From a virus, in IMG/VR virus record IMGVR_UViG_3300032116_010249, positions 1 to 52,945 of that record: a stretch of DNA of 52,945 nt; one strand, 5' to 3'. Position numbers and translations under genes: made by a program. Position 1 is the first letter of the stretch; every line of letters starts with the position of its first letter. Below are positions 1-52,945 of this stretch, piece by piece. The notes beneath the pieces were generated by a model, which saw only the letters and a list, made by a program, of their open reading frames with translations, was not told the origin of the DNA and searched no databases.

Positions 1-2
1 TT

Positions 3-41
3 GCTGCTCTGCGTGCTCAGGGAGAGCGTGCTTTTGCCTAA
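3..41 (+). CDS. C-terminal end of an upstream gene (partial)
   Basis: One reading frame enters the window and ends at a TAA at 39-41, encoding the 12-residue tail AALRAQGERAFA. The alanine-rich composition is what a real phage protein tail could look like, and a strong terminator follows 20 bases later, as expected after the last gene of an operon. The other two forward frames also stop within the first 51 bases, so the choice of frame rests on composition only. No function can be assigned from 12 residues. Confidence 0.4.
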   Translation, partial: AALRAQGERAFA

Positions 42-60
42 AATAGTTTAGGAAAAGCGT

Positions 61-98
61 AGAGGAAGTAATACATATAGGTGTTACTTCCTCTTTTT
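61..98 (+). terminator. Strong Rho-independent terminator
   Basis: Bases 61-71 and 84-94 form a perfect 11-bp stem (AGAGGAAGTAA / TTACTTCCTCT). Three more pairs, including one T-G, can extend it to leave a 6-base loop at 75-80. A run of five T follows at 94-98. It separates the upstream operon from the gene at 115 and is the strongest terminator I see in the window. Confidence 0.9.
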
Positions 99-114
99 CG
101 TTTATGGAGTTGTC

Positions 115-933
115 ATGGAAATTCAAGCAAAAATTGAAGATTTAAAAAAGAATAGAATATTTATTGCCACACCAATGTATGGTGGTATGGCTCACGGCCT
201 CTATATCAAATCATGTCTAGATCTACAAACAAGTTTAGGCCAGTATGGTATCGAAACCAAATTTTCTTTTCTTTTTAACGAATCTCTTATCACAAGAGCA
301 CGAAATTATTTGGTAGATGAATTTCTCCGCTCAGAAAATTTTACTCATCTACTTTTCATTGATAGTGACATTCACTTTAATCCTCAAGATGTCTTGGCCA
401 TGTTGGCATTGGATAAAGATGTGATTGGCGGTCCTTATCCTAAAAAATCTATTAATTGGGGTAACGTAGCTCTAGCTGCAAGAAAACATCCAGATATGGA
501 TCCAAGAGAGCTAGAAAATTTGGTTGGTGAATATGTGTTTAATGTTGTAAAAGGAACTTCTTCTTTTCAAGTGACTGAACCATTAGAAGTTTTGGAAATT
601 GGTACAGGCTATATGATGGTCAAACGACATGTATTTGATAAGATGAAAAATGCTTATCCAATGATTCATTATAAACCAGATCATGTTGGTCAAGCTCACT
701 TTGATGGTTCAAGATACATTCATGCATATTTTGATACTGTAATTGACAGTAAAGATTCGATTACTGGTGGTGGTTCTGATCGTTATCTAAGTGAAGATTA
801 TATGTTCTGTCAAATGTGGCGTAAAATTGGCGGTCAAGTATATTTGTGTCCTTGGGTTAAAACTCAGCACATTGGTACATATGCTTTTACAGGAAATATG
901 CCTTCAGTTGCACAATTTACAGGCAAACTGTAA
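115..933 (+). CDS. GT-A type glycosyltransferase, phage family
   Basis: This 272-residue protein looks like a small GT-A fold glycosyltransferase of the type found in many tailed phages. The N-terminus reads as a nucleotide-sugar binding strand (RIFIATPMYGG, residues 14-24). A DxD-type metal site sits at residues 83-85 in LLFIDSDIHF, and a late acidic motif SEDYMFC lies near residue 230, as in GT2-like enzymes where an acidic residue acts as base. It is the first gene after the terminator at 61-98 and its last base overlaps the next ATG. The acceptor could be host surface glycan, phage DNA or a virion protein; the sequence does not say which. Confidence 0.7.
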   Translation: MEIQAKIEDLKKNRIFIATPMYGGMAHGLYIKSCLDLQTSLGQYGIETKFSFLFNESLITRARNYLVDEFLRSENFTHLLFIDSDIHFNPQDVLAMLALDKDVIGGPYPKKSINWGNVALAARKHPDMDPRELENLVGEYVFNVVKGTSSFQVTEPLEVLEIGTGYMMVKRHVFDKMKNAYPMIHYKPDHVGQAHFDGSRYIHAYFDTVIDSKDSITGGGSDRYLSEDYMFCQMWRKIGGQVYLCPWVKTQHIGTYAFTGNMPSVAQFTGKL

Positions 934-1271
934 TGAAAAATAAAGATGTAGTCAAAGCTTCACAAACGGCTACAACAGGTGGCCGTAAATTTGATGGCGG
1001 TAAATTACAATATGGTTTATTACCACCTGCGGCGCTCAAAGCAACGGTGGAAATTTTAACATTTGGCGCAGAGAAGTATGAACCTGACAATTGGAAGTAT
1101 GTGCCAGATTCTAAACGCCGTTACTTTGATGCTTTAAATCGCCACCTATGGGCATGGAAAGAAGGTGAACAATTAGATCCTGAATCTGGTAAACATCATT
1201 TAGCCCATGCTATGTGTTGCCTCATGTTTCTATACGAACATGATACAATATACTCTATTGATAAATCTTAA
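933..1271 (+). CDS. dATP/dGTP diphosphohydrolase-like protein (DUF5664 type)
   Basis: A 112-residue protein with the signature of the small all-alpha phage family once called DUF5664: GGRKFDGGKLQYGLLPP (residues 16-32), a central FGAEKYEPDNW, RHLWAWKEGE, and a final HHLAHAMCCLMFL helix rich in potential metal ligands (His, Glu). Members are annotated as the N-terminal domain of dATP/dGTP diphosphohydrolases related to MazG nucleotide pyrophosphatases. In phages using 2-aminoadenine, a relative (MazZ) acts on purine dNTPs. No PurZ partner is in this window, so a general role in trimming the dNTP pool is the safer inference. The gene overlaps its upstream neighbour by one base (TAATG). Confidence 0.65.
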   Translation: MKNKDVVKASQTATTGGRKFDGGKLQYGLLPPAALKATVEILTFGAEKYEPDNWKYVPDSKRRYFDALNRHLWAWKEGEQLDPESGKHHLAHAMCCLMFLYEHDTIYSIDKS

Positions 1272-1286
1272 TTATGAGAGGTACAA

Positions 1287-1973
1287 ATGAAATTATCAAA
1301 CGAAACCATTTCGGTTCTCAAAAACTTTGGTGCAATTAACCAAGGTATCCTTTTCAAAAAAGGTAAAACGCTAAAGACAGTATCTTCACACAAGAATATT
1401 CTTGCTGAAGTGGATATCAAAGAAGATATTCCTGCTGAGTTTGGCATCTATGACCTAAACAATTTCTTGTCGGTCATTTCTCTACACAAAGATGACCCGT
1501 CATTTGAATTCGATGACAAACAAGTTACGATTGTTGGTAACAAAGGTCGCTCTAAAATCAAGTATCGTTTCACTCCTGCAAATATGATTGTCACACCTCC
1601 AGAAAAAGCGTTGACAATGCCAGATGCAGAAATCAAATTTGATTTGACGGCTGAAGATTTTGATTGGGTCTTGCGAGCTGCTGGTGTTCTTGCTTCGCCA
1701 CAGATTGCAATTGAATCAGATGGCAAAAAAGTAAGTGTTGTTACACTTGACTTGCAGAATGATTCTGCTCACACCGATGCTTTGGAAATTGCAAATGGTA
1801 ATGGCAACAAATACAAAATGATTTTCAAAACAGAAAACATTACAAAGGTATTGGCAGGCACTTACGAAGTTTCTATCTCATCTAAAGGCATTTCACATTT
1901 TAAAAACAAAAACCTTCCGTTGCAATATTGGATTACAACTGAGCAAGGTTCTAAATTTGAAAAAGTAGCTTAA
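1287..1973 (+). CDS. 45: Sliding clamp, DNA polymerase processivity factor gp45
   Basis: The 228-residue product has the same length as T4 gp45. Its start (MKLSNETISVLKNFGAINQG) and the middle segment PAEFGIYDLNNFLSVISLH are characteristic of the T4 clamp. The protein forms a trimeric ring that tethers gp43 to DNA and, in T4, also activates late transcription. An SD (GAGAGGT) precedes the ATG. It begins the classical T4 order gp45-gp44-gp62-regA, all present here without insertions, which makes the identification secure. Confidence 0.95.
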   Translation: MKLSNETISVLKNFGAINQGILFKKGKTLKTVSSHKNILAEVDIKEDIPAEFGIYDLNNFLSVISLHKDDPSFEFDDKQVTIVGNKGRSKIKYRFTPANMIVTPPEKALTMPDAEIKFDLTAEDFDWVLRAAGVLASPQIAIESDGKKVSVVTLDLQNDSAHTDALEIANGNGNKYKMIFKTENITKVLAGTYEVSISSKGISHFKNKNLPLQYWITTEQGSKFEKVA

Positions 1974-2002
1974 TTAAATTATGATATATGTGAAAGGTTC
2001 TT

Positions 2003-2935
2003 ATGGAACATTTGTTATGGACAGAGAAGTATCGGCCTCAGACGGTGGAAGATTGTATTCTTCCAGACCGTCTGAAAAAGCCGTTTCAGGAATATGTGAA
2101 TCAAAAGGAGATACCGAATCTCCTATTGAGTGGTGGAGCCGGCGTAGGCAAGACCACGATAGCGAAAGCGATGTGCAACGAAATCGGTTGCGACTTCATG
2201 GTAATCAATGGTTCTGATGAAAGTGGTATTGACACATTTAGAACCAAGATTAAAAATTATGCTTCATCAATGTCACTCTCTGGTGGCCGTAAGGTCATCA
2301 TCATTGACGAAGCGGATTATCTAAATCCAAACTCAACTCAACCGGCTCTCCGTAATGCGATAGAAGAATTTGCAGGTAATTGTTCTTTCATATTTACTTG
2401 TAATTACAAAAATCGCATTATAGATCCGCTTCATAGTCGTTGTGCCGTCATCGACTTTGGCCTCAAGAATGGTGAGAAGGCCAAGATGGCTGCGGCGTTC
2501 TTCAAGCGAATTCAAACAATTTTGCAAAGTGAATCCGTTGACGCAGATGACAAGGTTCTTGCTGAGTTAATCAAAAAACATTTCCCAGATTTTCGCCGTG
2601 TGCTGAATGAACTTCAGCGTTATTCTCAGTTTGGTAAAATCGATACAGGTATTCTTACACAGATTGCTGATGTATCTATTGATGAACTAACCAAATCTAT
2701 TTCATCAAAAGACTTTGCTTCTATTCGTAAGTGGGTTGCAACACACGAAATTGATAGTACGGTTTTGTATCGTAAGATTTATGATTCTCTTTATGATGTA
2801 ATGAAACCGCAATCAATTCCACAAGCGGTCATCATTCTCGCTGACTATCAATACAAGGCTGCGTTTGTTGCTGATCAAGAAGTGAATACGGTGGCTTGTC
2901 TGACTGAACTAATGGTATCTTGTGAGTTTGTATGA
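2003..2935 (+). CDS. 44: Clamp loader large subunit gp44 (AAA+ ATPase)
   Basis: A 310-residue AAA+ protein close to the 319 residues of T4 gp44. Walker A is GGAGVGKT (residues 44-51), Walker B is VIIIDEAD (about 98-105), and an SRC motif at about residue 148 supplies the arginine finger. The MEHLLWTEKYRP start is the usual clamp-loader N-terminus. With gp62 it opens and loads the gp45 ring. The ATG at 2003 has an SD-like GAAAGG upstream. A 78-codon frame across its beginning (from 1981) is out of frame and not real. The last four bases overlap the gp62 start. Confidence 0.95.
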   Translation: MEHLLWTEKYRPQTVEDCILPDRLKKPFQEYVNQKEIPNLLLSGGAGVGKTTIAKAMCNEIGCDFMVINGSDESGIDTFRTKIKNYASSMSLSGGRKVIIIDEADYLNPNSTQPALRNAIEEFAGNCSFIFTCNYKNRIIDPLHSRCAVIDFGLKNGEKAKMAAAFFKRIQTILQSESVDADDKVLAELIKKHFPDFRRVLNELQRYSQFGKIDTGILTQIADVSIDELTKSISSKDFASIRKWVATHEIDSTVLYRKIYDSLYDVMKPQSIPQAVIILADYQYKAAFVADQEVNTVACLTELMVSCEFV

Positions 2936-3315
2936 ACCCATTCGATTTTGTCAAAGAGATTTTACAAGGTAAAAAACAGTTAATTGTTGACGACCTGACA
3001 GAAAAAGAATACAATTCATTCATTATTAATCGTTCTTTATCTTACCATAAAGATTGCGTTCTGTATGCAAATGAAATGAACAGACGCCATTTTCTGGATA
3101 AGAAGTTGCAAAATGACTTTTTACTAAATACCGTCAGGTCCCAAAAAAGACCATTTGCGAAGTGGGTTAAGTCTGAGAAAAGTGATGATTTAGAATGTAT
3201 AAAACAAGTCTATGGTTTCTCTGATTCAAAGGCCCGTGAGGCACTCCGCTTACTAAGCAAAGACCAGATCCAACAACTAAAAGAACAAACCGATACCGGT
3301 GGATTAAGGAAGTAA
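2932..3315 (+). CDS. 62: Clamp loader small subunit gp62
   Basis: Starts in an ATGA overlap with gp44. The N-terminal region (NPFDFVKEIL, then NRSLSYHKDCVLYANEMNRRH) is recognisable as gp62, which forms the clamp loader with four gp44 subunits. At 127 residues it is clearly shorter than the 187 of T4 gp62; the missing part is C-terminal. Shortened gp62 proteins are common in marine T4-like phages as far as I recall, so this is probably not a broken gene. Position between gp44 and regA confirms the call. Confidence 0.88.
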   Translation: MNPFDFVKEILQGKKQLIVDDLTEKEYNSFIINRSLSYHKDCVLYANEMNRRHFLDKKLQNDFLLNTVRSQKRPFAKWVKSEKSDDLECIKQVYGFSDSKAREALRLLSKDQIQQLKEQTDTGGLRK

Positions 3316-3316
3316 T

Positions 3317-3721
3317 ATGGTTGACTTGACTCAGTTTGTTGAGGTAAGCCTTAACGAACAAGACGATTTTTTAAAGGTAAGGGAAACTCTTACTCGTATT
3401 GGTGTTTCTTCACGGAAAGAAAAAGTATTATACCAATCTTGCCATATTTTACATAAACAAGGCAAGTATTATATTGTACATTTCAAAGAATTATTTGCAC
3501 TAGATGGTAAACCATCCAATATTTCAGAGAATGATATACAAAGACGGAATGCAATTGCTAATCTATTGGAAGAATGGGGTCTTGTAAAGATATTGAACCG
3601 TAGATTGATTGAAGGTAATATAGCACCTTTACACCAAATAAAGATTATTTCGTTTAAAGAAAAAGATGATTGGGATTTAATTGCCAAATACAACATTGGC
3701 AAAAAAACATCCGATTATTAA
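3317..3721 (+). CDS. regA: Translational repressor RegA
   Basis: The 134-residue product aligns by eye along its whole length with T4 RegA (122 residues): DDFLKVRETLTRIG, then SRKEKVLYQSCHILHKQGKYYIVHFKE, NLLEEWGLVKI and ISFKEKDDW. RegA binds early phage mRNAs around start codons and blocks translation, including its own cluster in T4. It directly follows gp62 and is the last gene before the late promoter at 3729. Confidence 0.95.
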   Translation: MVDLTQFVEVSLNEQDDFLKVRETLTRIGVSSRKEKVLYQSCHILHKQGKYYIVHFKELFALDGKPSNISENDIQRRNAIANLLEEWGLVKILNRRLIEGNIAPLHQIKIISFKEKDDWDLIAKYNIGKKTSDY

Positions 3722-3728
3722 ATTGTTG

Positions 3729-3736
3729 TATAAATA
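3729..3736 (+). promoter_or_regulatory. T4-type late promoter (TATAAATA)
   Basis: An exact copy of the T4 late promoter octamer, 58 bases before the Hsp20 start and just after the regA stop. In T4 this element is read by host core polymerase with gp55, helped by gp33 and gp45. No -35 element is needed. Confidence 0.8.
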
Positions 3737-3741
3737 ATGGT

Positions 3742-3794
3742 GCGGCGCCTAATGGGCCGCTATTTGATTAACTCGCTTAATAGGAGAAAACAAC
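3742..3794 (+). promoter_or_regulatory. Hsp20 mRNA leader: 5' hairpin plus CGCTTAA/AGGAGAAA element
   Basis: A late transcript would begin just before a GCGGC / GCCGC inverted repeat (3742-3746 with 3756-3760), which would cap the 5' end with a hairpin. It is followed by ACTCGCTTAATAGGAGAAAA (3771-3790), which contains the SD. Nearly the same string occurs before the gene at 45472 and a shorter form before 45336. Confidence 0.55.
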
Positions 3795-4280
3795 ATGACA
3801 CTCGGTCATATTTCATTTGGGCCATTGGCTCACACAACATTGGGTTTTGAGCGTTTCTTTGATGATGTAGAAAGACTTTTGAATGTAGATAATGCAACAA
3901 AAGTAACCCAATCTTTTCCACCACATAACATCATCAAGTTAAAAGACACTCACTATGTCGTTGAACTTGCTATTGCTGGATTCAGTAAAGAAGATATTGA
4001 AATTACAGCAGAAGATGGTACATTGACTATCAAAGGTGAGAAAAAAGAAAAAGATGTTGATGTGACTTATCTGCATCGTGGTATTGGCACTCGGTCATTT
4101 ACAAAACAATTGACTATTGCTGACACCGTAGAAGTTAAAGGTGCAGAGTTTAAAGATGGAATTTTGCGTATTGGTTTAGAGAATGTAATTCCTGAACACA
4201 AGAAACCACGCAAGATTGAAATTGGTAATGAACTTAAAGAGTTTAAGCCGCAACTTCTACAAGAGAAGAAAGTAGCATAA
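3795..4280 (+). CDS. hsp20: Small heat-shock protein Hsp20
   Basis: A 161-residue alpha-crystallin domain protein. The domain runs from about residue 45 (YVVELAIAGFSKEDIEI) through LTIKGEKKEKD and ends with the conserved FKDGILRIGL strand at about 117-126. Hsp20 proteins are ATP-independent holdases and are a hallmark of marine T4-like phages. The gene is alone between a late promoter at 3729 and a terminator at 4284, so it forms its own late transcription unit, which suggests a role in virion protein folding or assembly. Confidence 0.92.
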   Translation: MTLGHISFGPLAHTTLGFERFFDDVERLLNVDNATKVTQSFPPHNIIKLKDTHYVVELAIAGFSKEDIEITAEDGTLTIKGEKKEKDVDVTYLHRGIGTRSFTKQLTIADTVEVKGAEFKDGILRIGLENVIPEHKKPRKIEIGNELKEFKPQLLQEKKVA

Positions 4281-4283
4281 CTC

Positions 4284-4305
4284 AGCGGGGCTTTTGCCCC
4301 GCTTT
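4284..4305 (+). terminator. Rho-independent terminator after Hsp20
   Basis: AGCGGGGC (4284-4291), a TTTT loop, and GCCCCGCT (4296-4303) form a perfect 8-bp GC-rich stem four bases after the Hsp20 stop. The T tail is short (TTT), so read-through into the next small gene is possible. Confidence 0.8.
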
Positions 4306-4318
4306 ACATGGAGATATT

Positions 4319-4492
4319 ATGAACAAGCGAGATAGAAACTTTCGGTTGAGTAAATCGACCAAACGGATGATGGCAGGCAAATTCTGTGTCAATCCTAATG
4401 AGTTTAAAAAAACAATGATTGAAGCTGAAATTCTTGCTTCAATTCCAGTTAAACACGAAAAGAAAAATAAGAACGCACCTAAGGAAGAATAA
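4319..4492 (+). CDS. Small basic protein, function unknown (57 aa)
   Basis: ATG at 4319 follows GGAGAT and opens a 57-codon frame beginning MNKRDRNFRLSKSTKRMMAG and ending KNKNAPKEE. The TAA shares a base with the ATG of the next gene at 4492, which supports it being a real coding unit. It is basic, lysine-rich, with one cysteine and no membrane segment. No family recognised. Confidence 0.65.
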   Translation: MNKRDRNFRLSKSTKRMMAGKFCVNPNEFKKTMIEAEILASIPVKHEKKNKNAPKEE

Positions 4493-5313
4493 TGTCCTTA
4501 GTAATGTATTCGCATTTTCATAAGGATTTTCCATTCAATTGGAATTCTAAATGGATTGTTCCAACTTATGCAGGAGGTTTAGAACCTTTTTCTTGGCAAT
4601 CACCTGATGAATCCAAACCATTTACGAATGTAAACAGAAGCAAAGAAGATATACACAAATTTCAATTACATTATCATGGTTGTACAGAAGATCAATTTCT
4701 CCGTGCATTAGGTCAACAAGCAACAGAATATTGGATGATGAAAAATTGTACACACGATTATGTTGGTTGTACAACTTATCGCCGTTATCTACTGTTGGAT
4801 CGTAAAGCTGAAAAGAATATAGCAAAAATTCAAGTACAAGCTGATCAACAAGTTGCTAGTTTATTTGGCACAGACGAAGAAAAAGATTTAGCATTAGAAT
4901 ATTTACAGACAGCTGAAGTGTTGACAAATCATTCCATTGCATTACCTTATTCAGTTGAACAACAATATTTAATGTATGAACCTATAGAATATTGGAATCT
5001 TTTTAAAGATGCAATTGTGCATTTATATCCACAATATCGTCAACATATGACATGGTTTACACATAACAATATAATTAATTTTGAAACAACATATATTATG
5101 AGGCGTGATTTATTTGTTCGTTATGCAAATGAATTATTTTCTATATTGGAATATATTTGGAAAAACTGTAAAGACGTTTATCCAATAGTTCAAACAACAT
5201 CTGAAATTCATCCTTGGAGATACCCAGGATTTTTAGGCGAAAGATTTTTTCCATTCTTTGTTTATGCTAATTCATTAAAACGAATACAGGTTCCTTTGGT
5301 AGTGTTACAATGA
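4492..5313 (+). CDS. DUF4422-type glycosyltransferase
   Basis: A 273-residue protein resembling the DUF4422 glycosyltransferase family: the central segment DYVGCTTYRRYLLL corresponds to the family's GL-HYRRY motif, and the C-terminal RYPGFLGERFFPFF corresponds to its conserved G-F-L-E-R signature. Members are encoded in capsule, O-antigen and phage loci. Codons are AT-rich like the surrounding early region. Its final four bases overlap the dCMP deaminase start. Acceptor and donor are unknown; host-envelope or virion modification is inferred only from the family. Confidence 0.65.
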   Translation: MSLVMYSHFHKDFPFNWNSKWIVPTYAGGLEPFSWQSPDESKPFTNVNRSKEDIHKFQLHYHGCTEDQFLRALGQQATEYWMMKNCTHDYVGCTTYRRYLLLDRKAEKNIAKIQVQADQQVASLFGTDEEKDLALEYLQTAEVLTNHSIALPYSVEQQYLMYEPIEYWNLFKDAIVHLYPQYRQHMTWFTHNNIINFETTYIMRRDLFVRYANELFSILEYIWKNCKDVYPIVQTTSEIHPWRYPGFLGERFFPFFVYANSLKRIQVPLVVLQ

Positions 5314-5750
5314 AAGAAAAATTTATCAAAGCACACTTAAAAGCCGCAGAAGTTTATGCACACCTATCTTCTGCTAAACGCTTGCAAGTTGGCTGTGTAA
5401 TTGTAAAAGATAATACTATCATTGGCATTGGTTATAATGGAATGCCAAGTGGTTGGGATAATAATTGTGAAGAATTGATAGAGCAACATGAAGATGGCGG
5501 CCAAATATTAAAAACTAGACCTGAAGTATTACATGCTGAAACAAATGCAATTGCTAAAGTAGCTCGGTCGACCAATTCAACCGATGGGGCTGATATGATT
5601 TGTACTCATGCGCCGTGTTTAGACTGCGCTAAACTCATTCATCAAGCAGGCATTAAAAGGTTTTATTTTCGTAGTCATTATAGAAGTGAAGAAGGTTTAA
5701 ACTTTCTCAATCAATGCAAAATAGAGGTGAATCATGTCAAAGACATATGA
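5310..5750 (+). CDS. cd: dCMP deaminase
   Basis: A 146-residue cytidine/deoxycytidylate deaminase. The zinc site is complete: HAE at residues 75-77 (His ligand and catalytic Glu) and PCLDC at 102-106 (two Cys ligands). The enzyme converts dCMP to dUMP, the substrate of thymidylate synthase, and in T4-like phages is allosterically controlled by dCTP and dTTP. It pairs functionally with the phage ThyX at 38331 and the ribonucleotide reductase at 39-43 kb. Start is fixed by the ATGA overlap with the preceding gene. Confidence 0.93.
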   Translation: MKEKFIKAHLKAAEVYAHLSSAKRLQVGCVIVKDNTIIGIGYNGMPSGWDNNCEELIEQHEDGGQILKTRPEVLHAETNAIAKVARSTNSTDGADMICTHAPCLDCAKLIHQAGIKRFYFRSHYRSEEGLNFLNQCKIEVNHVKDI

Positions 5751-5934
5751 AGCTAAAGTATTAGCACTAGATTGTTTTGGTGATGCAATTTTAGAATTGC
5801 CAGAAGAAATGGTAAAAGAATTAGATTGGAATGTTGGTGACAAATTGGATTATGAAATAGTAGGTAAATCAGTAGTTATTAAAAATTTAACAAAGGAGAG
5901 TAACAATGAAACTCGCAGGAACAAAAACCGCTGA
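5734..5934 (+). CDS. AbrB/SpoVT-like DNA-binding protein
   Basis: A 66-residue protein whose core (DAILELPEEMVKELDWNVGD, then LDYEIVGKSVVIKNL) has the swapped-hairpin pattern of AbrB/MazE transcription factors: an I-x-L-P-x-E-x-x-x-E-L strand-helix, a GD turn, and a closing hydrophobic strand. Such proteins dimerise to bind DNA and act as regulators or antitoxins. No toxin frame adjoins it. It overlaps dCMP deaminase by 17 bases and the rubrerythrin gene by 29, so it may regulate this small cluster; that is inference. Confidence 0.6.
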   Translation: MSKTYEAKVLALDCFGDAILELPEEMVKELDWNVGDKLDYEIVGKSVVIKNLTKESNNETRRNKNR

Positions 5935-6340
5935 GTGTTTGAAAGAAGCATTTGCAGGTGAATCAATGGCAAACCGCCGTTATTTGTATTTCGCAAATAT
6001 GGCCGATGTAGAAGGTGCACCAGAAGTTGCGAATGTATTTCGTAATACGGCTGAAGGTGAAACAGGCCATGCTCACGGACATATGGAATATTTACTTAAA
6101 GGTGGTGCAGGTGATCCAGCAACAGGAGAGCAAGTACATTCTGTTGAAGAAGCATTGAAATCTGCCATCGAAGGTGAAACACATGAATATACCGACATGT
6201 ATCCTGGTATGGCTAAAACTGCTCGTGATGAGGGCTTTGATGAGATTGCAGATTGGTTTGAAACTCTTGCTAAAGCTGAGCGTTCACATGCAGGTAAATT
6301 CAAAAAAACTTTAGAAACTTATCAAGCAGAAAACAAATAA
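5906..6340 (+). CDS. Rubrerythrin (diiron domain only)
   Basis: A 144-residue four-helix diiron protein. Expected ligands are in place: E19, E52 with H55 (ExxH), E91/E94 (ETHEY), and E125 with H128 (ExxH). The C-terminal rubredoxin domain of classical rubrerythrin is absent, as in the short forms. Rubrerythrins reduce hydrogen peroxide, so this could protect the infected cell or the phage's own iron enzymes. The SD AAGGAG lies at 5894-5899. It overlaps the preceding AbrB-like gene. An unusual cargo for a phage but seen in other aquatic T4-like phages as far as I recall. Confidence 0.88.
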
Positions 6341-6343
6341 AAT

Positions 6344-6991
6344 ATGGCTTTCCTTGTTCACAATTTGCCACCAATACAATGCTTCGTAAAGAAGGAGTTT
6401 CTCTATGACTTTGAAAAAGGACATGGCGAATATGAACCTTGTATATGGATGACATTGAAGTGTATTAAGAATCAAGCCTTTCGTATAGAGGTGCTGTTAC
6501 CAAACTACGGTGCCCTATACGATAAACTTCCACTCCATGCCTTTGTATCAAGGCAAACAGACCTCAAAAATGCATCTTTGCCTTTGGATTACTTGCAAAT
6601 ATGGGACTGTTTGAGTTATAATGTTACTATCATTGAAAAAGATAATCTTCGGTTATTGAAGTGTAAATTCTTAGACAAAGATAGAAAGTGGCAGTTTGGT
6701 CAATATATGTTTACCGTTGACTTTTGCCAAAACGACCCTGGTTATTTGAATACAGGATTTTCTGAAACAGTAGAAGAACATAAGAGTTATAATTTTATTA
6801 AGATGGACAACGGTCAGTTCGCCGCACAGCCAAATAATAAAACATTGTTCTTTGATTCTTCTTTGACAGTACCTGAATTTAAAATGCCAGATTTTAAAAT
6901 AGCAACAAAGTTGTATTCAGTAGAGCAATTTAGTAAACACTCTGCACGAAACAACAATGACTTTTTTTATGACTTTAAGGAAACAAAATGA
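6344..6991 (+). CDS. Conserved T4-like marine phage protein, function unknown
   Basis: A 215-residue protein beginning MAFLVHNLPPIQCFVKKEFL. The pattern 'LPPIQC-V-KEFLYDFEKGHGE-EPC-W' and 'PNYGALYDKLPL-AFV' is one I associate with a conserved hypothetical family of marine T4-like phages. It has no membrane segment, signal peptide or recognisable catalytic motif. Aromatic and charged residues alternate, suggesting a soluble beta-rich fold. It leads a run of three overlapping genes (next starts at 6988 and 7203) into the DNA polymerase gene, hinting at a replication-period role. Confidence 0.7.
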   Translation: MAFLVHNLPPIQCFVKKEFLYDFEKGHGEYEPCIWMTLKCIKNQAFRIEVLLPNYGALYDKLPLHAFVSRQTDLKNASLPLDYLQIWDCLSYNVTIIEKDNLRLLKCKFLDKDRKWQFGQYMFTVDFCQNDPGYLNTGFSETVEEHKSYNFIKMDNGQFAAQPNNKTLFFDSSLTVPEFKMPDFKIATKLYSVEQFSKHSARNNNDFFYDFKETK

Positions 6992-7206
6992 ATCTGCGTG
7001 AACTTGCTAAAAAACTTGCCATTGAACATAAAATGCCAAGAGCTGAGAAGTATGACTTGGTGCTTCGTGATTTTGATAATCAAGTTGAAGTTGTTGGTTG
7101 GGTACAAGACCCCAACTATGATATGAAGGATTTTCAAGGTAGAGAAATGCTGTTCCCTAAAAGATGGATTACAATCGGAGTTTTATCTGCGGAGATTAAA
7201 ATATGA
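6988..7206 (+). CDS. Small hypothetical protein (72 aa)
   Basis: Starts in an ATGA overlap with the preceding gene and ends overlapping the next one. The sequence begins with a helical segment (LRELAKKLAIEHKMPRAEKY) followed by beta-like stretches ending ITIGVLSAEIKI. No signal peptide, cysteine motif or family is recognised. Tight coupling on both sides supports it as a true gene of the cluster upstream of gp43. Confidence 0.65.
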   Translation: MNLRELAKKLAIEHKMPRAEKYDLVLRDFDNQVEVVGWVQDPNYDMKDFQGREMLFPKRWITIGVLSAEIKI

Positions 7207-7538
7207 AAAACAAATTAGTTACTTTTAGAACCAATCAAACAATTCTTGCTCAAGTCGATTGCGTTGATGACAAAACAATTATTGTAAAAGCACCTGTTCA
7301 AGTTCTTCAACAGGTAATTAAAGAAGGTTTGCAATTGGGCTTTGCTCCTTTCTTGGAGTATACACTAGAATTTGATACAGGCATTAAATTTAATATGTCA
7401 GACATTTTGTGTATTACCACACCCAATGAAACACTTGAAGCTCAATACAATAAATTAATGTGGGATAAGACACCTAATTCTAGCATTGAAATTGCAGAAA
7501 CAAAGCCACAGAAAGTTTCAAAGAAAACAAAAAAATGA
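7203..7538 (+). CDS. Small conserved phage protein, possible Sm-like fold
   Basis: A 111-residue protein. Its pattern (short N-terminal beta strands VTFRTNQTILAQVDCVDDKTIIVKAP, a hydrophobic middle LGFAPFLEYTLEF, then a MSDILCITTPNETLEAQYNKL helix) matches a widespread small phage family that looks like an Sm-type beta barrel with a helical tail. The last 15 residues are lysine-rich and probably disordered. It lies directly upstream of gp43, with its TGA sharing no more than a one-base gap with the polymerase ATG. The Sm comparison is inference. Confidence 0.55.
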   Translation: MKNKLVTFRTNQTILAQVDCVDDKTIIVKAPVQVLQQVIKEGLQLGFAPFLEYTLEFDTGIKFNMSDILCITTPNETLEAQYNKLMWDKTPNSSIEIAETKPQKVSKKTKK

Positions 7539-10073
7539 ATGAGTAAGTATTACACACACGTTCTATGCTTCGGTAACTACATTATGTACCGAGGCCTCAA
7601 CAATGGTCGGAGAGTAAAACAGAAGATCGAATACTCTCCGACTTTGTATTTTCCTACGAACAAGAATACCGAATGGCGTTCTTTGCAAGGAGATGTGCTT
7701 GAGCCTAAATCGTTTGGCTCGATCAGGGAGGCTAAAGAGTTCATCAAGAGGTACGAAGAAGTTCAAAACTTTAAGATGTTTGGCAACACCAGGCTCGAGT
7801 ATGCCTATATTGCCGACACTCAAAAGGGGGTCATAGATTGGGACATTAAAGACCTCGACATAGCTATCATCGACATTGAGGTGGGGTCTGAAAACGGGTT
7901 CCCGGACCCAGCGACCGCCAGCGAACCGGTGACCGCCGTAGCTGTGAAAAGACTAAATAAAAGGTTAAGCGTTTACGGATGCGGGGATTTTGACAATACC
8001 CGTGATGATGTTGACTATATTAAGTGCCAAGACGAATATACCCTTCTTAAAACCTTTCTGATGGATTGGGAAGCGAATACACCAGATATTATGTCTGGTT
8101 GGAATATTAAGTTCTTTGATATTCCCTATCTACACAATCGTATGCAGCGGATTCTTGGGCCAGATTTGACTAAGAAACTTTCGCCATGGAATAATATAGC
8201 AGAACGTGAAAAGATTATTAAAGGTAAAAAGCAGATAACATATGAGATTTTCGGCATTTCTTGTCTTGATTATATTGAGTTATACCGCTGGTATGCTCCT
8301 GCAGGTAAGTCACAGGAATCATACAAGCTTGATCATATTGCCTCAGTAGAACTTGGCACAAACAAATTAGATTATTCTGAATACGATAATCTACATCAAC
8401 TCTATAAACTCAATTATCAAAAGTTTATTGAGTATAACATTAAAGACGTAGAACTTATCGTAGATTTGGAAGATAAGTTGAAGTTAATTGAATTGGCTGC
8501 AACTCTGGCCTATGATACAAAAACGAACTTTGAGGATGTATTTGCTCAAACTCGTATGTGGGATTCTTTGATTAATTGTTATCTGATGGAACAAAAGATT
8601 ATTGTTCCGCCAAAAGAACGCAAAGAAAAAGATTCTGCATTTGAAGGTGCATATGTAAAAGAACCACAAGTTGGCAAGCACGATTGGGTTGCATCGTTTG
8701 ACTTGAACTCGCTTTATCCACACTTATTGATTCAGTATAACATTTCACCAGAAACTATTATTGAACCTCACGAATACACACTTGAAATGCGGCGTATCAT
8801 CTCTGATGGTGTAAGTGTTGATAAGATGCTTGATAAGAAAGTTGATACAAGCAAACTAGATGGTGTTACATTGACACCAAACGGCCAATATTTCACTACA
8901 AAGAAAAAAGGTTTTCTTCCTACAATGATGGAAGAAATGTATGAGGATCGTAAGAAGTTTAAGAAGTTAATGATTAAGGCACAACAAGATTATCAAGTTG
9001 AAACTGACGCTAAAAAGAAAGCAGAATTAGATAAACTAATTGCTCGTTATAATAATCTACAACTTGCAAAGAAGGTTTCACTAAACTCCGCTTACGGTGC
9101 TCTAGGCTCACAGTATTTTCGTTTCTATGATTTGCGTCAGGCATTGGCAGTTACACAAGCAGGCCAATTAAGTATTCGTTGGATTGAGAAAAAACTCAAT
9201 CAGTTTATGAACAAATTATTGAAAACGGAAAAAGATTATGTTATCGCCTCAGATACAGATTCGATTTACCTACGTCTTGGTGAACTCGTTGATAAAGTGT
9301 ATAAAGAAAAGACGGACACTAATTCAATCATCACCTTCATGGACAAGGTCTGTGAAGATAAAATACAACCGTTTATTGACGAAAGTTATCAAGAGCTTGC
9401 TGAATATGTCCACGCACATTCTCAAAAAATGATTATGAAACGTGAAGCTTTGGCAGACAAAGGTTTGTGGACTGCCAAGAAACGCTATGCGCTGAATGTG
9501 TATAACAACGAAGGTGTTGTATATAAAGAACCAAAACTCAAAGTGATGGGTTTAGAAATGGTGAAGTCATCTACACCATCTGTTATCCGTGAAAAGATGA
9601 AAAAAGTTTTAAATCTGATGATGATGGGCACCGAAGAAGATGTACATGCGTTTATCGATGATTTCAAATCACAATTTATGAAATTGCCTCCAGAAGATAT
9701 TTCATCACCAAGAGGGTGTAATGGCATCGCACAATATTCTGATTCAGTAACATTGTACAAAAAAGGTACACCAATTCATGTCAAAGGCGCAATTCTTTAC
9801 AATTTTCATGTAAAGCGTCTAGGACTGGAGAATAAGTATCCTATGATACAAGAAGGCGAAAAGTTAAAGTTTGCATATCTTAAAATGCCAAATCCAGTTA
9901 AAGATACGGTGATTAGTTTTCCACAACGATTGCCAAAAGAATTAGATTTACAAGAATTTATCGATTATGATATGCAGTTTGACAAAGCCTTCTTAGAACC
10001 AATCCGTGTAGTCTTAGATTGCATGGGTTGGAAAACAGAAAAACAAAATTCAATCGAGGACTTTTTCGGATGA
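7539..10073 (+). CDS. 43: Replicative DNA polymerase gp43 (family B)
   Basis: An 844-residue family B polymerase, slightly shorter than T4 gp43 (898). The exonuclease I site is DIEVGSENGFPDP (D112, E114). The polymerase motifs are A, DLNSLYPHL (about 388-396), B, KVSLNSAYGALG (about 512-523), and C, SDTDS (about 570-574). The C-terminus ends NSIEDFFG, a clamp-binding type tail for gp45. Bases 7861-7920 contain 35 G or C of 60 whereas 8401-8460 contain 15 of 60, so the N-terminal and exonuclease part differs in composition from the rest, suggesting a mosaic gene. Confidence 0.96.
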   Translation: MSKYYTHVLCFGNYIMYRGLNNGRRVKQKIEYSPTLYFPTNKNTEWRSLQGDVLEPKSFGSIREAKEFIKRYEEVQNFKMFGNTRLEYAYIADTQKGVIDWDIKDLDIAIIDIEVGSENGFPDPATASEPVTAVAVKRLNKRLSVYGCGDFDNTRDDVDYIKCQDEYTLLKTFLMDWEANTPDIMSGWNIKFFDIPYLHNRMQRILGPDLTKKLSPWNNIAEREKIIKGKKQITYEIFGISCLDYIELYRWYAPAGKSQESYKLDHIASVELGTNKLDYSEYDNLHQLYKLNYQKFIEYNIKDVELIVDLEDKLKLIELAATLAYDTKTNFEDVFAQTRMWDSLINCYLMEQKIIVPPKERKEKDSAFEGAYVKEPQVGKHDWVASFDLNSLYPHLLIQYNISPETIIEPHEYTLEMRRIISDGVSVDKMLDKKVDTSKLDGVTLTPNGQYFTTKKKGFLPTMMEEMYEDRKKFKKLMIKAQQDYQVETDAKKKAELDKLIARYNNLQLAKKVSLNSAYGALGSQYFRFYDLRQALAVTQAGQLSIRWIEKKLNQFMNKLLKTEKDYVIASDTDSIYLRLGELVDKVYKEKTDTNSIITFMDKVCEDKIQPFIDESYQELAEYVHAHSQKMIMKREALADKGLWTAKKRYALNVYNNEGVVYKEPKLKVMGLEMVKSSTPSVIREKMKKVLNLMMMGTEEDVHAFIDDFKSQFMKLPPEDISSPRGCNGIAQYSDSVTLYKKGTPIHVKGAILYNFHVKRLGLENKYPMIQEGEKLKFAYLKMPNPVKDTVISFPQRLPKELDLQEFIDYDMQFDKAFLEPIRVVLDCMGWKTEKQNSIEDFFG

Positions 10074-10879
10074 TACAAGTTATTTTTCCACTTATTACTG
10101 CTTTGGCACTTTCTGCCATTGCTGCATTTTATTCTGTGATTGGTTTAGCACAAATATTTCCTGGTTCTTTTTGGCCAATTATCATTATGGGTGCAGTATT
10201 AGAGATTGCTAAACTCGTTACTGTATCGTGGGTTTACAATAATTGGCACACAACAGCAAAGATAATGAAATATTATTTTAGTGCTGCGGTTGTTTTGTTA
10301 ATGATAATCACATCAATGGGTATTTTTGGTTATCTTTCAAAAGCTCATTTAGAATCTAATGTAACTCTTGGTGCTAATTCCGTTCAATTACGAACTATTG
10401 AGGCTCAAGAAAAAATTGCTAAAGATAGATTAGATTATTTGCTTAAACAAGCATCTGATCCTGAAAAAACAAGTGCTAGAGTTGACCGTGACATTCGTGC
10501 TGCTCAAGCAGAACTAAAAAAGTTGTCACAAGAAAAATTGCCTCTGATGGCAGAAGAAAACAAATTGGCAGCAGAAATTGGTCCCATCAAATATATCGCC
10601 GAAATGTTCTATGATAAAGAAGATCCATCATTCATAGATAAAGCTGTAAGAGCGGTCATCATTACAATTATCATCGTATTTGACCCACTTGCCATTCTAT
10701 TATTGATTGCAGCTCAAGAATCATACCGCAGACATATTGGTAAAGATAAATCTATTTTAGATGAAAAGCTTGACAATCAGCCTGAAAATGATGTACCATT
10801 TAAATCATACTTAGAAACAACTTCAAACGAAATTATACCTAAAGATAAAATTACACGACTTGACGGAGGTTCATTTTAA
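10070..10879 (+). CDS. Membrane protein with internal coiled coil
   Basis: I choose the ATG at 10070, which overlaps the gp43 TGA, over a start 51 bases upstream that would lie inside gp43. The 269-residue product has about three N-terminal membrane segments (VIFPLITALALSAIAAFYSV, then a WPIIIMGAVLEIA segment and a VVLLMIITSMGIFGYL segment), a charged coiled coil at about 105-170 (EAQEKIAKDRLDYLL onward), and a further hydrophobic helix near 200-220 (VIITIIIVFDPLAILLL). Related membrane proteins sit between gp43 and uvsX in other marine T4-like phages; the function is unknown. Confidence 0.75.
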   Translation: MIQVIFPLITALALSAIAAFYSVIGLAQIFPGSFWPIIIMGAVLEIAKLVTVSWVYNNWHTTAKIMKYYFSAAVVLLMIITSMGIFGYLSKAHLESNVTLGANSVQLRTIEAQEKIAKDRLDYLLKQASDPEKTSARVDRDIRAAQAELKKLSQEKLPLMAEENKLAAEIGPIKYIAEMFYDKEDPSFIDKAVRAVIITIIIVFDPLAILLLIAAQESYRRHIGKDKSILDEKLDNQPENDVPFKSYLETTSNEIIPKDKITRLDGGSF

Positions 10880-10880
10880 C

Positions 10881-11927
10881 ATGAGTTTATTAGATAAATT
10901 GAAAAAGAATACAACGATTAAAGATTCGTCTATTCTTGCTAAATCAAAATTCTTTAATGAAAAGGATATGATACCAACCGATGTGCCAATGATAAATGTG
11001 GCACTATCAGGTCAATTAGATGGCGGCCTTACACCAGGTCTTACCATGCTGGCAGGCCCTTCTAAACACTTTAAAACAGCGTTTGCTCTTTTGATGGCAT
11101 CTTCTTATCAAAAGAAATATAAAGATGCGGTTGTTTTGTTTTATGATTCAGAGTTTGGCACACCGCAGAAATACTTTGAAACATTCAATATCGATATGGA
11201 TAAAGTATTACATACGCCAATTACCGACATTGAAGAACTGAAACACGACATTATGAATCAGCTGCAAGGCCTCGACAAAGATGACAAAGTGATTATTGTC
11301 ATTGATTCGATTGGTAATTTGGCCTCACGCAAAGAAGTTGAAGATTCGCTTGAAGGTAAATCTGTTGCAGATATGACCCGTGCTAAGCAAATCAAATCAT
11401 TGTTTCGTATGATTACACCACATCTCACAATTAAAGATGTGCCAATGGTTGTTGTGAATCACACATACAAAGAGATTGGTATGTTTCCAAAAGATATTGT
11501 GGGTGGTGGCACAGGTTCTTATTACTCAGCTGATACCATTTGGATTCTTGGTCGCCAACAAGAGAAAACTGCTGGTGAACTTACTGGTTATAATTTCATT
11601 ATCAATGTTGAAAAATCTCGCTATGTGCGTGAGAAGTCCAAAATTCCTGTCACAGTATCTTTTGATGGCGGCATTCAAAGGTATTCAGGTCTATTAGAAA
11701 TTGCATTAGAAGGTAATTTTGTTCAGAAACCATCAGCGGGTTGGTATGCAAAAGTTGACCAAAAGACCGGAGAACTTGGTGCTAAATTGCGTGAATCGGA
11801 CACCAACACTAAAGAATTTTGGAAAGATATTTTAAACGATAAGAAGTTTAAAGAGTTTATTAAACAAAAATACTCCATTTCTTTTGGATCTATCATACAG
11901 GAAGAACAAGATGAAATTACGGCCTGA
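10881..11927 (+). CDS. uvsX: RecA-like recombinase UvsX
   Basis: ATG at 10881 follows a GGAGG SD at 10865-10869. The 348-residue protein has the T4-type Walker A GPSKHFKT (59-66), which replaces the usual RecA P-loop, and Walker B VIIVIDSIGN (about 137-146). UvsX forms filaments on single-stranded DNA, drives strand invasion and initiates recombination-dependent replication. T4 UvsX is 391 residues, so this is somewhat short at the C-terminus. It lies between a membrane protein and the gene upstream of gp41, as in related phages. Confidence 0.94.
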   Translation: MSLLDKLKKNTTIKDSSILAKSKFFNEKDMIPTDVPMINVALSGQLDGGLTPGLTMLAGPSKHFKTAFALLMASSYQKKYKDAVVLFYDSEFGTPQKYFETFNIDMDKVLHTPITDIEELKHDIMNQLQGLDKDDKVIIVIDSIGNLASRKEVEDSLEGKSVADMTRAKQIKSLFRMITPHLTIKDVPMVVVNHTYKEIGMFPKDIVGGGTGSYYSADTIWILGRQQEKTAGELTGYNFIINVEKSRYVREKSKIPVTVSFDGGIQRYSGLLEIALEGNFVQKPSAGWYAKVDQKTGELGAKLRESDTNTKEFWKDILNDKKFKEFIKQKYSISFGSIIQEEQDEITA

Positions 11928-12264
11928 GAAAAAATGGCCTGTTGAAGGCGAAGATTATGGATTCGTTGATATGGATGGTGTTGATAAAGTAACATCTATT
12001 CGCATATTAAAAGGAAAATTTGAAGGAGTAGTTTATCATTATGGTACAATTGAAGTTGTAGAAGAAGATCCTCCAAGAATTAAGTTTGATTATTTTTTGG
12101 ATGATGGAGGTAAATTTGAATTTAAAGACTTGCAATCAAACAAAAAGTTTGATACAATGATGGGTGACATATTAGTGTCTATTTTTGATAATAACATTCT
12201 GAAAAAGAAAGAATTAGATGACGAGGCTGGAACAGACGATACTGAAGAACTTAATTTACAATGA
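11911..12264 (+). CDS. Conserved phage protein between uvsX and gp41, unknown function
   Basis: The likely start is ATG 11911 (MKLRPEKKWPVEGEDYGFVD), because an upstream in-frame ATG lies deeper within uvsX. The 117-residue protein is acidic, has a beta-rich core (SIRILKGKFEGVVYHYGTIEVV) and an acidic C-terminal tail (ELDDEAGTDDTEELNLQ). It overlaps uvsX by 17 bases and gp41 by 47, so all three are translationally linked, which points to a replication or recombination role. I recognise the position but no biochemical function. Confidence 0.7.
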   Translation: MKLRPEKKWPVEGEDYGFVDMDGVDKVTSIRILKGKFEGVVYHYGTIEVVEEDPPRIKFDYFLDDGGKFEFKDLQSNKKFDTMMGDILVSIFDNNILKKKELDDEAGTDDTEELNLQ

Positions 12265-13621
12265 GGCATTTACACGCAAAGTAATTCCCTTTATTCGTTC
12301 TGATTATTTTAGTGATGATGCGGAGCGAATTGTTTTTAAAGAAGTTTTTGATTTTACCAACAAATATAAAAATCTTCCATCACACGAAGCCCTTGTAATT
12401 AATCTCACCGAAAGTAAATCGCTGACAGAACCACAGGTAAAGTCAGCGATTGAACTTCTCAATTCAATCAAAGAAACCAAAGATGAAACTGTAGAACTGG
12501 CATGGATTACTGAGCAAACTGAAAAGTTTTGCCAAGATAAAGCCATCTACAATGCCATCATGGAATCTGTCCATATCTTAGATGACAAACAATCCAAAAG
12601 AAGCAAAGGAGAAATACCAAAGCTATTAAGTGATGCTCTTGGTGTTTCTTTTGACAGTAATGTTGGTCACGATTATATGCAGGACTTTGATGACCGATAT
12701 GACTTTTATCACCGTGTAGAAAGCCGTGTTCGCTTTGATTTGGATATTTTCAACAAGATTACAAAAGGTGGTTTACCAGTTAAGACTTTGAATATCGCAC
12801 TTGCTGGTACTGGTGTTGGTAAATCATTGTTTATGTGTCATATGGCTGGCAGTTGTTTGTCACAAGGTCATAATGTTCTGTATATTACCATGGAAATGGC
12901 AGAAGAAAAGATTGCAGAACGAATCGATGCGAACTTGCTGAATGTGGATTTCAATGAGCTACATACCATGAGTAAGAATGATTATGAACGCAAGTTTGAA
13001 TCACTCAAAGTTAAAACACACGGCAAATTAATTATCAAAGAATATCCAACCGCATCGGCCTCTGCCCTTCATTTTCGTGCTTTGCTGAATGAACTTGCAT
13101 TGAAGAAATCATTTAAGCCTGATATTATCTTTATTGATTATCTTAACATCTGTGCTTCTGCTCGAATCAAACCTGGCGGTAATGTGAACAGTTACACTTA
13201 TATTAAATCAATTGCTGAAGAACTTCGTGGTCTGGCTGTAGAAAATAATCTACCAATTGTTTCTGCGACACAAACAACAAGAAGTGGTTTTACGAATTCT
13301 GATCCTGGTTTGGAAGATACAAGTGAATCGTTTGGTCTGCCTGCAACTGCTGACTTCATGTTTGCTTTGATTACAAATGAAGAATTAGAAAGCCTGAATC
13401 AGATACTTGTCAAACAGTTGAAAAATCGTTACTCTGATCCAAATGCCTTCAAACGATTTGTGGTTGGTGTTGATAGGTCTAAGATGCGCTTGTATGATGT
13501 AGAAGAATCAGCACAACAAGGCATTACCGATTCAGGACAAGATGAAGATAATGGCCCAATTAATACATTTGGCAATCGAGAAAATAAATTTAATCGTGAT
13601 TTTGGTGGACTAAAAGTATGA
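12218..13621 (+). CDS. 41: Replicative DNA helicase gp41
   Basis: A 467-residue DnaB-type helicase (T4 gp41 is 475). Walker A AGTGVGKS lies at about residues 195-203, followed by NVLYITMEMAEEKIAERIDAN, which nearly matches T4 gp41, then IIFIDYLNIC as Walker B, VSATQTTRSG, and ESFGLPATADFM. It is the hexameric 5'-3' helicase that forms the primosome with gp61 (37303). The ATG at 12218 lies inside the previous gene; its N-terminal residues (LEQTILKNLIYNEAFTRKV) align in pattern with T4 gp41, supporting this start. Confidence 0.95.
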   Translation: MTRLEQTILKNLIYNEAFTRKVIPFIRSDYFSDDAERIVFKEVFDFTNKYKNLPSHEALVINLTESKSLTEPQVKSAIELLNSIKETKDETVELAWITEQTEKFCQDKAIYNAIMESVHILDDKQSKRSKGEIPKLLSDALGVSFDSNVGHDYMQDFDDRYDFYHRVESRVRFDLDIFNKITKGGLPVKTLNIALAGTGVGKSLFMCHMAGSCLSQGHNVLYITMEMAEEKIAERIDANLLNVDFNELHTMSKNDYERKFESLKVKTHGKLIIKEYPTASASALHFRALLNELALKKSFKPDIIFIDYLNICASARIKPGGNVNSYTYIKSIAEELRGLAVENNLPIVSATQTTRSGFTNSDPGLEDTSESFGLPATADFMFALITNEELESLNQILVKQLKNRYSDPNAFKRFVVGVDRSKMRLYDVEESAQQGITDSGQDEDNGPINTFGNRENKFNRDFGGLKV

Positions 13622-14733
13622 ATTTAAATTATGAACAGGCCTTACATTGTGCCAAGGTCTTTGAAGATTATTTTGGTGACTTCAACCGAATCGATGAATA
13701 TATGCGTGAGCAAAAACTAAACTCTCTTGCTGAGATGCCTTTTACTCTGCCTGGTTGTGGACCTGAAGCAGATTTATTTGATGACTTCACAATCAATCCA
13801 CAAGATATGGAGTTTGAAGTTGTTGAATTGGAATCAGCAAGATGGCAGTTGTATTTGGATATAATTTCATCACACAACAACCTTAGTAGTCCTGGTCGCA
13901 ATCTTCGCCTTGCAGTAATGGAAAAGAAAACAAAGAAATGGGTTGGTTTTATTCGTATTGGTTCGCCAACAATTATGATGAAACCAAGAAACGAACTGCT
14001 TCAATGTGTAATGACCAATGAACTAGAAACAACAAAGGCTTTCAATCGTGCTGCAGGTATGGGTTTCGTAATTGTACCAGCACAACCTTTTGGTTTCAAT
14101 TATCTTGGTGGAAAGTTACTTGCAGGTATCTGTTGTTCACATGAAGTAAGAGAAATGTTGGACAAAAAATATAATATGAATACTTGCTTGTTTGAAACGA
14201 CCAGTTTATATGGCACCACAAAAGCCGTATCACAATATGATGGCATGAAACCTTATTTGCGTTTTGGCGGTGTAACTGAATCCAATTTTCTACCAATGAT
14301 GCACGGCAAACCTTATGAAGATTTGAAAAACTATGTTGAAGGCATCGTTGGTGAATTTGTTCCTGCTGACGCATCTAGTCGCAAATTAAAAATTAGCAAC
14401 ACAATTATTGCTATGACCAAAGCATCATTAAAGAATCATAAGACTGATTATGACTTGTTTATGAACACTATTGAAAAGGCCAAAGGTTTGACTGAAAAAA
14501 AACGATACTACTATTCAAATTATGGCTTCTCCAACTTTAAAGATGTGGTTCTTGGAAAGACAGATAAACTTGTGCCAGACAAGGAGAACTATGATAAACA
14601 CCATTTGGAAAACATCGTAGAATGGTGGAAAAAGAAGGCTTGTAGTAGATTTAGAACACTCCAAACAGAGAATCGACTGAGAACAGAGATTGAGGTGTGG
14701 ACAGGTGACAAAGAGATAGATATTATAAGATAA
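13618..14733 (+). CDS. Putative DUF4338 / DruA-like protein
   Basis: A 371-residue protein that starts in an ATGA overlap with gp41. Its middle (about residues 75-225) resembles the DUF4338 domain named after DruA of the Druantia defence system: a gapped GFIRIGSP strand, then FNRAAGMGFVIVPAQPFG, then YLGGKLLAGICCSHEV, then CLFETTSLYGTTKAVSQYDG and LRFGGVTESN, matching the family pattern R-ILP / A-LL / L-ETF-GT-Y-A / G-T-G. The remainder is lysine-rich and helical. No other Druantia component is nearby, so coupling to replication fork proteins is more likely than a stand-alone defence role. Homology is by eye only. Confidence 0.5.
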   Translation: MNLNYEQALHCAKVFEDYFGDFNRIDEYMREQKLNSLAEMPFTLPGCGPEADLFDDFTINPQDMEFEVVELESARWQLYLDIISSHNNLSSPGRNLRLAVMEKKTKKWVGFIRIGSPTIMMKPRNELLQCVMTNELETTKAFNRAAGMGFVIVPAQPFGFNYLGGKLLAGICCSHEVREMLDKKYNMNTCLFETTSLYGTTKAVSQYDGMKPYLRFGGVTESNFLPMMHGKPYEDLKNYVEGIVGEFVPADASSRKLKISNTIIAMTKASLKNHKTDYDLFMNTIEKAKGLTEKKRYYYSNYGFSNFKDVVLGKTDKLVPDKENYDKHHLENIVEWWKKKACSRFRTLQTENRLRTEIEVWTGDKEIDIIR

Positions 14734-14736
14734 ATA
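14729..14736 (+). promoter_or_regulatory. T4-type late promoter (GATAAATA)
   Basis: GATAAATA overlaps the end of the DUF4338-like gene and lies 28 bases before the start of the 14765 gene. It differs from the T4 consensus TATAAATA only at the first base. A plain SD (GAGAG, 14751-14755) follows, so it can serve the operon from 14765 onward. Confidence 0.65.
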
Positions 14737-14764
14737 GTAAATTAACTTATAGAGAGATTAATTT

Positions 14765-15835
14765 ATGAAACCATTCAAACAATTTATTTCTGAGGATATT
14801 CAGTTTTTGAATGAATCTAATTCTGAGGGTTCTAAAATGGAATTAGTTATTGTTTCTGCGTGGAATAATACTGAACCTCCAAAACTTTCAAAAAAAACTA
14901 AAATATCACCTCAGGCTGGAAAAAACATTGTTAAGTTTTTAAAACAACAAGGTGTAACTGGAACAAAAGCTTATAAATTAAAAAGTATGGAAGTTACTGA
15001 TGAATGGGCAGAATTTTGGAAACCATATAATGTAGCAGGAGGAACCAAAACACCAAAAACTGATATTGTAATAGGTAACGAAAGAATATCAATAAAAATG
15101 GGAGATGCACAATTAATGTCTGGTGGAAAAAGAGAAGCCAAAGCTACTTTTTATGCAGCGGTTAAAAACACCCCAAGTGTGCAATCAGAAAACTTAGCAA
15201 AAGAAATATATTTAAAATTGAACAAGCTTAGTGAACTAACGCTTACAAAAGAAGGAGGTACCAGAGAAGCTTTAAAAAAAGGAAATGATATTGTTCTTGA
15301 AAAAGCAAATAAAATAAACCATGAAATAAAAAATATGTTAGAAAATTTATTTAATGAAAATCAAGAATTTAAATATAATTTCGTATATGAAGCTATGAGT
15401 GGTGAAGTTAAATTTGGTGATTCTAAAGCTAAGGCTATTTGGTTACTTTCTACGGACGAAAATGGGCAAAATAATAAATTCGCTAAAATAAAAAATAAAC
15501 AACTAATTAAAAAAGTTTCTGAAGTGACAAATGTAGATTGCCGATTTAAAACAATGTCCCAAAAAATTGAAAAAGTTAAAACTGGCCGATACCATTATTA
15601 TGGTGTTGTTGGTTTGATAGCTAAAAAATTAAAAGAAGAATTTGATTATTATGATGGTATATTTTTAACAGAAAATATAATTACTGGAATTTTTAAAAAA
15701 ATTAAAGATTTTGTTACAGATCTTTTTGAAAAAGTAATAGAATGGTTAAAAGGTGGAATAAAAAGAATTATGGAATTTTTTGAGTTTGAACCAGATATAA
15801 ATTTCAATAATCAAATAAATTTTTCAAAAATATAG
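14765..15835 (+). CDS. PD-(D/E)xK nuclease-like protein with capsid-targeting N-terminus
   Basis: A 356-residue protein. The N-terminus MKPFKQFISE-D closely resembles the capsid-targeting sequence of T4 internal proteins (MKTYQEFIAE-A), with a predicted gp21-type cut after ISE (residue 10). A likely nuclease core follows: TPKTDIVIGNERISIKMG (residues 96-113), where D100 and K111 would be the PD-(D/E)xK metal and catalytic residues with Ser in the middle position, then AQLMSGG. The C-terminal 60 residues are amphipathic and lysine-rich. It is preceded by a late promoter and is markedly AT-rich compared with gp41, suggesting later acquisition. Nuclease activity is inferred. Confidence 0.6.
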   Translation: MKPFKQFISEDIQFLNESNSEGSKMELVIVSAWNNTEPPKLSKKTKISPQAGKNIVKFLKQQGVTGTKAYKLKSMEVTDEWAEFWKPYNVAGGTKTPKTDIVIGNERISIKMGDAQLMSGGKREAKATFYAAVKNTPSVQSENLAKEIYLKLNKLSELTLTKEGGTREALKKGNDIVLEKANKINHEIKNMLENLFNENQEFKYNFVYEAMSGEVKFGDSKAKAIWLLSTDENGQNNKFAKIKNKQLIKKVSEVTNVDCRFKTMSQKIEKVKTGRYHYYGVVGLIAKKLKEEFDYYDGIFLTENIITGIFKKIKDFVTDLFEKVIEWLKGGIKRIMEFFEFEPDINFNNQINFSKI

Positions 15836-15843
15836 TATGGCAC

Positions 15844-16950
15844 ATGAATATGAAAATTCCTACTAAAGTTAATACTGATACTTCAGGCCAATCTGGTGCC
15901 GGCGCAGAAGTAACTGCACTTGCTGAATCTTTACAAGCTTATGCTTGTGCTACAAGACAGCATTATGGTAAACCTCTTGGTGATATTTCACAAGTTACAG
16001 AAAGAACAATTTCTGACGCCGACTGTGATAGAACACTAAAACAATGCATGAAAGGTTTGGATGAAAAGTGGTTTCTCAGCATTGTAAAAACATCAAATAA
16101 AATTTTTGAAGAAGTGCCTGGTGCTAAAACAGGAAAAAGATTTAAATTTTATCGTGGCGGTAGGTTCGTAGATTCCATTTATGATCAATGGAGAAAATTT
16201 AAAAAAGATAGTGGCATTAGTGGTGATGATAAATGGAATCCTGCTGATATTTGGATGGCCAAAAAAGATTTCAGATTAAAAGAAGGGTGGCCAACTCTCA
16301 GAGATTATAATCGTTACATCTATGATGAATTTGCGAAAACCAATTTAATTGGTATTTCTCTGAAAAAATTAGATCCTAAAGCAACTGAAGCACACTCTAA
16401 AATTTTTAATAATGGTAAACCACTTATAGCACAGTTTAAAGGAATAAAACTTGGCGCAAATATGTTTGATTCAAAAGATATTTACATTCAATATAAATCA
16501 GAAGGTGTAGATGGTGAAATTCAATTTCGAAATTTTTCTAGTAGACCACAACCATCTTCTTGGCAAGGTGAAATTAAAGGTAAAAGTGCAGCAGGCGGAA
16601 AAATTGGTGGTGGAGTTGTAATGTCTGGTGCTATAGAAGCTGGAGTTCCTAGAACAAAGTTAACACAACCCAATCAAGTACCAATTGAAAAACCAAAAGA
16701 TTCCGATTTCAAAGAATTTGCTACGATGTTTAAATATTTGTCAAAATCTAAAGAAAGTTTAGAAGATTTAATAATGCAAGCAAAAGCTGGCCATAGAAAA
16801 GATAAAACTTGGTGGATGTCCAAATACCTTGGTATTAGTTTAGTTTATGCAGTATTACAATCTAAAAAAGAAGATGAATTCTGCAAATACATTTTTGAAT
16901 ATGCTTCATCTGCTACAAAAAACAGTAGTATTTTTATAAAGTATAGCTAA
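15844..16950 (+). CDS. Second PD-(D/E)xK-like protein
   Basis: A 368-residue protein. Residues 131-136 (WNPADI) and 170-175 (GISLKK) give the arrangement P-x-D ... S-x-K expected of a PD-(D/E)xK nuclease core, with D135 and K174 as candidate catalytic residues and a helical insertion between them. A glycine-rich stretch (KSAAGGKIGGGVVMSG) lies near 250. Unlike its neighbours it lacks an obvious capsid-targeting N-terminus. The next gene starts on its stop codon (TAATG). Its position between a nuclease-like gene and a ligase-like gene supports a DNA-processing role, but no activity can be shown from sequence. Confidence 0.5.
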   Translation: MNMKIPTKVNTDTSGQSGAGAEVTALAESLQAYACATRQHYGKPLGDISQVTERTISDADCDRTLKQCMKGLDEKWFLSIVKTSNKIFEEVPGAKTGKRFKFYRGGRFVDSIYDQWRKFKKDSGISGDDKWNPADIWMAKKDFRLKEGWPTLRDYNRYIYDEFAKTNLIGISLKKLDPKATEAHSKIFNNGKPLIAQFKGIKLGANMFDSKDIYIQYKSEGVDGEIQFRNFSSRPQPSSWQGEIKGKSAAGGKIGGGVVMSGAIEAGVPRTKLTQPNQVPIEKPKDSDFKEFATMFKYLSKSKESLEDLIMQAKAGHRKDKTWWMSKYLGISLVYAVLQSKKEDEFCKYIFEYASSATKNSSIFIKYS

Positions 16951-18176
16951 TGAATTTTACAGAATACTTAACGGAAAGCAAAGAAGGTAAAAATGTTCAC
17001 CTCGAGCATATTGAGGATGAAGTTCTAAATTTTGGCGTATCAGGTGCCAGGTCTGCCATCAACTTTCTACAAGCACTTCGCAATATGTTAGCAGGTCATG
17101 CTGATACTAAAGTAAATGTCACCACCAAATGGGATGGTGCACCTGCTATTTTTGCTGGCATTAATCCAGAAAATGGTAAGTTCTTTGTTGGCACCAAAGG
17201 CGTTTTCAATGTCAATCCAAAATTAAACTATACAGAAGATGACATTGATGAGAACCATCCAACAGAAGGTCTGAATAAAAAACTCAAAATAGCTTTGCGT
17301 TATCTACCAAAACTTGGCATCAAAGGTGTCCTGCAAGGCGATATGATGTTTACAAAAGGTGATATTGACAAGCAAGTAATCGATAATCAATCTTACATTA
17401 CATTTCAACCAAATACCATTGTCTATGCGGTACCTTCTGATACTAAACTGGCTCGCTCGATGCTAGATGCTCAGGTAGGTGTGGTGTTTCATACATCATA
17501 TACAGGCAAAAAGATGCAGGATATGAAGGCATCTTTTAATGTTGATATTGGTGGCCTTACGAATACCAAAGATATTTGGTTCCGTGATGCCTCATTTGTT
17601 GACATTTCTGGTTCTGCTACATTTACAGAAGAAGAAACAAAACAATTAACCACAATTCTTTCACTGGCGGGCCGCACATTTCAAAGTATGTCCTCGATGA
17701 CTTTGAATCGTATTTCTTCAAACGAAACAATTAAAACTTACATTAAAACATTTAATAATGCTAAAGTTCGCCAAGGTGCAAAAATTACCAATACAAACCA
17801 GCACACACTTGAATTGATACGTTGGATTGAAGCTAAGCTAAATAAAGATATTGCTGATGTAAAGAAAGAAGAAACAAAACGAAAACGAATTGCAGCAAAA
17901 ACAGAACTTATGCGGTTTTTTCGTCAAAATGCAGCGCAACTAAGATCAATTTTTGATTTACAAAATTTATTGGTGGATGCTAAACTAATGATTATTCGTA
18001 AATTAGAAACAGTTAAAACAATTGGCACATTTGTAAAAACAGATAGTGGTTTCAGAATTACTGCACCAGAAGGTTTTGTTGCAGTAGATAGATTAAAAGG
18101 TAATGCTGTTAAATTGGTTGATCGTTTAGAATTCAGTCAAGCAAACTTCAATGCAGCAAAGAATTGGGACAAATAA
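16950..18176 (+). CDS. Ligase-like nucleotidyltransferase with capsid-targeting N-terminus
   Basis: A 408-residue protein starting MNFTEYLTE-S, a capsid-targeting-like leader with a predicted cut after LTE (residue 9). Residues 60-63 read KWDG, the KxDG nucleotidylation motif of DNA and RNA ligases (K60 would carry the AMP). FFVGTKGVF (78-86), LQGDMMF (128-134) and VGVVFHTSY (176-184) fit motifs Ia/III, IIIa and IV. A helical C-terminal half rich in basic residues could bind nucleic acid. Motif V is not clear to me. It belongs to a hypothetical family of marine T4-like phages; ligase function is inference from the motif order. Confidence 0.6.
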   Translation: MNFTEYLTESKEGKNVHLEHIEDEVLNFGVSGARSAINFLQALRNMLAGHADTKVNVTTKWDGAPAIFAGINPENGKFFVGTKGVFNVNPKLNYTEDDIDENHPTEGLNKKLKIALRYLPKLGIKGVLQGDMMFTKGDIDKQVIDNQSYITFQPNTIVYAVPSDTKLARSMLDAQVGVVFHTSYTGKKMQDMKASFNVDIGGLTNTKDIWFRDASFVDISGSATFTEEETKQLTTILSLAGRTFQSMSSMTLNRISSNETIKTYIKTFNNAKVRQGAKITNTNQHTLELIRWIEAKLNKDIADVKKEETKRKRIAAKTELMRFFRQNAAQLRSIFDLQNLLVDAKLMIIRKLETVKTIGTFVKTDSGFRITAPEGFVAVDRLKGNAVKLVDRLEFSQANFNAAKNWDK

Positions 18177-18448
18177 TGACATACAACATCAATGACATTC
18201 TTAAACAATATGGTGATGATGACTTTGGTTTTACCACAGTTGACGAGGCCGAATATCAGGCAGTTATTGCCGAAAAAGATGAAACAGTTGAAGAATATAA
18301 AGCAAGGCTAGAACAAGTAGAAAAAATTATTATGCCTTTTCTTACCAATCTTTATAAAACTGCTAGTCAACCATATATTCATTGGCCAAACCGTGGACCA
18401 ATCATCGAAAAACAAATGCAAAAAATATTAAAGTTGACGAGGGGTTAA
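18176..18448 (+). CDS. Small hypothetical protein (90 aa)
   Basis: The likely start is the ATG at 18176 overlapping the preceding TAA (TAATG); an ATG 12 bases upstream lies inside the previous gene. The acidic first half (NDILKQYGDDDFGFTTVDEAEY) is followed by a coiled-coil stretch (VIAEKDETVEEYKARLEQVEKI) and a short C-terminus with WPNRGPIIEKQM. The middle resembles a family of small T4-like phage proteins of unknown function. It is followed by another one-base overlap. Confidence 0.65.
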   Translation: MTYNINDILKQYGDDDFGFTTVDEAEYQAVIAEKDETVEEYKARLEQVEKIIMPFLTNLYKTASQPYIHWPNRGPIIEKQMQKILKLTRG

Positions 18449-18774
18449 TGTTTAAAAGTAAGGTAGACGAAGCCGCTTATGTTGGCAATATTGGTGCGAT
18501 GGAAATGTTTAAGTTTCATCAAAAGGCCAACGCAGAACAAAAGAAGAAGCTCGAACAACATATAAAGAATAAAGATACTCAAGCTGCTTGGAAACATGTG
18601 CAGTCTGTTACCAATGTGAAACTTCATAAAAGTGTGAGCGAAGAAATAAAACCTGATATATTGCCTGTTGCTGGTGCGGGCCAATGGGGAACAGACACAC
18701 TTCGGCGAAATTATCAAAATGCAACACCAGGCCAAGAAATTAAACGGTTTAAGGACTATAGCAAGCATAAGTAA
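18448..18774 (+). CDS. Small basic hypothetical protein (108 aa)
   Basis: Start ATG 18448 overlaps the preceding TAA and follows a strong SD (GAGGGG, 18439-18444); upstream ATGs lie within the previous gene. The protein begins MFKSKVDEAAYVGNIGAMEM, has a lysine-rich helix (ANAEQKKKLEQHIKNKDTQ) and ends GQEIKRFKDYSKHK. It has no membrane segment. It is the last gene of the late operon started by the promoter at 14729, so a virion or assembly role is likely, but no family is recognised. Confidence 0.65.
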   Translation: MFKSKVDEAAYVGNIGAMEMFKFHQKANAEQKKKLEQHIKNKDTQAAWKHVQSVTNVKLHKSVSEEIKPDILPVAGAGQWGTDTLRRNYQNATPGQEIKRFKDYSKHK

Positions 18775-18795
18775 TTAATATACAATGAGGTCGTT

Positions 18796-19635
18796 ATGAA
18801 AGATTTGATAATTGGTGGTGCCAGTAACTACGATTGGAATGTTTTAAAGTATTGGGTTAACTCAATCAACAAATCAGGATTTCAAGGTGATAAAGTCCTG
18901 ATTCTAATGAACTGCGACAAAGATACGGTAAAGAAAGTTTCTGACGCCGGTTTTATTGTTGTAGGTTTTCAACAAGACACACAAGGAAATCTAACTTATC
19001 CACAAACGGGTCGAGCTCCGCATGTGGAAAGATTCTTGCATATCTACAATTACCTTTCACAAAATGAATATCGGTATGCTATCACTACTGATGTGAAAGA
19101 TGTTATTTTCCAACAAAATCCGATTCACTATATCGAAAAGGCTTTGACTGACGATAAGAACCTGATGTTTGCTTCTGAGAGCATGTATTACAAAGATGAA
19201 CCATGGGGAAATGAAAATCTACACCAAACTTTTGGTGATTTCATTTACAGTAAATTTAAAGATAATGAAATTTATAATGTGGGTGTTCTTGCAGGTCGTG
19301 GTCATGCTCTGCGTGATTTGATTTGTAATATCTTTGTTGCCACGCAAGGCAGACCAATTCCTATTTGTGACCAATCTACATTCAACTTTATGATTTCAAT
19401 GTCGCCGTATAAAGAAACTTCTGTATATTTGAGGTCGGAAGATGCTTGGGCTGCACAACTTGGCACGACAGGAGATCCAACAAAGATTGAAAAGTTCAGG
19501 CCATTTTTAATAGAAGCGGAACCAAAAATGAGTGTTAATATTGTTACAACATCTACCGGGATACCCTTTACAATTGTTCATCAATATGATAGGATTCCTA
19601 ATTGGAGAAAAATATTAGAGGCAAAATATGGATAA
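18796..19635 (+). CDS. GT-A type glycosyltransferase
   Basis: A 279-residue protein that heads the sugar cassette. Features of a GT-A fold: an N-terminal nucleotide-binding strand (DLIIGGASNYDW), a metal site TDVKDV (residues 98-103, D99 and D102) and a later CDQSTFNFM segment, with HQYDRIPNW near the C-terminus. These proteins transfer a sugar from an NDP donor. ATG 18796 is preceded by an SD-like GAGG. It overlaps the next gene by eight bases. Donor and acceptor are unknown. Confidence 0.65.
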   Translation: MKDLIIGGASNYDWNVLKYWVNSINKSGFQGDKVLILMNCDKDTVKKVSDAGFIVVGFQQDTQGNLTYPQTGRAPHVERFLHIYNYLSQNEYRYAITTDVKDVIFQQNPIHYIEKALTDDKNLMFASESMYYKDEPWGNENLHQTFGDFIYSKFKDNEIYNVGVLAGRGHALRDLICNIFVATQGRPIPICDQSTFNFMISMSPYKETSVYLRSEDAWAAQLGTTGDPTKIEKFRPFLIEAEPKMSVNIVTTSTGIPFTIVHQYDRIPNWRKILEAKYG

Positions 19636-20341
19636 AATGAAAAAAGGAGCTTTACTTCTCTCTGGTCAATTAAGATCATTTACGCAAACTTGGCAAAAAA
19701 TATCAGAATTTGTTAAATTTAATAATTTAGATGTATATTGCCATAATTGGCAAGAATCAAATGTTAATCTTGTAAATGAAGTGTTAATTCCTACAAAACA
19801 ATTAATAGAAAATTATGATGTTAATGTTCCTCTATTTGAAGAAATGCAAAAAGAAATTCAACAAAAAAATCCAAAAAATTTAGTTACTCCTGATAAACTT
19901 ATAAATTCTATCTCATTACATTATGGTAAAAGAAAAGCTTTTGAGTTGGTTAATTTAAAATATGATTTTTTTGTTTCAACTAGATACGATATTGACATTA
20001 AAAAAGAAATTAATGTTTTAGACATGATAAATGCTCATCCTGATCAAGTCATAACTCCAAGTGAGCATTCTTATGGTATGGTTTCTGATATTTTTTCTAT
20101 AATCCCTAATAAATTTGCTTCAGATTATTTTTTATATCCTAATATAGTTGATTTATTTGGAACTCCTTTTAGTGAAGGATTTATTAAATATTTAAAAGAA
20201 TTAGTTAAAATATCAGAATCAAATATTGAAATACACAATAAGCAGAGATATTGCCCCCATATGTTAATTTTAAAAAACTATTTTGAAAAAAACATATACT
20301 CTTTACTTGAAGGTAATTTATCGCTATCAATACAAAGGTAA
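19628..20341 (+). CDS. LSGQxR-type glycosyltransferase-like protein (copy 1)
   Basis: A 237-residue protein starting GALLLSGQLRSF, then DVYCHNWQE and a core STRYDIDI. These three blocks recur in the same order in the next gene, so the two are divergent tandem paralogues of a family found in marine phages and bacterial surface-polysaccharide loci. The R-x-D/F block may be the sugar-nucleotide metal site. This copy is visibly more AT-rich than its partner and probably has a different origin. Function as glycosyltransferase is inferred from the family setting. Confidence 0.55.
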   Translation: MDKMKKGALLLSGQLRSFTQTWQKISEFVKFNNLDVYCHNWQESNVNLVNEVLIPTKQLIENYDVNVPLFEEMQKEIQQKNPKNLVTPDKLINSISLHYGKRKAFELVNLKYDFFVSTRYDIDIKKEINVLDMINAHPDQVITPSEHSYGMVSDIFSIIPNKFASDYFLYPNIVDLFGTPFSEGFIKYLKELVKISESNIEIHNKQRYCPHMLILKNYFEKNIYSLLEGNLSLSIQR

Positions 20342-20350
20342 AATTAAAAA

Positions 20351-21055
20351 ATGAAAATTGCATTATGTTTAAGTGGACAACCAAGATGTGTTAAACAAGG
20401 TTATGAATATCACAAAAATAATTTATTAGACCTTTATGATGTAGATGTATTTTGTCATGTGTGGGATTCACCTGGTGTAGAAGATGTTTCTGCTTATGCA
20501 CCAGTTGCAACAATGATAGAAAAACCTTTAACAAATGACCTGTCGAAGTTTACTAGAGTTCCGCCACCACAACCAAATTGGAAAGTAAAAGATCCTGCTC
20601 GTGCTGCATGGAATCTAACATACTCTCTGATGAAAGCTAATGAACTAAAAATTATACATGAAGAAGAAAAAACTAAAACTTACGATTGGGTTATTCGTTC
20701 TCGCTACGATTTTGCTATCAATCTTACAATACCTTTTACTGAATTGGACAATAGTAAACTTTATATTCCAAATTGTCGAATGACACCACAGAGAGATTTT
20801 GGTAATGACCAGTTTGCTTTTTCATCTTCTTCTAATATGGACAAATACGCAGATTGTTTTAATCAAATTGAAAAGTTTTATGACCGTGGCACAATTATGA
20901 TTGGTGAAGAAATGATGGCTGCAAATTGGCGTGAAAAAGGATTGGTTGGTGAAAATTTAGTTTACTTTAATCCAAATCATCCATTTCCACCAGGCCCACA
21001 CAACGGAACATGGCATTCATTGTTGAGAGAAGATTTTGAATTTTGGCAAAAGTAA
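20351..21055 (+). CDS. LSGQxR-type glycosyltransferase-like protein (copy 2)
   Basis: A 234-residue paralogue of the preceding gene, with KIALCLSGQPRCVKQG, DVDVFCHVWDSPG and WVIRSRYDFAINL in the same positions. The C-terminal part includes FGNDQFAFSSSSNMD and a GEEMMA block that is shared by relatives. It lies nine bases after copy 1. The kinase gene begins in the following segment. Likely acts in glycan assembly; the substrate is unknown. Confidence 0.58.
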   Translation: MKIALCLSGQPRCVKQGYEYHKNNLLDLYDVDVFCHVWDSPGVEDVSAYAPVATMIEKPLTNDLSKFTRVPPPQPNWKVKDPARAAWNLTYSLMKANELKIIHEEEKTKTYDWVIRSRYDFAINLTIPFTELDNSKLYIPNCRMTPQRDFGNDQFAFSSSSNMDKYADCFNQIEKFYDRGTIMIGEEMMAANWREKGLVGENLVYFNPNHPFPPGPHNGTWHSLLREDFEFWQK

Positions 21056-21078
21056 TAAAACAATTGAAAGGCCATTCA

Positions 21079-21786
21079 ATGAGTAAAGTTGAATTGATGC
21101 AGAAAGACCATCGTATCTTTGTTCGAAAGACTGGCGGCGTTGGCCGTAATTTGGAACGATATGATGCTCTTTCTCGACTTCATCTACCAATACCAAAATT
21201 GTTGGATGTATATGGTGATGCATATGATATGGAATACATCCAACACCAAGATATTAAAACATATCTAACAACACATGATGTGAGTAAACTTTGTGAATTT
21301 CTGACAAACACTTTAAACATAATGTCCAGTCAAACGATAGAAAAAGATTATTCTAAAATTTATGACCAAAAACTTTCCGTATTTCCTTGGAATCAATATG
21401 AACTACCTTTTACTGCAAGTGAGTTGTATGCTAAATTGCCAAAAACACTACCATCTTCCGAATATCATGGTGATTTGACACTAGAAAACATTTTATATGA
21501 GGTGAATGGTGGTTTTATATTGATTGACCCATTGACCACAGAATATGATTCATATGTATTTGATTTAGCAAAGTTGATGCAGGATATTAAGTGTAAATGG
21601 TTCATTCGTAAAGATATTCTCTTTTTTGATTCTAAACTAAAAGTATTAGAAGATACACTTAAAACATACACCTGCTATTATAGTGATTATTTGTTAATAC
21701 TAATGTTGATGCGAGTTTTACCTTATACGCATGTTAATGATGATAAGTATTTTGTTGAAAGTGAGATAAGAAAATTATGGAAGTAA
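21079..21786 (+). CDS. APH-fold small-molecule kinase (sugar or choline kinase-like)
   Basis: The best start is ATG 21079, seven bases after the SD GAAAGG (21066-21071); an ATG at 21043 lies inside the preceding gene. The 235-residue product has the aminoglycoside-phosphotransferase signature HGDLTLEN (H130, D132, N137) and a DPL metal motif at D150. Such kinases phosphorylate sugars or choline: the bacterial cell-wall recycling enzyme AmgK and the choline kinase LicA share this fold. It is followed, with overlap, by a nucleotidyltransferase-phosphatase fusion, so a kinase then nucleotidylation route to an activated sugar or alcohol is likely. Confidence 0.65.
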   Translation: MSKVELMQKDHRIFVRKTGGVGRNLERYDALSRLHLPIPKLLDVYGDAYDMEYIQHQDIKTYLTTHDVSKLCEFLTNTLNIMSSQTIEKDYSKIYDQKLSVFPWNQYELPFTASELYAKLPKTLPSSEYHGDLTLENILYEVNGGFILIDPLTTEYDSYVFDLAKLMQDIKCKWFIRKDILFFDSKLKVLEDTLKTYTCYYSDYLLILMLMRVLPYTHVNDDKYFVESEIRKLWK

Positions 21787-22790
21787 TTATTCCTTGCGCC
21801 GGTGCTTCATCACGGTTTCCTAATATGCGACCAAAATACCTACTGACAGATTATTCTGGTCGATTAATGGTTGAAAATGCAGCAGAACATTACATAGGCA
21901 AAAACCGTGTTACAATTGTCATTCTAAAGGAGCATGATGAAAAATACATGGCTCGAAAAAAATTAAATGAGGCATTTGGTAATAAAATTGATATTGTGAT
22001 ACTAGATAAACTTACTTCAGGCCCAGCAGATACCGTTTATCAAGCAATCAAACGAGGTCGTGTCAATTTATCTTCTGCTTTACTCATTAAAGACTGTGAT
22101 GGTTTTTATGAAACAAACGAACAAGAAGGTAATATAATCTATGTTGCTAACCTTTCAAAACATCCAAGTATAAGAACGGCAGGTGCCAAAAGTTACACAC
22201 TTACAAATGACCAAGGCATCATCAATTCAGTTGTAGAGAAAAGAATTGTAAGTGACCATTTCTGTGTTGGTGGCTATCAGTTTGAAACAGCACAAAGTTT
22301 CGTTGATGCTTTCGATAAACTATCTACAACTGGTGAAATATTTGTTTCTAATATTGTAGATTACATGATTTCGCAAAACAATATATTTTTTGAAAGTGAA
22401 GTAGAAAACTTTATCGATGTTGGCACCGCAGAAGATTGGTTTGATTTCAATAATAAACCAACATACTTCTGTGATATTGATGGCACTATTGTTAAATCAA
22501 AATGGGACTACAATGAGCCATGTGAACCACTTTGGGACAATGTGACTGCTCTATTAAAAGAAAAAAGGCGAGGATGTAAGATTGTATTTACCACATCCAG
22601 ACCGGACAAATATGGCATATTGACAATGAATATGCTAGACGAATTGGGTTTTGGTGGTTGTCCTTTGATTATGGGTATTCATCATAGCAAACGAATATTG
22701 ATAAATGATTATGCAAGTTCAAACCCATATCCTACTGCCCTTGCTGTCAATATCAAAAGAGATAGTGAAGATTTAGGAGATTTGATTTGA
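21777..22790 (+). CDS. Nucleotidyltransferase fused to HAD-like phosphatase
   Basis: A 337-residue bifunctional protein. The N-terminal half is an NTP-transferase (RmlA/LicC/MurU type) with the P-loop-like IPCAGASSRF (residues 4-13), then KYLL, and LLIKDCDG as acidic metal site. The C-terminal half starts TYFCDIDGTIV (D233 and D235, the HAD motif I) and continues with VFTTSRPD, a motif-II-like segment. Kinase, nucleotidyltransferase and HAD phosphatase match the set of activities AmgK-MurU-MupP used for cell-wall sugar recycling, but LicA-LicC for phosphocholine is an equally valid comparison. Overlaps the next gene through a TTGA junction. Confidence 0.65.
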   Translation: MEVIIPCAGASSRFPNMRPKYLLTDYSGRLMVENAAEHYIGKNRVTIVILKEHDEKYMARKKLNEAFGNKIDIVILDKLTSGPADTVYQAIKRGRVNLSSALLIKDCDGFYETNEQEGNIIYVANLSKHPSIRTAGAKSYTLTNDQGIINSVVEKRIVSDHFCVGGYQFETAQSFVDAFDKLSTTGEIFVSNIVDYMISQNNIFFESEVENFIDVGTAEDWFDFNNKPTYFCDIDGTIVKSKWDYNEPCEPLWDNVTALLKEKRRGCKIVFTTSRPDKYGILTMNMLDELGFGGCPLIMGIHHSKRILINDYASSNPYPTALAVNIKRDSEDLGDLI

Positions 22791-23797
22791 ATATCTTTAT
22801 TACAGGAGCTGCAGGCGGCATTGGTTCTACGCTATCATTAAAGTTGTCACAGAATGGCCATAAAGTGATTGCCTATGATAATCTGAATAACGGCTACGAA
22901 GAAAATCTAAAAGAGAACGGTGAATTCTTTTGTCAATTTATCAAAGGTGATATTAGACTCCCTTATCTACAATTATCAAATTACTTTGATTACCATGAGA
23001 TTGATGTGGTGATTCATCTTGCAGCTATTTCTTCTTTGCCTCAATGTGAAATAGATCCACACACTTGTATTGATGTAAATGTTGGCGGTACAGCCAATAT
23101 ACTTAATGCAGCACGCCGTAAAGGTATCCATGTCATTGTTGCTAGCACATCAGCAATCTATGAGAACAATGATCCAAAAGAAGCGCCATTTAAAGAATCT
23201 TCTATTGTAACGCCGAAGTTGTTTTATCCATTGTCAAAGAAACTAATGGAAGAAACAATACAATCATTCATACGCAACTATGATATGAACATTACTACAT
23301 TACGATTCTTCAATGTGTTTGGCCCACGGCAAGATATTCACCGTAAATCACCACCTCTGATGAATTATATTGTGCGTCAGGTCAAAAGAAAAGAACCAAT
23401 CACACTCTATTCTTCTGGTAATCATCCAAGAGATTATATTCATGTTGATGATGTGGTGTCAATGATTGAAAAAGTATTGCCAAGAACTGATAGAGAAATC
23501 TTTAATGTTTGTACTGGTACATTAACTTCTGTAAGTGATATTGTTGTATATGCGAAGAAGGCTTTTGGCAGCTTTGATTATAAGTTTGATCCGCCTGCTA
23601 AATATTGGTCAGGATACGATGATTTATATGAAGGCACCAAACCCATACAAGATTTTGTAATTGAAAATGAAGTAAAAAAGTTTTCGTTAGGCTGCACGAA
23701 AAAGGCCGAGGAATTATTAAATTGGAAACCAAACAAGGACATTGAATCATTAATGATTGAATCAATGAAACAAAATTATGAGCTTTATACCGGATAG
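22787..23797 (+). CDS. NAD-dependent epimerase/dehydratase (SDR), TTG start
   Basis: An extended SDR of 336 residues. GAAGGIGS (residues 7-14) is the NAD-binding glycine motif, and S-T-S-A-I-Y with a later YPLSK gives the Ser/Thr, Tyr-x-x-x-Lys catalytic set. RFFNVFGPRQ is the usual substrate-domain signature of UDP-glucose 4-epimerase-like enzymes. The start is an unusual TTG in a TTGA overlap with the preceding gene, supported by the SD AGGAGA at 22775-22780. It likely interconverts a nucleotide sugar made by the neighbouring nucleotidyltransferase. Confidence 0.85.
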   Translation: MNIFITGAAGGIGSTLSLKLSQNGHKVIAYDNLNNGYEENLKENGEFFCQFIKGDIRLPYLQLSNYFDYHEIDVVIHLAAISSLPQCEIDPHTCIDVNVGGTANILNAARRKGIHVIVASTSAIYENNDPKEAPFKESSIVTPKLFYPLSKKLMEETIQSFIRNYDMNITTLRFFNVFGPRQDIHRKSPPLMNYIVRQVKRKEPITLYSSGNHPRDYIHVDDVVSMIEKVLPRTDREIFNVCTGTLTSVSDIVVYAKKAFGSFDYKFDPPAKYWSGYDDLYEGTKPIQDFVIENEVKKFSLGCTKKAEELLNWKPNKDIESLMIESMKQNYELYTG

Positions 23798-24488
23798 AAA
23801 CCTATTCATCGTCACTTCAGCATTAAATGCTAACATTGGTGTTGTTAATAGTGATGATCGTTTAGAACAAACAATAAACACCTTAAATAATTTAAGAGAT
23901 AGAGTGCCTGAAGCGGCAGTTCTTTTCGTTGATGGATCTCCTGAACCTGTTCCTGATAAAATAAAGGAAATAATTGGTAACTATTGTCAAGCTTTATGGT
24001 TTACTACTCATCCAGATATTAATAACTTTGCTAAAACAGGCAAAAAAAGTGAAGCTGAATTGTTGATGTTATTTAATACACTCATGCAATTCAAGCAAAA
24101 TCCTCAACTGATGGGTTTTTTACATGGTGTAAAAAGAATTTTTAAATACTCTGCTAGAACTTTATTAGACGAAGATTTTGATATTTCAGAATATAATAAC
24201 ATGTATGGCAAATATGTTTTTAAAAAATCTATCCCTTCTTGGATGTCACCAGAAAGAAAAACAAACATTACTGACCATTTGTATATTACACGAATGTATT
24301 CTTTCTGCCCATCTTTATTAGATAATTACTTACAAACAATAGGACCAATGATAAGTAATGTTATGACACACGGAATTGATACTGAACATGCTCATTACTT
24401 GTGCCTAGATAGAAGATATGTTATTGAATTTGATAGAATAAAATGCTCTGGCATTGTTGCTGGATCAGGTGAAACGGAGAAATACTAA
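23778..24488 (+). CDS. Hypothetical protein of the sugar cassette
   Basis: A 236-residue protein, start overlapping the epimerase by 20 bases, stop overlapping the next ATG. It opens with a strand-turn segment NLFIVTSALNANIGVVNSDD, then an NTLNNLRDRVPEAAVLFVDGS helix-strand, resembling nucleotide-sugar binding beginnings of GT-A enzymes, but it lacks a clear DxD site. It is conserved in context only: it sits in an otherwise glycan-directed operon. Function unknown; glycosyltransferase-like by analogy. Confidence 0.5.
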   Translation: MSFIPDRNLFIVTSALNANIGVVNSDDRLEQTINTLNNLRDRVPEAAVLFVDGSPEPVPDKIKEIIGNYCQALWFTTHPDINNFAKTGKKSEAELLMLFNTLMQFKQNPQLMGFLHGVKRIFKYSARTLLDEDFDISEYNNMYGKYVFKKSIPSWMSPERKTNITDHLYITRMYSFCPSLLDNYLQTIGPMISNVMTHGIDTEHAHYLCLDRRYVIEFDRIKCSGIVAGSGETEKY

Positions 24489-25195
24489 TGGAACTATGGA
24501 ACTATTTTACAACAAATAAAGGTAAAAAAATTACAAAATGGAAACATTACTTTCCAATTTACGAAAAGCATTTTACTCCTATTCGTAATAAACCAATTAA
24601 GATACTAGAAATTGGTATTTTAAATGGTGGTTCTTTAGAAATGTGGCGTTATTATTTTCCAGAAGCTACAATCGTTGGCATAGATATTAATCCTTTATGC
24701 AAGCAGCATGAACAAGAAGGCATAAATGTTCGTATTGGTGATCAAACTGATGAAAAATTTCTACAAAGTCTAATTGATGAATTTGGAGCTTTCGATTTGA
24801 TTATTGATGATGGTTCACATCATGTTGCTCATGTTAATAAAACCTTTCAATTTTTATTTCCAAAATTGGCAGATGATGGCATTTACTTCATTGAAGATAC
24901 TCATGCAGCATATTGGGATTCTCATGGTGGAAGTATTAAAGAACCAGAATCAATTAATAATGTCGCAAAAGGTATGATTGATAGTATCAATGCAGATCAT
25001 GCTAGAGGCCAGAAAGAACCTGATTATTTCACTCGTAATGTTAAATGTATGTCTGTGTACGATTCTATCATTGTTTTTGATAAAGGCAATGTTGGCGAAA
25101 AGATTCCTATGGAGATAGGAATGTCAAGAATAGTCATGCAACCAGACTCAGTTCCTAAAATGCATGGTGGTTTTGTTACATTTAGAACAGATTAA
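24488..25195 (+). CDS. Class I SAM-dependent methyltransferase (sugar O-methyltransferase type)
   Basis: A 235-residue Rossmann methyltransferase. ILEIGILNGGSLEMW (about 39-53) is the SAM glycine loop, IVGIDINPL supplies the acidic residue for the ribose, and FDLIIDDGSHHVAH is motif IV with metal-ligand-like Asp and His residues. This pattern matches metal-dependent sugar methyltransferases such as MycE and cephalosporin-hydroxylase-like proteins. As the last gene of the cassette it probably caps or modifies a sugar. It ends five bases before a late promoter at 25200. Confidence 0.8.
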   Translation: MELWNYFTTNKGKKITKWKHYFPIYEKHFTPIRNKPIKILEIGILNGGSLEMWRYYFPEATIVGIDINPLCKQHEQEGINVRIGDQTDEKFLQSLIDEFGAFDLIIDDGSHHVAHVNKTFQFLFPKLADDGIYFIEDTHAAYWDSHGGSIKEPESINNVAKGMIDSINADHARGQKEPDYFTRNVKCMSVYDSIIVFDKGNVGEKIPMEIGMSRIVMQPDSVPKMHGGFVTFRTD

Positions 25196-25199
25196 ACCG

Positions 25200-25207
25200 T
25201 ATAAATA
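25200..25207 (+). promoter_or_regulatory. T4-type late promoter (TATAAATA)
   Basis: An exact TATAAATA, 35 bases upstream of the 25243 start. It separates the sugar cassette from the multidomain late operon that follows. The next gene's SD is GGGAGAG (25233-25239). Confidence 0.85.
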
Positions 25208-25242
25208 GCATATCAATGTAACGCTGTAGAGGCGGGAGAGAT

Positions 25243-27777
25243 ATGAAATTTAGCGATTTTCTGCTAGAGCAGAAAGAAAAACATGCAGTAATGGCCTTTG
25301 GGCGTATGAACCCAATTACAGTTGGCCATGAAAAACTTGTCAATAAAGTACAAGAAATTGCCAAAAAAGTTGGTGGTTCTGCACATATCGTTGTTTCGCA
25401 CTCACAAGATCCAAAGAAAAATCCTCTTTCTCCCGCACAAAAACTCAAGCATGCTAAGCGTGCTTTTCCTGGCGTCAATGTATCGTCATCTGACGCATCT
25501 GCACCAAATTTCCTAGCACAAGCCGCAAAGTTACACAAACAAGGTGTAACACATTTCCACATGGTTGGCGGCTCAGACCGTGCCGAAGAATATCATAAAC
25601 TTCTACACAAATATAATGGTGTAAAAGGACCACATGGTTCTTATAACTTTAAACACATTGAAGTTCATTCTGCCGGTGAGCGTGATCCAGATGCTGAAGG
25701 CGTAGAAGGTATGTCAGCAAGCAAAATGCGTGAGCATGCTTCAAATGGCAATTACAAAGAATTTCGCAAAGGTGTTCCTTCAGCGATGACTGATGCTCAT
25801 GCAAAAGAAATGTTTAACCATGTTCGCAAAGGCATGGGAATGAACGAAGATGTAAACGAAGATTTCCAAGAATTGCTTATTGAAGGTGTGCATGATAAGG
25901 CCATTTTCAAAGCAGTTTTTTTAGCAGGTGGTCCTGGTTCTGGTAAAGATTATGTTCTTAGCAACACACTTGATGGTCACGGTCTTACTGAAATCAATTC
26001 AGATAAAGCTTTAGAGTTTTTGATGGACAAAGAAGGTCTTGATAAAACAATGCCTGAAGCTGAAAAAGAAAAGCGTGATGTTGTTCGTGGTAAAGCCAAA
26101 AATATGACCGAATTACGTCAGCGTTTAGCGTTGATGGGTCGTAATGGTCTTATCATTAACGGCACAGGTGATGACCATGAAAAGATTGGTCGCATTAAAG
26201 ATCGCTTAGAAGAAATTGGTTATGATACTTCAATGATTATGGTCAATACAAATGATGAAGTATCAGCGCAAAGAAATGTTGAAAGAGGACAGCGTGGTGG
26301 TAGAACAGTACCAGAAGATATTCGCCGTCAAAAATGGGAAGCAGTTCAGAACGCAAGACCAGAATTAGCAAAAATGTTTGGTGATCGTTATGTTGAATTT
26401 GATAACTCAGAAGATTTAAGAGCGGCCGCACCGGATGTTGTTAAAGCTAAAAAAGATGAAATGACAGAGTTGTTTAAAAATATTCAACAATTCGTAGCAG
26501 ATCCACCAAAATCAGAAGCAGCATCTTTATGGGTTGCACATGAATTAGATTTGTCAGATAAATTGCCTGTACCAAAAGAAGGTGCTGAAATGCCACCACA
26601 TCCAGGTTCTGGAGCTGCTGAAGAAGCTAGAAAATTAGGATTAACTTATTATGGATTTGGCCGCTACGGTAAAAATGGTAAAGTTACATATCGTTCTATC
26701 CATGATAAACTTGTTGAGGTACAGAGAGAAGAACCACAGCAACCAAATATTCCTGTATCGAGTTCTTCTGGTGCACCAAAGAAAGGTGTTAATGAAGAAT
26801 TTGAAGAAGTATTCACCGAAGATTTGCGCCAATGGTTTGATCCAAAACATCCAAAAGGTGGATGGAAAAGAATCAACAGCAAAGGCGAAGCAATTGGTCC
26901 ATGTGCTCGTGAACCAGGCGAAGCAAAACCAAAATGTATGTCGAATGAAAAGCGTGCTAAGTTGAGTAAGAAAGAACGAGCATCTGCTGTTTCTGCCAAA
27001 CGCCGACATGATCCAGATCCAGAGCGTAAAGGTGCACCAATTAATGTATCTAACTTTGGCAAAGGTAAATTATCAGAATCATATCAGTTGTCTGATTCGT
27101 CATCATTAAACCTCCTATTGCTTGGTACACGAATCGATGAGATTGAATTAGAAGAAGAAAAGAAAAAAGAAATTAAACTTCTAAAAGATAAAAGTGGTAA
27201 AGTAAGAACATTTATGCTTCGTGCCGCAGCTGCAAGAGAAGCACATACAAGTAATGGTACAGTCATGCCTTATAAAAATGGCTATGTTATTAAAATAAAT
27301 GAGGAGAATGAAGATGTTGAACTTAATCAAAAACCTTTTTGGCAAATCAGAGAGTCAAACTCATCCGCTAGACGGATCAACCAGAGTAGCACAGGAGAGA
27401 GCAGACAACTTATCTCAGAAGGTTACACCGAGCTCACCAGCGCCAACGAGTACGCCAAAGGCACCGGCATCGAAATCCAAGGCACCAACAAAGAAACCCC
27501 AACCCCAAAAATCACGCTCGGGCAAATCCGCTCCCGCCAAAAAGAAAAAGTAAAAGAATCAATTGACAAAGGCATTGAACCTGGTTTATCTTTGTCGGCA
27601 GGTGGAGAAAATGCACAGAGGCCGTCATTGAAAACAAAACAGAATAAAAAACCATTTGAAGAAGCAATTGGTGCCGGTGGTGAAGATGCTACATCAATGA
27701 GTGATTTTAATGATAATGTATTGAAACAAAAAGGTATCAACATTAAAACATTTAAAGCTAAAAGGCCAATAGGATGA
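25243..27777 (+). CDS. Multidomain nucleotidyltransferase-kinase, capsid-targeting N-terminus
   Basis: An 844-residue chain. MKFSDFLLE-Q (cut after residue 9) is a capsid-targeting-like leader. Next is a cytidylyltransferase domain: MAFGRMNPITVGHEK (17-31) holds the nucleotide-binding TxGH, and GMSASKMREHA closes it. LLIE (211-214) is a second (I/L)-x-E junction. A P-loop kinase follows with FLAGGPGSGKDY (226-237). Further on is a cysteine-containing WFDPKHPKGGWKRIN...PCARE domain (about 527-560), reminiscent of DUF5872-type phage domains. LSE (about 607) and LISE (about 726) are additional potential cuts. The order implies proteolytic release of several head-packaged enzymes. Expressed from the late promoter at 25200. 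Confidence 0.7.
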   Translation: MKFSDFLLEQKEKHAVMAFGRMNPITVGHEKLVNKVQEIAKKVGGSAHIVVSHSQDPKKNPLSPAQKLKHAKRAFPGVNVSSSDASAPNFLAQAAKLHKQGVTHFHMVGGSDRAEEYHKLLHKYNGVKGPHGSYNFKHIEVHSAGERDPDAEGVEGMSASKMREHASNGNYKEFRKGVPSAMTDAHAKEMFNHVRKGMGMNEDVNEDFQELLIEGVHDKAIFKAVFLAGGPGSGKDYVLSNTLDGHGLTEINSDKALEFLMDKEGLDKTMPEAEKEKRDVVRGKAKNMTELRQRLALMGRNGLIINGTGDDHEKIGRIKDRLEEIGYDTSMIMVNTNDEVSAQRNVERGQRGGRTVPEDIRRQKWEAVQNARPELAKMFGDRYVEFDNSEDLRAAAPDVVKAKKDEMTELFKNIQQFVADPPKSEAASLWVAHELDLSDKLPVPKEGAEMPPHPGSGAAEEARKLGLTYYGFGRYGKNGKVTYRSIHDKLVEVQREEPQQPNIPVSSSSGAPKKGVNEEFEEVFTEDLRQWFDPKHPKGGWKRINSKGEAIGPCAREPGEAKPKCMSNEKRAKLSKKERASAVSAKRRHDPDPERKGAPINVSNFGKGKLSESYQLSDSSSLNLLLLGTRIDEIELEEEKKKEIKLLKDKSGKVRTFMLRAAAAREAHTSNGTVMPYKNGYVIKINEENEDVELNQKPFWQIRESNSSARRINQSSTGESRQLISEGYTELTSANEYAKGTGIEIQGTNKETPTPKITLGQIRSRQKEKVKESIDKGIEPGLSLSAGGENAQRPSLKTKQNKKPFEEAIGAGGEDATSMSDFNDNVLKQKGINIKTFKAKRPIG
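27314..27553 (+). CDS. Overprinted small basic protein, alternative frame
   Basis: A 79-codon frame lies inside the preceding gene but in another frame. ATG 27314 has an SD GGAG (27303-27306) seven bases upstream. It encodes MLNLIKNLFGKSES..., then a Ser/Pro/Ala/Lys repeat tail with APASKSKAPTKKPQPQK and ending AKKKK, like histone H1 or nucleoid-protein tails. Bases 27421-27540 contain 69 G or C of 120, far above neighbouring DNA, and the C-ending codons in the large frame there look atypical for this genome. Either the two frames are both coding or this is a chance basic frame; the SD and composition favour real coding. Confidence 0.45.
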   Translation: MLNLIKNLFGKSESQTHPLDGSTRVAQERADNLSQKVTPSSPAPTSTPKAPASKSKAPTKKPQPQKSRSGKSAPAKKKK

Positions 27778-28430
27778 AATCTTTTAAATCATTTATCACG
27801 GAAGAAAGTAACGGCGGCACTCTTTATCTGCATAAACAATATTCAGATAAAGAAGGATCAACCCATGGAGTTTATTACAAACCTCATGGTTCCAAAGAAG
27901 TGCATCATATTGGTTATGTCGACCATTATAAAGATGGCGACTACCATACTTCTCAACATTCTGGTCATCATACTGGTTCTCCACACCATCAATTTAAACA
28001 CATTAAAGGTGTAGAATTTAGAGGAGAAAATGAGCACAGTAGCCATGAAGATGCTCTAAGGCATGTAATTGATAACTCTCATGTAAAAGTTCATCCAAAC
28101 CATCAACAAAAAACTATTAAAAGTGTAAAAGAATTACACGAAGAATATTTGGATGAAGTTGCTGCATGGCAACGCAAAGAAGGTAAATCTGAATCTGGCG
28201 GTTTGAATCGTAAAGGTATTGAATCGTATCGCCGTGAAAATCCAGGTTCAAAACTTTCTATGGCAGTTACTACAAAGCCAAGTAAATTAAAACCTGGTTC
28301 AAAGTCAGCCAATCGCCGTAAATCATTTTGTGCTCGTATGGGTGGAATGAAGAAGCGTTTAACATCTGCTAAAACTGCCAATGATCCAGATAGCCGTATC
28401 AACAAAGCATTAAGGAAGTGGAACTGCTAA
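27774..28430 (+). CDS. Capsid-targeted protein with conserved basic C-terminal domain
   Basis: A 218-residue protein. MKSFKSFITE-E is a capsid-targeting-like leader (cut after residue 10). The middle is histidine-rich (HHIGYVDHYKDGDYHTSQHSGHHTGSPHHQ region, about 40-70), which could bind metal. The C-terminal 90 residues (AAWQRKEGKSESGGLNRKG, SYRRENPGSKL, FCARMGGMKKRL, INKALRKWNC) match a small basic domain found in many phage and giant-virus proteins, DUF6321-like by my recollection. Its start overlaps the preceding stop. Likely packaged in the head with DNA; function unknown. Confidence 0.6.
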   Translation: MKSFKSFITEESNGGTLYLHKQYSDKEGSTHGVYYKPHGSKEVHHIGYVDHYKDGDYHTSQHSGHHTGSPHHQFKHIKGVEFRGENEHSSHEDALRHVIDNSHVKVHPNHQQKTIKSVKELHEEYLDEVAAWQRKEGKSESGGLNRKGIESYRRENPGSKLSMAVTTKPSKLKPGSKSANRRKSFCARMGGMKKRLTSAKTANDPDSRINKALRKWNC

Positions 28431-29747
28431 GTGGCACAGTTTAGAACCGACCTACACAAGATAGATTCAGGACAAGTATTCACTCGTTATGAAGTGAATA
28501 TGTTGTCGGACCGTCTTTCACCGTCTGGCACAATGACAGATGCTTTTGGTCGGCTTCGAACATCAGATACATATACTCTTTTTGATAGCACACATCGTTT
28601 TTCTGATAATGGTTTATGGGCAACATCAAATACAGCAGGAAATAGTTCTTATGCTTTTGTGAATAACCAAAGCATGATTGTGATGACTGTAGGAACTACA
28701 GCAAATGCAGAAATTATTCGTGAAACAACAAGAGTATTTTCATATCAACCAGGTAAATCTTTGTTGATGTTGTCATCATTTGCCATGGAAACACCAAAAG
28801 CAAATGTTCGTCAAAGAGTTGGTTATTATGGAGCTGAGAATGGCATCTTCTTTGAAAATGATGGTACAACAAACTATTTTGTATTGAGAAGTAACACAAC
28901 AGGAACAATTACAGAAACAAAAGTTGCACAAACAAATTGGAGTATAGACAAGTTTGACGGCACCGGTTACTCATCTCAAAGTGGTGGCGTTGAACACACT
29001 GGTGGAATTGATGTAAGTAAAACAAATATTCTTTGGATGGATATTGAGTGGCTTGGCGTTGGCGATGTTCGTTGTGGATTTGTTGTTGATGGAAAAATGG
29101 TTCCCGCACATGTATTCCACAATGATAATAGAAATACAGTTCCTTATATGACAACGGCTTCTTTGCCATTGCGTTATGAAATCAAGAATACAGGTATTAC
29201 AACAAGTAATTCTACAATGAAACAGATTTGTTCATCCATTATGTCTGAAGGTGGTTATGAATTGCTTGGATCGCAGCAAGCCGTTCAAACACCAGTTGAT
29301 AGCCCAATTGATTTAGCTGTTGCTGGAACATATTACAATTTAATTTCTTTGAGATTGAAAACCACTCCAAATAGATTAGACGGTATTGTTATTATGACAG
29401 CATTATCTCTATTAGCCATAACAAACAATTCATTTTATAACTGGCAAGTTAGAGCAGGTGGTACGACAACAGGTGGTACATGGGTGAGTGCAGGAGATAA
29501 TTCGTCTGTTGAATATAAATTAGACGCAGCAACAATTACTGGTGGAAGAATATTAGCATCTGGCTTTACAACTTCTACTACACAAAGTTCTGTACCAGTA
29601 GACATTCTTAAAGAAGCACTATTCAAATTTCAATTAGAAAGAAATGGATTAACTGGTACACCTTTTGAACTCACATTATGCGTGGCAGCATCAATTAATG
29701 GTTCTGACATATTTGCATCAATGGATTGGGAAGAGATTTCAAGATAA
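28431..29747 (+). CDS. Virion structural protein (GTG start)
   Basis: A 438-residue protein rich in Thr, Ser and Gly. The segment TMTDAFGRLRTSDTYTLFDS (about 34-53) is the recurring motif of a structural protein family in aquatic tailed phages. The GTG start follows directly on the TAA of the preceding gene, with an SD-like AGGAAG at 28413-28418. The next in-frame ATG is 23 codons later and would cut the conserved start. The rest is beta-strand rich with no catalytic motif. Most probably a tail, fibre or head-decoration component; the exact place in the virion cannot be told. Confidence 0.65.
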   Translation: MAQFRTDLHKIDSGQVFTRYEVNMLSDRLSPSGTMTDAFGRLRTSDTYTLFDSTHRFSDNGLWATSNTAGNSSYAFVNNQSMIVMTVGTTANAEIIRETTRVFSYQPGKSLLMLSSFAMETPKANVRQRVGYYGAENGIFFENDGTTNYFVLRSNTTGTITETKVAQTNWSIDKFDGTGYSSQSGGVEHTGGIDVSKTNILWMDIEWLGVGDVRCGFVVDGKMVPAHVFHNDNRNTVPYMTTASLPLRYEIKNTGITTSNSTMKQICSSIMSEGGYELLGSQQAVQTPVDSPIDLAVAGTYYNLISLRLKTTPNRLDGIVIMTALSLLAITNNSFYNWQVRAGGTTTGGTWVSAGDNSSVEYKLDAATITGGRILASGFTTSTTQSSVPVDILKEALFKFQLERNGLTGTPFELTLCVAASINGSDIFASMDWEEISR

Positions 29748-29768
29748 CAAAAACTCAGGAGAAAAAAA

Positions 29769-30377
29769 ATGCAATTTAACAACCAAAAAACAAGAAATGT
29801 TGCAGATGCAGTTGCCAAAATTTTGGCTGGTGAATCTGCAAAGCAAGAACCAAAGATGTTGGAAGAAGGATTAAAAGGCCAACAACACAAGATTGATGCC
29901 AACAAAAACAACAAGATTGATGCTCACGACTTCAAACTTCTTCGTGCTAAAAAAGAAGTAAAGAAAGAAGAAGTTGAGCAAGAAGAAGAAAAATCAATGA
30001 CTTTTTCTGAAATGATGGCTGCTTATAAAGAGCATGGTCTTGCTGTAATTGCTGAAGAGCCAACAGAAGAAGAATTTAATGCAGAGATTAAAAAGGCTCA
30101 AGCAAAATCAGAAGGTAAAGAAAAGGCTGATGTTGCTGCGGCTGCAGTTCAGGCAGTTAAGCAAGAAGAAATTGAAGTTCTCGATGCTAATGTAATCAAT
30201 GGTGTTGAAGAAGTTACTATTGATGAGCGTACACTTTCAAAACCAGAAGCAAAGAAAAAAGAAGAAATTGTTAAATCAATGAAGAAGAAAATGTCTGGTT
30301 TCAAAGAGCGTTATGGTGAGCGTGCAAAACAAGTTGCTTATGCTACGGCAACCAAAATTGCAAAAGAGAAAGCCTGA
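29769..30377 (+). CDS. Late acidic/lysine-rich protein with EF-hand-like loop
   Basis: A 202-residue charged protein. A segment KIDANKNNKIDAHDFKLL (residues 40-57) has the Dx(N)x(N)xxIDxxD spacing of a calcium-binding EF-hand/dockerin loop. A long Glu/Lys region follows, and the end (GFKERYGERAKQVAYATATKIAKEKA region) is a basic helical motif common to late T4-like phage proteins. MLEE and similar Glu-rich sites could be cut by the prohead protease. It precedes the repeat polyprotein by one base and is likely a head-core or internal protein. Function inferred from composition and position. Confidence 0.6.
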   Translation: MQFNNQKTRNVADAVAKILAGESAKQEPKMLEEGLKGQQHKIDANKNNKIDAHDFKLLRAKKEVKKEEVEQEEEKSMTFSEMMAAYKEHGLAVIAEEPTEEEFNAEIKKAQAKSEGKEKADVAAAAVQAVKQEEIEVLDANVINGVEEVTIDERTLSKPEAKKKEEIVKSMKKKMSGFKERYGERAKQVAYATATKIAKEKA

Positions 30378-30378
30378 A

Positions 30379-32517
30379 ATGAAAACCATTTTTCAATTGC
30401 GTGAACGGTGTTGGCCTGGTTACAAACCAACACCAGGTAAAAAAGCATATGCTAAAGGGTCTTGTGTAAAAGAAACTATTACTTTACCTTCTGATGCTCC
30501 TTCTATACAATCAATTGCTAAAAAGCATGGTGTTTCAGAAGAAGAAATACAAAAGCAATTGGAGATGGGTCTTAAAGTTGAACAAGAACATACTTCAGAC
30601 GTTCAGGCTGCAACAGAAATTGCATTAGATCATTTAAATGAAAAACCAGATTATTATACACGATTGAAAACAATTGGTGAAGCAAATGCGGCCGCAATTG
30701 CAGCCGCTACTGCCATTTCTAAGAAAAAATCTGGTAATTATGATAAAGAAGGAATGAGGAAAACTCCTTACAAAAATCCTGATCATCCAAAAGCTAAAAG
30801 TAACGAAGAACGCCGTAAAGAATTAAGAAAAGAAGATATTGATGGCACTACAGAACAAGTATCCGGTTCAGCGCAATCAACATTAACTGATAAACCAAAT
30901 AGAGAACCTATGAAAACATATAAACAAAAAAATATCACAGAGTTATCTACTGACTTGTTAGACCGTTATAAAGAAAAGGCGGCCGCTGATTCTGCTAAGG
31001 CCGATAAAGAAGGTAATACTGCAAAGGCCGACAAACGGTTTTCTGGTGTAGTTAAAGCAACCACTAAGCAGTTTGATAATTTTAAGAAAAAAGGTTTTAG
31101 TGAGGAAGATACTACTAAAAAGCCTGAAGGTTTTAAATCATTAAAACCAAAAGAGAGTGAGCACGAAACCTATTATAAGTTTATAGCAGGCAAAGCTAAA
31201 CTTGGTAAACCACTTTCAACCAAAGAGAGAAGTTTTGCTCAGTCATATAAAATGGCCAGAGAAGAAACAGAACAGATTGCTGAAATCTCTGCAATGGCTC
31301 ATGCAAAATATAAAGATGCTGCAAGAAAAGATATTAAAGCAAATCTAAAGCATATTCACGGTGAATATGGTGATATTGCTAAGAACATCGTAAATCGCCG
31401 AATGAAAGGTTTAGCCATGTCAAACGCAATGACAAAACTGAAAAAAGAAGAAGTAGAACAAATTGATGAAGACAAATATGATAGAATGTTATCTTCTATG
31501 TTGAAAGGTAAATCTGGCGAAAGATTATTAAAAAAGCACAGCGATGAAGTTAAAAAAACAAAAGACATTGAAAGCGGCAAAACATTAAATAAACTTGTAA
31601 AGAAGAATCCTGGTGTTTTGAAAACACATAGTGCTGCAGTTAAAAGAGATAAGAAAATATATGGTGAAGAAGTTGAACAAATTGATGAAAAGAATGTACC
31701 AACATCGCCAGAGAAATGGGCACAAGCAAAGGCGCAAGCAAAGGCCAAGTTTGATGTTTACCCTTCAGCATATGCTAATGGCTGGGCCGCAAAGAAATAC
31801 AAAGCCATGGGCGGTGGTTGGAAATCTGTAAGTGAAGCAGTTAAAGATAAATTTGACATTGGTGAATACGACCAAGAAGGCGATATGGCCAAATCAGATT
31901 TGCGCTCAATTATGGCAAACGCAAAAAAATTACATGACATGATTGAAGATGCGGATAATCTTCCAGAATGGTGTCAGAACAAAATTACTTTAGCAGAAGA
32001 TTATATTTCTACTGTTGCCAATTACCTAACTGCTGAGATGAATGAAGAAGTTGAGCAGATTGATGAGTTAAAAAAATCTACTCTTGCTTCTTATGCCACA
32101 AAAGCTACCGATGATGCAAAAAACAAAAAAGATGCAGCGACCAGTTATGCCGCACAGATGAAAGGTTATTCTTCAAAAGGTATGCAAAAGAGCGTAAAGG
32201 CCGATAAAAGAATTGAAGGCGTAAAAGGTGCCATCAAACGCCTTGCAAAAGAAGCAAAAGAAGATTTACCATTTACACCAGATAAACCAAAGAAACAGAG
32301 TGTAGTTGCTGGCAAATATGGTAAAGAATATTCTACAGCACGCCATCTTGCTCGTACGGCCATGCAAAAACAAGCAGAAAAGATGAAGAAAGCACCTATC
32401 AAAGAAGAATCACGAAAGGCTGCAATCGTTAAAGATATTATGAAGAAGAAAAAGGGTTCTGAAGATGCCTTTCAGAAAGAACCGGAGTTATCATCTACAT
32501 TAACAAAAGTACAGTAG
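30379..32517 (+). CDS. Modular polyprotein with repeated (I/L)xE junctions
   Basis: ATG 30379 gives a 712-residue protein; an ATG 66 bases upstream lies inside the previous gene. It begins with RCWPGYKPTPGKKAYAKGSC, a motif seen at the start of many late T4-like phage proteins. Three junctions read EEVEQIDE and one EETEQIAE, each an I-x-E site of gp21 type, plus NITE. They separate lysine/alanine-rich helical modules of about 60 residues, several homologous to each other. Other recurrent pieces are FDVYPSAYANGWAAKKY and EYDQEGDMAKSDLRSIM. I infer a protein processed into small basic internal or core peptides during head maturation. Confidence 0.65.
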   Translation: MKTIFQLRERCWPGYKPTPGKKAYAKGSCVKETITLPSDAPSIQSIAKKHGVSEEEIQKQLEMGLKVEQEHTSDVQAATEIALDHLNEKPDYYTRLKTIGEANAAAIAAATAISKKKSGNYDKEGMRKTPYKNPDHPKAKSNEERRKELRKEDIDGTTEQVSGSAQSTLTDKPNREPMKTYKQKNITELSTDLLDRYKEKAAADSAKADKEGNTAKADKRFSGVVKATTKQFDNFKKKGFSEEDTTKKPEGFKSLKPKESEHETYYKFIAGKAKLGKPLSTKERSFAQSYKMAREETEQIAEISAMAHAKYKDAARKDIKANLKHIHGEYGDIAKNIVNRRMKGLAMSNAMTKLKKEEVEQIDEDKYDRMLSSMLKGKSGERLLKKHSDEVKKTKDIESGKTLNKLVKKNPGVLKTHSAAVKRDKKIYGEEVEQIDEKNVPTSPEKWAQAKAQAKAKFDVYPSAYANGWAAKKYKAMGGGWKSVSEAVKDKFDIGEYDQEGDMAKSDLRSIMANAKKLHDMIEDADNLPEWCQNKITLAEDYISTVANYLTAEMNEEVEQIDELKKSTLASYATKATDDAKNKKDAATSYAAQMKGYSSKGMQKSVKADKRIEGVKGAIKRLAKEAKEDLPFTPDKPKKQSVVAGKYGKEYSTARHLARTAMQKQAEKMKKAPIKEESRKAAIVKDIMKKKKGSEDAFQKEPELSSTLTKVQ
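31261..32067 (+). repeat. Repeated EEVEQIDE-type junction codons
   Basis: Four copies of a 24-base unit encoding E-E-V/T-E-Q-I-D/A-E lie at 31261-31284, 31447-31470, 31666-31689 and 32044-32067. Spacing is irregular (186, 219 and 378 bases), which fits domain junctions and not a short tandem repeat. Confidence 0.8.
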
Positions 32518-32527
32518 TGAGTGCAGG

Positions 32528-32535
32528 CATAAATA
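32528..32535 (+). promoter_or_regulatory. T4-type late promoter (CATAAATA)
   Basis: CATAAATA lies 33 bases upstream of the structural gene at 32569, in the 51-base gap after the polyprotein. The first base differs from the T4 consensus. An SD (AGGAGAG) at 32557-32563 follows. Confidence 0.7.
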
Positions 32536-32568
32536 CATTATCAAATTTTAATTCTTAGGAGAGAAACA

Positions 32569-33123
32569 ATGTCACTTTGGGGAAATCTAGACGCTGCGAA
32601 TAACGCACCAAAGCAAAGTGCTATGACAGGCTATGGTGGTAGTACACCGCAAGTTACAGCAAATGCTCAGGTCTATTACGCAAACACACAAACCGGCGCT
32701 TTTATTACCGGTGAAGCTATTGGTGTATTTGGCATCGATGCTTCAGAACAAGCACTTTTACCAGCTGCAAACCTTGGAAAACCACAACATGCTGGTTGGG
32801 TAGTTCGTAAGGTAGGTTCTGGTCCAGTTGGTTCAATTACAGCAAATAGTGGTGTATATGGCACAAATGCAGCTATAACATTTGTTGGCGGCGGCGGCGG
32901 TTCAGCTGCTAATGCTTATGCTTATTTTGATGGCACCACCGGAGCTTTACTTCGAATTCAATTGAACAATGGCGGTAGTGGTTACACATCAACACCAACA
33001 GCAACAATTGCTGGTGCTAATGCTGCATTAACAGTAATAATGGGTGGCCGTGCAGGTCGTGTTCATACAGAAACTTTAGTTGCCATGGGTTCTATGCGTG
33101 GTGATGGCGATAGTCTGTATTAA
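32569..33123 (+). CDS. Virion structural protein, MSLWGN family
   Basis: A 184-residue protein starting MSLWGNLDAANNAPK and closing with GRAGRVHTETLVAMGSM and GDGDSLY, both hallmarks of a structural family of marine T4-like phages. The middle is Gly/Ala-rich and beta-type (VGGGGGSAANAYAYF, NNGGSGYTSTPTATI). It has a dedicated late promoter at 32528 and an SD. The next gene begins on its stop codon. Probably a neck, head or tail accessory protein; I cannot place it more precisely. Confidence 0.7.
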   Translation: MSLWGNLDAANNAPKQSAMTGYGGSTPQVTANAQVYYANTQTGAFITGEAIGVFGIDASEQALLPAANLGKPQHAGWVVRKVGSGPVGSITANSGVYGTNAAITFVGGGGGSAANAYAYFDGTTGALLRIQLNNGGSGYTSTPTATIAGANAALTVIMGGRAGRVHTETLVAMGSMRGDGDSLY

Positions 33124-33554
33124 TGAAATTTAAACAATTTATGGAAGAATTGACCAGTATTGAATCTGGTCAAGCAATCGAGGCGCATGAACCTACGGGT
33201 GAAGGATCGTCAGCTATTGACAACCCTAAAATTCGTATGGAAATAAACTATCGATTGACAAATGAATTGTATAGCAGTTTTCTCTCTCCTGAAGGTGGTA
33301 TACAAGCAATTCGTAAAGTGCTGCATCGTTTTGGTTTTGACATGCCAGCACTTTACGATGCTAACCCGGAAGGAGATGAAGTTGCTTTTGAAATAGAGCA
33401 ATTTGGCCAAGAAAATTTAGCATCAAACATTTATATTTTATATTATCTCACCGATGAAGGTCATTATGAGTTTTTTGCTGAAGTAGGCGATGATGCGAGA
33501 ATGGATGAACTTTTATCAGATGGTGAGGAGGAAGACGAAGAAGAACAAGTATAA
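33123..33554 (+). CDS. Acidic protein with capsid-targeting-like N-terminus
   Basis: A 143-residue acidic protein. The N-terminus MKFKQFMEELTSIESG matches the M-K-x-F-x-x-F-x-x-E pattern of the capsid-targeting leaders elsewhere in this window, with MEE as the variant cut site. A central domain (NPKIRMEINYRLTNELY, GIQAIRKVLHRFGFDMP) is followed by an extremely acidic tail (DGEEEDEEEQV). It follows a structural gene on the same late transcript. Likely a virion or head-core protein; function unknown. Confidence 0.6.
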   Translation: MKFKQFMEELTSIESGQAIEAHEPTGEGSSAIDNPKIRMEINYRLTNELYSSFLSPEGGIQAIRKVLHRFGFDMPALYDANPEGDEVAFEIEQFGQENLASNIYILYYLTDEGHYEFFAEVGDDARMDELLSDGEEEDEEEQV

Positions 33555-33946
33555 TGTCTTTTGAAGATTTGACGAATGAAAACATAATGATGTATGCGAT
33601 GAAAGCTTATGATAAGCCAAATTGCATAATGAGTGAATTCAGAGAAGATATGAAACGATTTAATTACCTCAAAAGGTTATTTAAACGGTACCGTAAATTA
33701 GGTGAATTAAGAGAGCAGTTAGTTATTAATCACTTGGTGGTTTTAAACAATGTCTTTGGTCCTGAAGTTGCAACACGATTATTATTTTTTAAGATGGCGA
33801 AAGATGATTATTCAGCACTCAAAACATATCTTTTGTTTTTGAGTTGCATGCCTGAGGTAATAAGAAGTATTAAAGGGCAAGATATACTTTCTTCAGATAT
33901 TCCAGTAGATATGCTCATAGCACAGGAATTAAGAAAAATAAAATGA
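33554..33946 (+). CDS. Conserved T4-like phage protein, unknown function
   Basis: A 130-residue helical protein. Segments MYAMKAYDKPNC, EDMKRFNYLKRLFKRYRK, LVINHLVVLNNVFGPE and ATRLLFFKM are strongly characteristic of a small conserved family in marine T4-like phages. It has no signal peptide or motif for catalysis. Start overlaps the preceding stop (TAATG), stop overlaps the next ATG. Probably a structural or assembly factor by its location among late genes. Confidence 0.7.
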   Translation: MSFEDLTNENIMMYAMKAYDKPNCIMSEFREDMKRFNYLKRLFKRYRKLGELREQLVINHLVVLNNVFGPEVATRLLFFKMAKDDYSALKTYLLFLSCMPEVIRSIKGQDILSSDIPVDMLIAQELRKIK

Positions 33947-34479
33947 TGAAAAACAATACAGCTAGAACAAGATTGCTAAGTGGTTTAAAAAAAGGTGGTT
34001 ATGATGCTACAGAGCGTCAAAACTACTGGAAAGCTGAGCAAGAAAAACTTAAAGCCGAACATGAAAAGCTTACAAAAGATATTGAAGCGAGAAAATTAAA
34101 AGAAGATACACCAGCTCACGATGAATTCAAAAGAGCTATAGGTCTTGGTTCTTATGGTGATTTTGTAAAAAAACATGGTGTAGCAAAAACACAATCAGTA
34201 GTATCATCTTTGAAAAAAGAAAGAGATACACTACGCTCACATAAACAAGATTGGGCAGGACCAAAACATGTTCAGCACCACGATTTTGCTATTCGTGGCC
34301 TACAAAGAGCAATGGGTGAAGATGTAGGTATGGTTGGCGGTTCACCTGTAAATAATGTTGGTAATGGAGAAATTGCTGGCATGGGTGTTGGCAAACAAGG
34401 CGAACCTGGTGTAAGCCTCCGTAATAAGAAAAAGGTTGTTCCTTTTGCTGTGTTTATTCGAAAGCCTCAAGATAAATGA
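33943..34479 (+). CDS. Late protein with GxGVGKQGEPGV motif
   Basis: A 178-residue protein starting in an ATGA overlap (a second ATG follows at 33946). The N-terminal half is a lysine/glutamate coiled coil (KAEQEKLKAEHEKLTKDIEA). The C-terminal 45 residues contain PVNNVGNGEIAGMGVG followed by KQGEPGV and end PFAVFIRK; the 'NNVG-G-IAG-GVG-QGEPGV' block recurs at C-termini of T4-like phage proteins. I take it as a late virion or assembly protein; exact role unknown. Confidence 0.6.
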   Translation: MMKNNTARTRLLSGLKKGGYDATERQNYWKAEQEKLKAEHEKLTKDIEARKLKEDTPAHDEFKRAIGLGSYGDFVKKHGVAKTQSVVSSLKKERDTLRSHKQDWAGPKHVQHHDFAIRGLQRAMGEDVGMVGGSPVNNVGNGEIAGMGVGKQGEPGVSLRNKKKVVPFAVFIRKPQDK

Positions 34480-34907
34480 TACTATGGTTATTGAACTCAT
34501 GGATTAGTTACATTGTTCACGCTGCATTAATTGCAGGTGTTATTGGTACTTTCTTTGGTTCAATAGTCGCAAGAATTCCAGTAATTAATGGTTATGGTGC
34601 AATTGTTAAAACGATTGCATTACCACTTCTTATCGTTGCCATATTTGCTGAAGGTTATTTGTTTGCATCTAAATCTTGGATCGAAGAAGCCAAGAAGTTT
34701 GAAGAAAAAGTAAAAGTTGCAGAACAAAAAGCCAAAGATGCCAATGACAAATTAGGTCAGGCACTTACAGATAAAAACAATTCAATTAAGCAACAACAAG
34801 TTGTAATACAAGAAAAAATTAAAGAAGTTCAGGTGAAAGTAAATGCTGAGTGCAAGATTTCACCTGATGTAGTAAAAATACTTAACGATGCAGCAAAAGT
34901 GAAATGA
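34476..34907 (+). CDS. Putative inner-membrane spanin (Rz-like)
   Basis: A 143-residue protein with two N-terminal membrane segments (WISYIVHAALIAGVIGTFFG and ALPLLIVAIFAEGYLFA), then a long predicted coiled coil (residues 70-125, IEEAKKFEEKVKVAEQKAKD onward) facing the periplasm. It is immediately followed, with four-base overlap, by a small lipoprotein gene. An inner-membrane coiled-coil protein plus an outer-membrane lipoprotein is the organisation of two-component spanins, which fuse inner and outer membranes in the final step of lysis. Classical Rz has one membrane segment, so the assignment is tentative. Confidence 0.5.
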   Translation: MILWLLNSWISYIVHAALIAGVIGTFFGSIVARIPVINGYGAIVKTIALPLLIVAIFAEGYLFASKSWIEEAKKFEEKVKVAEQKAKDANDKLGQALTDKNNSIKQQQVVIQEKIKEVQVKVNAECKISPDVVKILNDAAKVK

Positions 34908-35167
34908 AATATACCATACTATTAATGCCTTTGTTGTTGACTGGTTGTTTTAAATCCATACCAGTTAAAATGAGTTTTCCAGATGCGCCAGCCGAAATGA
35001 AGGTTTCGTGTCCAAGTTTAAAAGAAGTAAAAGATAATGCGGAGATGAGTGATATTTTACAAGTGGTTGCGGCTAATTATGGTGCATATCACGAATGTAA
35101 AAATAAATTAGATGCATGGATTGAATGGCATAAACAACAAAAACAAATAAGTGATAGTGTAAAATGA
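34904..35167 (+). CDS. Small lipoprotein, putative outer-membrane spanin (Rz1-like)
   Basis: An 87-residue protein with a lipoprotein signal: MKYTILLMPLLLTGC, with the lipobox LLTG-C at residue 15. Several prolines follow in the early mature part (SIPVKMSFPDAPAEM), typical of o-spanins, then a helical charged region. Translation is coupled to the preceding coiled-coil membrane gene by an ATGA overlap. Together they fit a spanin pair. A second lipoprotein follows, which could be the real partner instead. Confidence 0.5.
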   Translation: MKYTILLMPLLLTGCFKSIPVKMSFPDAPAEMKVSCPSLKEVKDNAEMSDILQVVAANYGAYHECKNKLDAWIEWHKQQKQISDSVK

Positions 35168-35571
35168 AAAAACTAATCGCAGTTGCAATCATTTCAACCT
35201 CATTATCAGGTTGTGCATTGTGGGATGCTTATATGATGGCAGGTTATGATACCACAGAATATGCATTGGTCAATCGTATTAAGACACAAGCAGATTTATC
35301 AGCAGAAGATTGTAAAGATAATAGTAAGTCAAAACAGAATTTAGATAGTTTGTATTTTACCACAATTGAACTGAAGAATTTTGCTACAAACATTCCTCGT
35401 AATGAAGATACTACCAAACTAGCAGGTAATTTGGTAGAACTCGCTAAACAAGGAAAGGAATTGTATGTTAAAAGTCCTACTGTATCTGAAACTTTTTGCA
35501 AACTCAAGTTACAACAAATTGGTCGCTCTGCTGAAGTGGCCCAAAAAGTCATAGGGAAGAAACCACGATGA
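35164..35571 (+). CDS. Second lipoprotein of the lysis cassette
   Basis: A 135-residue protein with a clear lipoprotein leader: MKKLIAVAIISTSLSGC, lipobox SLSG-C at residue 17. The mature part is soluble and helical (NRIKTQADLSAEDCKD, NLVELAKQGKELYVK), with three more cysteines possible for a disulphide. It lies between the o-spanin candidate and the endolysin, with ATGA overlaps. Function unknown; candidates are lysis control or superinfection exclusion at the host envelope. Confidence 0.65.
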   Translation: MKKLIAVAIISTSLSGCALWDAYMMAGYDTTEYALVNRIKTQADLSAEDCKDNSKSKQNLDSLYFTTIELKNFATNIPRNEDTTKLAGNLVELAKQGKELYVKSPTVSETFCKLKLQQIGRSAEVAQKVIGKKPR

Positions 35572-35777
35572 ATTACTTACAACAAATAGCACAATCATAC
35601 GAAGATTACACTGCCGCATATAGTGCAGGTCAATTAAATGCAGCAGAATATAAATCTTTATTGGAAGGTTTAGAAGTAGAAAAGGCAGTATCAATGAATG
35701 CCGAAGAATTACAATATAAAGAACAATTAAACACGGCTATTAATGCCGCAATTTCAGCAGCGAGTGTGTTAGCATGA
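35568..35777 (+). CDS. Small acidic helical protein (69 aa)
   Basis: Begins in an ATGA overlap with the lipoprotein and ends overlapping the endolysin start. The protein (MNYLQQIAQSYEDYTAAYSA at the start, then KSLLEGLEVEKAV) is alanine- and glutamate-rich and ends with a mildly hydrophobic AAISAASVLA helix. It has no signal sequence. The tight gene packing supports it as real; function unknown. Confidence 0.6.
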   Translation: MNYLQQIAQSYEDYTAAYSAGQLNAAEYKSLLEGLEVEKAVSMNAEELQYKEQLNTAINAAISAASVLA

Positions 35778-36403
35778 CAGAGATTACATTAGATCAATTA
35801 AAACAACTACTGCCTAAAAATCCATATGTTCAGCATTGGCATAATGCCCTTGCTCAACTTTTGCCAGATTATGAGATCAATACACCAAATCGTATTGCGG
35901 CCTTTATTGCACAATGCGCTCACGAATCTGGTGGTTTCACGGCATTAAAAGAGAATTTAAATTATCGTGCTGCATCGTTGCGTAAACTATTTCCAAAGTA
36001 TTTTCCGACCGATGAGTTAGCAAACGATTATGCTTCAAGACCAAACAAGCAAGAAGCAATTGCGAACCGCATCTACGCTAGTCGTATGGGAAATGGTGAT
36101 GAAGCTTCAGGTGATGGTTTCAGATATTGCGGCCGTGGTCTGATTCAATTGACAGGTAAAAGCAATTACGAAAACTTTGCGATGAGTATTGAAACACCTG
36201 TTGAACAGATTCCTGAGTATCTTGCTACATTTGAAGGAGCTGCACAATCTGCCTGTTGGTTCTGGGAAACAAACAATCTCAATAAGTGGGCCGATACAGG
36301 AGATATTAAAGAATTGACAAGAAGAATCAATGGTGGTTACATTGGTTTAGAAGATAGAATTAAACACTATGAACATGCACTTCATGTAATGGGCGGCCAC
36401 TAA
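35774..36403 (+). CDS. Endolysin, GH19-type muramidase/chitinase-like
   Basis: A 209-residue protein with the GH19 lysozyme-like signature: AAFIAQCAHESGGF (H50, E51 as catalytic acid) and GRGLIQLTGKSNYE (about 118-131), followed by a WFWETNNLNKWAD segment and a RRINGGYIG loop. These enzymes cut the glycan backbone of peptidoglycan and act as lysins in many Gram-negative phages. There is no signal peptide, so access to the wall needs a holin, supplied by the next gene. Overlaps its neighbours at both ends. Confidence 0.85.
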   Translation: MTEITLDQLKQLLPKNPYVQHWHNALAQLLPDYEINTPNRIAAFIAQCAHESGGFTALKENLNYRAASLRKLFPKYFPTDELANDYASRPNKQEAIANRIYASRMGNGDEASGDGFRYCGRGLIQLTGKSNYENFAMSIETPVEQIPEYLATFEGAAQSACWFWETNNLNKWADTGDIKELTRRINGGYIGLEDRIKHYEHALHVMGGH

Positions 36404-36627
36404 TGAAATGGTATCATAGTATGCTTACAGATGGTACTGATGAAGGTATCAGTAGCAAAAGAGTTGTTACACTACTCGCATTTGTATTGTGTGCTGCAGG
36501 TTTTATTGGTGACTTAATTTGGAATTTAGATGTGAAAGATGCCATCTATGAAGGTATGATGTATATTGCGATTGCAGGTTTAGGTTTTACCGCATCAGAA
36601 AAATTTGCTAAAAAGGAACAAAAATGA
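36403..36627 (+). CDS. Putative holin (two membrane segments)
   Basis: A 74-residue protein with two hydrophobic helices (VVTLLAFVLCAAGFIGDLIW and GMMYIAIAGLGFTA) separated by a short acidic loop, and a charged C-terminal KEQK tail. Size, topology and position immediately after the endolysin fit a class II holin, which opens the inner membrane so that the endolysin can reach peptidoglycan. Start overlaps the endolysin stop (TAATG). Confidence 0.6.
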   Translation: MKWYHSMLTDGTDEGISSKRVVTLLAFVLCAAGFIGDLIWNLDVKDAIYEGMMYIAIAGLGFTASEKFAKKEQK

Positions 36628-36824
36628 AATCACTTATTTTTATCGCAGGCCTAGTATTTGCAGTTTCAGCAACAGCTGAAGCAGAAATCAAAAGAGTATG
36701 TAAAGACAAAGTTGACAAAGCAGGTAAAGTTGTAAATGGTAAAGATGGCAAACCAGTACAAGAATGTAAAGATATTAAAGTCCATAAAAAATTAGAAGGC
36801 ACCAAGGTTCCAGAAAAGAAGTAA
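36624..36824 (+). CDS. Small exported protein (66 aa)
   Basis: A 66-residue protein with a signal peptide (KSLIFIAGLVFAVSATAEA, predicted cut after AEA) followed by a lysine-rich 45-residue mature part with two cysteines (VCKDKVDKAGK, QECKDIKVHKK) that could form a disulphide. It overlaps the holin by four bases. A periplasmic lysis accessory or inhibitor is possible; no family recognised. Confidence 0.6.
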   Translation: MKSLIFIAGLVFAVSATAEAEIKRVCKDKVDKAGKVVNGKDGKPVQECKDIKVHKKLEGTKVPEKK

Positions 36825-37265
36825 ATGTATCCCGAAGAACAAAAAATACACGAAGTTGAATTAAAGATAGGTCTGCTTGGCAAAGATGTTGAGCAGACCG
36901 ACCGCCTTTGTGAAAAGCTTTCTGAATCAATTGAAAAGTTACAGGAAGTAAATGTAAACATAATGAGAATGATAACTTTACATGAACAAAGACACGAACA
37001 ACACGAAAAAGTAGAAGAAGAAGTGAAAAACGATATTAGAGATTTACACGACCGTATTGATCAAGTAGAAAGGCACATTTCTGAACGAATTGATGCCCTT
37101 CGTATTGATTTGATAAAACATAAAGATGATGATGCAGGAACAAAACTGCCACAAATATTGTCAGAGATAGACAAATATAAATTTGCCATTGTGGCAGTAG
37201 CTGTAAGTGTTGGATGGATTCTTGGTAATGTCAACTTAGGTGTTTTAGGCACACTAATCAAGTAA
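36825..37265 (+). CDS. Coiled-coil protein with C-terminal membrane anchor
   Basis: A 146-residue protein, start directly after the preceding TAA. Residues 5-100 form a charged coiled coil (KIHEVELKIGLLGKDVEQ, VERHISERIDALRID). A single C-terminal hydrophobic segment (FAIVAVAVSVGWILGN) near 122-137 would anchor it in the inner membrane. This shape resembles XhlA-type lysis accessory proteins. As the last gene of the lysis cassette, it probably tunes holin timing or spanin action. Confidence 0.6.
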   Translation: MYPEEQKIHEVELKIGLLGKDVEQTDRLCEKLSESIEKLQEVNVNIMRMITLHEQRHEQHEKVEEEVKNDIRDLHDRIDQVERHISERIDALRIDLIKHKDDDAGTKLPQILSEIDKYKFAIVAVAVSVGWILGNVNLGVLGTLIK

Positions 37266-37267
37266 TA

Positions 37268-37296
37268 TTGACTTTTTGTGAGTTTTATGTTATGAT
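37268..37296 (+). promoter_or_regulatory. Sigma-70 promoter for gp61, leaderless
   Basis: TTGACT (37268-37273) and TATGAT (37291-37296) are separated by exactly 17 bases. The primase ATG at 37303 begins only six bases after the -10, about where transcription should start. There is no SD between. The transcript would be leaderless or almost so. Confidence 0.75.
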
Positions 37297-37302
37297 TATA
37301 TT

Positions 37303-38334
37303 ATGTCACTACCAATTGATACAAAGTATTTACGATTAGTTTCTTCTCGCTTGCGTAACTTCAAGCAGAAGAATAGTAATTTGTTCAACTTCTCTTGCCC
37401 ATATTGCGGCGATAGTCAGAAGAACAAATCCAAAGCCCGAGGTTATGTCTTTTCAAAAGGCAACGACCTCATCTTTAAATGCCATAACTGTGGAGTAGGC
37501 GCAAATGTTGGTAACTTCCTCAAGCATATTGATTCCTCATTATACCGAGAATACACTCTGGAAAAGTATAAGACAGGTGAATCCAATAACTCCTACTCAG
37601 CAAACACAGTCCTCAACATACAACCGCCCAAATTTGGCCGAGTTGAAAAAGCAAAGGTATTTGAACACGCAGAGTGGGTTGACAAATTACCAAGTGGACA
37701 TTTTTGTTTAGATTACTGTATTAAAAGGCAGATACCTTCTAAACTATACAGTAAATTATTATTCACTCAGCATTACAAACAATTCATAGATGTTTTAATA
37801 CCAAATCATGGTAAGCAGTTAGTTGATGATGCTCGCCTTGTAATTCCTTTCTATGATGAGTATGATGATTTAATTGCGGTATCAGGCCGTGCGCTAGAAA
37901 CAAATGACAAAACGCTACGATATGTCACGCTTCGCACAAATGAGAATGAGAACAAGTTGATTTACGGTATGGACCGTGTAGACCTCAAGCAACTAGTAAA
38001 GGTTGTAGAAGGCCCTATCGATTCAATGTTTCTTACCAATTGTGTGGCCAGTGGTGATGCCAACTTATCCATTGTATCAGATGAAATTTCAGCAGATGAA
38101 AAGTTATTAATTTTTGATAATGAACCTCGCAATAAAGAAATCGTAAAGATGATGCAAGATGCAATCAAATCAGGTCACAATGTCGTAATTTGGCCAAGCA
38201 ACACCCAAGGCAAGGACATAAATGAAATGATTATTGCTGGAAAAAGCGTGGATGAGATAGAAAGAATTATAAGTAGTAACTCCTTCAGAAGTATCGAAGC
38301 GCAGTTAAGATTTAACATGTGGAAGAAAATATGA
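37303..38334 (+). CDS. 61: DNA primase gp61
   Basis: A 343-residue protein (T4 gp61 has 342). The zinc ribbon is C32PYC35 ... C60HNC63. The TOPRIM domain shows VVEGPIDS (about 234-241) and LLIFDNEPRN (second acidic motif). With gp41 it forms the T4-type primosome and makes RNA primers for lagging-strand synthesis. It lies 24 kb from gp41 here. It starts behind its own sigma-70-like promoter without an SD. Its stop overlaps the thyX start. Confidence 0.93.
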   Translation: MSLPIDTKYLRLVSSRLRNFKQKNSNLFNFSCPYCGDSQKNKSKARGYVFSKGNDLIFKCHNCGVGANVGNFLKHIDSSLYREYTLEKYKTGESNNSYSANTVLNIQPPKFGRVEKAKVFEHAEWVDKLPSGHFCLDYCIKRQIPSKLYSKLLFTQHYKQFIDVLIPNHGKQLVDDARLVIPFYDEYDDLIAVSGRALETNDKTLRYVTLRTNENENKLIYGMDRVDLKQLVKVVEGPIDSMFLTNCVASGDANLSIVSDEISADEKLLIFDNEPRNKEIVKMMQDAIKSGHNVVIWPSNTQGKDINEMIIAGKSVDEIERIISSNSFRSIEAQLRFNMWKKI

Positions 38335-39008
38335 ATGTGAAATTGATTAGTTATTCTGAAGCTGCAGGTACAATGCCAGCAGATATTAACGATGTCCAAC
38401 AATTGATTGCTTTTTGTGCTAGAGTATCTAACCCAAACAATCAAACCAACACAGACACGAGCGAGAAGTTAATTCGTTATCTCATAAAGAATCAGCATTG
38501 GTCACCATTAGAGATGGTGAGTGTTTGTTTAGAAATAGAAACCACAAGAGATATAGCAAGGCAGATGTTAAGACACCGTTCTTTTTCTTTTCAGGAGTTT
38601 TCACAGCGTTATGCTGATCCTACCAAAGACCTAGAATTTGAATTAAGGGATGCCAGATTTCAAGACCCAAAAAATAGACAGAATAGTATAAAAATGGATG
38701 GATCCTTGGGTCAAGCTTTAATTTGTGATGAATGGAAACACAAACAAAAAGTCCTTATTGCACTTGCCAAAGAAACATATCGTTGGGCAATTGAAAAAGG
38801 CATAGCAAAGGAACAGGCTAGGGCTGTTCTGCCCGAAGGCAATACTGTTTCTCGTTTGTATATGAATGGAACTTTGCGTAGTTGGATACACTACATAGAA
38901 CTCCGTTCCGCAAATGGCACACAGAGAGAACACATCGAAATAGCAAAAAAATGCGCTGAAGTAATCGCCAAAGTATTTCCGATGGCGAATGAATTTGTAA
39001 CAAAATAA
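38331..39008 (+). CDS. thyX: Flavin-dependent thymidylate synthase ThyX
   Basis: The ATG at 38331 shares the ATGA overlap with gp61; a GTG 12 bases upstream is less likely. The 225-residue protein has the ThyX signature RHRSFSFQEFSQRY (residues 81-94), the RHRxxSxxExSxRY motif that binds FAD and dUMP. ThyX converts dUMP to dTMP with methylene-tetrahydrofolate and NADPH, unlike the T4 td gene (ThyA type). It works with the dCMP deaminase at 5310 and the reductase genes that follow. Confidence 0.95.
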   Translation: MNVKLISYSEAAGTMPADINDVQQLIAFCARVSNPNNQTNTDTSEKLIRYLIKNQHWSPLEMVSVCLEIETTRDIARQMLRHRSFSFQEFSQRYADPTKDLEFELRDARFQDPKNRQNSIKMDGSLGQALICDEWKHKQKVLIALAKETYRWAIEKGIAKEQARAVLPEGNTVSRLYMNGTLRSWIHYIELRSANGTQREHIEIAKKCAEVIAKVFPMANEFVTK

Positions 39009-39020
39009 CTGGAGTATTGA

Positions 39021-40817
39021 ATGTCAGATATTGTCCACGGTATTACCGTTGATTTTTCCCGTGATTCTCTTTTTGATGAATTAGGTTTAAAAAGGTTAAA
39101 AGAAAGTTATATGCGTGAGGATGAAACCTCACCACAAGAAAGGTTTGCATATGTATCTAAGTCTTTTGGGTCGAACGCTGAGCACTCGCAAAGGTTATAT
39201 GAGTATAGTTCTCGACATTGGCTTTCTTATAGCACTCCCATTCTTAGCTTTGGTAGGAGCAAGCGGGGTCTTCCTATTTCATGTTTTCTCCCGTATCTGG
39301 ATGATTCTGCGGAAGGTTTGGTTGATTGCCTCGCAGAAGTTAATTGGCTTTCGATGCTAGGAGGCGGAGTTGGAATCGGTATTGGAATTCGTTCGGCAGA
39401 TGATAAGTCTGTTGGGGTTATGCCTCATCTTCGCACTTATGATGCTTCTAGTTTGGCTTACAGACAAGGCCGCACCAGGCGTGGCAGTTACGCTGCTTAT
39501 CTCGATATTAGCCATCCTGATATTCTTATATTTTTAGAAATGCGTAAGCCAACTGGCGACCAGAATATGCGTTGTCAAAATCTTCATCATGGTATCAACA
39601 TAACAGATGATTTTATGCATATTATTGAGCAGTCGATGCTTGATCCACAATTTGATGATACATGGAATCTCAAAGACCCACATAGTGGTGAGGTGCGTGA
39701 TACTGTATCAGCTAAAGAATTATGGCAACGAATCTTAGAAATTCGTATGCAGACTGGTGAACCGTATCTTCATTTTATTGATACAAGCAATCGCTTAATG
39801 CCAGAGTTTCAAAAGGCTAAAGGCCTATCAATCAAGCAATCCAACCTTTGCTCAGAGATTATTCTACCAACTGACAAAGAACGCACAGCAGTTTGTTGCC
39901 TCTCATCGGTCAATTTAGAATACTATGATGAATGGAAAAATGATCCATTATTCTTGCGTGATGTAGCAGAGATGCTTGACAATGTGTTACAGTATTTTAT
40001 TGACAATGCACCAGACACGGTTCAGCGAGCAAAATACTCTGCTACAATGGAAAGAAGTATTGGTATTGGTGCGTTAGGTTATCATGCTTATCTACAAAAA
40101 AATAATATTCCGTGGGAATCAGCACAAGCAACAGGCGCAAATTTGAAAATGTTTAAGCACATCAGAGCTTATTTGGATCAAGCAAACATATATTTAGGAA
40201 AACAAAGAGGTGAAGCACCTGATGCCAAAGGCACAGGCCAAAGGTTTTCACATATGCTTGCTATTGCTCCTAATGCTAGTTCATCGATCATCATGGGCAA
40301 TACAAGCCCTTCTGTTGAGCCTTTTCGGGCTAATGCTTATCGACAGGACACATTGAGCGGCTCACATCTAAACAAAAACAAACATTTGGATAAAATTATC
40401 CAGGAGAAATGTCAAAATGACAACAAATTGGACTACAATGAGATTTGGTCATCAATCATCGCAAATGACGGAAGTGTTCAACACCTCAACTTTTTGGATG
40501 AATGGCAAAAAGATGTATATAAGACCTCTATGGAAATTGACCAAAGATGGTTGGTGGACCATGCAGCTAACAGACAAAGTTACATTGACCAAGCGCAATC
40601 TGTCAACCTATTTTTTAGACCAGATGTTAATGTAAAATATCTTCATGCGGTGCATTTTCAAGCATGGAAACAAGGATTAAAAACGCTTTATTATTGTCGT
40701 AGTGAAAAGTTGGCTAAAGCAGATAAAGTAAGCAAGAAGATTGAACGACAAGTAATTGAAGAAATTGATTTGAAGGCATTAGCCACAGAAGAAATTTGTT
40801 TAGCTTGCGAGGGATAA
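39021..40817 (+). CDS. nrdA: Ribonucleotide reductase class I alpha subunit NrdA
   Basis: A 598-residue class I alpha chain. Catalytic parts: C88 in ISCFLP, NLCSEI (Asn, thiyl-radical Cys, Glu) near 275-280, a partner CC in AVCCLSSVNLE, and a C-terminal CLAC pair (C593, C596) for reduction by glutaredoxin. The roughly 100-residue N-terminal ATP-cone is missing (T4 NrdA is 754 residues), so the overall activity site that binds dATP is absent and the enzyme should resist dATP shut-off. It makes dNDPs with the NrdB at 42396, separated by two other iron-enzyme genes. Confidence 0.95.
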   Translation: MSDIVHGITVDFSRDSLFDELGLKRLKESYMREDETSPQERFAYVSKSFGSNAEHSQRLYEYSSRHWLSYSTPILSFGRSKRGLPISCFLPYLDDSAEGLVDCLAEVNWLSMLGGGVGIGIGIRSADDKSVGVMPHLRTYDASSLAYRQGRTRRGSYAAYLDISHPDILIFLEMRKPTGDQNMRCQNLHHGINITDDFMHIIEQSMLDPQFDDTWNLKDPHSGEVRDTVSAKELWQRILEIRMQTGEPYLHFIDTSNRLMPEFQKAKGLSIKQSNLCSEIILPTDKERTAVCCLSSVNLEYYDEWKNDPLFLRDVAEMLDNVLQYFIDNAPDTVQRAKYSATMERSIGIGALGYHAYLQKNNIPWESAQATGANLKMFKHIRAYLDQANIYLGKQRGEAPDAKGTGQRFSHMLAIAPNASSSIIMGNTSPSVEPFRANAYRQDTLSGSHLNKNKHLDKIIQEKCQNDNKLDYNEIWSSIIANDGSVQHLNFLDEWQKDVYKTSMEIDQRWLVDHAANRQSYIDQAQSVNLFFRPDVNVKYLHAVHFQAWKQGLKTLYYCRSEKLAKADKVSKKIERQVIEEIDLKALATEEICLACEG

Positions 40818-40818
40818 T

Positions 40819-41634
40819 ATGGAATGGATTGAACAATTGCCTTATGGTGTTGATATAAAATTATTAAGAGAATCTTTAGAAGAAGTTAAAAAAGTTGGGC
40901 CAATGGTGTTTCAAGGTTCTGAATTTGGTTATAATAATTTTGGCGGATGGAATTTACAAAGTAGAAGTGGTGACTATCGTGATGGTTTCCAAGTTGGCAT
41001 AGAGAAGTGCTACCGCAAATATTGGAAATCAGGCACTTTTAATTATCACTTAGCCAAATTTTTAGATTACTCTCATGCTTTCGAACACAAAAATAAAACA
41101 AATGCTTGTGTTGGCGCTCTAGGTAGTGTTGTTGACTTTTTAGAATCTAAAGGTTTTTATCCTCGTAGAATGAGATTGACTTGTTTAAAACCTCACTCAA
41201 AAAGTATAGTTCATCGTGATGCACCAGATGAAAAATATCTTGCTAGAATTCATATACCTTTAATAACAAATGAAAAATGTGTGCATTGGACCCAACACGG
41301 TGAAGCACACATGCCAGCTGATGGTTCTGTTTATATGTTATGGGTAAATTGTATGCATCAAATACGAAACGAATCAGATGAGGATCGTTATCATATAATA
41401 TGTGATGCTTACGATACTAAAGGACTAACTCAACACTTTAAATATGGTGGTGACATTAATACACTAATCGATGAAGCAGAAACATATCGAAAAAAATTAG
41501 ATTCAATAAAAATTGACATTTTTAGAAAAATGGCTTACACGATTGGTAGAGAATTTCATGTGGCTAAATTCAAAATGGAACAAAAGATGATAGAAGCATC
41601 TTACAAGTTAAATGATAAACCTCAATACACTTAA
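40819..41634 (+). CDS. Aspartyl/asparaginyl beta-hydroxylase-like 2OG-Fe(II) oxygenase
   Basis: A 271-residue protein with the AspH-type jelly-roll signature: VHRDAPDEKYLARIHIPL gives the His-x-Asp pair (H132, D134), and WVNCMHQIRNES gives the distal His (H180), with R190 (DEDRYHI) a candidate 2-oxoglutarate binder. Members hydroxylate Asp or Asn side chains or lipid-related substrates, using Fe(II), oxygen and 2-oxoglutarate. SD GAGGG precedes it. It sits between nrdA and a desaturase gene. Target unknown; modification of a virion or host protein is possible. Confidence 0.75.
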   Translation: MEWIEQLPYGVDIKLLRESLEEVKKVGPMVFQGSEFGYNNFGGWNLQSRSGDYRDGFQVGIEKCYRKYWKSGTFNYHLAKFLDYSHAFEHKNKTNACVGALGSVVDFLESKGFYPRRMRLTCLKPHSKSIVHRDAPDEKYLARIHIPLITNEKCVHWTQHGEAHMPADGSVYMLWVNCMHQIRNESDEDRYHIICDAYDTKGLTQHFKYGGDINTLIDEAETYRKKLDSIKIDIFRKMAYTIGREFHVAKFKMEQKMIEASYKLNDKPQYT

Positions 41635-42394
41635 AAGAAATGTTTTCACCTGCACTTACCAAGTATCACAAATTACAATTCTGATACAGGTACTACTTTC
41701 AGTTGTTGGTTTAGTTTACATTTACTTTAACTTTTCTTGGTGGTATGTGGCTTTGCCTTTTATTTGGTATGCGGTTTTACTATGGGGGTCACATCACATA
41801 GCACTACACCGTTATTTTTCACACGGATCATTTGACGTAAATAAGTTTTGGCATATCGTAATGTGCTATAGCAGTTGTTTAGTGTCTTTTGGTTCACCAT
41901 TTTCATATGCATTGGCTCATCGAGCACACCATAAACATTCAGATACAGATAAAGATACTCATGCACCAACAAAGATTGGTTATTTAAATGTAATGTTCTT
42001 TAAATGGAAATTAAATAGTGTGAACCTATTAGATAGAAACAGAAAGATTGACAATTGGGCCATACATGCTCACAAGAATTATAGTTTAGTTATTTTGTTT
42101 TTCTATATTGCATTGTTACTGATTGATATTGGTTTGGCATTTTCATATAATATTGGTATCGTGATTGCATTATTTGGAGTTGCATATGTGAATGTATTTT
42201 CGCATGTAAAAAATCCATTAAATTATAGAAACTTTGAAACGGATGATTTATCATCCAATAATTTATTTGTAGGAATTGTAGGTGGCGAGTGGCACAATAA
42301 TCATCACCATAACCCACAAAATTGGAATGAAAGAGTGAAATGGTGGGAACTAGATATACCAGCACAAATAATAAGACTAATAAAAAAGGACTGA
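41612..42394 (+). CDS. Membrane fatty-acid desaturase (delta-9 type)
   Basis: A 260-residue membrane protein. Three histidine boxes mark the diiron site: HHIALHRYFSH (61-71), HRAHHKHSD (103-111) and EWHNNHHHNP (near 226-235). About four hydrophobic segments lie around them. This is the acyl-lipid/acyl-CoA desaturase family; it introduces double bonds and can change host membrane fluidity. Desaturases are also known in cyanophages. The start ATG lies 23 bases inside the previous gene. It needs oxygen and iron. Confidence 0.9.
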   Translation: MINLNTLKRNVFTCTYQVSQITILIQVLLSVVGLVYIYFNFSWWYVALPFIWYAVLLWGSHHIALHRYFSHGSFDVNKFWHIVMCYSSCLVSFGSPFSYALAHRAHHKHSDTDKDTHAPTKIGYLNVMFFKWKLNSVNLLDRNRKIDNWAIHAHKNYSLVILFFYIALLLIDIGLAFSYNIGIVIALFGVAYVNVFSHVKNPLNYRNFETDDLSSNNLFVGIVGGEWHNNHHHNPQNWNERVKWWELDIPAQIIRLIKKD

Positions 42395-42395
42395 A

Positions 42396-43385
42396 ATGAC
42401 AAAGAAGAAACATAACCTGATGGATGAAAGACAATCATTCAAACCATTCTATTATCCATGGGCCTATGAGGCATGGCTAAAGCACGAACAGATTCATTGG
42501 TTACATACAGAAGTGCCAATGCTCGAAGATGTGAAAGATTGGAAGAATAGATTAAAACCATCAGAGAAACAATTTCTTACACACATTTTCCGTTTCTTCA
42601 CACAAGGTGATATTGATGTGGCTGGTGGTTATGTAAAGAATTACTTACCATATTTTCCTCAACCAGAAGTTCGTATGATGCTTCTAGGCTTTGCTGCAAG
42701 AGAAGCGCTTCATGTTGCTGCATATTCGCATTTAATTGAAACACTTGGTTTACCTGAAACAATGTATAATCAGTTTTTAGAATATGATGCCATGCGCCAA
42801 AAACATGATTATGTCTTAGACATTTCATCACAGAATTCCTCAAAAGAAAACACCGCAAAACATATTGCGGTATTCTCGGCATTTACAGAAGGTATGCAAT
42901 TGTTCTCATCTTTCATCATGTTGCTTAATTTTCCACGCAACGGCACAATGAAAGGCATGGGACAGATTGTTACATGGTCAATTGTAGATGAAACCATGCA
43001 CACAGAGTCCATGATTAAATTATTTCGCACATACATAGAAGAAAACAAAGAAATTTGGAACGATGATCTTAAAGGCCAGTTATACACAATTGCAAGCAAG
43101 ATGGTCGAATTAGAAGATAAATTCATTGACCTTGCCTTTGAAATGGGTGAAATGACGAATTTAACAAAAGAAGATGTAAAACAATACATTAGATACATAG
43201 CAGATAGAAGATTGATTTCATTGGGCTTAAAAGGCATTTTTAAAGTTAAAAAGAATCCATTACCATGGGTTGAAGAAATGGTCAATAGCCCTGTTCATGG
43301 CAATTTCTTTGAAAACCGTGTTACTGATTATGCAAAAGGTGCTTTGTCTGGTAATTGGGACGATGTATGGGGTAAAGCCGCATAA
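42396..43385 (+). CDS. nrdB: Ribonucleotide reductase class I beta subunit NrdB
   Basis: A 329-residue ferritin-like protein. Expected diiron ligands are present: D72, E103 and H106 (REALHVAAY), E165, and E199 with H202 (DETMH). Tyr110 sits in the position of the radical tyrosine, seven residues after E103. So it looks like a normal Tyr-radical class Ia beta subunit. It starts two bases after the desaturase stop. It provides the radical to NrdA. T4 NrdB has 388 residues. Confidence 0.95.
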   Translation: MTKKKHNLMDERQSFKPFYYPWAYEAWLKHEQIHWLHTEVPMLEDVKDWKNRLKPSEKQFLTHIFRFFTQGDIDVAGGYVKNYLPYFPQPEVRMMLLGFAAREALHVAAYSHLIETLGLPETMYNQFLEYDAMRQKHDYVLDISSQNSSKENTAKHIAVFSAFTEGMQLFSSFIMLLNFPRNGTMKGMGQIVTWSIVDETMHTESMIKLFRTYIEENKEIWNDDLKGQLYTIASKMVELEDKFIDLAFEMGEMTNLTKEDVKQYIRYIADRRLISLGLKGIFKVKKNPLPWVEEMVNSPVHGNFFENRVTDYAKGALSGNWDDVWGKAA

Positions 43386-43398
43386 TTAGAAAGAACAT

Positions 43399-44118
43399 AT
43401 GTTAATAGAAAACACAGTAGTCGATAAAACAACCATATTAAATAATATTCGTGAGAAAGGATGGAGTAATGTTGGTTGTTTAAAAAAAGAAATTATTGAT
43501 GAATTTAGAAATTATTTGGATAATTCAAATTGGTATGATGGTCATGTAAAAGCAAATAAAACTGAAGTGCTAGAAAATAAACATTCTTCACCTAATCATT
43601 GTAGTTCTGTATCAATGCATAATGTTATTCTTGCACCAAATTGGTTTGAATTTACATTAAAAATGACAGAAGAAGTTGTCATAGAATACTTTGAAACAAA
43701 AGATATAGTTTTATACAGTTATAATGCTTTTTACAGTAATTTAACTGGAGGAGATTATATTGGAGTTCAAACTTGGCACAGAGATTATGATAGCGAAAAT
43801 TTTTTAGCATTATTTGTTTACTTAACTGACACATATGATATTGAAGATGGTGCTCATGCTTTTGAAGAAAAAGATGGTCATAAAATAGATATTTTTGGTC
43901 CTGCTGGTACTATATTTTTTGCTGATACCAGACAACAACACATGGGACACAAACCAAAAAGACATCCAAGAGGAATGGCTTGGGCTAGGTGGTCTACTGA
44001 TCCAGATCCAAAAACCTATAACATAGATTGTTTGTCTCCTTTGAATCGAGACCTTATGGGAAAAAGATACCCTCAAGATGAAACAATGAGAAATATAATT
44101 AGAAAGGTCGTTAATTAA
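43399..44118 (+). CDS. Phytanoyl-CoA dioxygenase-like 2OG-Fe(II) oxygenase
   Basis: A 239-residue protein with the PhyH pattern: WHRDYD (near residue 126-132) for the His-x-Asp iron pair, GPAGTIFFADTR, and a distal HMGHKPKRHPRGMAWARW region supplying the second His and the 2-oxoglutarate-binding Arg. Members hydroxylate lipid, halogenated or antibiotic-like small molecules. This gene is more AT-rich than nrdB. Its last base overlaps the next ATG. Substrate unknown. Confidence 0.7.
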   Translation: MLIENTVVDKTTILNNIREKGWSNVGCLKKEIIDEFRNYLDNSNWYDGHVKANKTEVLENKHSSPNHCSSVSMHNVILAPNWFEFTLKMTEEVVIEYFETKDIVLYSYNAFYSNLTGGDYIGVQTWHRDYDSENFLALFVYLTDTYDIEDGAHAFEEKDGHKIDIFGPAGTIFFADTRQQHMGHKPKRHPRGMAWARWSTDPDPKTYNIDCLSPLNRDLMGKRYPQDETMRNIIRKVVN

Positions 44119-44627
44119 TGATAGATAAAGAAAAATTAGCGCAAGCAATACAAAAAGAATTCAACCGAACAGGAGCAATTTCACTAATGAAACTATACAT
44201 TTTTATCGCACTACTCGTTGCAATTACAATACCAGCATTTGCACAAAAACAACCAAAAGGCGTAACATACGATGCACAGATTCTCCGTGTATCTGACGGC
44301 GATACTGTTGTTATTTCCGCACCATTCTTACCCGCACCACTTAAACCTGAACTTGCCGTCAGAATCTACGGTGTGGACACTCCAGAAAAAGGCCACAGAG
44401 CACAATGTCCTGCTGAAGATGCAAGAGGTCAAGCCGCCTCAGCTTTTACAAAGCAAGCCGTTGCTCAGTCCACTCAGCGTCAAGCTGTGTTGTACGGATG
44501 GGATAAATTTGGTGGCCGTGTTCTAGGCGATATAATTCTTAATGGTCAATCTCTCCGTGCCATGTTAATTGCAAATGGTTTTGCTCGTGAATATTACGGA
44601 GAGGCCAAACAATCATGGTGTAATTAA
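44118..44627 (+). CDS. Exported thermonuclease (SNase/Nuc family)
   Basis: From ATG 44118 the product has 169 residues. An internal ATG at 44187 with SD AGGAG (44171-44175) begins a clean signal peptide: KLYIFIALLVAITIPAFA-QKQ. That shorter form (146 aa) would be exported. The nuclease domain shows SDGDTVV (metal Asp), AVRIYGVDTPEKG (catalytic Arg and metal Asp) and GGRVLGDIILNG (second catalytic Arg). It digests DNA or RNA in the periplasm or after lysis. Two starts may produce cytosolic and exported forms. Confidence 0.8.
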   Translation: MIDKEKLAQAIQKEFNRTGAISLMKLYIFIALLVAITIPAFAQKQPKGVTYDAQILRVSDGDTVVISAPFLPAPLKPELAVRIYGVDTPEKGHRAQCPAEDARGQAASAFTKQAVAQSTQRQAVLYGWDKFGGRVLGDIILNGQSLRAMLIANGFAREYYGEAKQSWCN

Positions 44628-44779
44628 TGGCTACACTACACCATATTTGCGATGAGTGTAGCTCAGAATTCACACTCAAATATAACGAAGAACAAACCGA
44701 ATCTGATCCTCAAAATTGTCCATTCTGCGGCGAATACATATATGAAGATATGGACAATGTTGAGGATGAAGATGAATGA
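44627..44779 (+). CDS. Small zinc-ribbon protein (50 aa)
   Basis: A 50-residue frame with ATG overlapping the preceding TAA and TGA overlapping the next ATG. It has two CxxC pairs (CDEC near residue 8 and CPFC near 31) separated by an acidic linker, the shape of a zinc ribbon, followed by a very acidic tail ending EDEDE. Such proteins often touch transcription or replication complexes. Specific target unknown. Confidence 0.65.
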   Translation: MATLHHICDECSSEFTLKYNEEQTESDPQNCPFCGEYIYEDMDNVEDEDE

Positions 44780-45183
44780 GTTGGTTCTTTCTTAATACTA
44801 AAGATGAATTTACAGAAGAACATATAGGCGAGGCCTTTGGCTTTGTCTATATGATTACGCACCTAAAAACAGGTCGTAAATACATTGGTAAGAAATTCTT
44901 TACCAAATCCAAAACCAGGCAGGTCAAAGGCAAAAAGAAACGGTCACGGGTTTCAAGTGATTGGATGACTTATTGGGGAAGTAATAAGAAGCTACAAGAA
45001 GAAGTAAAAGAGAATGGTGAGGATCAGTATATCAGAGAGATACTACACCTCTGTAAAACTCGGAGTGAATGTTCGTATTGGGAGACCTGGGAGATATTCA
45101 GTCGTCATGCTCTAATGCATGAATCATACTATAATGAATGGGTTTCTTGTAGAATTCGAAAGGACCACCTTATTAAGCTTTAG
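44776..45183 (+). CDS. GIY-YIG-like endonuclease-family protein
   Basis: A 135-residue protein. Residues 22-39 (GFVYMITHLKTGRKYIGK) fit the GIY-YIG core with the first motif degenerated to VYM and the second YIG intact. A basic loop (KGKKKRSRVSSDW), then EIFSRHALMHESYYNEW, may hold the His and Glu catalytic residues. Comparable stand-alone genes occur in T4-like phages as putative homing endonucleases or repair enzymes. It ends the operon before a 152-base non-coding gap. Confidence 0.6.
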   Translation: MSWFFLNTKDEFTEEHIGEAFGFVYMITHLKTGRKYIGKKFFTKSKTRQVKGKKKRSRVSSDWMTYWGSNKKLQEEVKENGEDQYIREILHLCKTRSECSYWETWEIFSRHALMHESYYNEWVSCRIRKDHLIKL

Positions 45184-45335
45184 CTTTATTATTAAAGCGG
45201 AACACCAATACTTATGCTCCTGGCAGGTATAAACCTGTAATCGCCAGGCAAAAATTTAGCACATTTGCCTCAATTCTATGTTGCGATGCAGTATAATTAT
45301 ACTAAATAACTGAGTAACGCTTAAGGAGGTTACTC
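45184..45335 (+). promoter_or_regulatory. Structured intergenic region with palindromes and SD hairpin
   Basis: One of the longest non-coding stretches of the window. It holds GCTTTA-TTAT-TAAAGC (45183-45198), a bulged hairpin (45219-45248: CCTGGC with GCCAGG, inner CAGGT with ACCTG), a 14-base perfect palindrome AGTATAATTATACT (45290-45303) that contains TATAAT, and TGAGTAAC / GTTACTCA (45311-45318 with 45329-45336), whose loop contains the SD. Promoter, operator and translational control elements are all plausible. Confidence 0.55.
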
Positions 45336-45443
45336 ATGTTACTGAAAATTAAATCTTTTTTTATGTGTATTGTTGAATCAATAGTTGAAGCACAAAGATT
45401 GCGTGCCGAATATTATGCTAAACACAGACATTTTAAAGAATAA
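45336..45443 (+). CDS. Small protein, 35 aa, behind SD hairpin
   Basis: ATG 45336 follows a perfect SD AAGGAGG (45323-45329) and starts MLLKIKSFFMCIVESIVEAQ, continuing to RHRHFKE-like basic end (YYAKHRHFKE). The protein is an amphipathic helix with a hydrophobic face. Despite its size, the strong SD and structured leader mark it as a real gene. Similar tiny proteins are widespread in phages and proteobacteria, but I do not know a function. Confidence 0.6.
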   Translation: MLLKIKSFFMCIVESIVEAQRLRAEYYAKHRHFKE

Positions 45444-45471
45444 CCCACTCGCTTAACTAAGGAGAAACACA
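45444..45471 (+). promoter_or_regulatory. Leader element CACTCGCTTAACTAAGGAGAAA
   Basis: The gap before the 45472 gene carries ACTCGCTTAA followed by AGGAGAAA, almost identical to the Hsp20 leader at 3771-3790. The AGGAGA is the SD. The repetition of the upstream ACTCGCTTAA, which is not needed for an SD, suggests a shared translational or processing signal. Confidence 0.5.
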
Positions 45472-45726
45472 ATGTTTGACTTTCCAAAAACCAATGATTT
45501 TGCTTTTGTTGTAAACAAATCCAAAGAAGTTGCCACCTCTACTGTTGATTTTGGCAATACAATATTCAACGAGAGCCTGAAGTTCTTCAATGAAATCACA
45601 GGAAAAACCTTTTATACATATACGGTGAAGGCTGCTGAAGCCAATGAACAGGCCACCGAATATGCAAAAGAATTCATCAAAACAGGCACCATCAAAGAAA
45701 TTTTCGCAAATAGCGGAAAAAACTAA
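45472..45726 (+). CDS. Small helical protein, phasin-like
   Basis: An 84-residue all-helical protein (FNESLKFFNEITGKTFYTYT, then VKAAEANEQATEYAKEFIKTG). The alternation of Phe, Ala and Lys resembles phasins and apolipophorin-like amphipathic proteins that coat polyhydroxyalkanoate granules. A strong SD (AAGGAGA) precedes it. If it is phasin-like, the host may store such polymers; that is speculative. The next gene begins inside it. Confidence 0.6.
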   Translation: MFDFPKTNDFAFVVNKSKEVATSTVDFGNTIFNESLKFFNEITGKTFYTYTVKAAEANEQATEYAKEFIKTGTIKEIFANSGKN

Positions 45727-45919
45727 ATCTTGGTATCCAGTCGCACGAAACGGCTGGATTATTAAGTTTTCAATCTTTGATGAGAGTAACTTTTTAATTA
45801 CAGTTATTTCTCAATATACAGGACAGACAGTTATCCGATATTTTAACGATGAGGATGCTGCCTGTCTTTTCATTAATTTTGTCCAAGAATTAGATCCTGA
45901 ACAAATCGTTGACCTTTAG
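45644..45919 (+). CDS. Hypothetical protein overlapping the phasin-like gene
   Basis: A frame of up to 91 codons from 45644, or 86 from a second ATG at 45659, both within the previous gene. The part outside the overlap (SWYPVARNGWIIKFSIFDES, then YTGQTVIRYFNDEDAACLF and a VQELDPEQIVDL end) looks like a compact alpha/beta domain. No strong SD is seen, so translation is probably coupled to the upstream gene. Function unknown. Confidence 0.55.
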   Translation: MNRPPNMQKNSSKQAPSKKFSQIAEKTKSWYPVARNGWIIKFSIFDESNFLITVISQYTGQTVIRYFNDEDAACLFINFVQELDPEQIVDL

Positions 45920-45942
45920 TTGTTTACTGTGAAAGATATATT

Positions 45943-46662
45943 ATGAAATCCTTATTCTATTCTTACAATCAAAAAGTTGATAAAGCATACATCATTCGTG
46001 TAAAAGACCACGAAATATCTGAGCAAAAAGCTTCAGAATGTGCAGCATCATGTCGTAAAGTTGGAATGCCATATGATTATTGGGATGCATATGATGGTAC
46101 TGGCGATAGAATAATTTCACCTGTACACCATAACATAGTAATGGATCTAATTAAAATTACGGACCATTATATGACAAGAGGTGAAGTTGCTTGTGCATTG
46201 TCACACATTAGTTTATGGGCTAGATGTATTCGACAAGACCAACCATTGGTTGTATTAGAACATGATACAATAATGGTACAACCATTTTTAGATCATCCAA
46301 CAATTGGTACTCTCTGTTATCTTGGTGGTCGTGAACAAGCTAAAATGGGTTGGCCTGTATACCCAACACCACCTCATGCATCAGAAGGCCCAAACTACCA
46401 TTTCATATGCCGTGCTCATGCATATTCAATCGACCCTCAATCAGCTAAGAATCTTTTAGCATATGTAATCAAATACGGTTTAACAGGCCCGTTAGATATT
46501 ATAATGAGAACAGATTTATTTCCTGTTGTACAATTTGGTTTATATGCCTATGATGAAGATAATGGGCAAAAAACAACAACAATTAAAGGCAGAGATCACG
46601 TTAATGAAGAAGGCAAACCTGCACATAGACCAAGTCGCCGTAATGATGACCTATCATTTTGA
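45943..46662 (+). CDS. GT25-family (LPS-type) glycosyltransferase
   Basis: A 239-residue protein with the GT25 signature: KAYIIRVKDHE start, GEVACALSHISLW (80-92) and PLVVLEHDTIM (101-111, with E106 and D108 as acidic centre). GT25 enzymes add galactose or similar sugars to lipooligosaccharide in Gram-negative bacteria. The acceptor for the phage enzyme is likely host LPS or a virion glycoprotein. It sits alone, between the phasin-like genes and a promoter at 46686. Confidence 0.8.
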   Translation: MKSLFYSYNQKVDKAYIIRVKDHEISEQKASECAASCRKVGMPYDYWDAYDGTGDRIISPVHHNIVMDLIKITDHYMTRGEVACALSHISLWARCIRQDQPLVVLEHDTIMVQPFLDHPTIGTLCYLGGREQAKMGWPVYPTPPHASEGPNYHFICRAHAYSIDPQSAKNLLAYVIKYGLTGPLDIIMRTDLFPVVQFGLYAYDEDNGQKTTTIKGRDHVNEEGKPAHRPSRRNDDLSF

Positions 46663-46685
46663 TTGCCGCAATAACTTTATATCTG

Positions 46686-46694
46686 TGTTATAAT
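46686..46694 (+). promoter_or_regulatory. Extended -10 promoter, leaderless
   Basis: TGT-TATAAT (46686-46694) is an extended -10 with consensus hexamer. A weak TTGCCG (46663-46668) lies 20 bases upstream. The ATG at 46703 is eight bases after the -10, so the mRNA should begin at or next to the start codon, and no SD is present. Confidence 0.65.
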
Positions 46695-46702
46695 AACAAT
46701 AA

Positions 46703-47050
46703 ATGAGTAAATTAACTTCTCTTTGGCATTCTTTAGATGATAAAGATAAATTTGAGATATTCTTCCTCCTTTTCTTCATTTCTGTTTTTGTGTGTGTTAT
46801 ATTGCTGGGTATTGCCTGGTCCCGTGGCCATGATGTAGATTATTTTAAAGAGCGAATTGTATTGATTGAACACAGACTAACTGGCATGGATAAACGAATG
46901 GACAACCATGATGTTAAGTTTGATAAGATAATCGAAGCAGTTAATGAAACACGGCAAAAATTGAATGATGAAATTATTCGAAACAATGAACAGGACAAAT
47001 GGTTAGAGGAGTGGAAAAAACTCCCTCAATTACCTAAACCTAAAAGATGA
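46703..47050 (+). CDS. Membrane-anchored coiled-coil protein
   Basis: A 115-residue protein. After a short charged N-terminus (SKLTSLWHSLDDKDKFE) comes one membrane segment (IFFLLFFISVFVCVILLGIAW, about 19-39). A cytosolic or periplasmic coiled coil (RIVLIEHRLTGMDKRMDNHD and on) and a proline-rich tail (LPQLPKPKR) follow. Its promoter at 46686 would give a leaderless transcript. Resembles lysis accessory or superinfection-exclusion proteins in shape only. Confidence 0.65.
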   Translation: MSKLTSLWHSLDDKDKFEIFFLLFFISVFVCVILLGIAWSRGHDVDYFKERIVLIEHRLTGMDKRMDNHDVKFDKIIEAVNETRQKLNDEIIRNNEQDKWLEEWKKLPQLPKPKR

Positions 47051-47460
47051 TTCTTCAAGGCAAACATAACAAAACTCAAGCATCAGCCTTAGAGTATTTT
47101 GCCACACAACTATTGACACCACAGTTAAAATCGCATATAATTATAAACCTAAGGTTTGTAAAGAATTTGCCTGTGTGTGGTTTTACCGAGGTTGATGGGC
47201 ACAATAGTAGAGGCATACCAAGAGAGTTTACGTTAGAACTAAAGCATAGTATGTCTGAAAAAGAAATGATTAAGACATTAGCTCACGAAATGGTTCATGT
47301 AAAACAATATGCGTACCGTGAGATTGATGAGAGAGGTACAATGTGGTTGTCACGCAAATTAGACCACGATTCGGTGCCGTATCATAAACGGCCATGGGAA
47401 AAAGAAGCATATCAAGCAGAAGAAAGGTTGTATCAAAAATGGTTACAGATGAAGAAGTAG
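47047..47460 (+). CDS. SprT-like zinc metalloprotease
   Basis: A 137-residue protein with a HEMVH zinc motif at residues 80-84 (TLAHEMVHVKQYAY) and a later KEAYQAEERLYQ helix that could give the third ligand. The size and 'AHEM-H-KQY' pattern fit SprT-like/minigluzincin proteases of phages. SprT proteases cleave DNA-protein crosslinks in eukaryotes (Spartan); in phage the target is not known. Starts in an ATGA overlap and overlaps the following gene by 22 bases. Confidence 0.7.
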   Translation: MILQGKHNKTQASALEYFATQLLTPQLKSHIIINLRFVKNLPVCGFTEVDGHNSRGIPREFTLELKHSMSEKEMIKTLAHEMVHVKQYAYREIDERGTMWLSRKLDHDSVPYHKRPWEKEAYQAEERLYQKWLQMKK

Positions 47461-47663
47461 TAAAGATTAGCTACGAAATTGATGATTTTCTAATGAATCA
47501 AGTTATGAATCATAATGTTACACCAATGCAATTGTCTGGTATGATACTGGCACGCCTGGTTCGTATGAATGAAGGTGTTAATTGCGAAGGTGAATTTTAT
47601 AAATTGGTTCAATCAGTAGCAGACAAAAATCATTTAACGCCAGATGATAGGGTTTTACAATGA
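47439..47663 (+). CDS. Small hypothetical protein (74 aa)
   Basis: I choose ATG 47439 (MVTDEEVVKISYEIDDFLMN) with an SD-like GAAAGG (47422-47427), because an ATG 45 bases upstream gives a basic N-terminus fully overlapping the protease gene. The protein is mostly helical with NVTPMQLSGMILARLVRMNE in the middle. It overlaps the neighbours on both sides. Related small proteins occur in marine T4-like phages. Function unknown. Confidence 0.6.
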   Translation: MVTDEEVVKISYEIDDFLMNQVMNHNVTPMQLSGMILARLVRMNEGVNCEGEFYKLVQSVADKNHLTPDDRVLQ

Positions 47664-47827
47664 ACTTAGAGATCGAAGCATATCCTGGCGAATTGAGAGA
47701 GTTGAGAAATAAAGTGGCTCAATTAGAAAATGAACTGTTGAAATATAAACCACAGGACCAAAGAGTCCGTGTATCTGGTGTGCCATATGAGGTTGATTTT
47801 AGAACCATCAAGCAAGAGGTTGAGTGA
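47660..47827 (+). CDS. Small coiled-coil protein (55 aa)
   Basis: ATG 47660 overlaps the previous TGA, and its own TGA at 47825-47827 shares a base with the next ATG. The 55-residue product has a leucine-heptad helix (GELRELRNKVAQLENELLK) and a beta-like tail (VRVSGVPYEVDFRTI). No SD of note; translational coupling is likely. Function unknown. Confidence 0.6.
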   Translation: MNLEIEAYPGELRELRNKVAQLENELLKYKPQDQRVRVSGVPYEVDFRTIKQEVE

Positions 47828-48543
47828 TGTTAATGCCGTTTGAGATTGATGTGCCGTATCGTATGCGGCCTAATATGCGGCTACTTGGTGAGAATGAACC
47901 AATTACTTACCAAGACAAAGATTATGATGTTTATATCAGCGAAAAGAAAAAGATACTGGCACAGGCCTATGGAAATAATTGGAATCCACACTTGTATAAA
48001 AAAGTATTGGAATATTTACAATGCGATACAATGAAAGACGCCATACTCAAATACCAAGAAGATTTTGTTGTATGGGCACCTGATATGAAAGGCCAATTAT
48101 CTGTACAGATGGCCTCTGTTTGCTTCCCATCAGGTTGGGATCCTGTATCTAAGGTCAATAAGAGTTTTGCTGAGATACATGAGCCTGTTGCTGATAATGA
48201 AATGATAATGAAAGCCGCTGATAGTATTGCAAAGATGATTACAGAAAAAGGCCCATTTGTTCGCTCTGTATGGACAATTGCGAACTCACCAGACCTCAAT
48301 CGGCATCCATCGGTCAAGAAGCCATGGACCAATGAACGATTAGAAGATATGTGGTATCGAACAGAGCGACAAGTAACCGTGCCTCTTGGTGATGCCGCTA
48401 TTTTCTTTATTCGTACCTATACCGTGCCATTGTTATCAGTCGATGTTGAAAGAATACGCAAATCAATCTATAGTATGACCAACGATACGCTTGCTTATAA
48501 AGACCTTCACTATGTTATGGAGGTACTAGGTGCAAATCCTTAA
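47827..48543 (+). CDS. DUF3445-like protein (heme-dependent oxidative N-demethylase family)
   Basis: The start is ATG 47827 overlapping the preceding TGA; a GTG one codon earlier is possible. The 238-residue protein carries the DUF3445 block order: VPYRMRPNMRLL start, the V-EDF--W-like QEDFVVWAPD, VCFPSGWDPVSKVNKSFAEI followed by HEPV, then WYRTERQVTVPLGDAAIFFI followed by RTYTVPL. The His in IHEPV and the conserved ER-Q block are family hallmarks. Bacterial members are heme-dependent oxidative N-demethylase subunits. The phage copy is shorter than typical members. Role in infection unknown. Confidence 0.7.
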   Translation: MLMPFEIDVPYRMRPNMRLLGENEPITYQDKDYDVYISEKKKILAQAYGNNWNPHLYKKVLEYLQCDTMKDAILKYQEDFVVWAPDMKGQLSVQMASVCFPSGWDPVSKVNKSFAEIHEPVADNEMIMKAADSIAKMITEKGPFVRSVWTIANSPDLNRHPSVKKPWTNERLEDMWYRTERQVTVPLGDAAIFFIRTYTVPLLSVDVERIRKSIYSMTNDTLAYKDLHYVMEVLGANP

Positions 48544-48703
48544 TTTTATAGTTGCTACACTTGTAATGCTTAGCATAACATTATTGATTATTGTTGGTGT
48601 TGGTATCCTTGGTGGCCTGTTTATTGATAAGGTATACAAACCATTACACCAGAGATATATTGTTCAACCGCTATTTGTAGATGATAAAAGGTGTTGTAGA
48701 TGA
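48530..48703 (+). CDS. Single-span membrane protein (57 aa), GTG start
   Basis: GTG at 48530 has a perfect SD GGAGG (48519-48523) at six bases. The frame overlaps the DUF3445-like gene by 14 bases and the next gene by four. The product has one long membrane helix (NFIVATLVMLSITLLIIVGV onward to GGLF) then a short basic tail (DKVYKPLHQRY, DDKRCCR). Similar to small membrane peptides of phages; function unknown. Confidence 0.65.
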   Translation: MQILNFIVATLVMLSITLLIIVGVGILGGLFIDKVYKPLHQRYIVQPLFVDDKRCCR

Positions 48704-49212
48704 AAATTGGATTTAATTGTTCTGCATGGGATATGTTACACGCTGGCCATGTCACTATGCTTAAAAAAGAAAAAGATATGTGTGATTATTTGAAGGTTGG
48801 CCTACAGGTAGATCCAACCATTGATAGACCAGGCGTAAAAAACAAACCTGTACAATCGGCCTATGAGCGTTATGTTCAATTACAAGCCTGTAAGTATATT
48901 GATGAAATTCTAATATACGAAACTGAGCAAGACTTGTTAAACCTATTGATGACACAGAATATTCACATTCGTTTTCTAGGTGATGAATATAAAAGAAAAG
49001 ACTTCACAGGTAAAAGGTTCTGTATTGAATCTGGCATTGAATTGCATTACCATGACCGCTTTCATCCTTATTCATCTACAGAAATTCGCAATCGTGTATA
49101 TGAAATGGAAAAATCAAAGCGTGAGCAACCACAACCAGAAACCTTACCACAACACTCTCCTCTCCTGTTGAACAAATATCTTGAGGCAGAAAGAAAGTAT
49201 TCAGAGAAATGA
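48700..49212 (+). CDS. Glycerol-3-phosphate cytidylyltransferase-like protein
   Basis: A 170-residue nucleotidyltransferase of the TagD type. HAGH (residues 14-17, in DMLHAGHVTML) is the CTP-binding motif and YSSTEIRNRV (125-134) corresponds to the family RTEGISTTxI motif. Such enzymes activate glycerol-phosphate, ethanolamine-phosphate or related compounds with CTP. A C-terminal 35-residue tail (EKSKREQPQPETLPQHSPL) is extra and disordered. It may prepare activated alcohols for envelope modification together with the sugar cassette. Confidence 0.75.
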   Translation: MKIGFNCSAWDMLHAGHVTMLKKEKDMCDYLKVGLQVDPTIDRPGVKNKPVQSAYERYVQLQACKYIDEILIYETEQDLLNLLMTQNIHIRFLGDEYKRKDFTGKRFCIESGIELHYHDRFHPYSSTEIRNRVYEMEKSKREQPQPETLPQHSPLLLNKYLEAERKYSEK

Positions 49213-49394
49213 AAAACTATTGGGGTGATCCTGATGAAGAACCGTTACCAGATTGGATGAATCCTGAAACCTATCGGCACGGAAATAAACAAAAGGCTCG
49301 AATACTACAATCGCTCGAAGAGGCCTGTGCCGAGGCCTTAAAGAAACCACCAATCCCTATACTATTGAAGCCACCAACAAATGATGAACTATGA
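49209..49394 (+). CDS. Small hypothetical protein (61 aa)
   Basis: Starts in an ATGA overlap with the cytidylyltransferase gene. Acidic, proline-rich N-terminus (KNYWGDPDEEPLPDWMNPET), basic helical middle (HGNKQKARILQSLEEACAEA), and a proline tail ([15 protein letters not shown]). The tail could be a short binding motif. Ends inside the next gene's first codons. No family recognised. Confidence 0.55.
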   Translation: MKNYWGDPDEEPLPDWMNPETYRHGNKQKARILQSLEEACAEALKKPPIPILLKPPTNDEL

Positions 49395-49620
49395 ATGGAA
49401 AGATACTGACCATGATACACACTACTATTACAAGACCGCTAATGGTTGTATCGTAGGTCAAACACATAATATATCTCACACCAAAATATACATGGCCATC
49501 ATTATATTGGCCAATCAAGAAAACTACCTTGGTCGGTTTGTATCATTAGAGTTTGCTAAGAAAGCCATTGAGAACTATTGGGATATACAAGAGAGGACAT
49601 TATTAGAAAATGCGAATTGA
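49381..49620 (+). CDS. Small hypothetical protein (79 aa)
   Basis: Two adjacent ATGs (49381, 49384) overlap the preceding gene's last codons. The protein is rich in His and Tyr ([20 protein letters not shown]), followed by [14 protein letters not shown] and [19 protein letters not shown], the last suggesting an alpha/beta fold. It overlaps the GMP reductase start by 11 bases. Function unknown. Confidence 0.55.
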
Positions 49621-50632
49621 AGAAGATATTAAATTAGATTTCCGTGATGTATTGATACGACCAAAGCGGTCTACATTAAGTAGCCGCAAAGAGGTTGACC
49701 TCGAAAGACAATATCATTTTAAGCACTCAGGTCAAACCTGGTCTGGTGTACCAATTATGGCCTCAAATATGGATGGCGTAGGTACATTTGAAATGGCAAA
49801 GGCTCTTAGTGCGCTACGCTTGTTCACAGTATTAAAGAAAGGTTATACTGTAGCAGAGCATCGTGCTGGGTCTGAGAATGTAATGTATACTGATACCTTT
49901 GCTGTATCTACAGGCACCAGTGAAATGGAGTTTGCCAAACTTGGTATCATACTACAAAACAATCCAGACATATCGTTTATTTGTATTGATATTGCAAATG
50001 GTTATAGTGAACACTTTGGTGATTTCGTTGAAAAGGTTCGCAAAGAATTTACAAACAAAACAATTATCGCTGGTAATGTAGTGACCGCTGATATGACACA
50101 AGAATTGGTATTGCGTGGTGCCGATATTGTTAAAGTAGGCATTGGGCCAGGTTCTGTATGTACCACTCGCATACAAACAGGTGTAGGTTATCCTCAGTTA
50201 TCGGCCATCATTGAATGTGCTGATGCTGCACACGGTCTTGGTGCTCATATAATTGCAGATGGTGGTTGTACCTGTCCTGGTGATGTAGCCAAGGCATTTG
50301 GTGGTGGTGCAGACTTTGTAATGCTTGGTGGTATGCTGGCAGGCCATGATGAAGGCGGTGGTGAAATTAAAGATAACAAAGTAACATTCTATGGCATGAG
50401 CTCCGATACTGCAATGGAAAAGCATCATGGCGGTGTAGCAGAGTATAGATCATCCGAAGGCCGTACAGTAGAGATACCGTACCGTGGTCCCGTAAAACAT
50501 ACAATACAAGATTTGCTTGGCGGTCTACGCTCAACCTGTACCTATGTTGGTGCCTCCTGCCTCAAGCGATTGCCCAAGTGTACCACATTTATAAGGGTCA
50601 ACCGTCAAGTAAATGATGTATTTTTAAAATAA
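49610..50632 (+). CDS. guaC: GMP reductase
   Basis: A 340-residue IMPDH/GMPR-fold TIM-barrel protein without CBS domains. The N-terminus [19 protein letters not shown] is typical. The catalytic loop is [11 protein letters not shown] with C184, the nucleophile, followed by Thr residues used by GMP reductase, and the C-terminal region has [14 protein letters not shown] and [12 protein letters not shown]. It deaminates GMP to IMP with NADPH, letting the phage turn degraded host guanine nucleotides back into the purine pool. Unusual among T4-like phages. Confidence 0.9.
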
Positions 50633-50642
50633 GGAAATAAAA

Positions 50643-51353
50643 ATGGAACGAAAAGAACTACTTAAATTTGCTAAAATTGCAGCAGTAACCTATGATAATC
50701 CTAAAGATTCTCGGCCAAAATTTAAAGAGCAAGGCTATGAAATTGTAGAATTCTTTGATATAAAAGATGCTCAAGGTTATCTCCTAAAGGGTGCAAATGA
50801 ATATGTACTCAGTTTCCGTGGCACAGAATCAAAGAGAGATGCACTTGCTGACCTCAAGGCCCGAATGAAAACAGAATCAAGTGGCGCCAATGTTCATCGT
50901 GGTTTCAAAGGAGAATTAGATAAAATCTGGCCTTCAATTGAAAAATCCATTAGGCAAATAGACCGCCTTTACATTACAGGTCATAGTCTAGGCGCTGCGA
51001 TGGCAACAATTGCCGCAAGTAGAATTCAGAGCAAGGTACTCGCATTGATTACATTTGGTAGTCCCCGTGTAGGAACAAAACAATTTGTAAACGGCCTGAA
51101 TGTCACGCACTACAGAGTACAAAATAATTGTGATGATGTGACCAAAGTTCCTCCATGTATAATGGGTTACAGGCATCACGGTATACACAAGTATATGAAT
51201 TTCCATGGTGAGTTTAGAAATCTTACAAGCTGGCAGAGAATTAAAGATATGATTCGAAGTAGAATTAAAGCCCGTCAAAAAGGCCAGAAATTCATTGGTG
51301 TATTTGATCATATGATGAACAGATATATTGCTAAACTAGAAAAAGAAGAATGA
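50643..51353 (+). CDS. Class 3 lipase (alpha/beta hydrolase)
   Basis: A 236-residue protein with the class 3 lipase set: GYLLKGANEYVLSFRGTES gives the oxyanion strand, YITGHSLGAAMATIAAS holds the GHSLG elbow (S115), FGSPRVG follows, and NNCDDVTKVPP (D164 or D165) with a later His (MGYRHHGIHKYM region) completes the triad. There is no signal peptide or membrane segment. It may hydrolyse host membrane lipids during takeover or lysis. Its stop overlaps a holin-like gene at 51350. Confidence 0.85.
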   Translation: MERKELLKFAKIAAVTYDNPKDSRPKFKEQGYEIVEFFDIKDAQGYLLKGANEYVLSFRGTESKRDALADLKARMKTESSGANVHRGFKGELDKIWPSIEKSIRQIDRLYITGHSLGAAMATIAASRIQSKVLALITFGSPRVGTKQFVNGLNVTHYRVQNNCDDVTKVPPCIMGYRHHGIHKYMNFHGEFRNLTSWQRIKDMIRSRIKARQKGQKFIGVFDHMMNRYIAKLEKEE

Positions 51354-51553
51354 CACCAAAAGACAAGGTTATGATACTGCTTACAGGAGGGTTAGTTTTC
51401 CTCCTAGCATTCATTATAGGTGCTGATTTTTACACAGCAATAGAGGCAGGTCGACCACCCGATGAAAGTATAATTGAATTATTAAAAATGGCAATTACAG
51501 GAGTGGTTGGGATTATATCAGGCTATCTTGCAGGAAAAAACGATAGTAAATGA
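51350..51553 (+). CDS. Second holin-like small membrane protein
   Basis: A 67-residue protein with two hydrophobic segments (VMILLTGGLVFLLAFIIGAD and MAITGVVGIISGYLAG) and an acidic linker, ending in GKNDSK. The topology is that of class II holins and matches the one at 36403 in size. Here it directly follows a lipase gene with an ATGA overlap, suggesting the lipase might use it to reach membranes, or that it is an antiholin. Confidence 0.55.
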   Translation: MTPKDKVMILLTGGLVFLLAFIIGADFYTAIEAGRPPDESIIELLKMAITGVVGIISGYLAGKNDSK

Positions 51554-52314
51554 AAATTCTTGTTACAGGTCATAAAGGTTTCATTGGCGGGAATATGTAC
51601 CGCTCACTACAGGACCAAGGGCATGAAGTAAGTGGCTATGAATACGGAGATAGTTTACCAATTATAAGCAAATATGATTGGGTAATGCACATGGGTGCCA
51701 TTAGTAGCACCACAGAGCGTGACGTAGATAAAGTGATGCGCCAAAACTACGATTCAAGTGTTGCATTGTATGATGAGGCCCGTGCCTCTGGTGTAAACTT
51801 TCAATTTTCAAGTAGCGCTAGTGTATACGGACTTGGTAACACATTCCGTGAAGATGCACCTGCTGACCCACGAAACCCGTATGCTTGGAGCAAGTATATG
51901 TTTGAAAGATACCTGCTAAACCATCCAAGTCCAAGAAGCCTAGTACAGATTTTTCGATACTTTAATGTATATGGTCCCGAAGGCGAAGAACACAAGGGCG
52001 ACCAAGCAAGTCCTCATTTCAAGTTTAAGTGTCAAGCAAAACTGACAGGCTGCATAAAAGTATTTGAAGGCAGTGAAAAATACCTAAGAGATTTCATTCA
52101 TGTATCCGAAGTAATTCAAATACAACAAAAATTTCTTCATACGCCTGCAATCGGTGTATACAATATAGGAACAGGTAAGACTCAAAGTTTCTTGGATATT
52201 GCAAAAATGTATTCATCCAAAATAATTGAAATACCAATGCCCGAAGTATTAAAATCCAACTACCAAGAATACACCTGTGCCGATATGTCAAAAACGAATC
52301 AAATAAGTAAGTGA
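51550..52314 (+). CDS. NAD-dependent epimerase, HldD-like
   Basis: A 254-residue extended SDR. GHKGFIG (7-13) is the NAD motif, SSSASVYGLG gives the Ser/Thr, YAWSK the Tyr-x-x-x-Lys, and FRYFNVYGPEGEEHKGD is the signature of ADP-L-glycero-D-manno-heptose 6-epimerase (HldD/RfaD). It would make the heptose precursor of Gram-negative LPS core. The chain is about 55 residues shorter than bacterial HldD, missing mostly C-terminal parts. Present in several marine T4-like phages by my recollection. Confidence 0.8.
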   Translation: MKILVTGHKGFIGGNMYRSLQDQGHEVSGYEYGDSLPIISKYDWVMHMGAISSTTERDVDKVMRQNYDSSVALYDEARASGVNFQFSSSASVYGLGNTFREDAPADPRNPYAWSKYMFERYLLNHPSPRSLVQIFRYFNVYGPEGEEHKGDQASPHFKFKCQAKLTGCIKVFEGSEKYLRDFIHVSEVIQIQQKFLHTPAIGVYNIGTGKTQSFLDIAKMYSSKIIEIPMPEVLKSNYQEYTCADMSKTNQISK

Positions 52315-52351
52315 CCACTCACCTTCTGTTGCTTCCATACAACACCACCCC

Positions 52352-52380
52352 TTGACAGACCCTCGATTCTATGGTATACT
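52352..52380 (+). promoter_or_regulatory. Strong sigma-70 promoter
   Basis: TTGACA (52352-52357) matches the -35 consensus exactly, TATACT (52375-52380) is a near-consensus -10, and the spacer is 17 bases. It sits in the gap after the HldD-like gene and drives the 52413 gene, whose SD is GAAGGAGA (52399-52406). It looks like an early promoter read by host polymerase. Confidence 0.85.
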
Positions 52381-52412
52381 GGATTTTCAATAATCAATGA
52401 AGGAGATATATT

Positions 52413-52784
52413 ATGGCTTATATGGACCAAGAAAAGAAAGCAAAAATCGCCGCTAATCTAAAACCCATTCTCAAAAAGTATGGTGTCAAGGGCTCGCTAT
52501 CCGTTCGCAATCATATGACGGTTCGCTTGACCATCACCGAAGGTAAGATTGATTTCGCTAAAGATTACGGTGCCGATTCCAAGTTTGGTATACAGGTCAA
52601 TCCGTATTGGTATCAAGACCATTTCACAGGTAAGTCCAAAGAATTTCTATCCGAAGCAATCCCTGCCATGTATTCTGCTGACTACTATGACCGTTCCGAT
52701 GCCATGACCGATTACTTTGATACCGCCTACTATGTTGATGTAAATATTGGTAAGTGGAATAAACAATATAAGGTGGTCGTATGA
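52413..52784 (+). CDS. Conserved early-type protein, unknown function
   Basis: A 123-residue protein behind a strong host-type promoter. The N-terminal helix (MDQEKKAKIAANLKPILKKYG) followed by VKGSLSVRNHMTVRLTITEG and VNPYWYQDHFTG belongs to a small family I associate with plasmids and phages. The C-terminus (SDAMTDYFDTAYYVDVNIGK) is beta-rich. No catalytic motif is evident. Early host-polymerase expression suggests a takeover or replication role. Confidence 0.7.
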   Translation: MAYMDQEKKAKIAANLKPILKKYGVKGSLSVRNHMTVRLTITEGKIDFAKDYGADSKFGIQVNPYWYQDHFTGKSKEFLSEAIPAMYSADYYDRSDAMTDYFDTAYYVDVNIGKWNKQYKVVV

Positions 52785-52945
52785 ATGTGTTCTTAGTATA
52801 TTACCAAGAAAAAGATTACGCTGGTCATGTTGGCGGTTCTGTATGGGACGGTGTCTACGATTCAAGAGAAAAAGCACAGGCTCGTGTAGATGAGTTGAGT
52901 AAAGATAAAACTGTTGAGTACGCTGACTACGAACAATTTGAGGTG
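52781..52945 (+). CDS. Hypothetical protein, 3' end beyond the window (partial)
   Basis: ATG 52781 overlaps the preceding TGA. The visible 55 residues (MNVFLVYYQEKDYAGHVGGS, then WDGVYDSREKAQARVDELSK) look like a small alpha/beta protein similar in style to the preceding one and probably in the same operon. The stop lies outside the window. No function assigned. Confidence 0.55.
   Translation, partial: MNVFLVYYQEKDYAGHVGGSVWDGVYDSREKAQARVDELSKDKTVEYADYEQFEV

Follow-up and report, generated by a model that had tools for sequence, protein, structure and literature searches.

A variable nrdA-nrdB interval, probably a cargo slot, carries an AspH-type oxygenase and a membrane desaturase in a T4-like aquatic phage

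The window analysed here is a whole stretch of viral DNA of 52,945 nucleotides (positions 1 to 52,945 of IMG/VR record IMGVR_UViG_3300032116_010249; all positions are those of the window). In its ribonucleotide reductase (RNR) operon, the interval between nrdA and nrdB, together with the stretch from nrdB to a SegE-type gene, is probably a variable cargo slot of T4-like aquatic phages, whose cargo would be expressed with RNR. A swappable slot between nrdA and nrdB is of an already known kind, and the window is a further case: aquatic phages would swap metabolic genes at this place inside an essential operon. The genes of the region are as follows:

37303-38334, + strand: T4 gp61-like DNA primase (phrog_47, E 4e-68), a conserved gene bordering the nrd block on the left
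38319-39008, + strand: thyX, thymidylate synthase (PF02511, E 1e-42)
39021-40817, + strand: nrdA, class I RNR large subunit, 598 aa (PF02867, E 9e-106, 355 bits; NF006577, 748 bits, cut-off 620), left edge of the proposed slot
40819-41634, + strand: aspH, AspH-type 2OG/Fe(II) oxygenase, 271 aa (PF05118, E 1.2e-8, 35.4 bits, cut-off 22.6), inside the nrdA-nrdB slot
41612-42394, + strand: membrane fatty-acid desaturase, 260 aa (PF00487, E 1.6e-15, 58 bits, gathering cut-off 29.7)
42396-43385, + strand: nrdB, class I RNR small subunit, 329 aa (PF00268, E 1.4e-75, 255 bits; NF007186, 442 bits, cut-off 237), right edge of the inner slot
43399-44118, + strand: phyH, 239 aa, probably a 2OG/Fe(II) oxygenase and weakly assigned to the PhyH type (conserved HxD...H; phrog_61, E 5.5e-4)
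44118-44627, + strand: SNase-type nuclease (PF00565, E 3e-10), a mobile neighbour
44776-45183, + strand: SegE-type GIY-YIG endonuclease (PF19835, E 1.6e-33), which in relatives usually closes the variable stretch on the right

The gene order given in a preliminary description (nrdA, AspH-like oxygenase, desaturase, nrdB) was confirmed, and the four genes are real: each has a profile match and all lie on the + strand. From nrdA to phyH, neighbouring genes overlap or are separated by gaps of 1 to 13 nt, and the desaturase gene shares its first 23 nt with the end of aspH. Judged from this packing, the cargo is likely co-transcribed with RNR.

NrdA and NrdB exceeded all the curated cut-offs (PF02867, PF00268, NF006577, NF007186) and form a class I RNR. 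By spacing, NrdB has the six metal ligands of the small subunit (D72, E103, H106, E165, E199 and H202) and, at E103+7, the radical tyrosine (Tyr110); sequence does not distinguish Fe from Mn as the metal.

The AspH-type protein is a member of PF05118, with a score above the gathering cut-off and with the Fe/2OG residues H132-x-D134, H180 and R190; D134, H180 and R190 do not vary across 16 sequences, and H132 hardly does. Its predicted model (mean pLDDT 60, usable in the core only) was compared with the PDB using Foldseek: the best matches were 7v4m/7v4f (E 1e-10), a nucleoside-antibiotic hydroxylase, and proline cis-4-hydroxylase and human AspH were also matched. Structural matching had been proposed as a route to the substrates; these matches do not fix the one of AspH. 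The lipid A hydroxylase LpxO (NF033391) was tried and rejected (12 bits, E 0.081, against a curated cut-off of 500). Of 65 bacterial matches to AspH, one reaches 53% identity and lies in a Bacteroidetes MAG, on a contig of 7.2 kb, and a second is 35% identical over 170 residues; no host was inferred, because identity in the other 63 is 23-43% and in most of them covers the catalytic core alone.

Membership of the desaturase in PF00487, the membrane fatty-acid desaturases, is supported by its score and by its histidine boxes (HxxxxH, HxxHH, a further His, HxxHH), which are invariant in 13 sequences; in the PDB it matched stearoyl-CoA desaturase (4ymk, E 6e-4). Virus-encoded desaturases with such boxes, for which a role in membrane fluidity has been proposed, are described in passages of PMC7300359 and PMC7678222, in other phages and contexts. 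From family membership and these papers, the enzyme probably acts on host membrane lipids or acyl chains. The DesA family (NF049918, curated cut-off 400 bits) was rejected for the window enzyme (51.9 bits), whereas a second type of desaturase, found after nrdB in one relative (L003), came near the cut-off (384 bits).

For the gene after nrdB, the PhyH-like label of the preliminary description is less certain: the HxD...H motif (H127, D129 and H184) is kept in 5/5 aligned sequences and a 2OG oxygenase is probable, but the family assignment is weak, with no match to its product in Pfam or NCBIfam, none in the PDB with its profile, and low-scoring PHROG matches (phrog_61 2OG oxygenase, E 5.5e-4; phrog_274, E 5.9e-7). 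Its predicted model (pLDDT 36) was too poor for fold comparison. Purifying selection acts on all three members of the cargo (overall dN/dS 0.04-0.22: desaturase 0.04-0.09, aspH 0.09-0.16, phyH 0.13-0.22).

Gene order in relatives was compared at the best 80 NrdB loci among the matches listed, chosen by NrdB similarity. nrdA lies upstream in 61 of them, with a gap to nrdB of <60 nt in 7, 60-300 nt in 3, 300-1000 nt in 23 and >=1000 nt in 28; the two genes are therefore adjacent in only 7/61 loci among these best 80, or in 5/48 after grouping nrdB at 95% DNA identity. The preliminary description took adjacency of nrdA and nrdB to be usual in phages; this fails in these T4-like phages, where a split pair is the rule and not an oddity. 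Between conserved nrdA and nrdB the occupant varies: among the occupants were thioredoxin (28 loci), GATase/BPL_N-like proteins (20), SNase, glycosyltransferases, GLF, Aldolase_II, metallophosphatase, IscU/IscA, 2OG and HNH proteins.

The same variation was seen close to the window. Relatives with NrdB 91-94% identical, such as L049, L050 and L052, have neither aspH nor the window-type desaturase in the interval; L050 carries an HNH ORF and L049 an unassigned 210-aa ORF at that place. phyH is missing at the corresponding place in L004 and L002. Compared with L004, DNA identity is 96.5% in nrdA, 76.4% in aspH and 91.8% in the desaturase gene, with the drop limited to about 40800-41600: aspH was swapped as a unit. 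Against the slot reading, AspH also occupies the slot in phages whose RNR is only about 80-84% identical (L005, L130, L131), so its association with the slot is older than a passing insertion.

The flanks are more constant. The primase also lies directly upstream of nrdA in Melnitz, Mosig and P-SSM4, and a SegE-type gene lies downstream of nrdB in most mapped loci; SNase relatives occur on either side of nrdB. The number of ORFs between nrdA and nrdB is two in Mosig, one in Melnitz and none in P-SSM4, and the order in T4 is nrdA-mobE-nrdB.1-nrdB. The window resembles these T4-like insertions in the matching interval, the variable occupant and the conserved flanks; for such insertions PMC2988022 describes promoters that lie upstream of nrdA and drive expression, and the packing suggests a shared transcript in the window. 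It differs in that the T4-type occupant is a homing endonuclease, whereas the window holds metabolic enzymes and its nearest endonuclease gene, of SegE type, lies outside, after nrdB (44776-45183, on the right of the cargo; a scan of ten proteins, beginning with the primase and ending with GT25, gave no second one). The gene-organization section of PMC3653736 states that functionally unassigned genes can lie in among nrdA and nrdB, and that islands may be where auxiliary genes are found; that section describes no desaturase or AspH-type cargo there. According to passages of PMC7029224, AspH is core in pelagimyophages and the freshwater PMP-D group has a stearoyl-CoA desaturase and a 2OGFeDO protein; these passages state no nrd linkage. 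A tblastn search of 50,697 phage records at 1e-5 gave no match to the AspH, desaturase or phyH product of the window.

The slot probably works as follows. The conserved neighbours (primase, nrdA, nrdB, segE) would supply homology for recombination, and the comparison of relatives shows single genes entering, being swapped or dropping out with RNR undisturbed. The cargo, here the AspH-type hydroxylase, the membrane desaturase and the probable 2OG oxygenase, would be translated from the RNR transcript and made during phage DNA replication. The desaturase would most likely desaturate host membrane acyl chains, and the AspH-type enzyme would hydroxylate a substrate, perhaps another envelope component.

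It is possible, if doubtful, that AspH and the desaturase are instead a functional pair for envelope lipid or surface modification, which travels together and lies in the nrd slot here by chance. The order nrdA-aspH-desaturase is common to the window and L002-L005, and DesA-like desaturases occur close to AspH relatives in a second context, upstream of an exonuclease, gp59 and gp32. The two genes lie within 3.5 kb of each other in 6/9 AspH-seeded records holding both (3.8 expected, P 0.09) and in 4/6 desaturase-seeded ones (1.0 expected, P 0.006), P values that are too small because several records are near-duplicates. However, any desaturase at all was present in only 9/38 AspH-seeded records, and five relatives (L039, L041, L082, L130, L131) have AspH in the slot without a window-type desaturase alongside.

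The preliminary description had also raised regulation: the block co-regulated by iron or oxygen, or the oxygenases regulating or modifying RNR. Co-regulation found no support: the search for a Fur box, with up to 3 mismatches allowed, gave 0 matches, and sigma-70-like promoter sites numbered 31, which is not above the 33.6 of shuffled sequence. The T4-type late promoter TATAAATA occurs 2 times in the window (5.2 expected by chance), neither time in the block, and no structured RNA or group I intron was found at gathering cut-offs in the window, L039, L073 or L093. Action on RNR itself, for which only the tight packing with nrdA and nrdB speaks, is highly improbable: the close relatives L049, L050 and L052 dispense with the oxygenases, no iron-response site was found in the Fur-box search, and the relatives of both oxygenases mostly sit away from nrd genes (35/38 AspH records have no nrd gene in the fetched flanks, and phyH relatives are away from nrd genes in 4/6 contigs). 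The common Fe(II)/O2 need stems from enzyme chemistry and is not evidence of action on RNR.

Linkage to nrdB was counted in 44 of the best 80 nrdB-selected records (each >=11 kb, near-identical nrdB grouped), with families searched by tblastn at E<=0.01, each represented by at most 10 query sequences. The matches that fell within 1.5 kb of nrdB were 5/5 desaturases (0.8 expected), 6/7 IscU (1.35), 7/13 IscA-type proteins (1.9) and 15/16 thioredoxins (2.55), the expectations being for uniform placement on fragments, with near-duplicates only partly removed and families chosen after being seen in the slot. These counts speak in favour of a lipid product, which the preliminary description had mentioned, and the slot may have an iron/redox bias. 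The excess could also mean that cofactor supply and electron donors are common to diiron NrdB, the diiron desaturase, Fe-S assembly proteins and thioredoxin, which would stay together for that reason and be provisioned as a set; we consider this unlikely. Desaturases of two types occupy the two flanks of nrdB, with 23-25% identity between DesA-like members and the window type in the alignment of 13 sequences, and L016, with an unrelated RNR, has a desaturase directly downstream of nrdB; but among the five distant desaturase-bearing records with nrdB only L016 has the two adjacent, and L032 has them within 4 kb. The same search gave no homologue of thioredoxin, IscU or IscA in the window, the matches are related by descent, and PF13640 2OG oxygenases, equally Fe/O2 dependent, were not enriched (1/16 within 1.5 kb of nrdB, 1.9 expected), which also counts against action on RNR. 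A selected iron/redox cassette in this T4-like clade is also unlikely. In it, the phage would co-express its diiron reductase with diiron desaturases, thioredoxin and Fe-S assembly proteins and would thereby combine DNA synthesis with iron loading, electron supply and membrane remodelling; the members recruited would differ between lineages, and the desaturases among them would be of two or more distantly related types.

As an observation in its own right, the cargo is non-random: desaturase, IscU, IscA-type and thioredoxin matches gather at nrdB, as a neutral slot would not predict. Such a bias could reveal how phages provision iron enzymes in infection.

The five-gene block of the 52,945-base IMG/VR record is preceded by thyX and, judged from the sequence, looks like a single transcription unit:

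39021-44118, + strand: nrdA, AspH-type oxygenase gene (aspH), desaturase gene, nrdB and probable 2OG oxygenase gene (phyH)

One nucleotide separates nrdA from aspH and the desaturase gene from nrdB, 13 nt separate nrdB from phyH, aspH and the desaturase gene overlap by 23 nt, and phyH overlaps the following gene by 1 nt. The gene content and order of the preliminary description were confirmed, with the last gene a probable, not an established, 2OG oxygenase gene. The DNA polymerase and primase of the window are T4-like (PHROGs), and their closest named relatives were those of Synechococcus phage S-H38 (polymerase, 51% identity) and Pelagibacter phage Mosig (primase, 42% identity). The window also encodes a glycosyltransferase (GT) family 25 protein (45943-46662; PF01755, E 4e-14), possibly a surface-sugar gene, a match to the haem-dependent oxidative N-demethylase alpha-subunit family (47824-48543; PF11927, E 8e-28) and an IMP dehydrogenase/GMP reductase domain protein (49610-50632; PF00478, E 1e-68).

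The desaturase histidine boxes, the AspH HxD...H motif and Arg, and the NrdB metal ligands and Tyr are all retained. dN/dS was 0.03-0.06 for nrdA/nrdB, 0.04-0.09 for the desaturase gene, 0.09-0.16 for aspH and 0.13-0.22 for phyH; this range (0.03-0.22) indicates purifying selection on all five genes. The product of 43399-44118 is probably a PhyH-type 2OG oxygenase, a weak assignment: HxD...H was present in 5/5 aligned sequences and PHROG matches were weak, searches of Pfam, NCBIfam and PDB gave no match, and the predicted-structure model was too poor to use. NrdA (39021-40817) has 598 aa, versus 768 aa implied by the annotated P-SSM4 gene (2,307 nt) in the same syntenic place; a different RNR lineage may have taken over at this site.

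Separation of nrdA and nrdB, previously held to depart from the usual adjacency in phages, is not unusual. In the best 80 NrdB loci in viral contigs among the matches listed, nrdA lay upstream in 61, and adjacency was rare: the gap was <60 nt in 7/61 and at least 300 nt in 51/61, and adjacent pairs numbered 5/48 once nrdB was grouped at 95% DNA identity. Gap occupants in relatives included thioredoxin, GATase-like, SNase, glycosyltransferase, GLF, aldolase, metallophosphatase, IscU/IscA, 2OG and HNH genes; the gap holds mobE and nrdB.1 in T4, two ORFs in Mosig, one in Melnitz and zero in P-SSM4. According to passages of PMC2988022, T-even phages carry mobE in their nrdA/nrdB region, and a passage of PMC3653736 describes other genes sometimes interspersed between nrdA and nrdB. 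In relative L039, nrdA itself forms two ORFs split by ~0.5 kb of extra DNA (L039:2603-3160), for which Rfam gave no intron match; the nrdA ORFs of L073 and L093 are split as well.

DNA identity to relative L004 was 97.2% in primase, 96.5% in nrdA, 76.4% in aspH, 91.8% in the desaturase gene and 91.4% in nrdB, the drop being limited to ~40800-41600 (200-base windows). L004 is without phyH and has different genes ahead of the SegE-type gene (segE); L003 carries phyH and a second, DesA-like desaturase. The aspH-desaturase pair is replaced by an unassigned ORF in L049 (NrdB 94% identical) and by an HNH ORF in L050 (NrdB 91% identical), and L005 has the order nrdA-aspH-desaturase-thioredoxin-nrdB. 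The cargo, lying between nrdA and nrdB and from nrdB to segE, is swapped gene by gene with the flanks conserved. Homing endonucleases, the downstream SegE-type gene included, may drive this exchange, a role described for other phages in a passage of PMC10448857.

The arrangement represents a T4-like nrd cargo slot filled with metabolic genes. A tblastn comparison of AspH, the desaturase and PhyH with 50,697 phage records gave no match at 1e-5, and no published description of the present arrangement was found in the open-licence literature searched. A paper by Roitman et al. reportedly concerns a cyanophage desaturase. The closest precedent for AspH/desaturase/2OG cargo is the freshwater group of pelagimyophages in PMC7029224: passages of that paper count AspH among the core of pelagimyophages and report both a desaturase and a 2OGFeDO protein for the freshwater group. 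Phage desaturases and a proposed membrane role are already published (passages of PMC7300359, PMC7678222). The preliminary description proposed that the oxygenases may regulate or modify RNR or lipid products, or that iron or oxygen might co-regulate the block, and named oxygenases elsewhere with adjacent nrdAB as the contrary pattern. Oxygenases were indeed located elsewhere in relatives, against which the regulatory reading fails in part, but adjacency was rare. The variable cargo slot, the ordinary explanation, is favoured.

Beyond that explanation, a possible bias of the slot to iron/redox genes deserves attention. Linkage was counted in 44 nrdB-selected records (each at least 11 kb), with near-identical nrdB grouped and uniform placement as null; the desaturase-seeded L005 record was added for PF00487, which had 7 matches in 5/45 records, six of them no more than 1 kb from nrdB and the seventh (L005 record) 34 kb off. 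Within 1.5 kb of nrdB, desaturase (5/5, expected 0.8, nominal P 4.5e-5), IscU (6/7, expected 1.35, P 1e-4), IscA-type (7/13, expected 1.9, P 6e-4) and thioredoxin genes (15/16, expected 2.55, P 2e-13) exceeded expectation and PF13640 oxygenases did not (1/16, expected 1.9, P 0.87); shared descent, post hoc family choice and the uniform null make these nominal values too optimistic. DesA-like desaturases, 23-25% identical to the window type (alignment of 13 sequences), lie on the opposite side of nrdB, and in L016, with an unrelated RNR, a desaturase also directly follows nrdB. However, of the 5/30 distant desaturase records with an nrdB, only L016 has the two adjacent and L032 has them within 4 kb, and thioredoxin, IscU and IscA homologues were not found in the window (E<=0.01, up to 10 queries per family). 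Fe-S assembly genes adjoin nrdB downstream in many relatives (e.g. L051, L052, L059, L073, L074); of the best 80 NrdB loci among the matches listed, at most 16 have IscU and at most 20 an IscA-type gene. The phyH relatives L045, L046, L128 and L129 (61-66% identical) sit directly upstream of an IscA-like gene, and no nrd gene labels were found in their retrieved flanks.

Relatives of AspH (L130-L167) were mostly in a different T4-like stretch; in L159, the sole locus annotated in detail, aspH is upstream of exonuclease, gp59 and gp32 genes, and genes for a 2OG oxygenase and a radical-SAM protein lie close by. A desaturase was present in 9/38 of these AspH-seeded records, within 3.5 kb of AspH in 6/9 (expected 3.8, P 0.09). 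Conversely, PF05118 was present in 6/30 desaturase-seeded records, within 3.5 kb of the desaturase in 4/6 (expected 1.0, P 0.006), two of those four (L025 and L031) resembling near-duplicates. The counts are no more than suggestive of AspH and the desaturase belonging together. Another possible lipid-acting enzyme of the window, a class 3 lipase (50643-51353; PF01764, E 3e-21), is encoded ~6.5 kb downstream.
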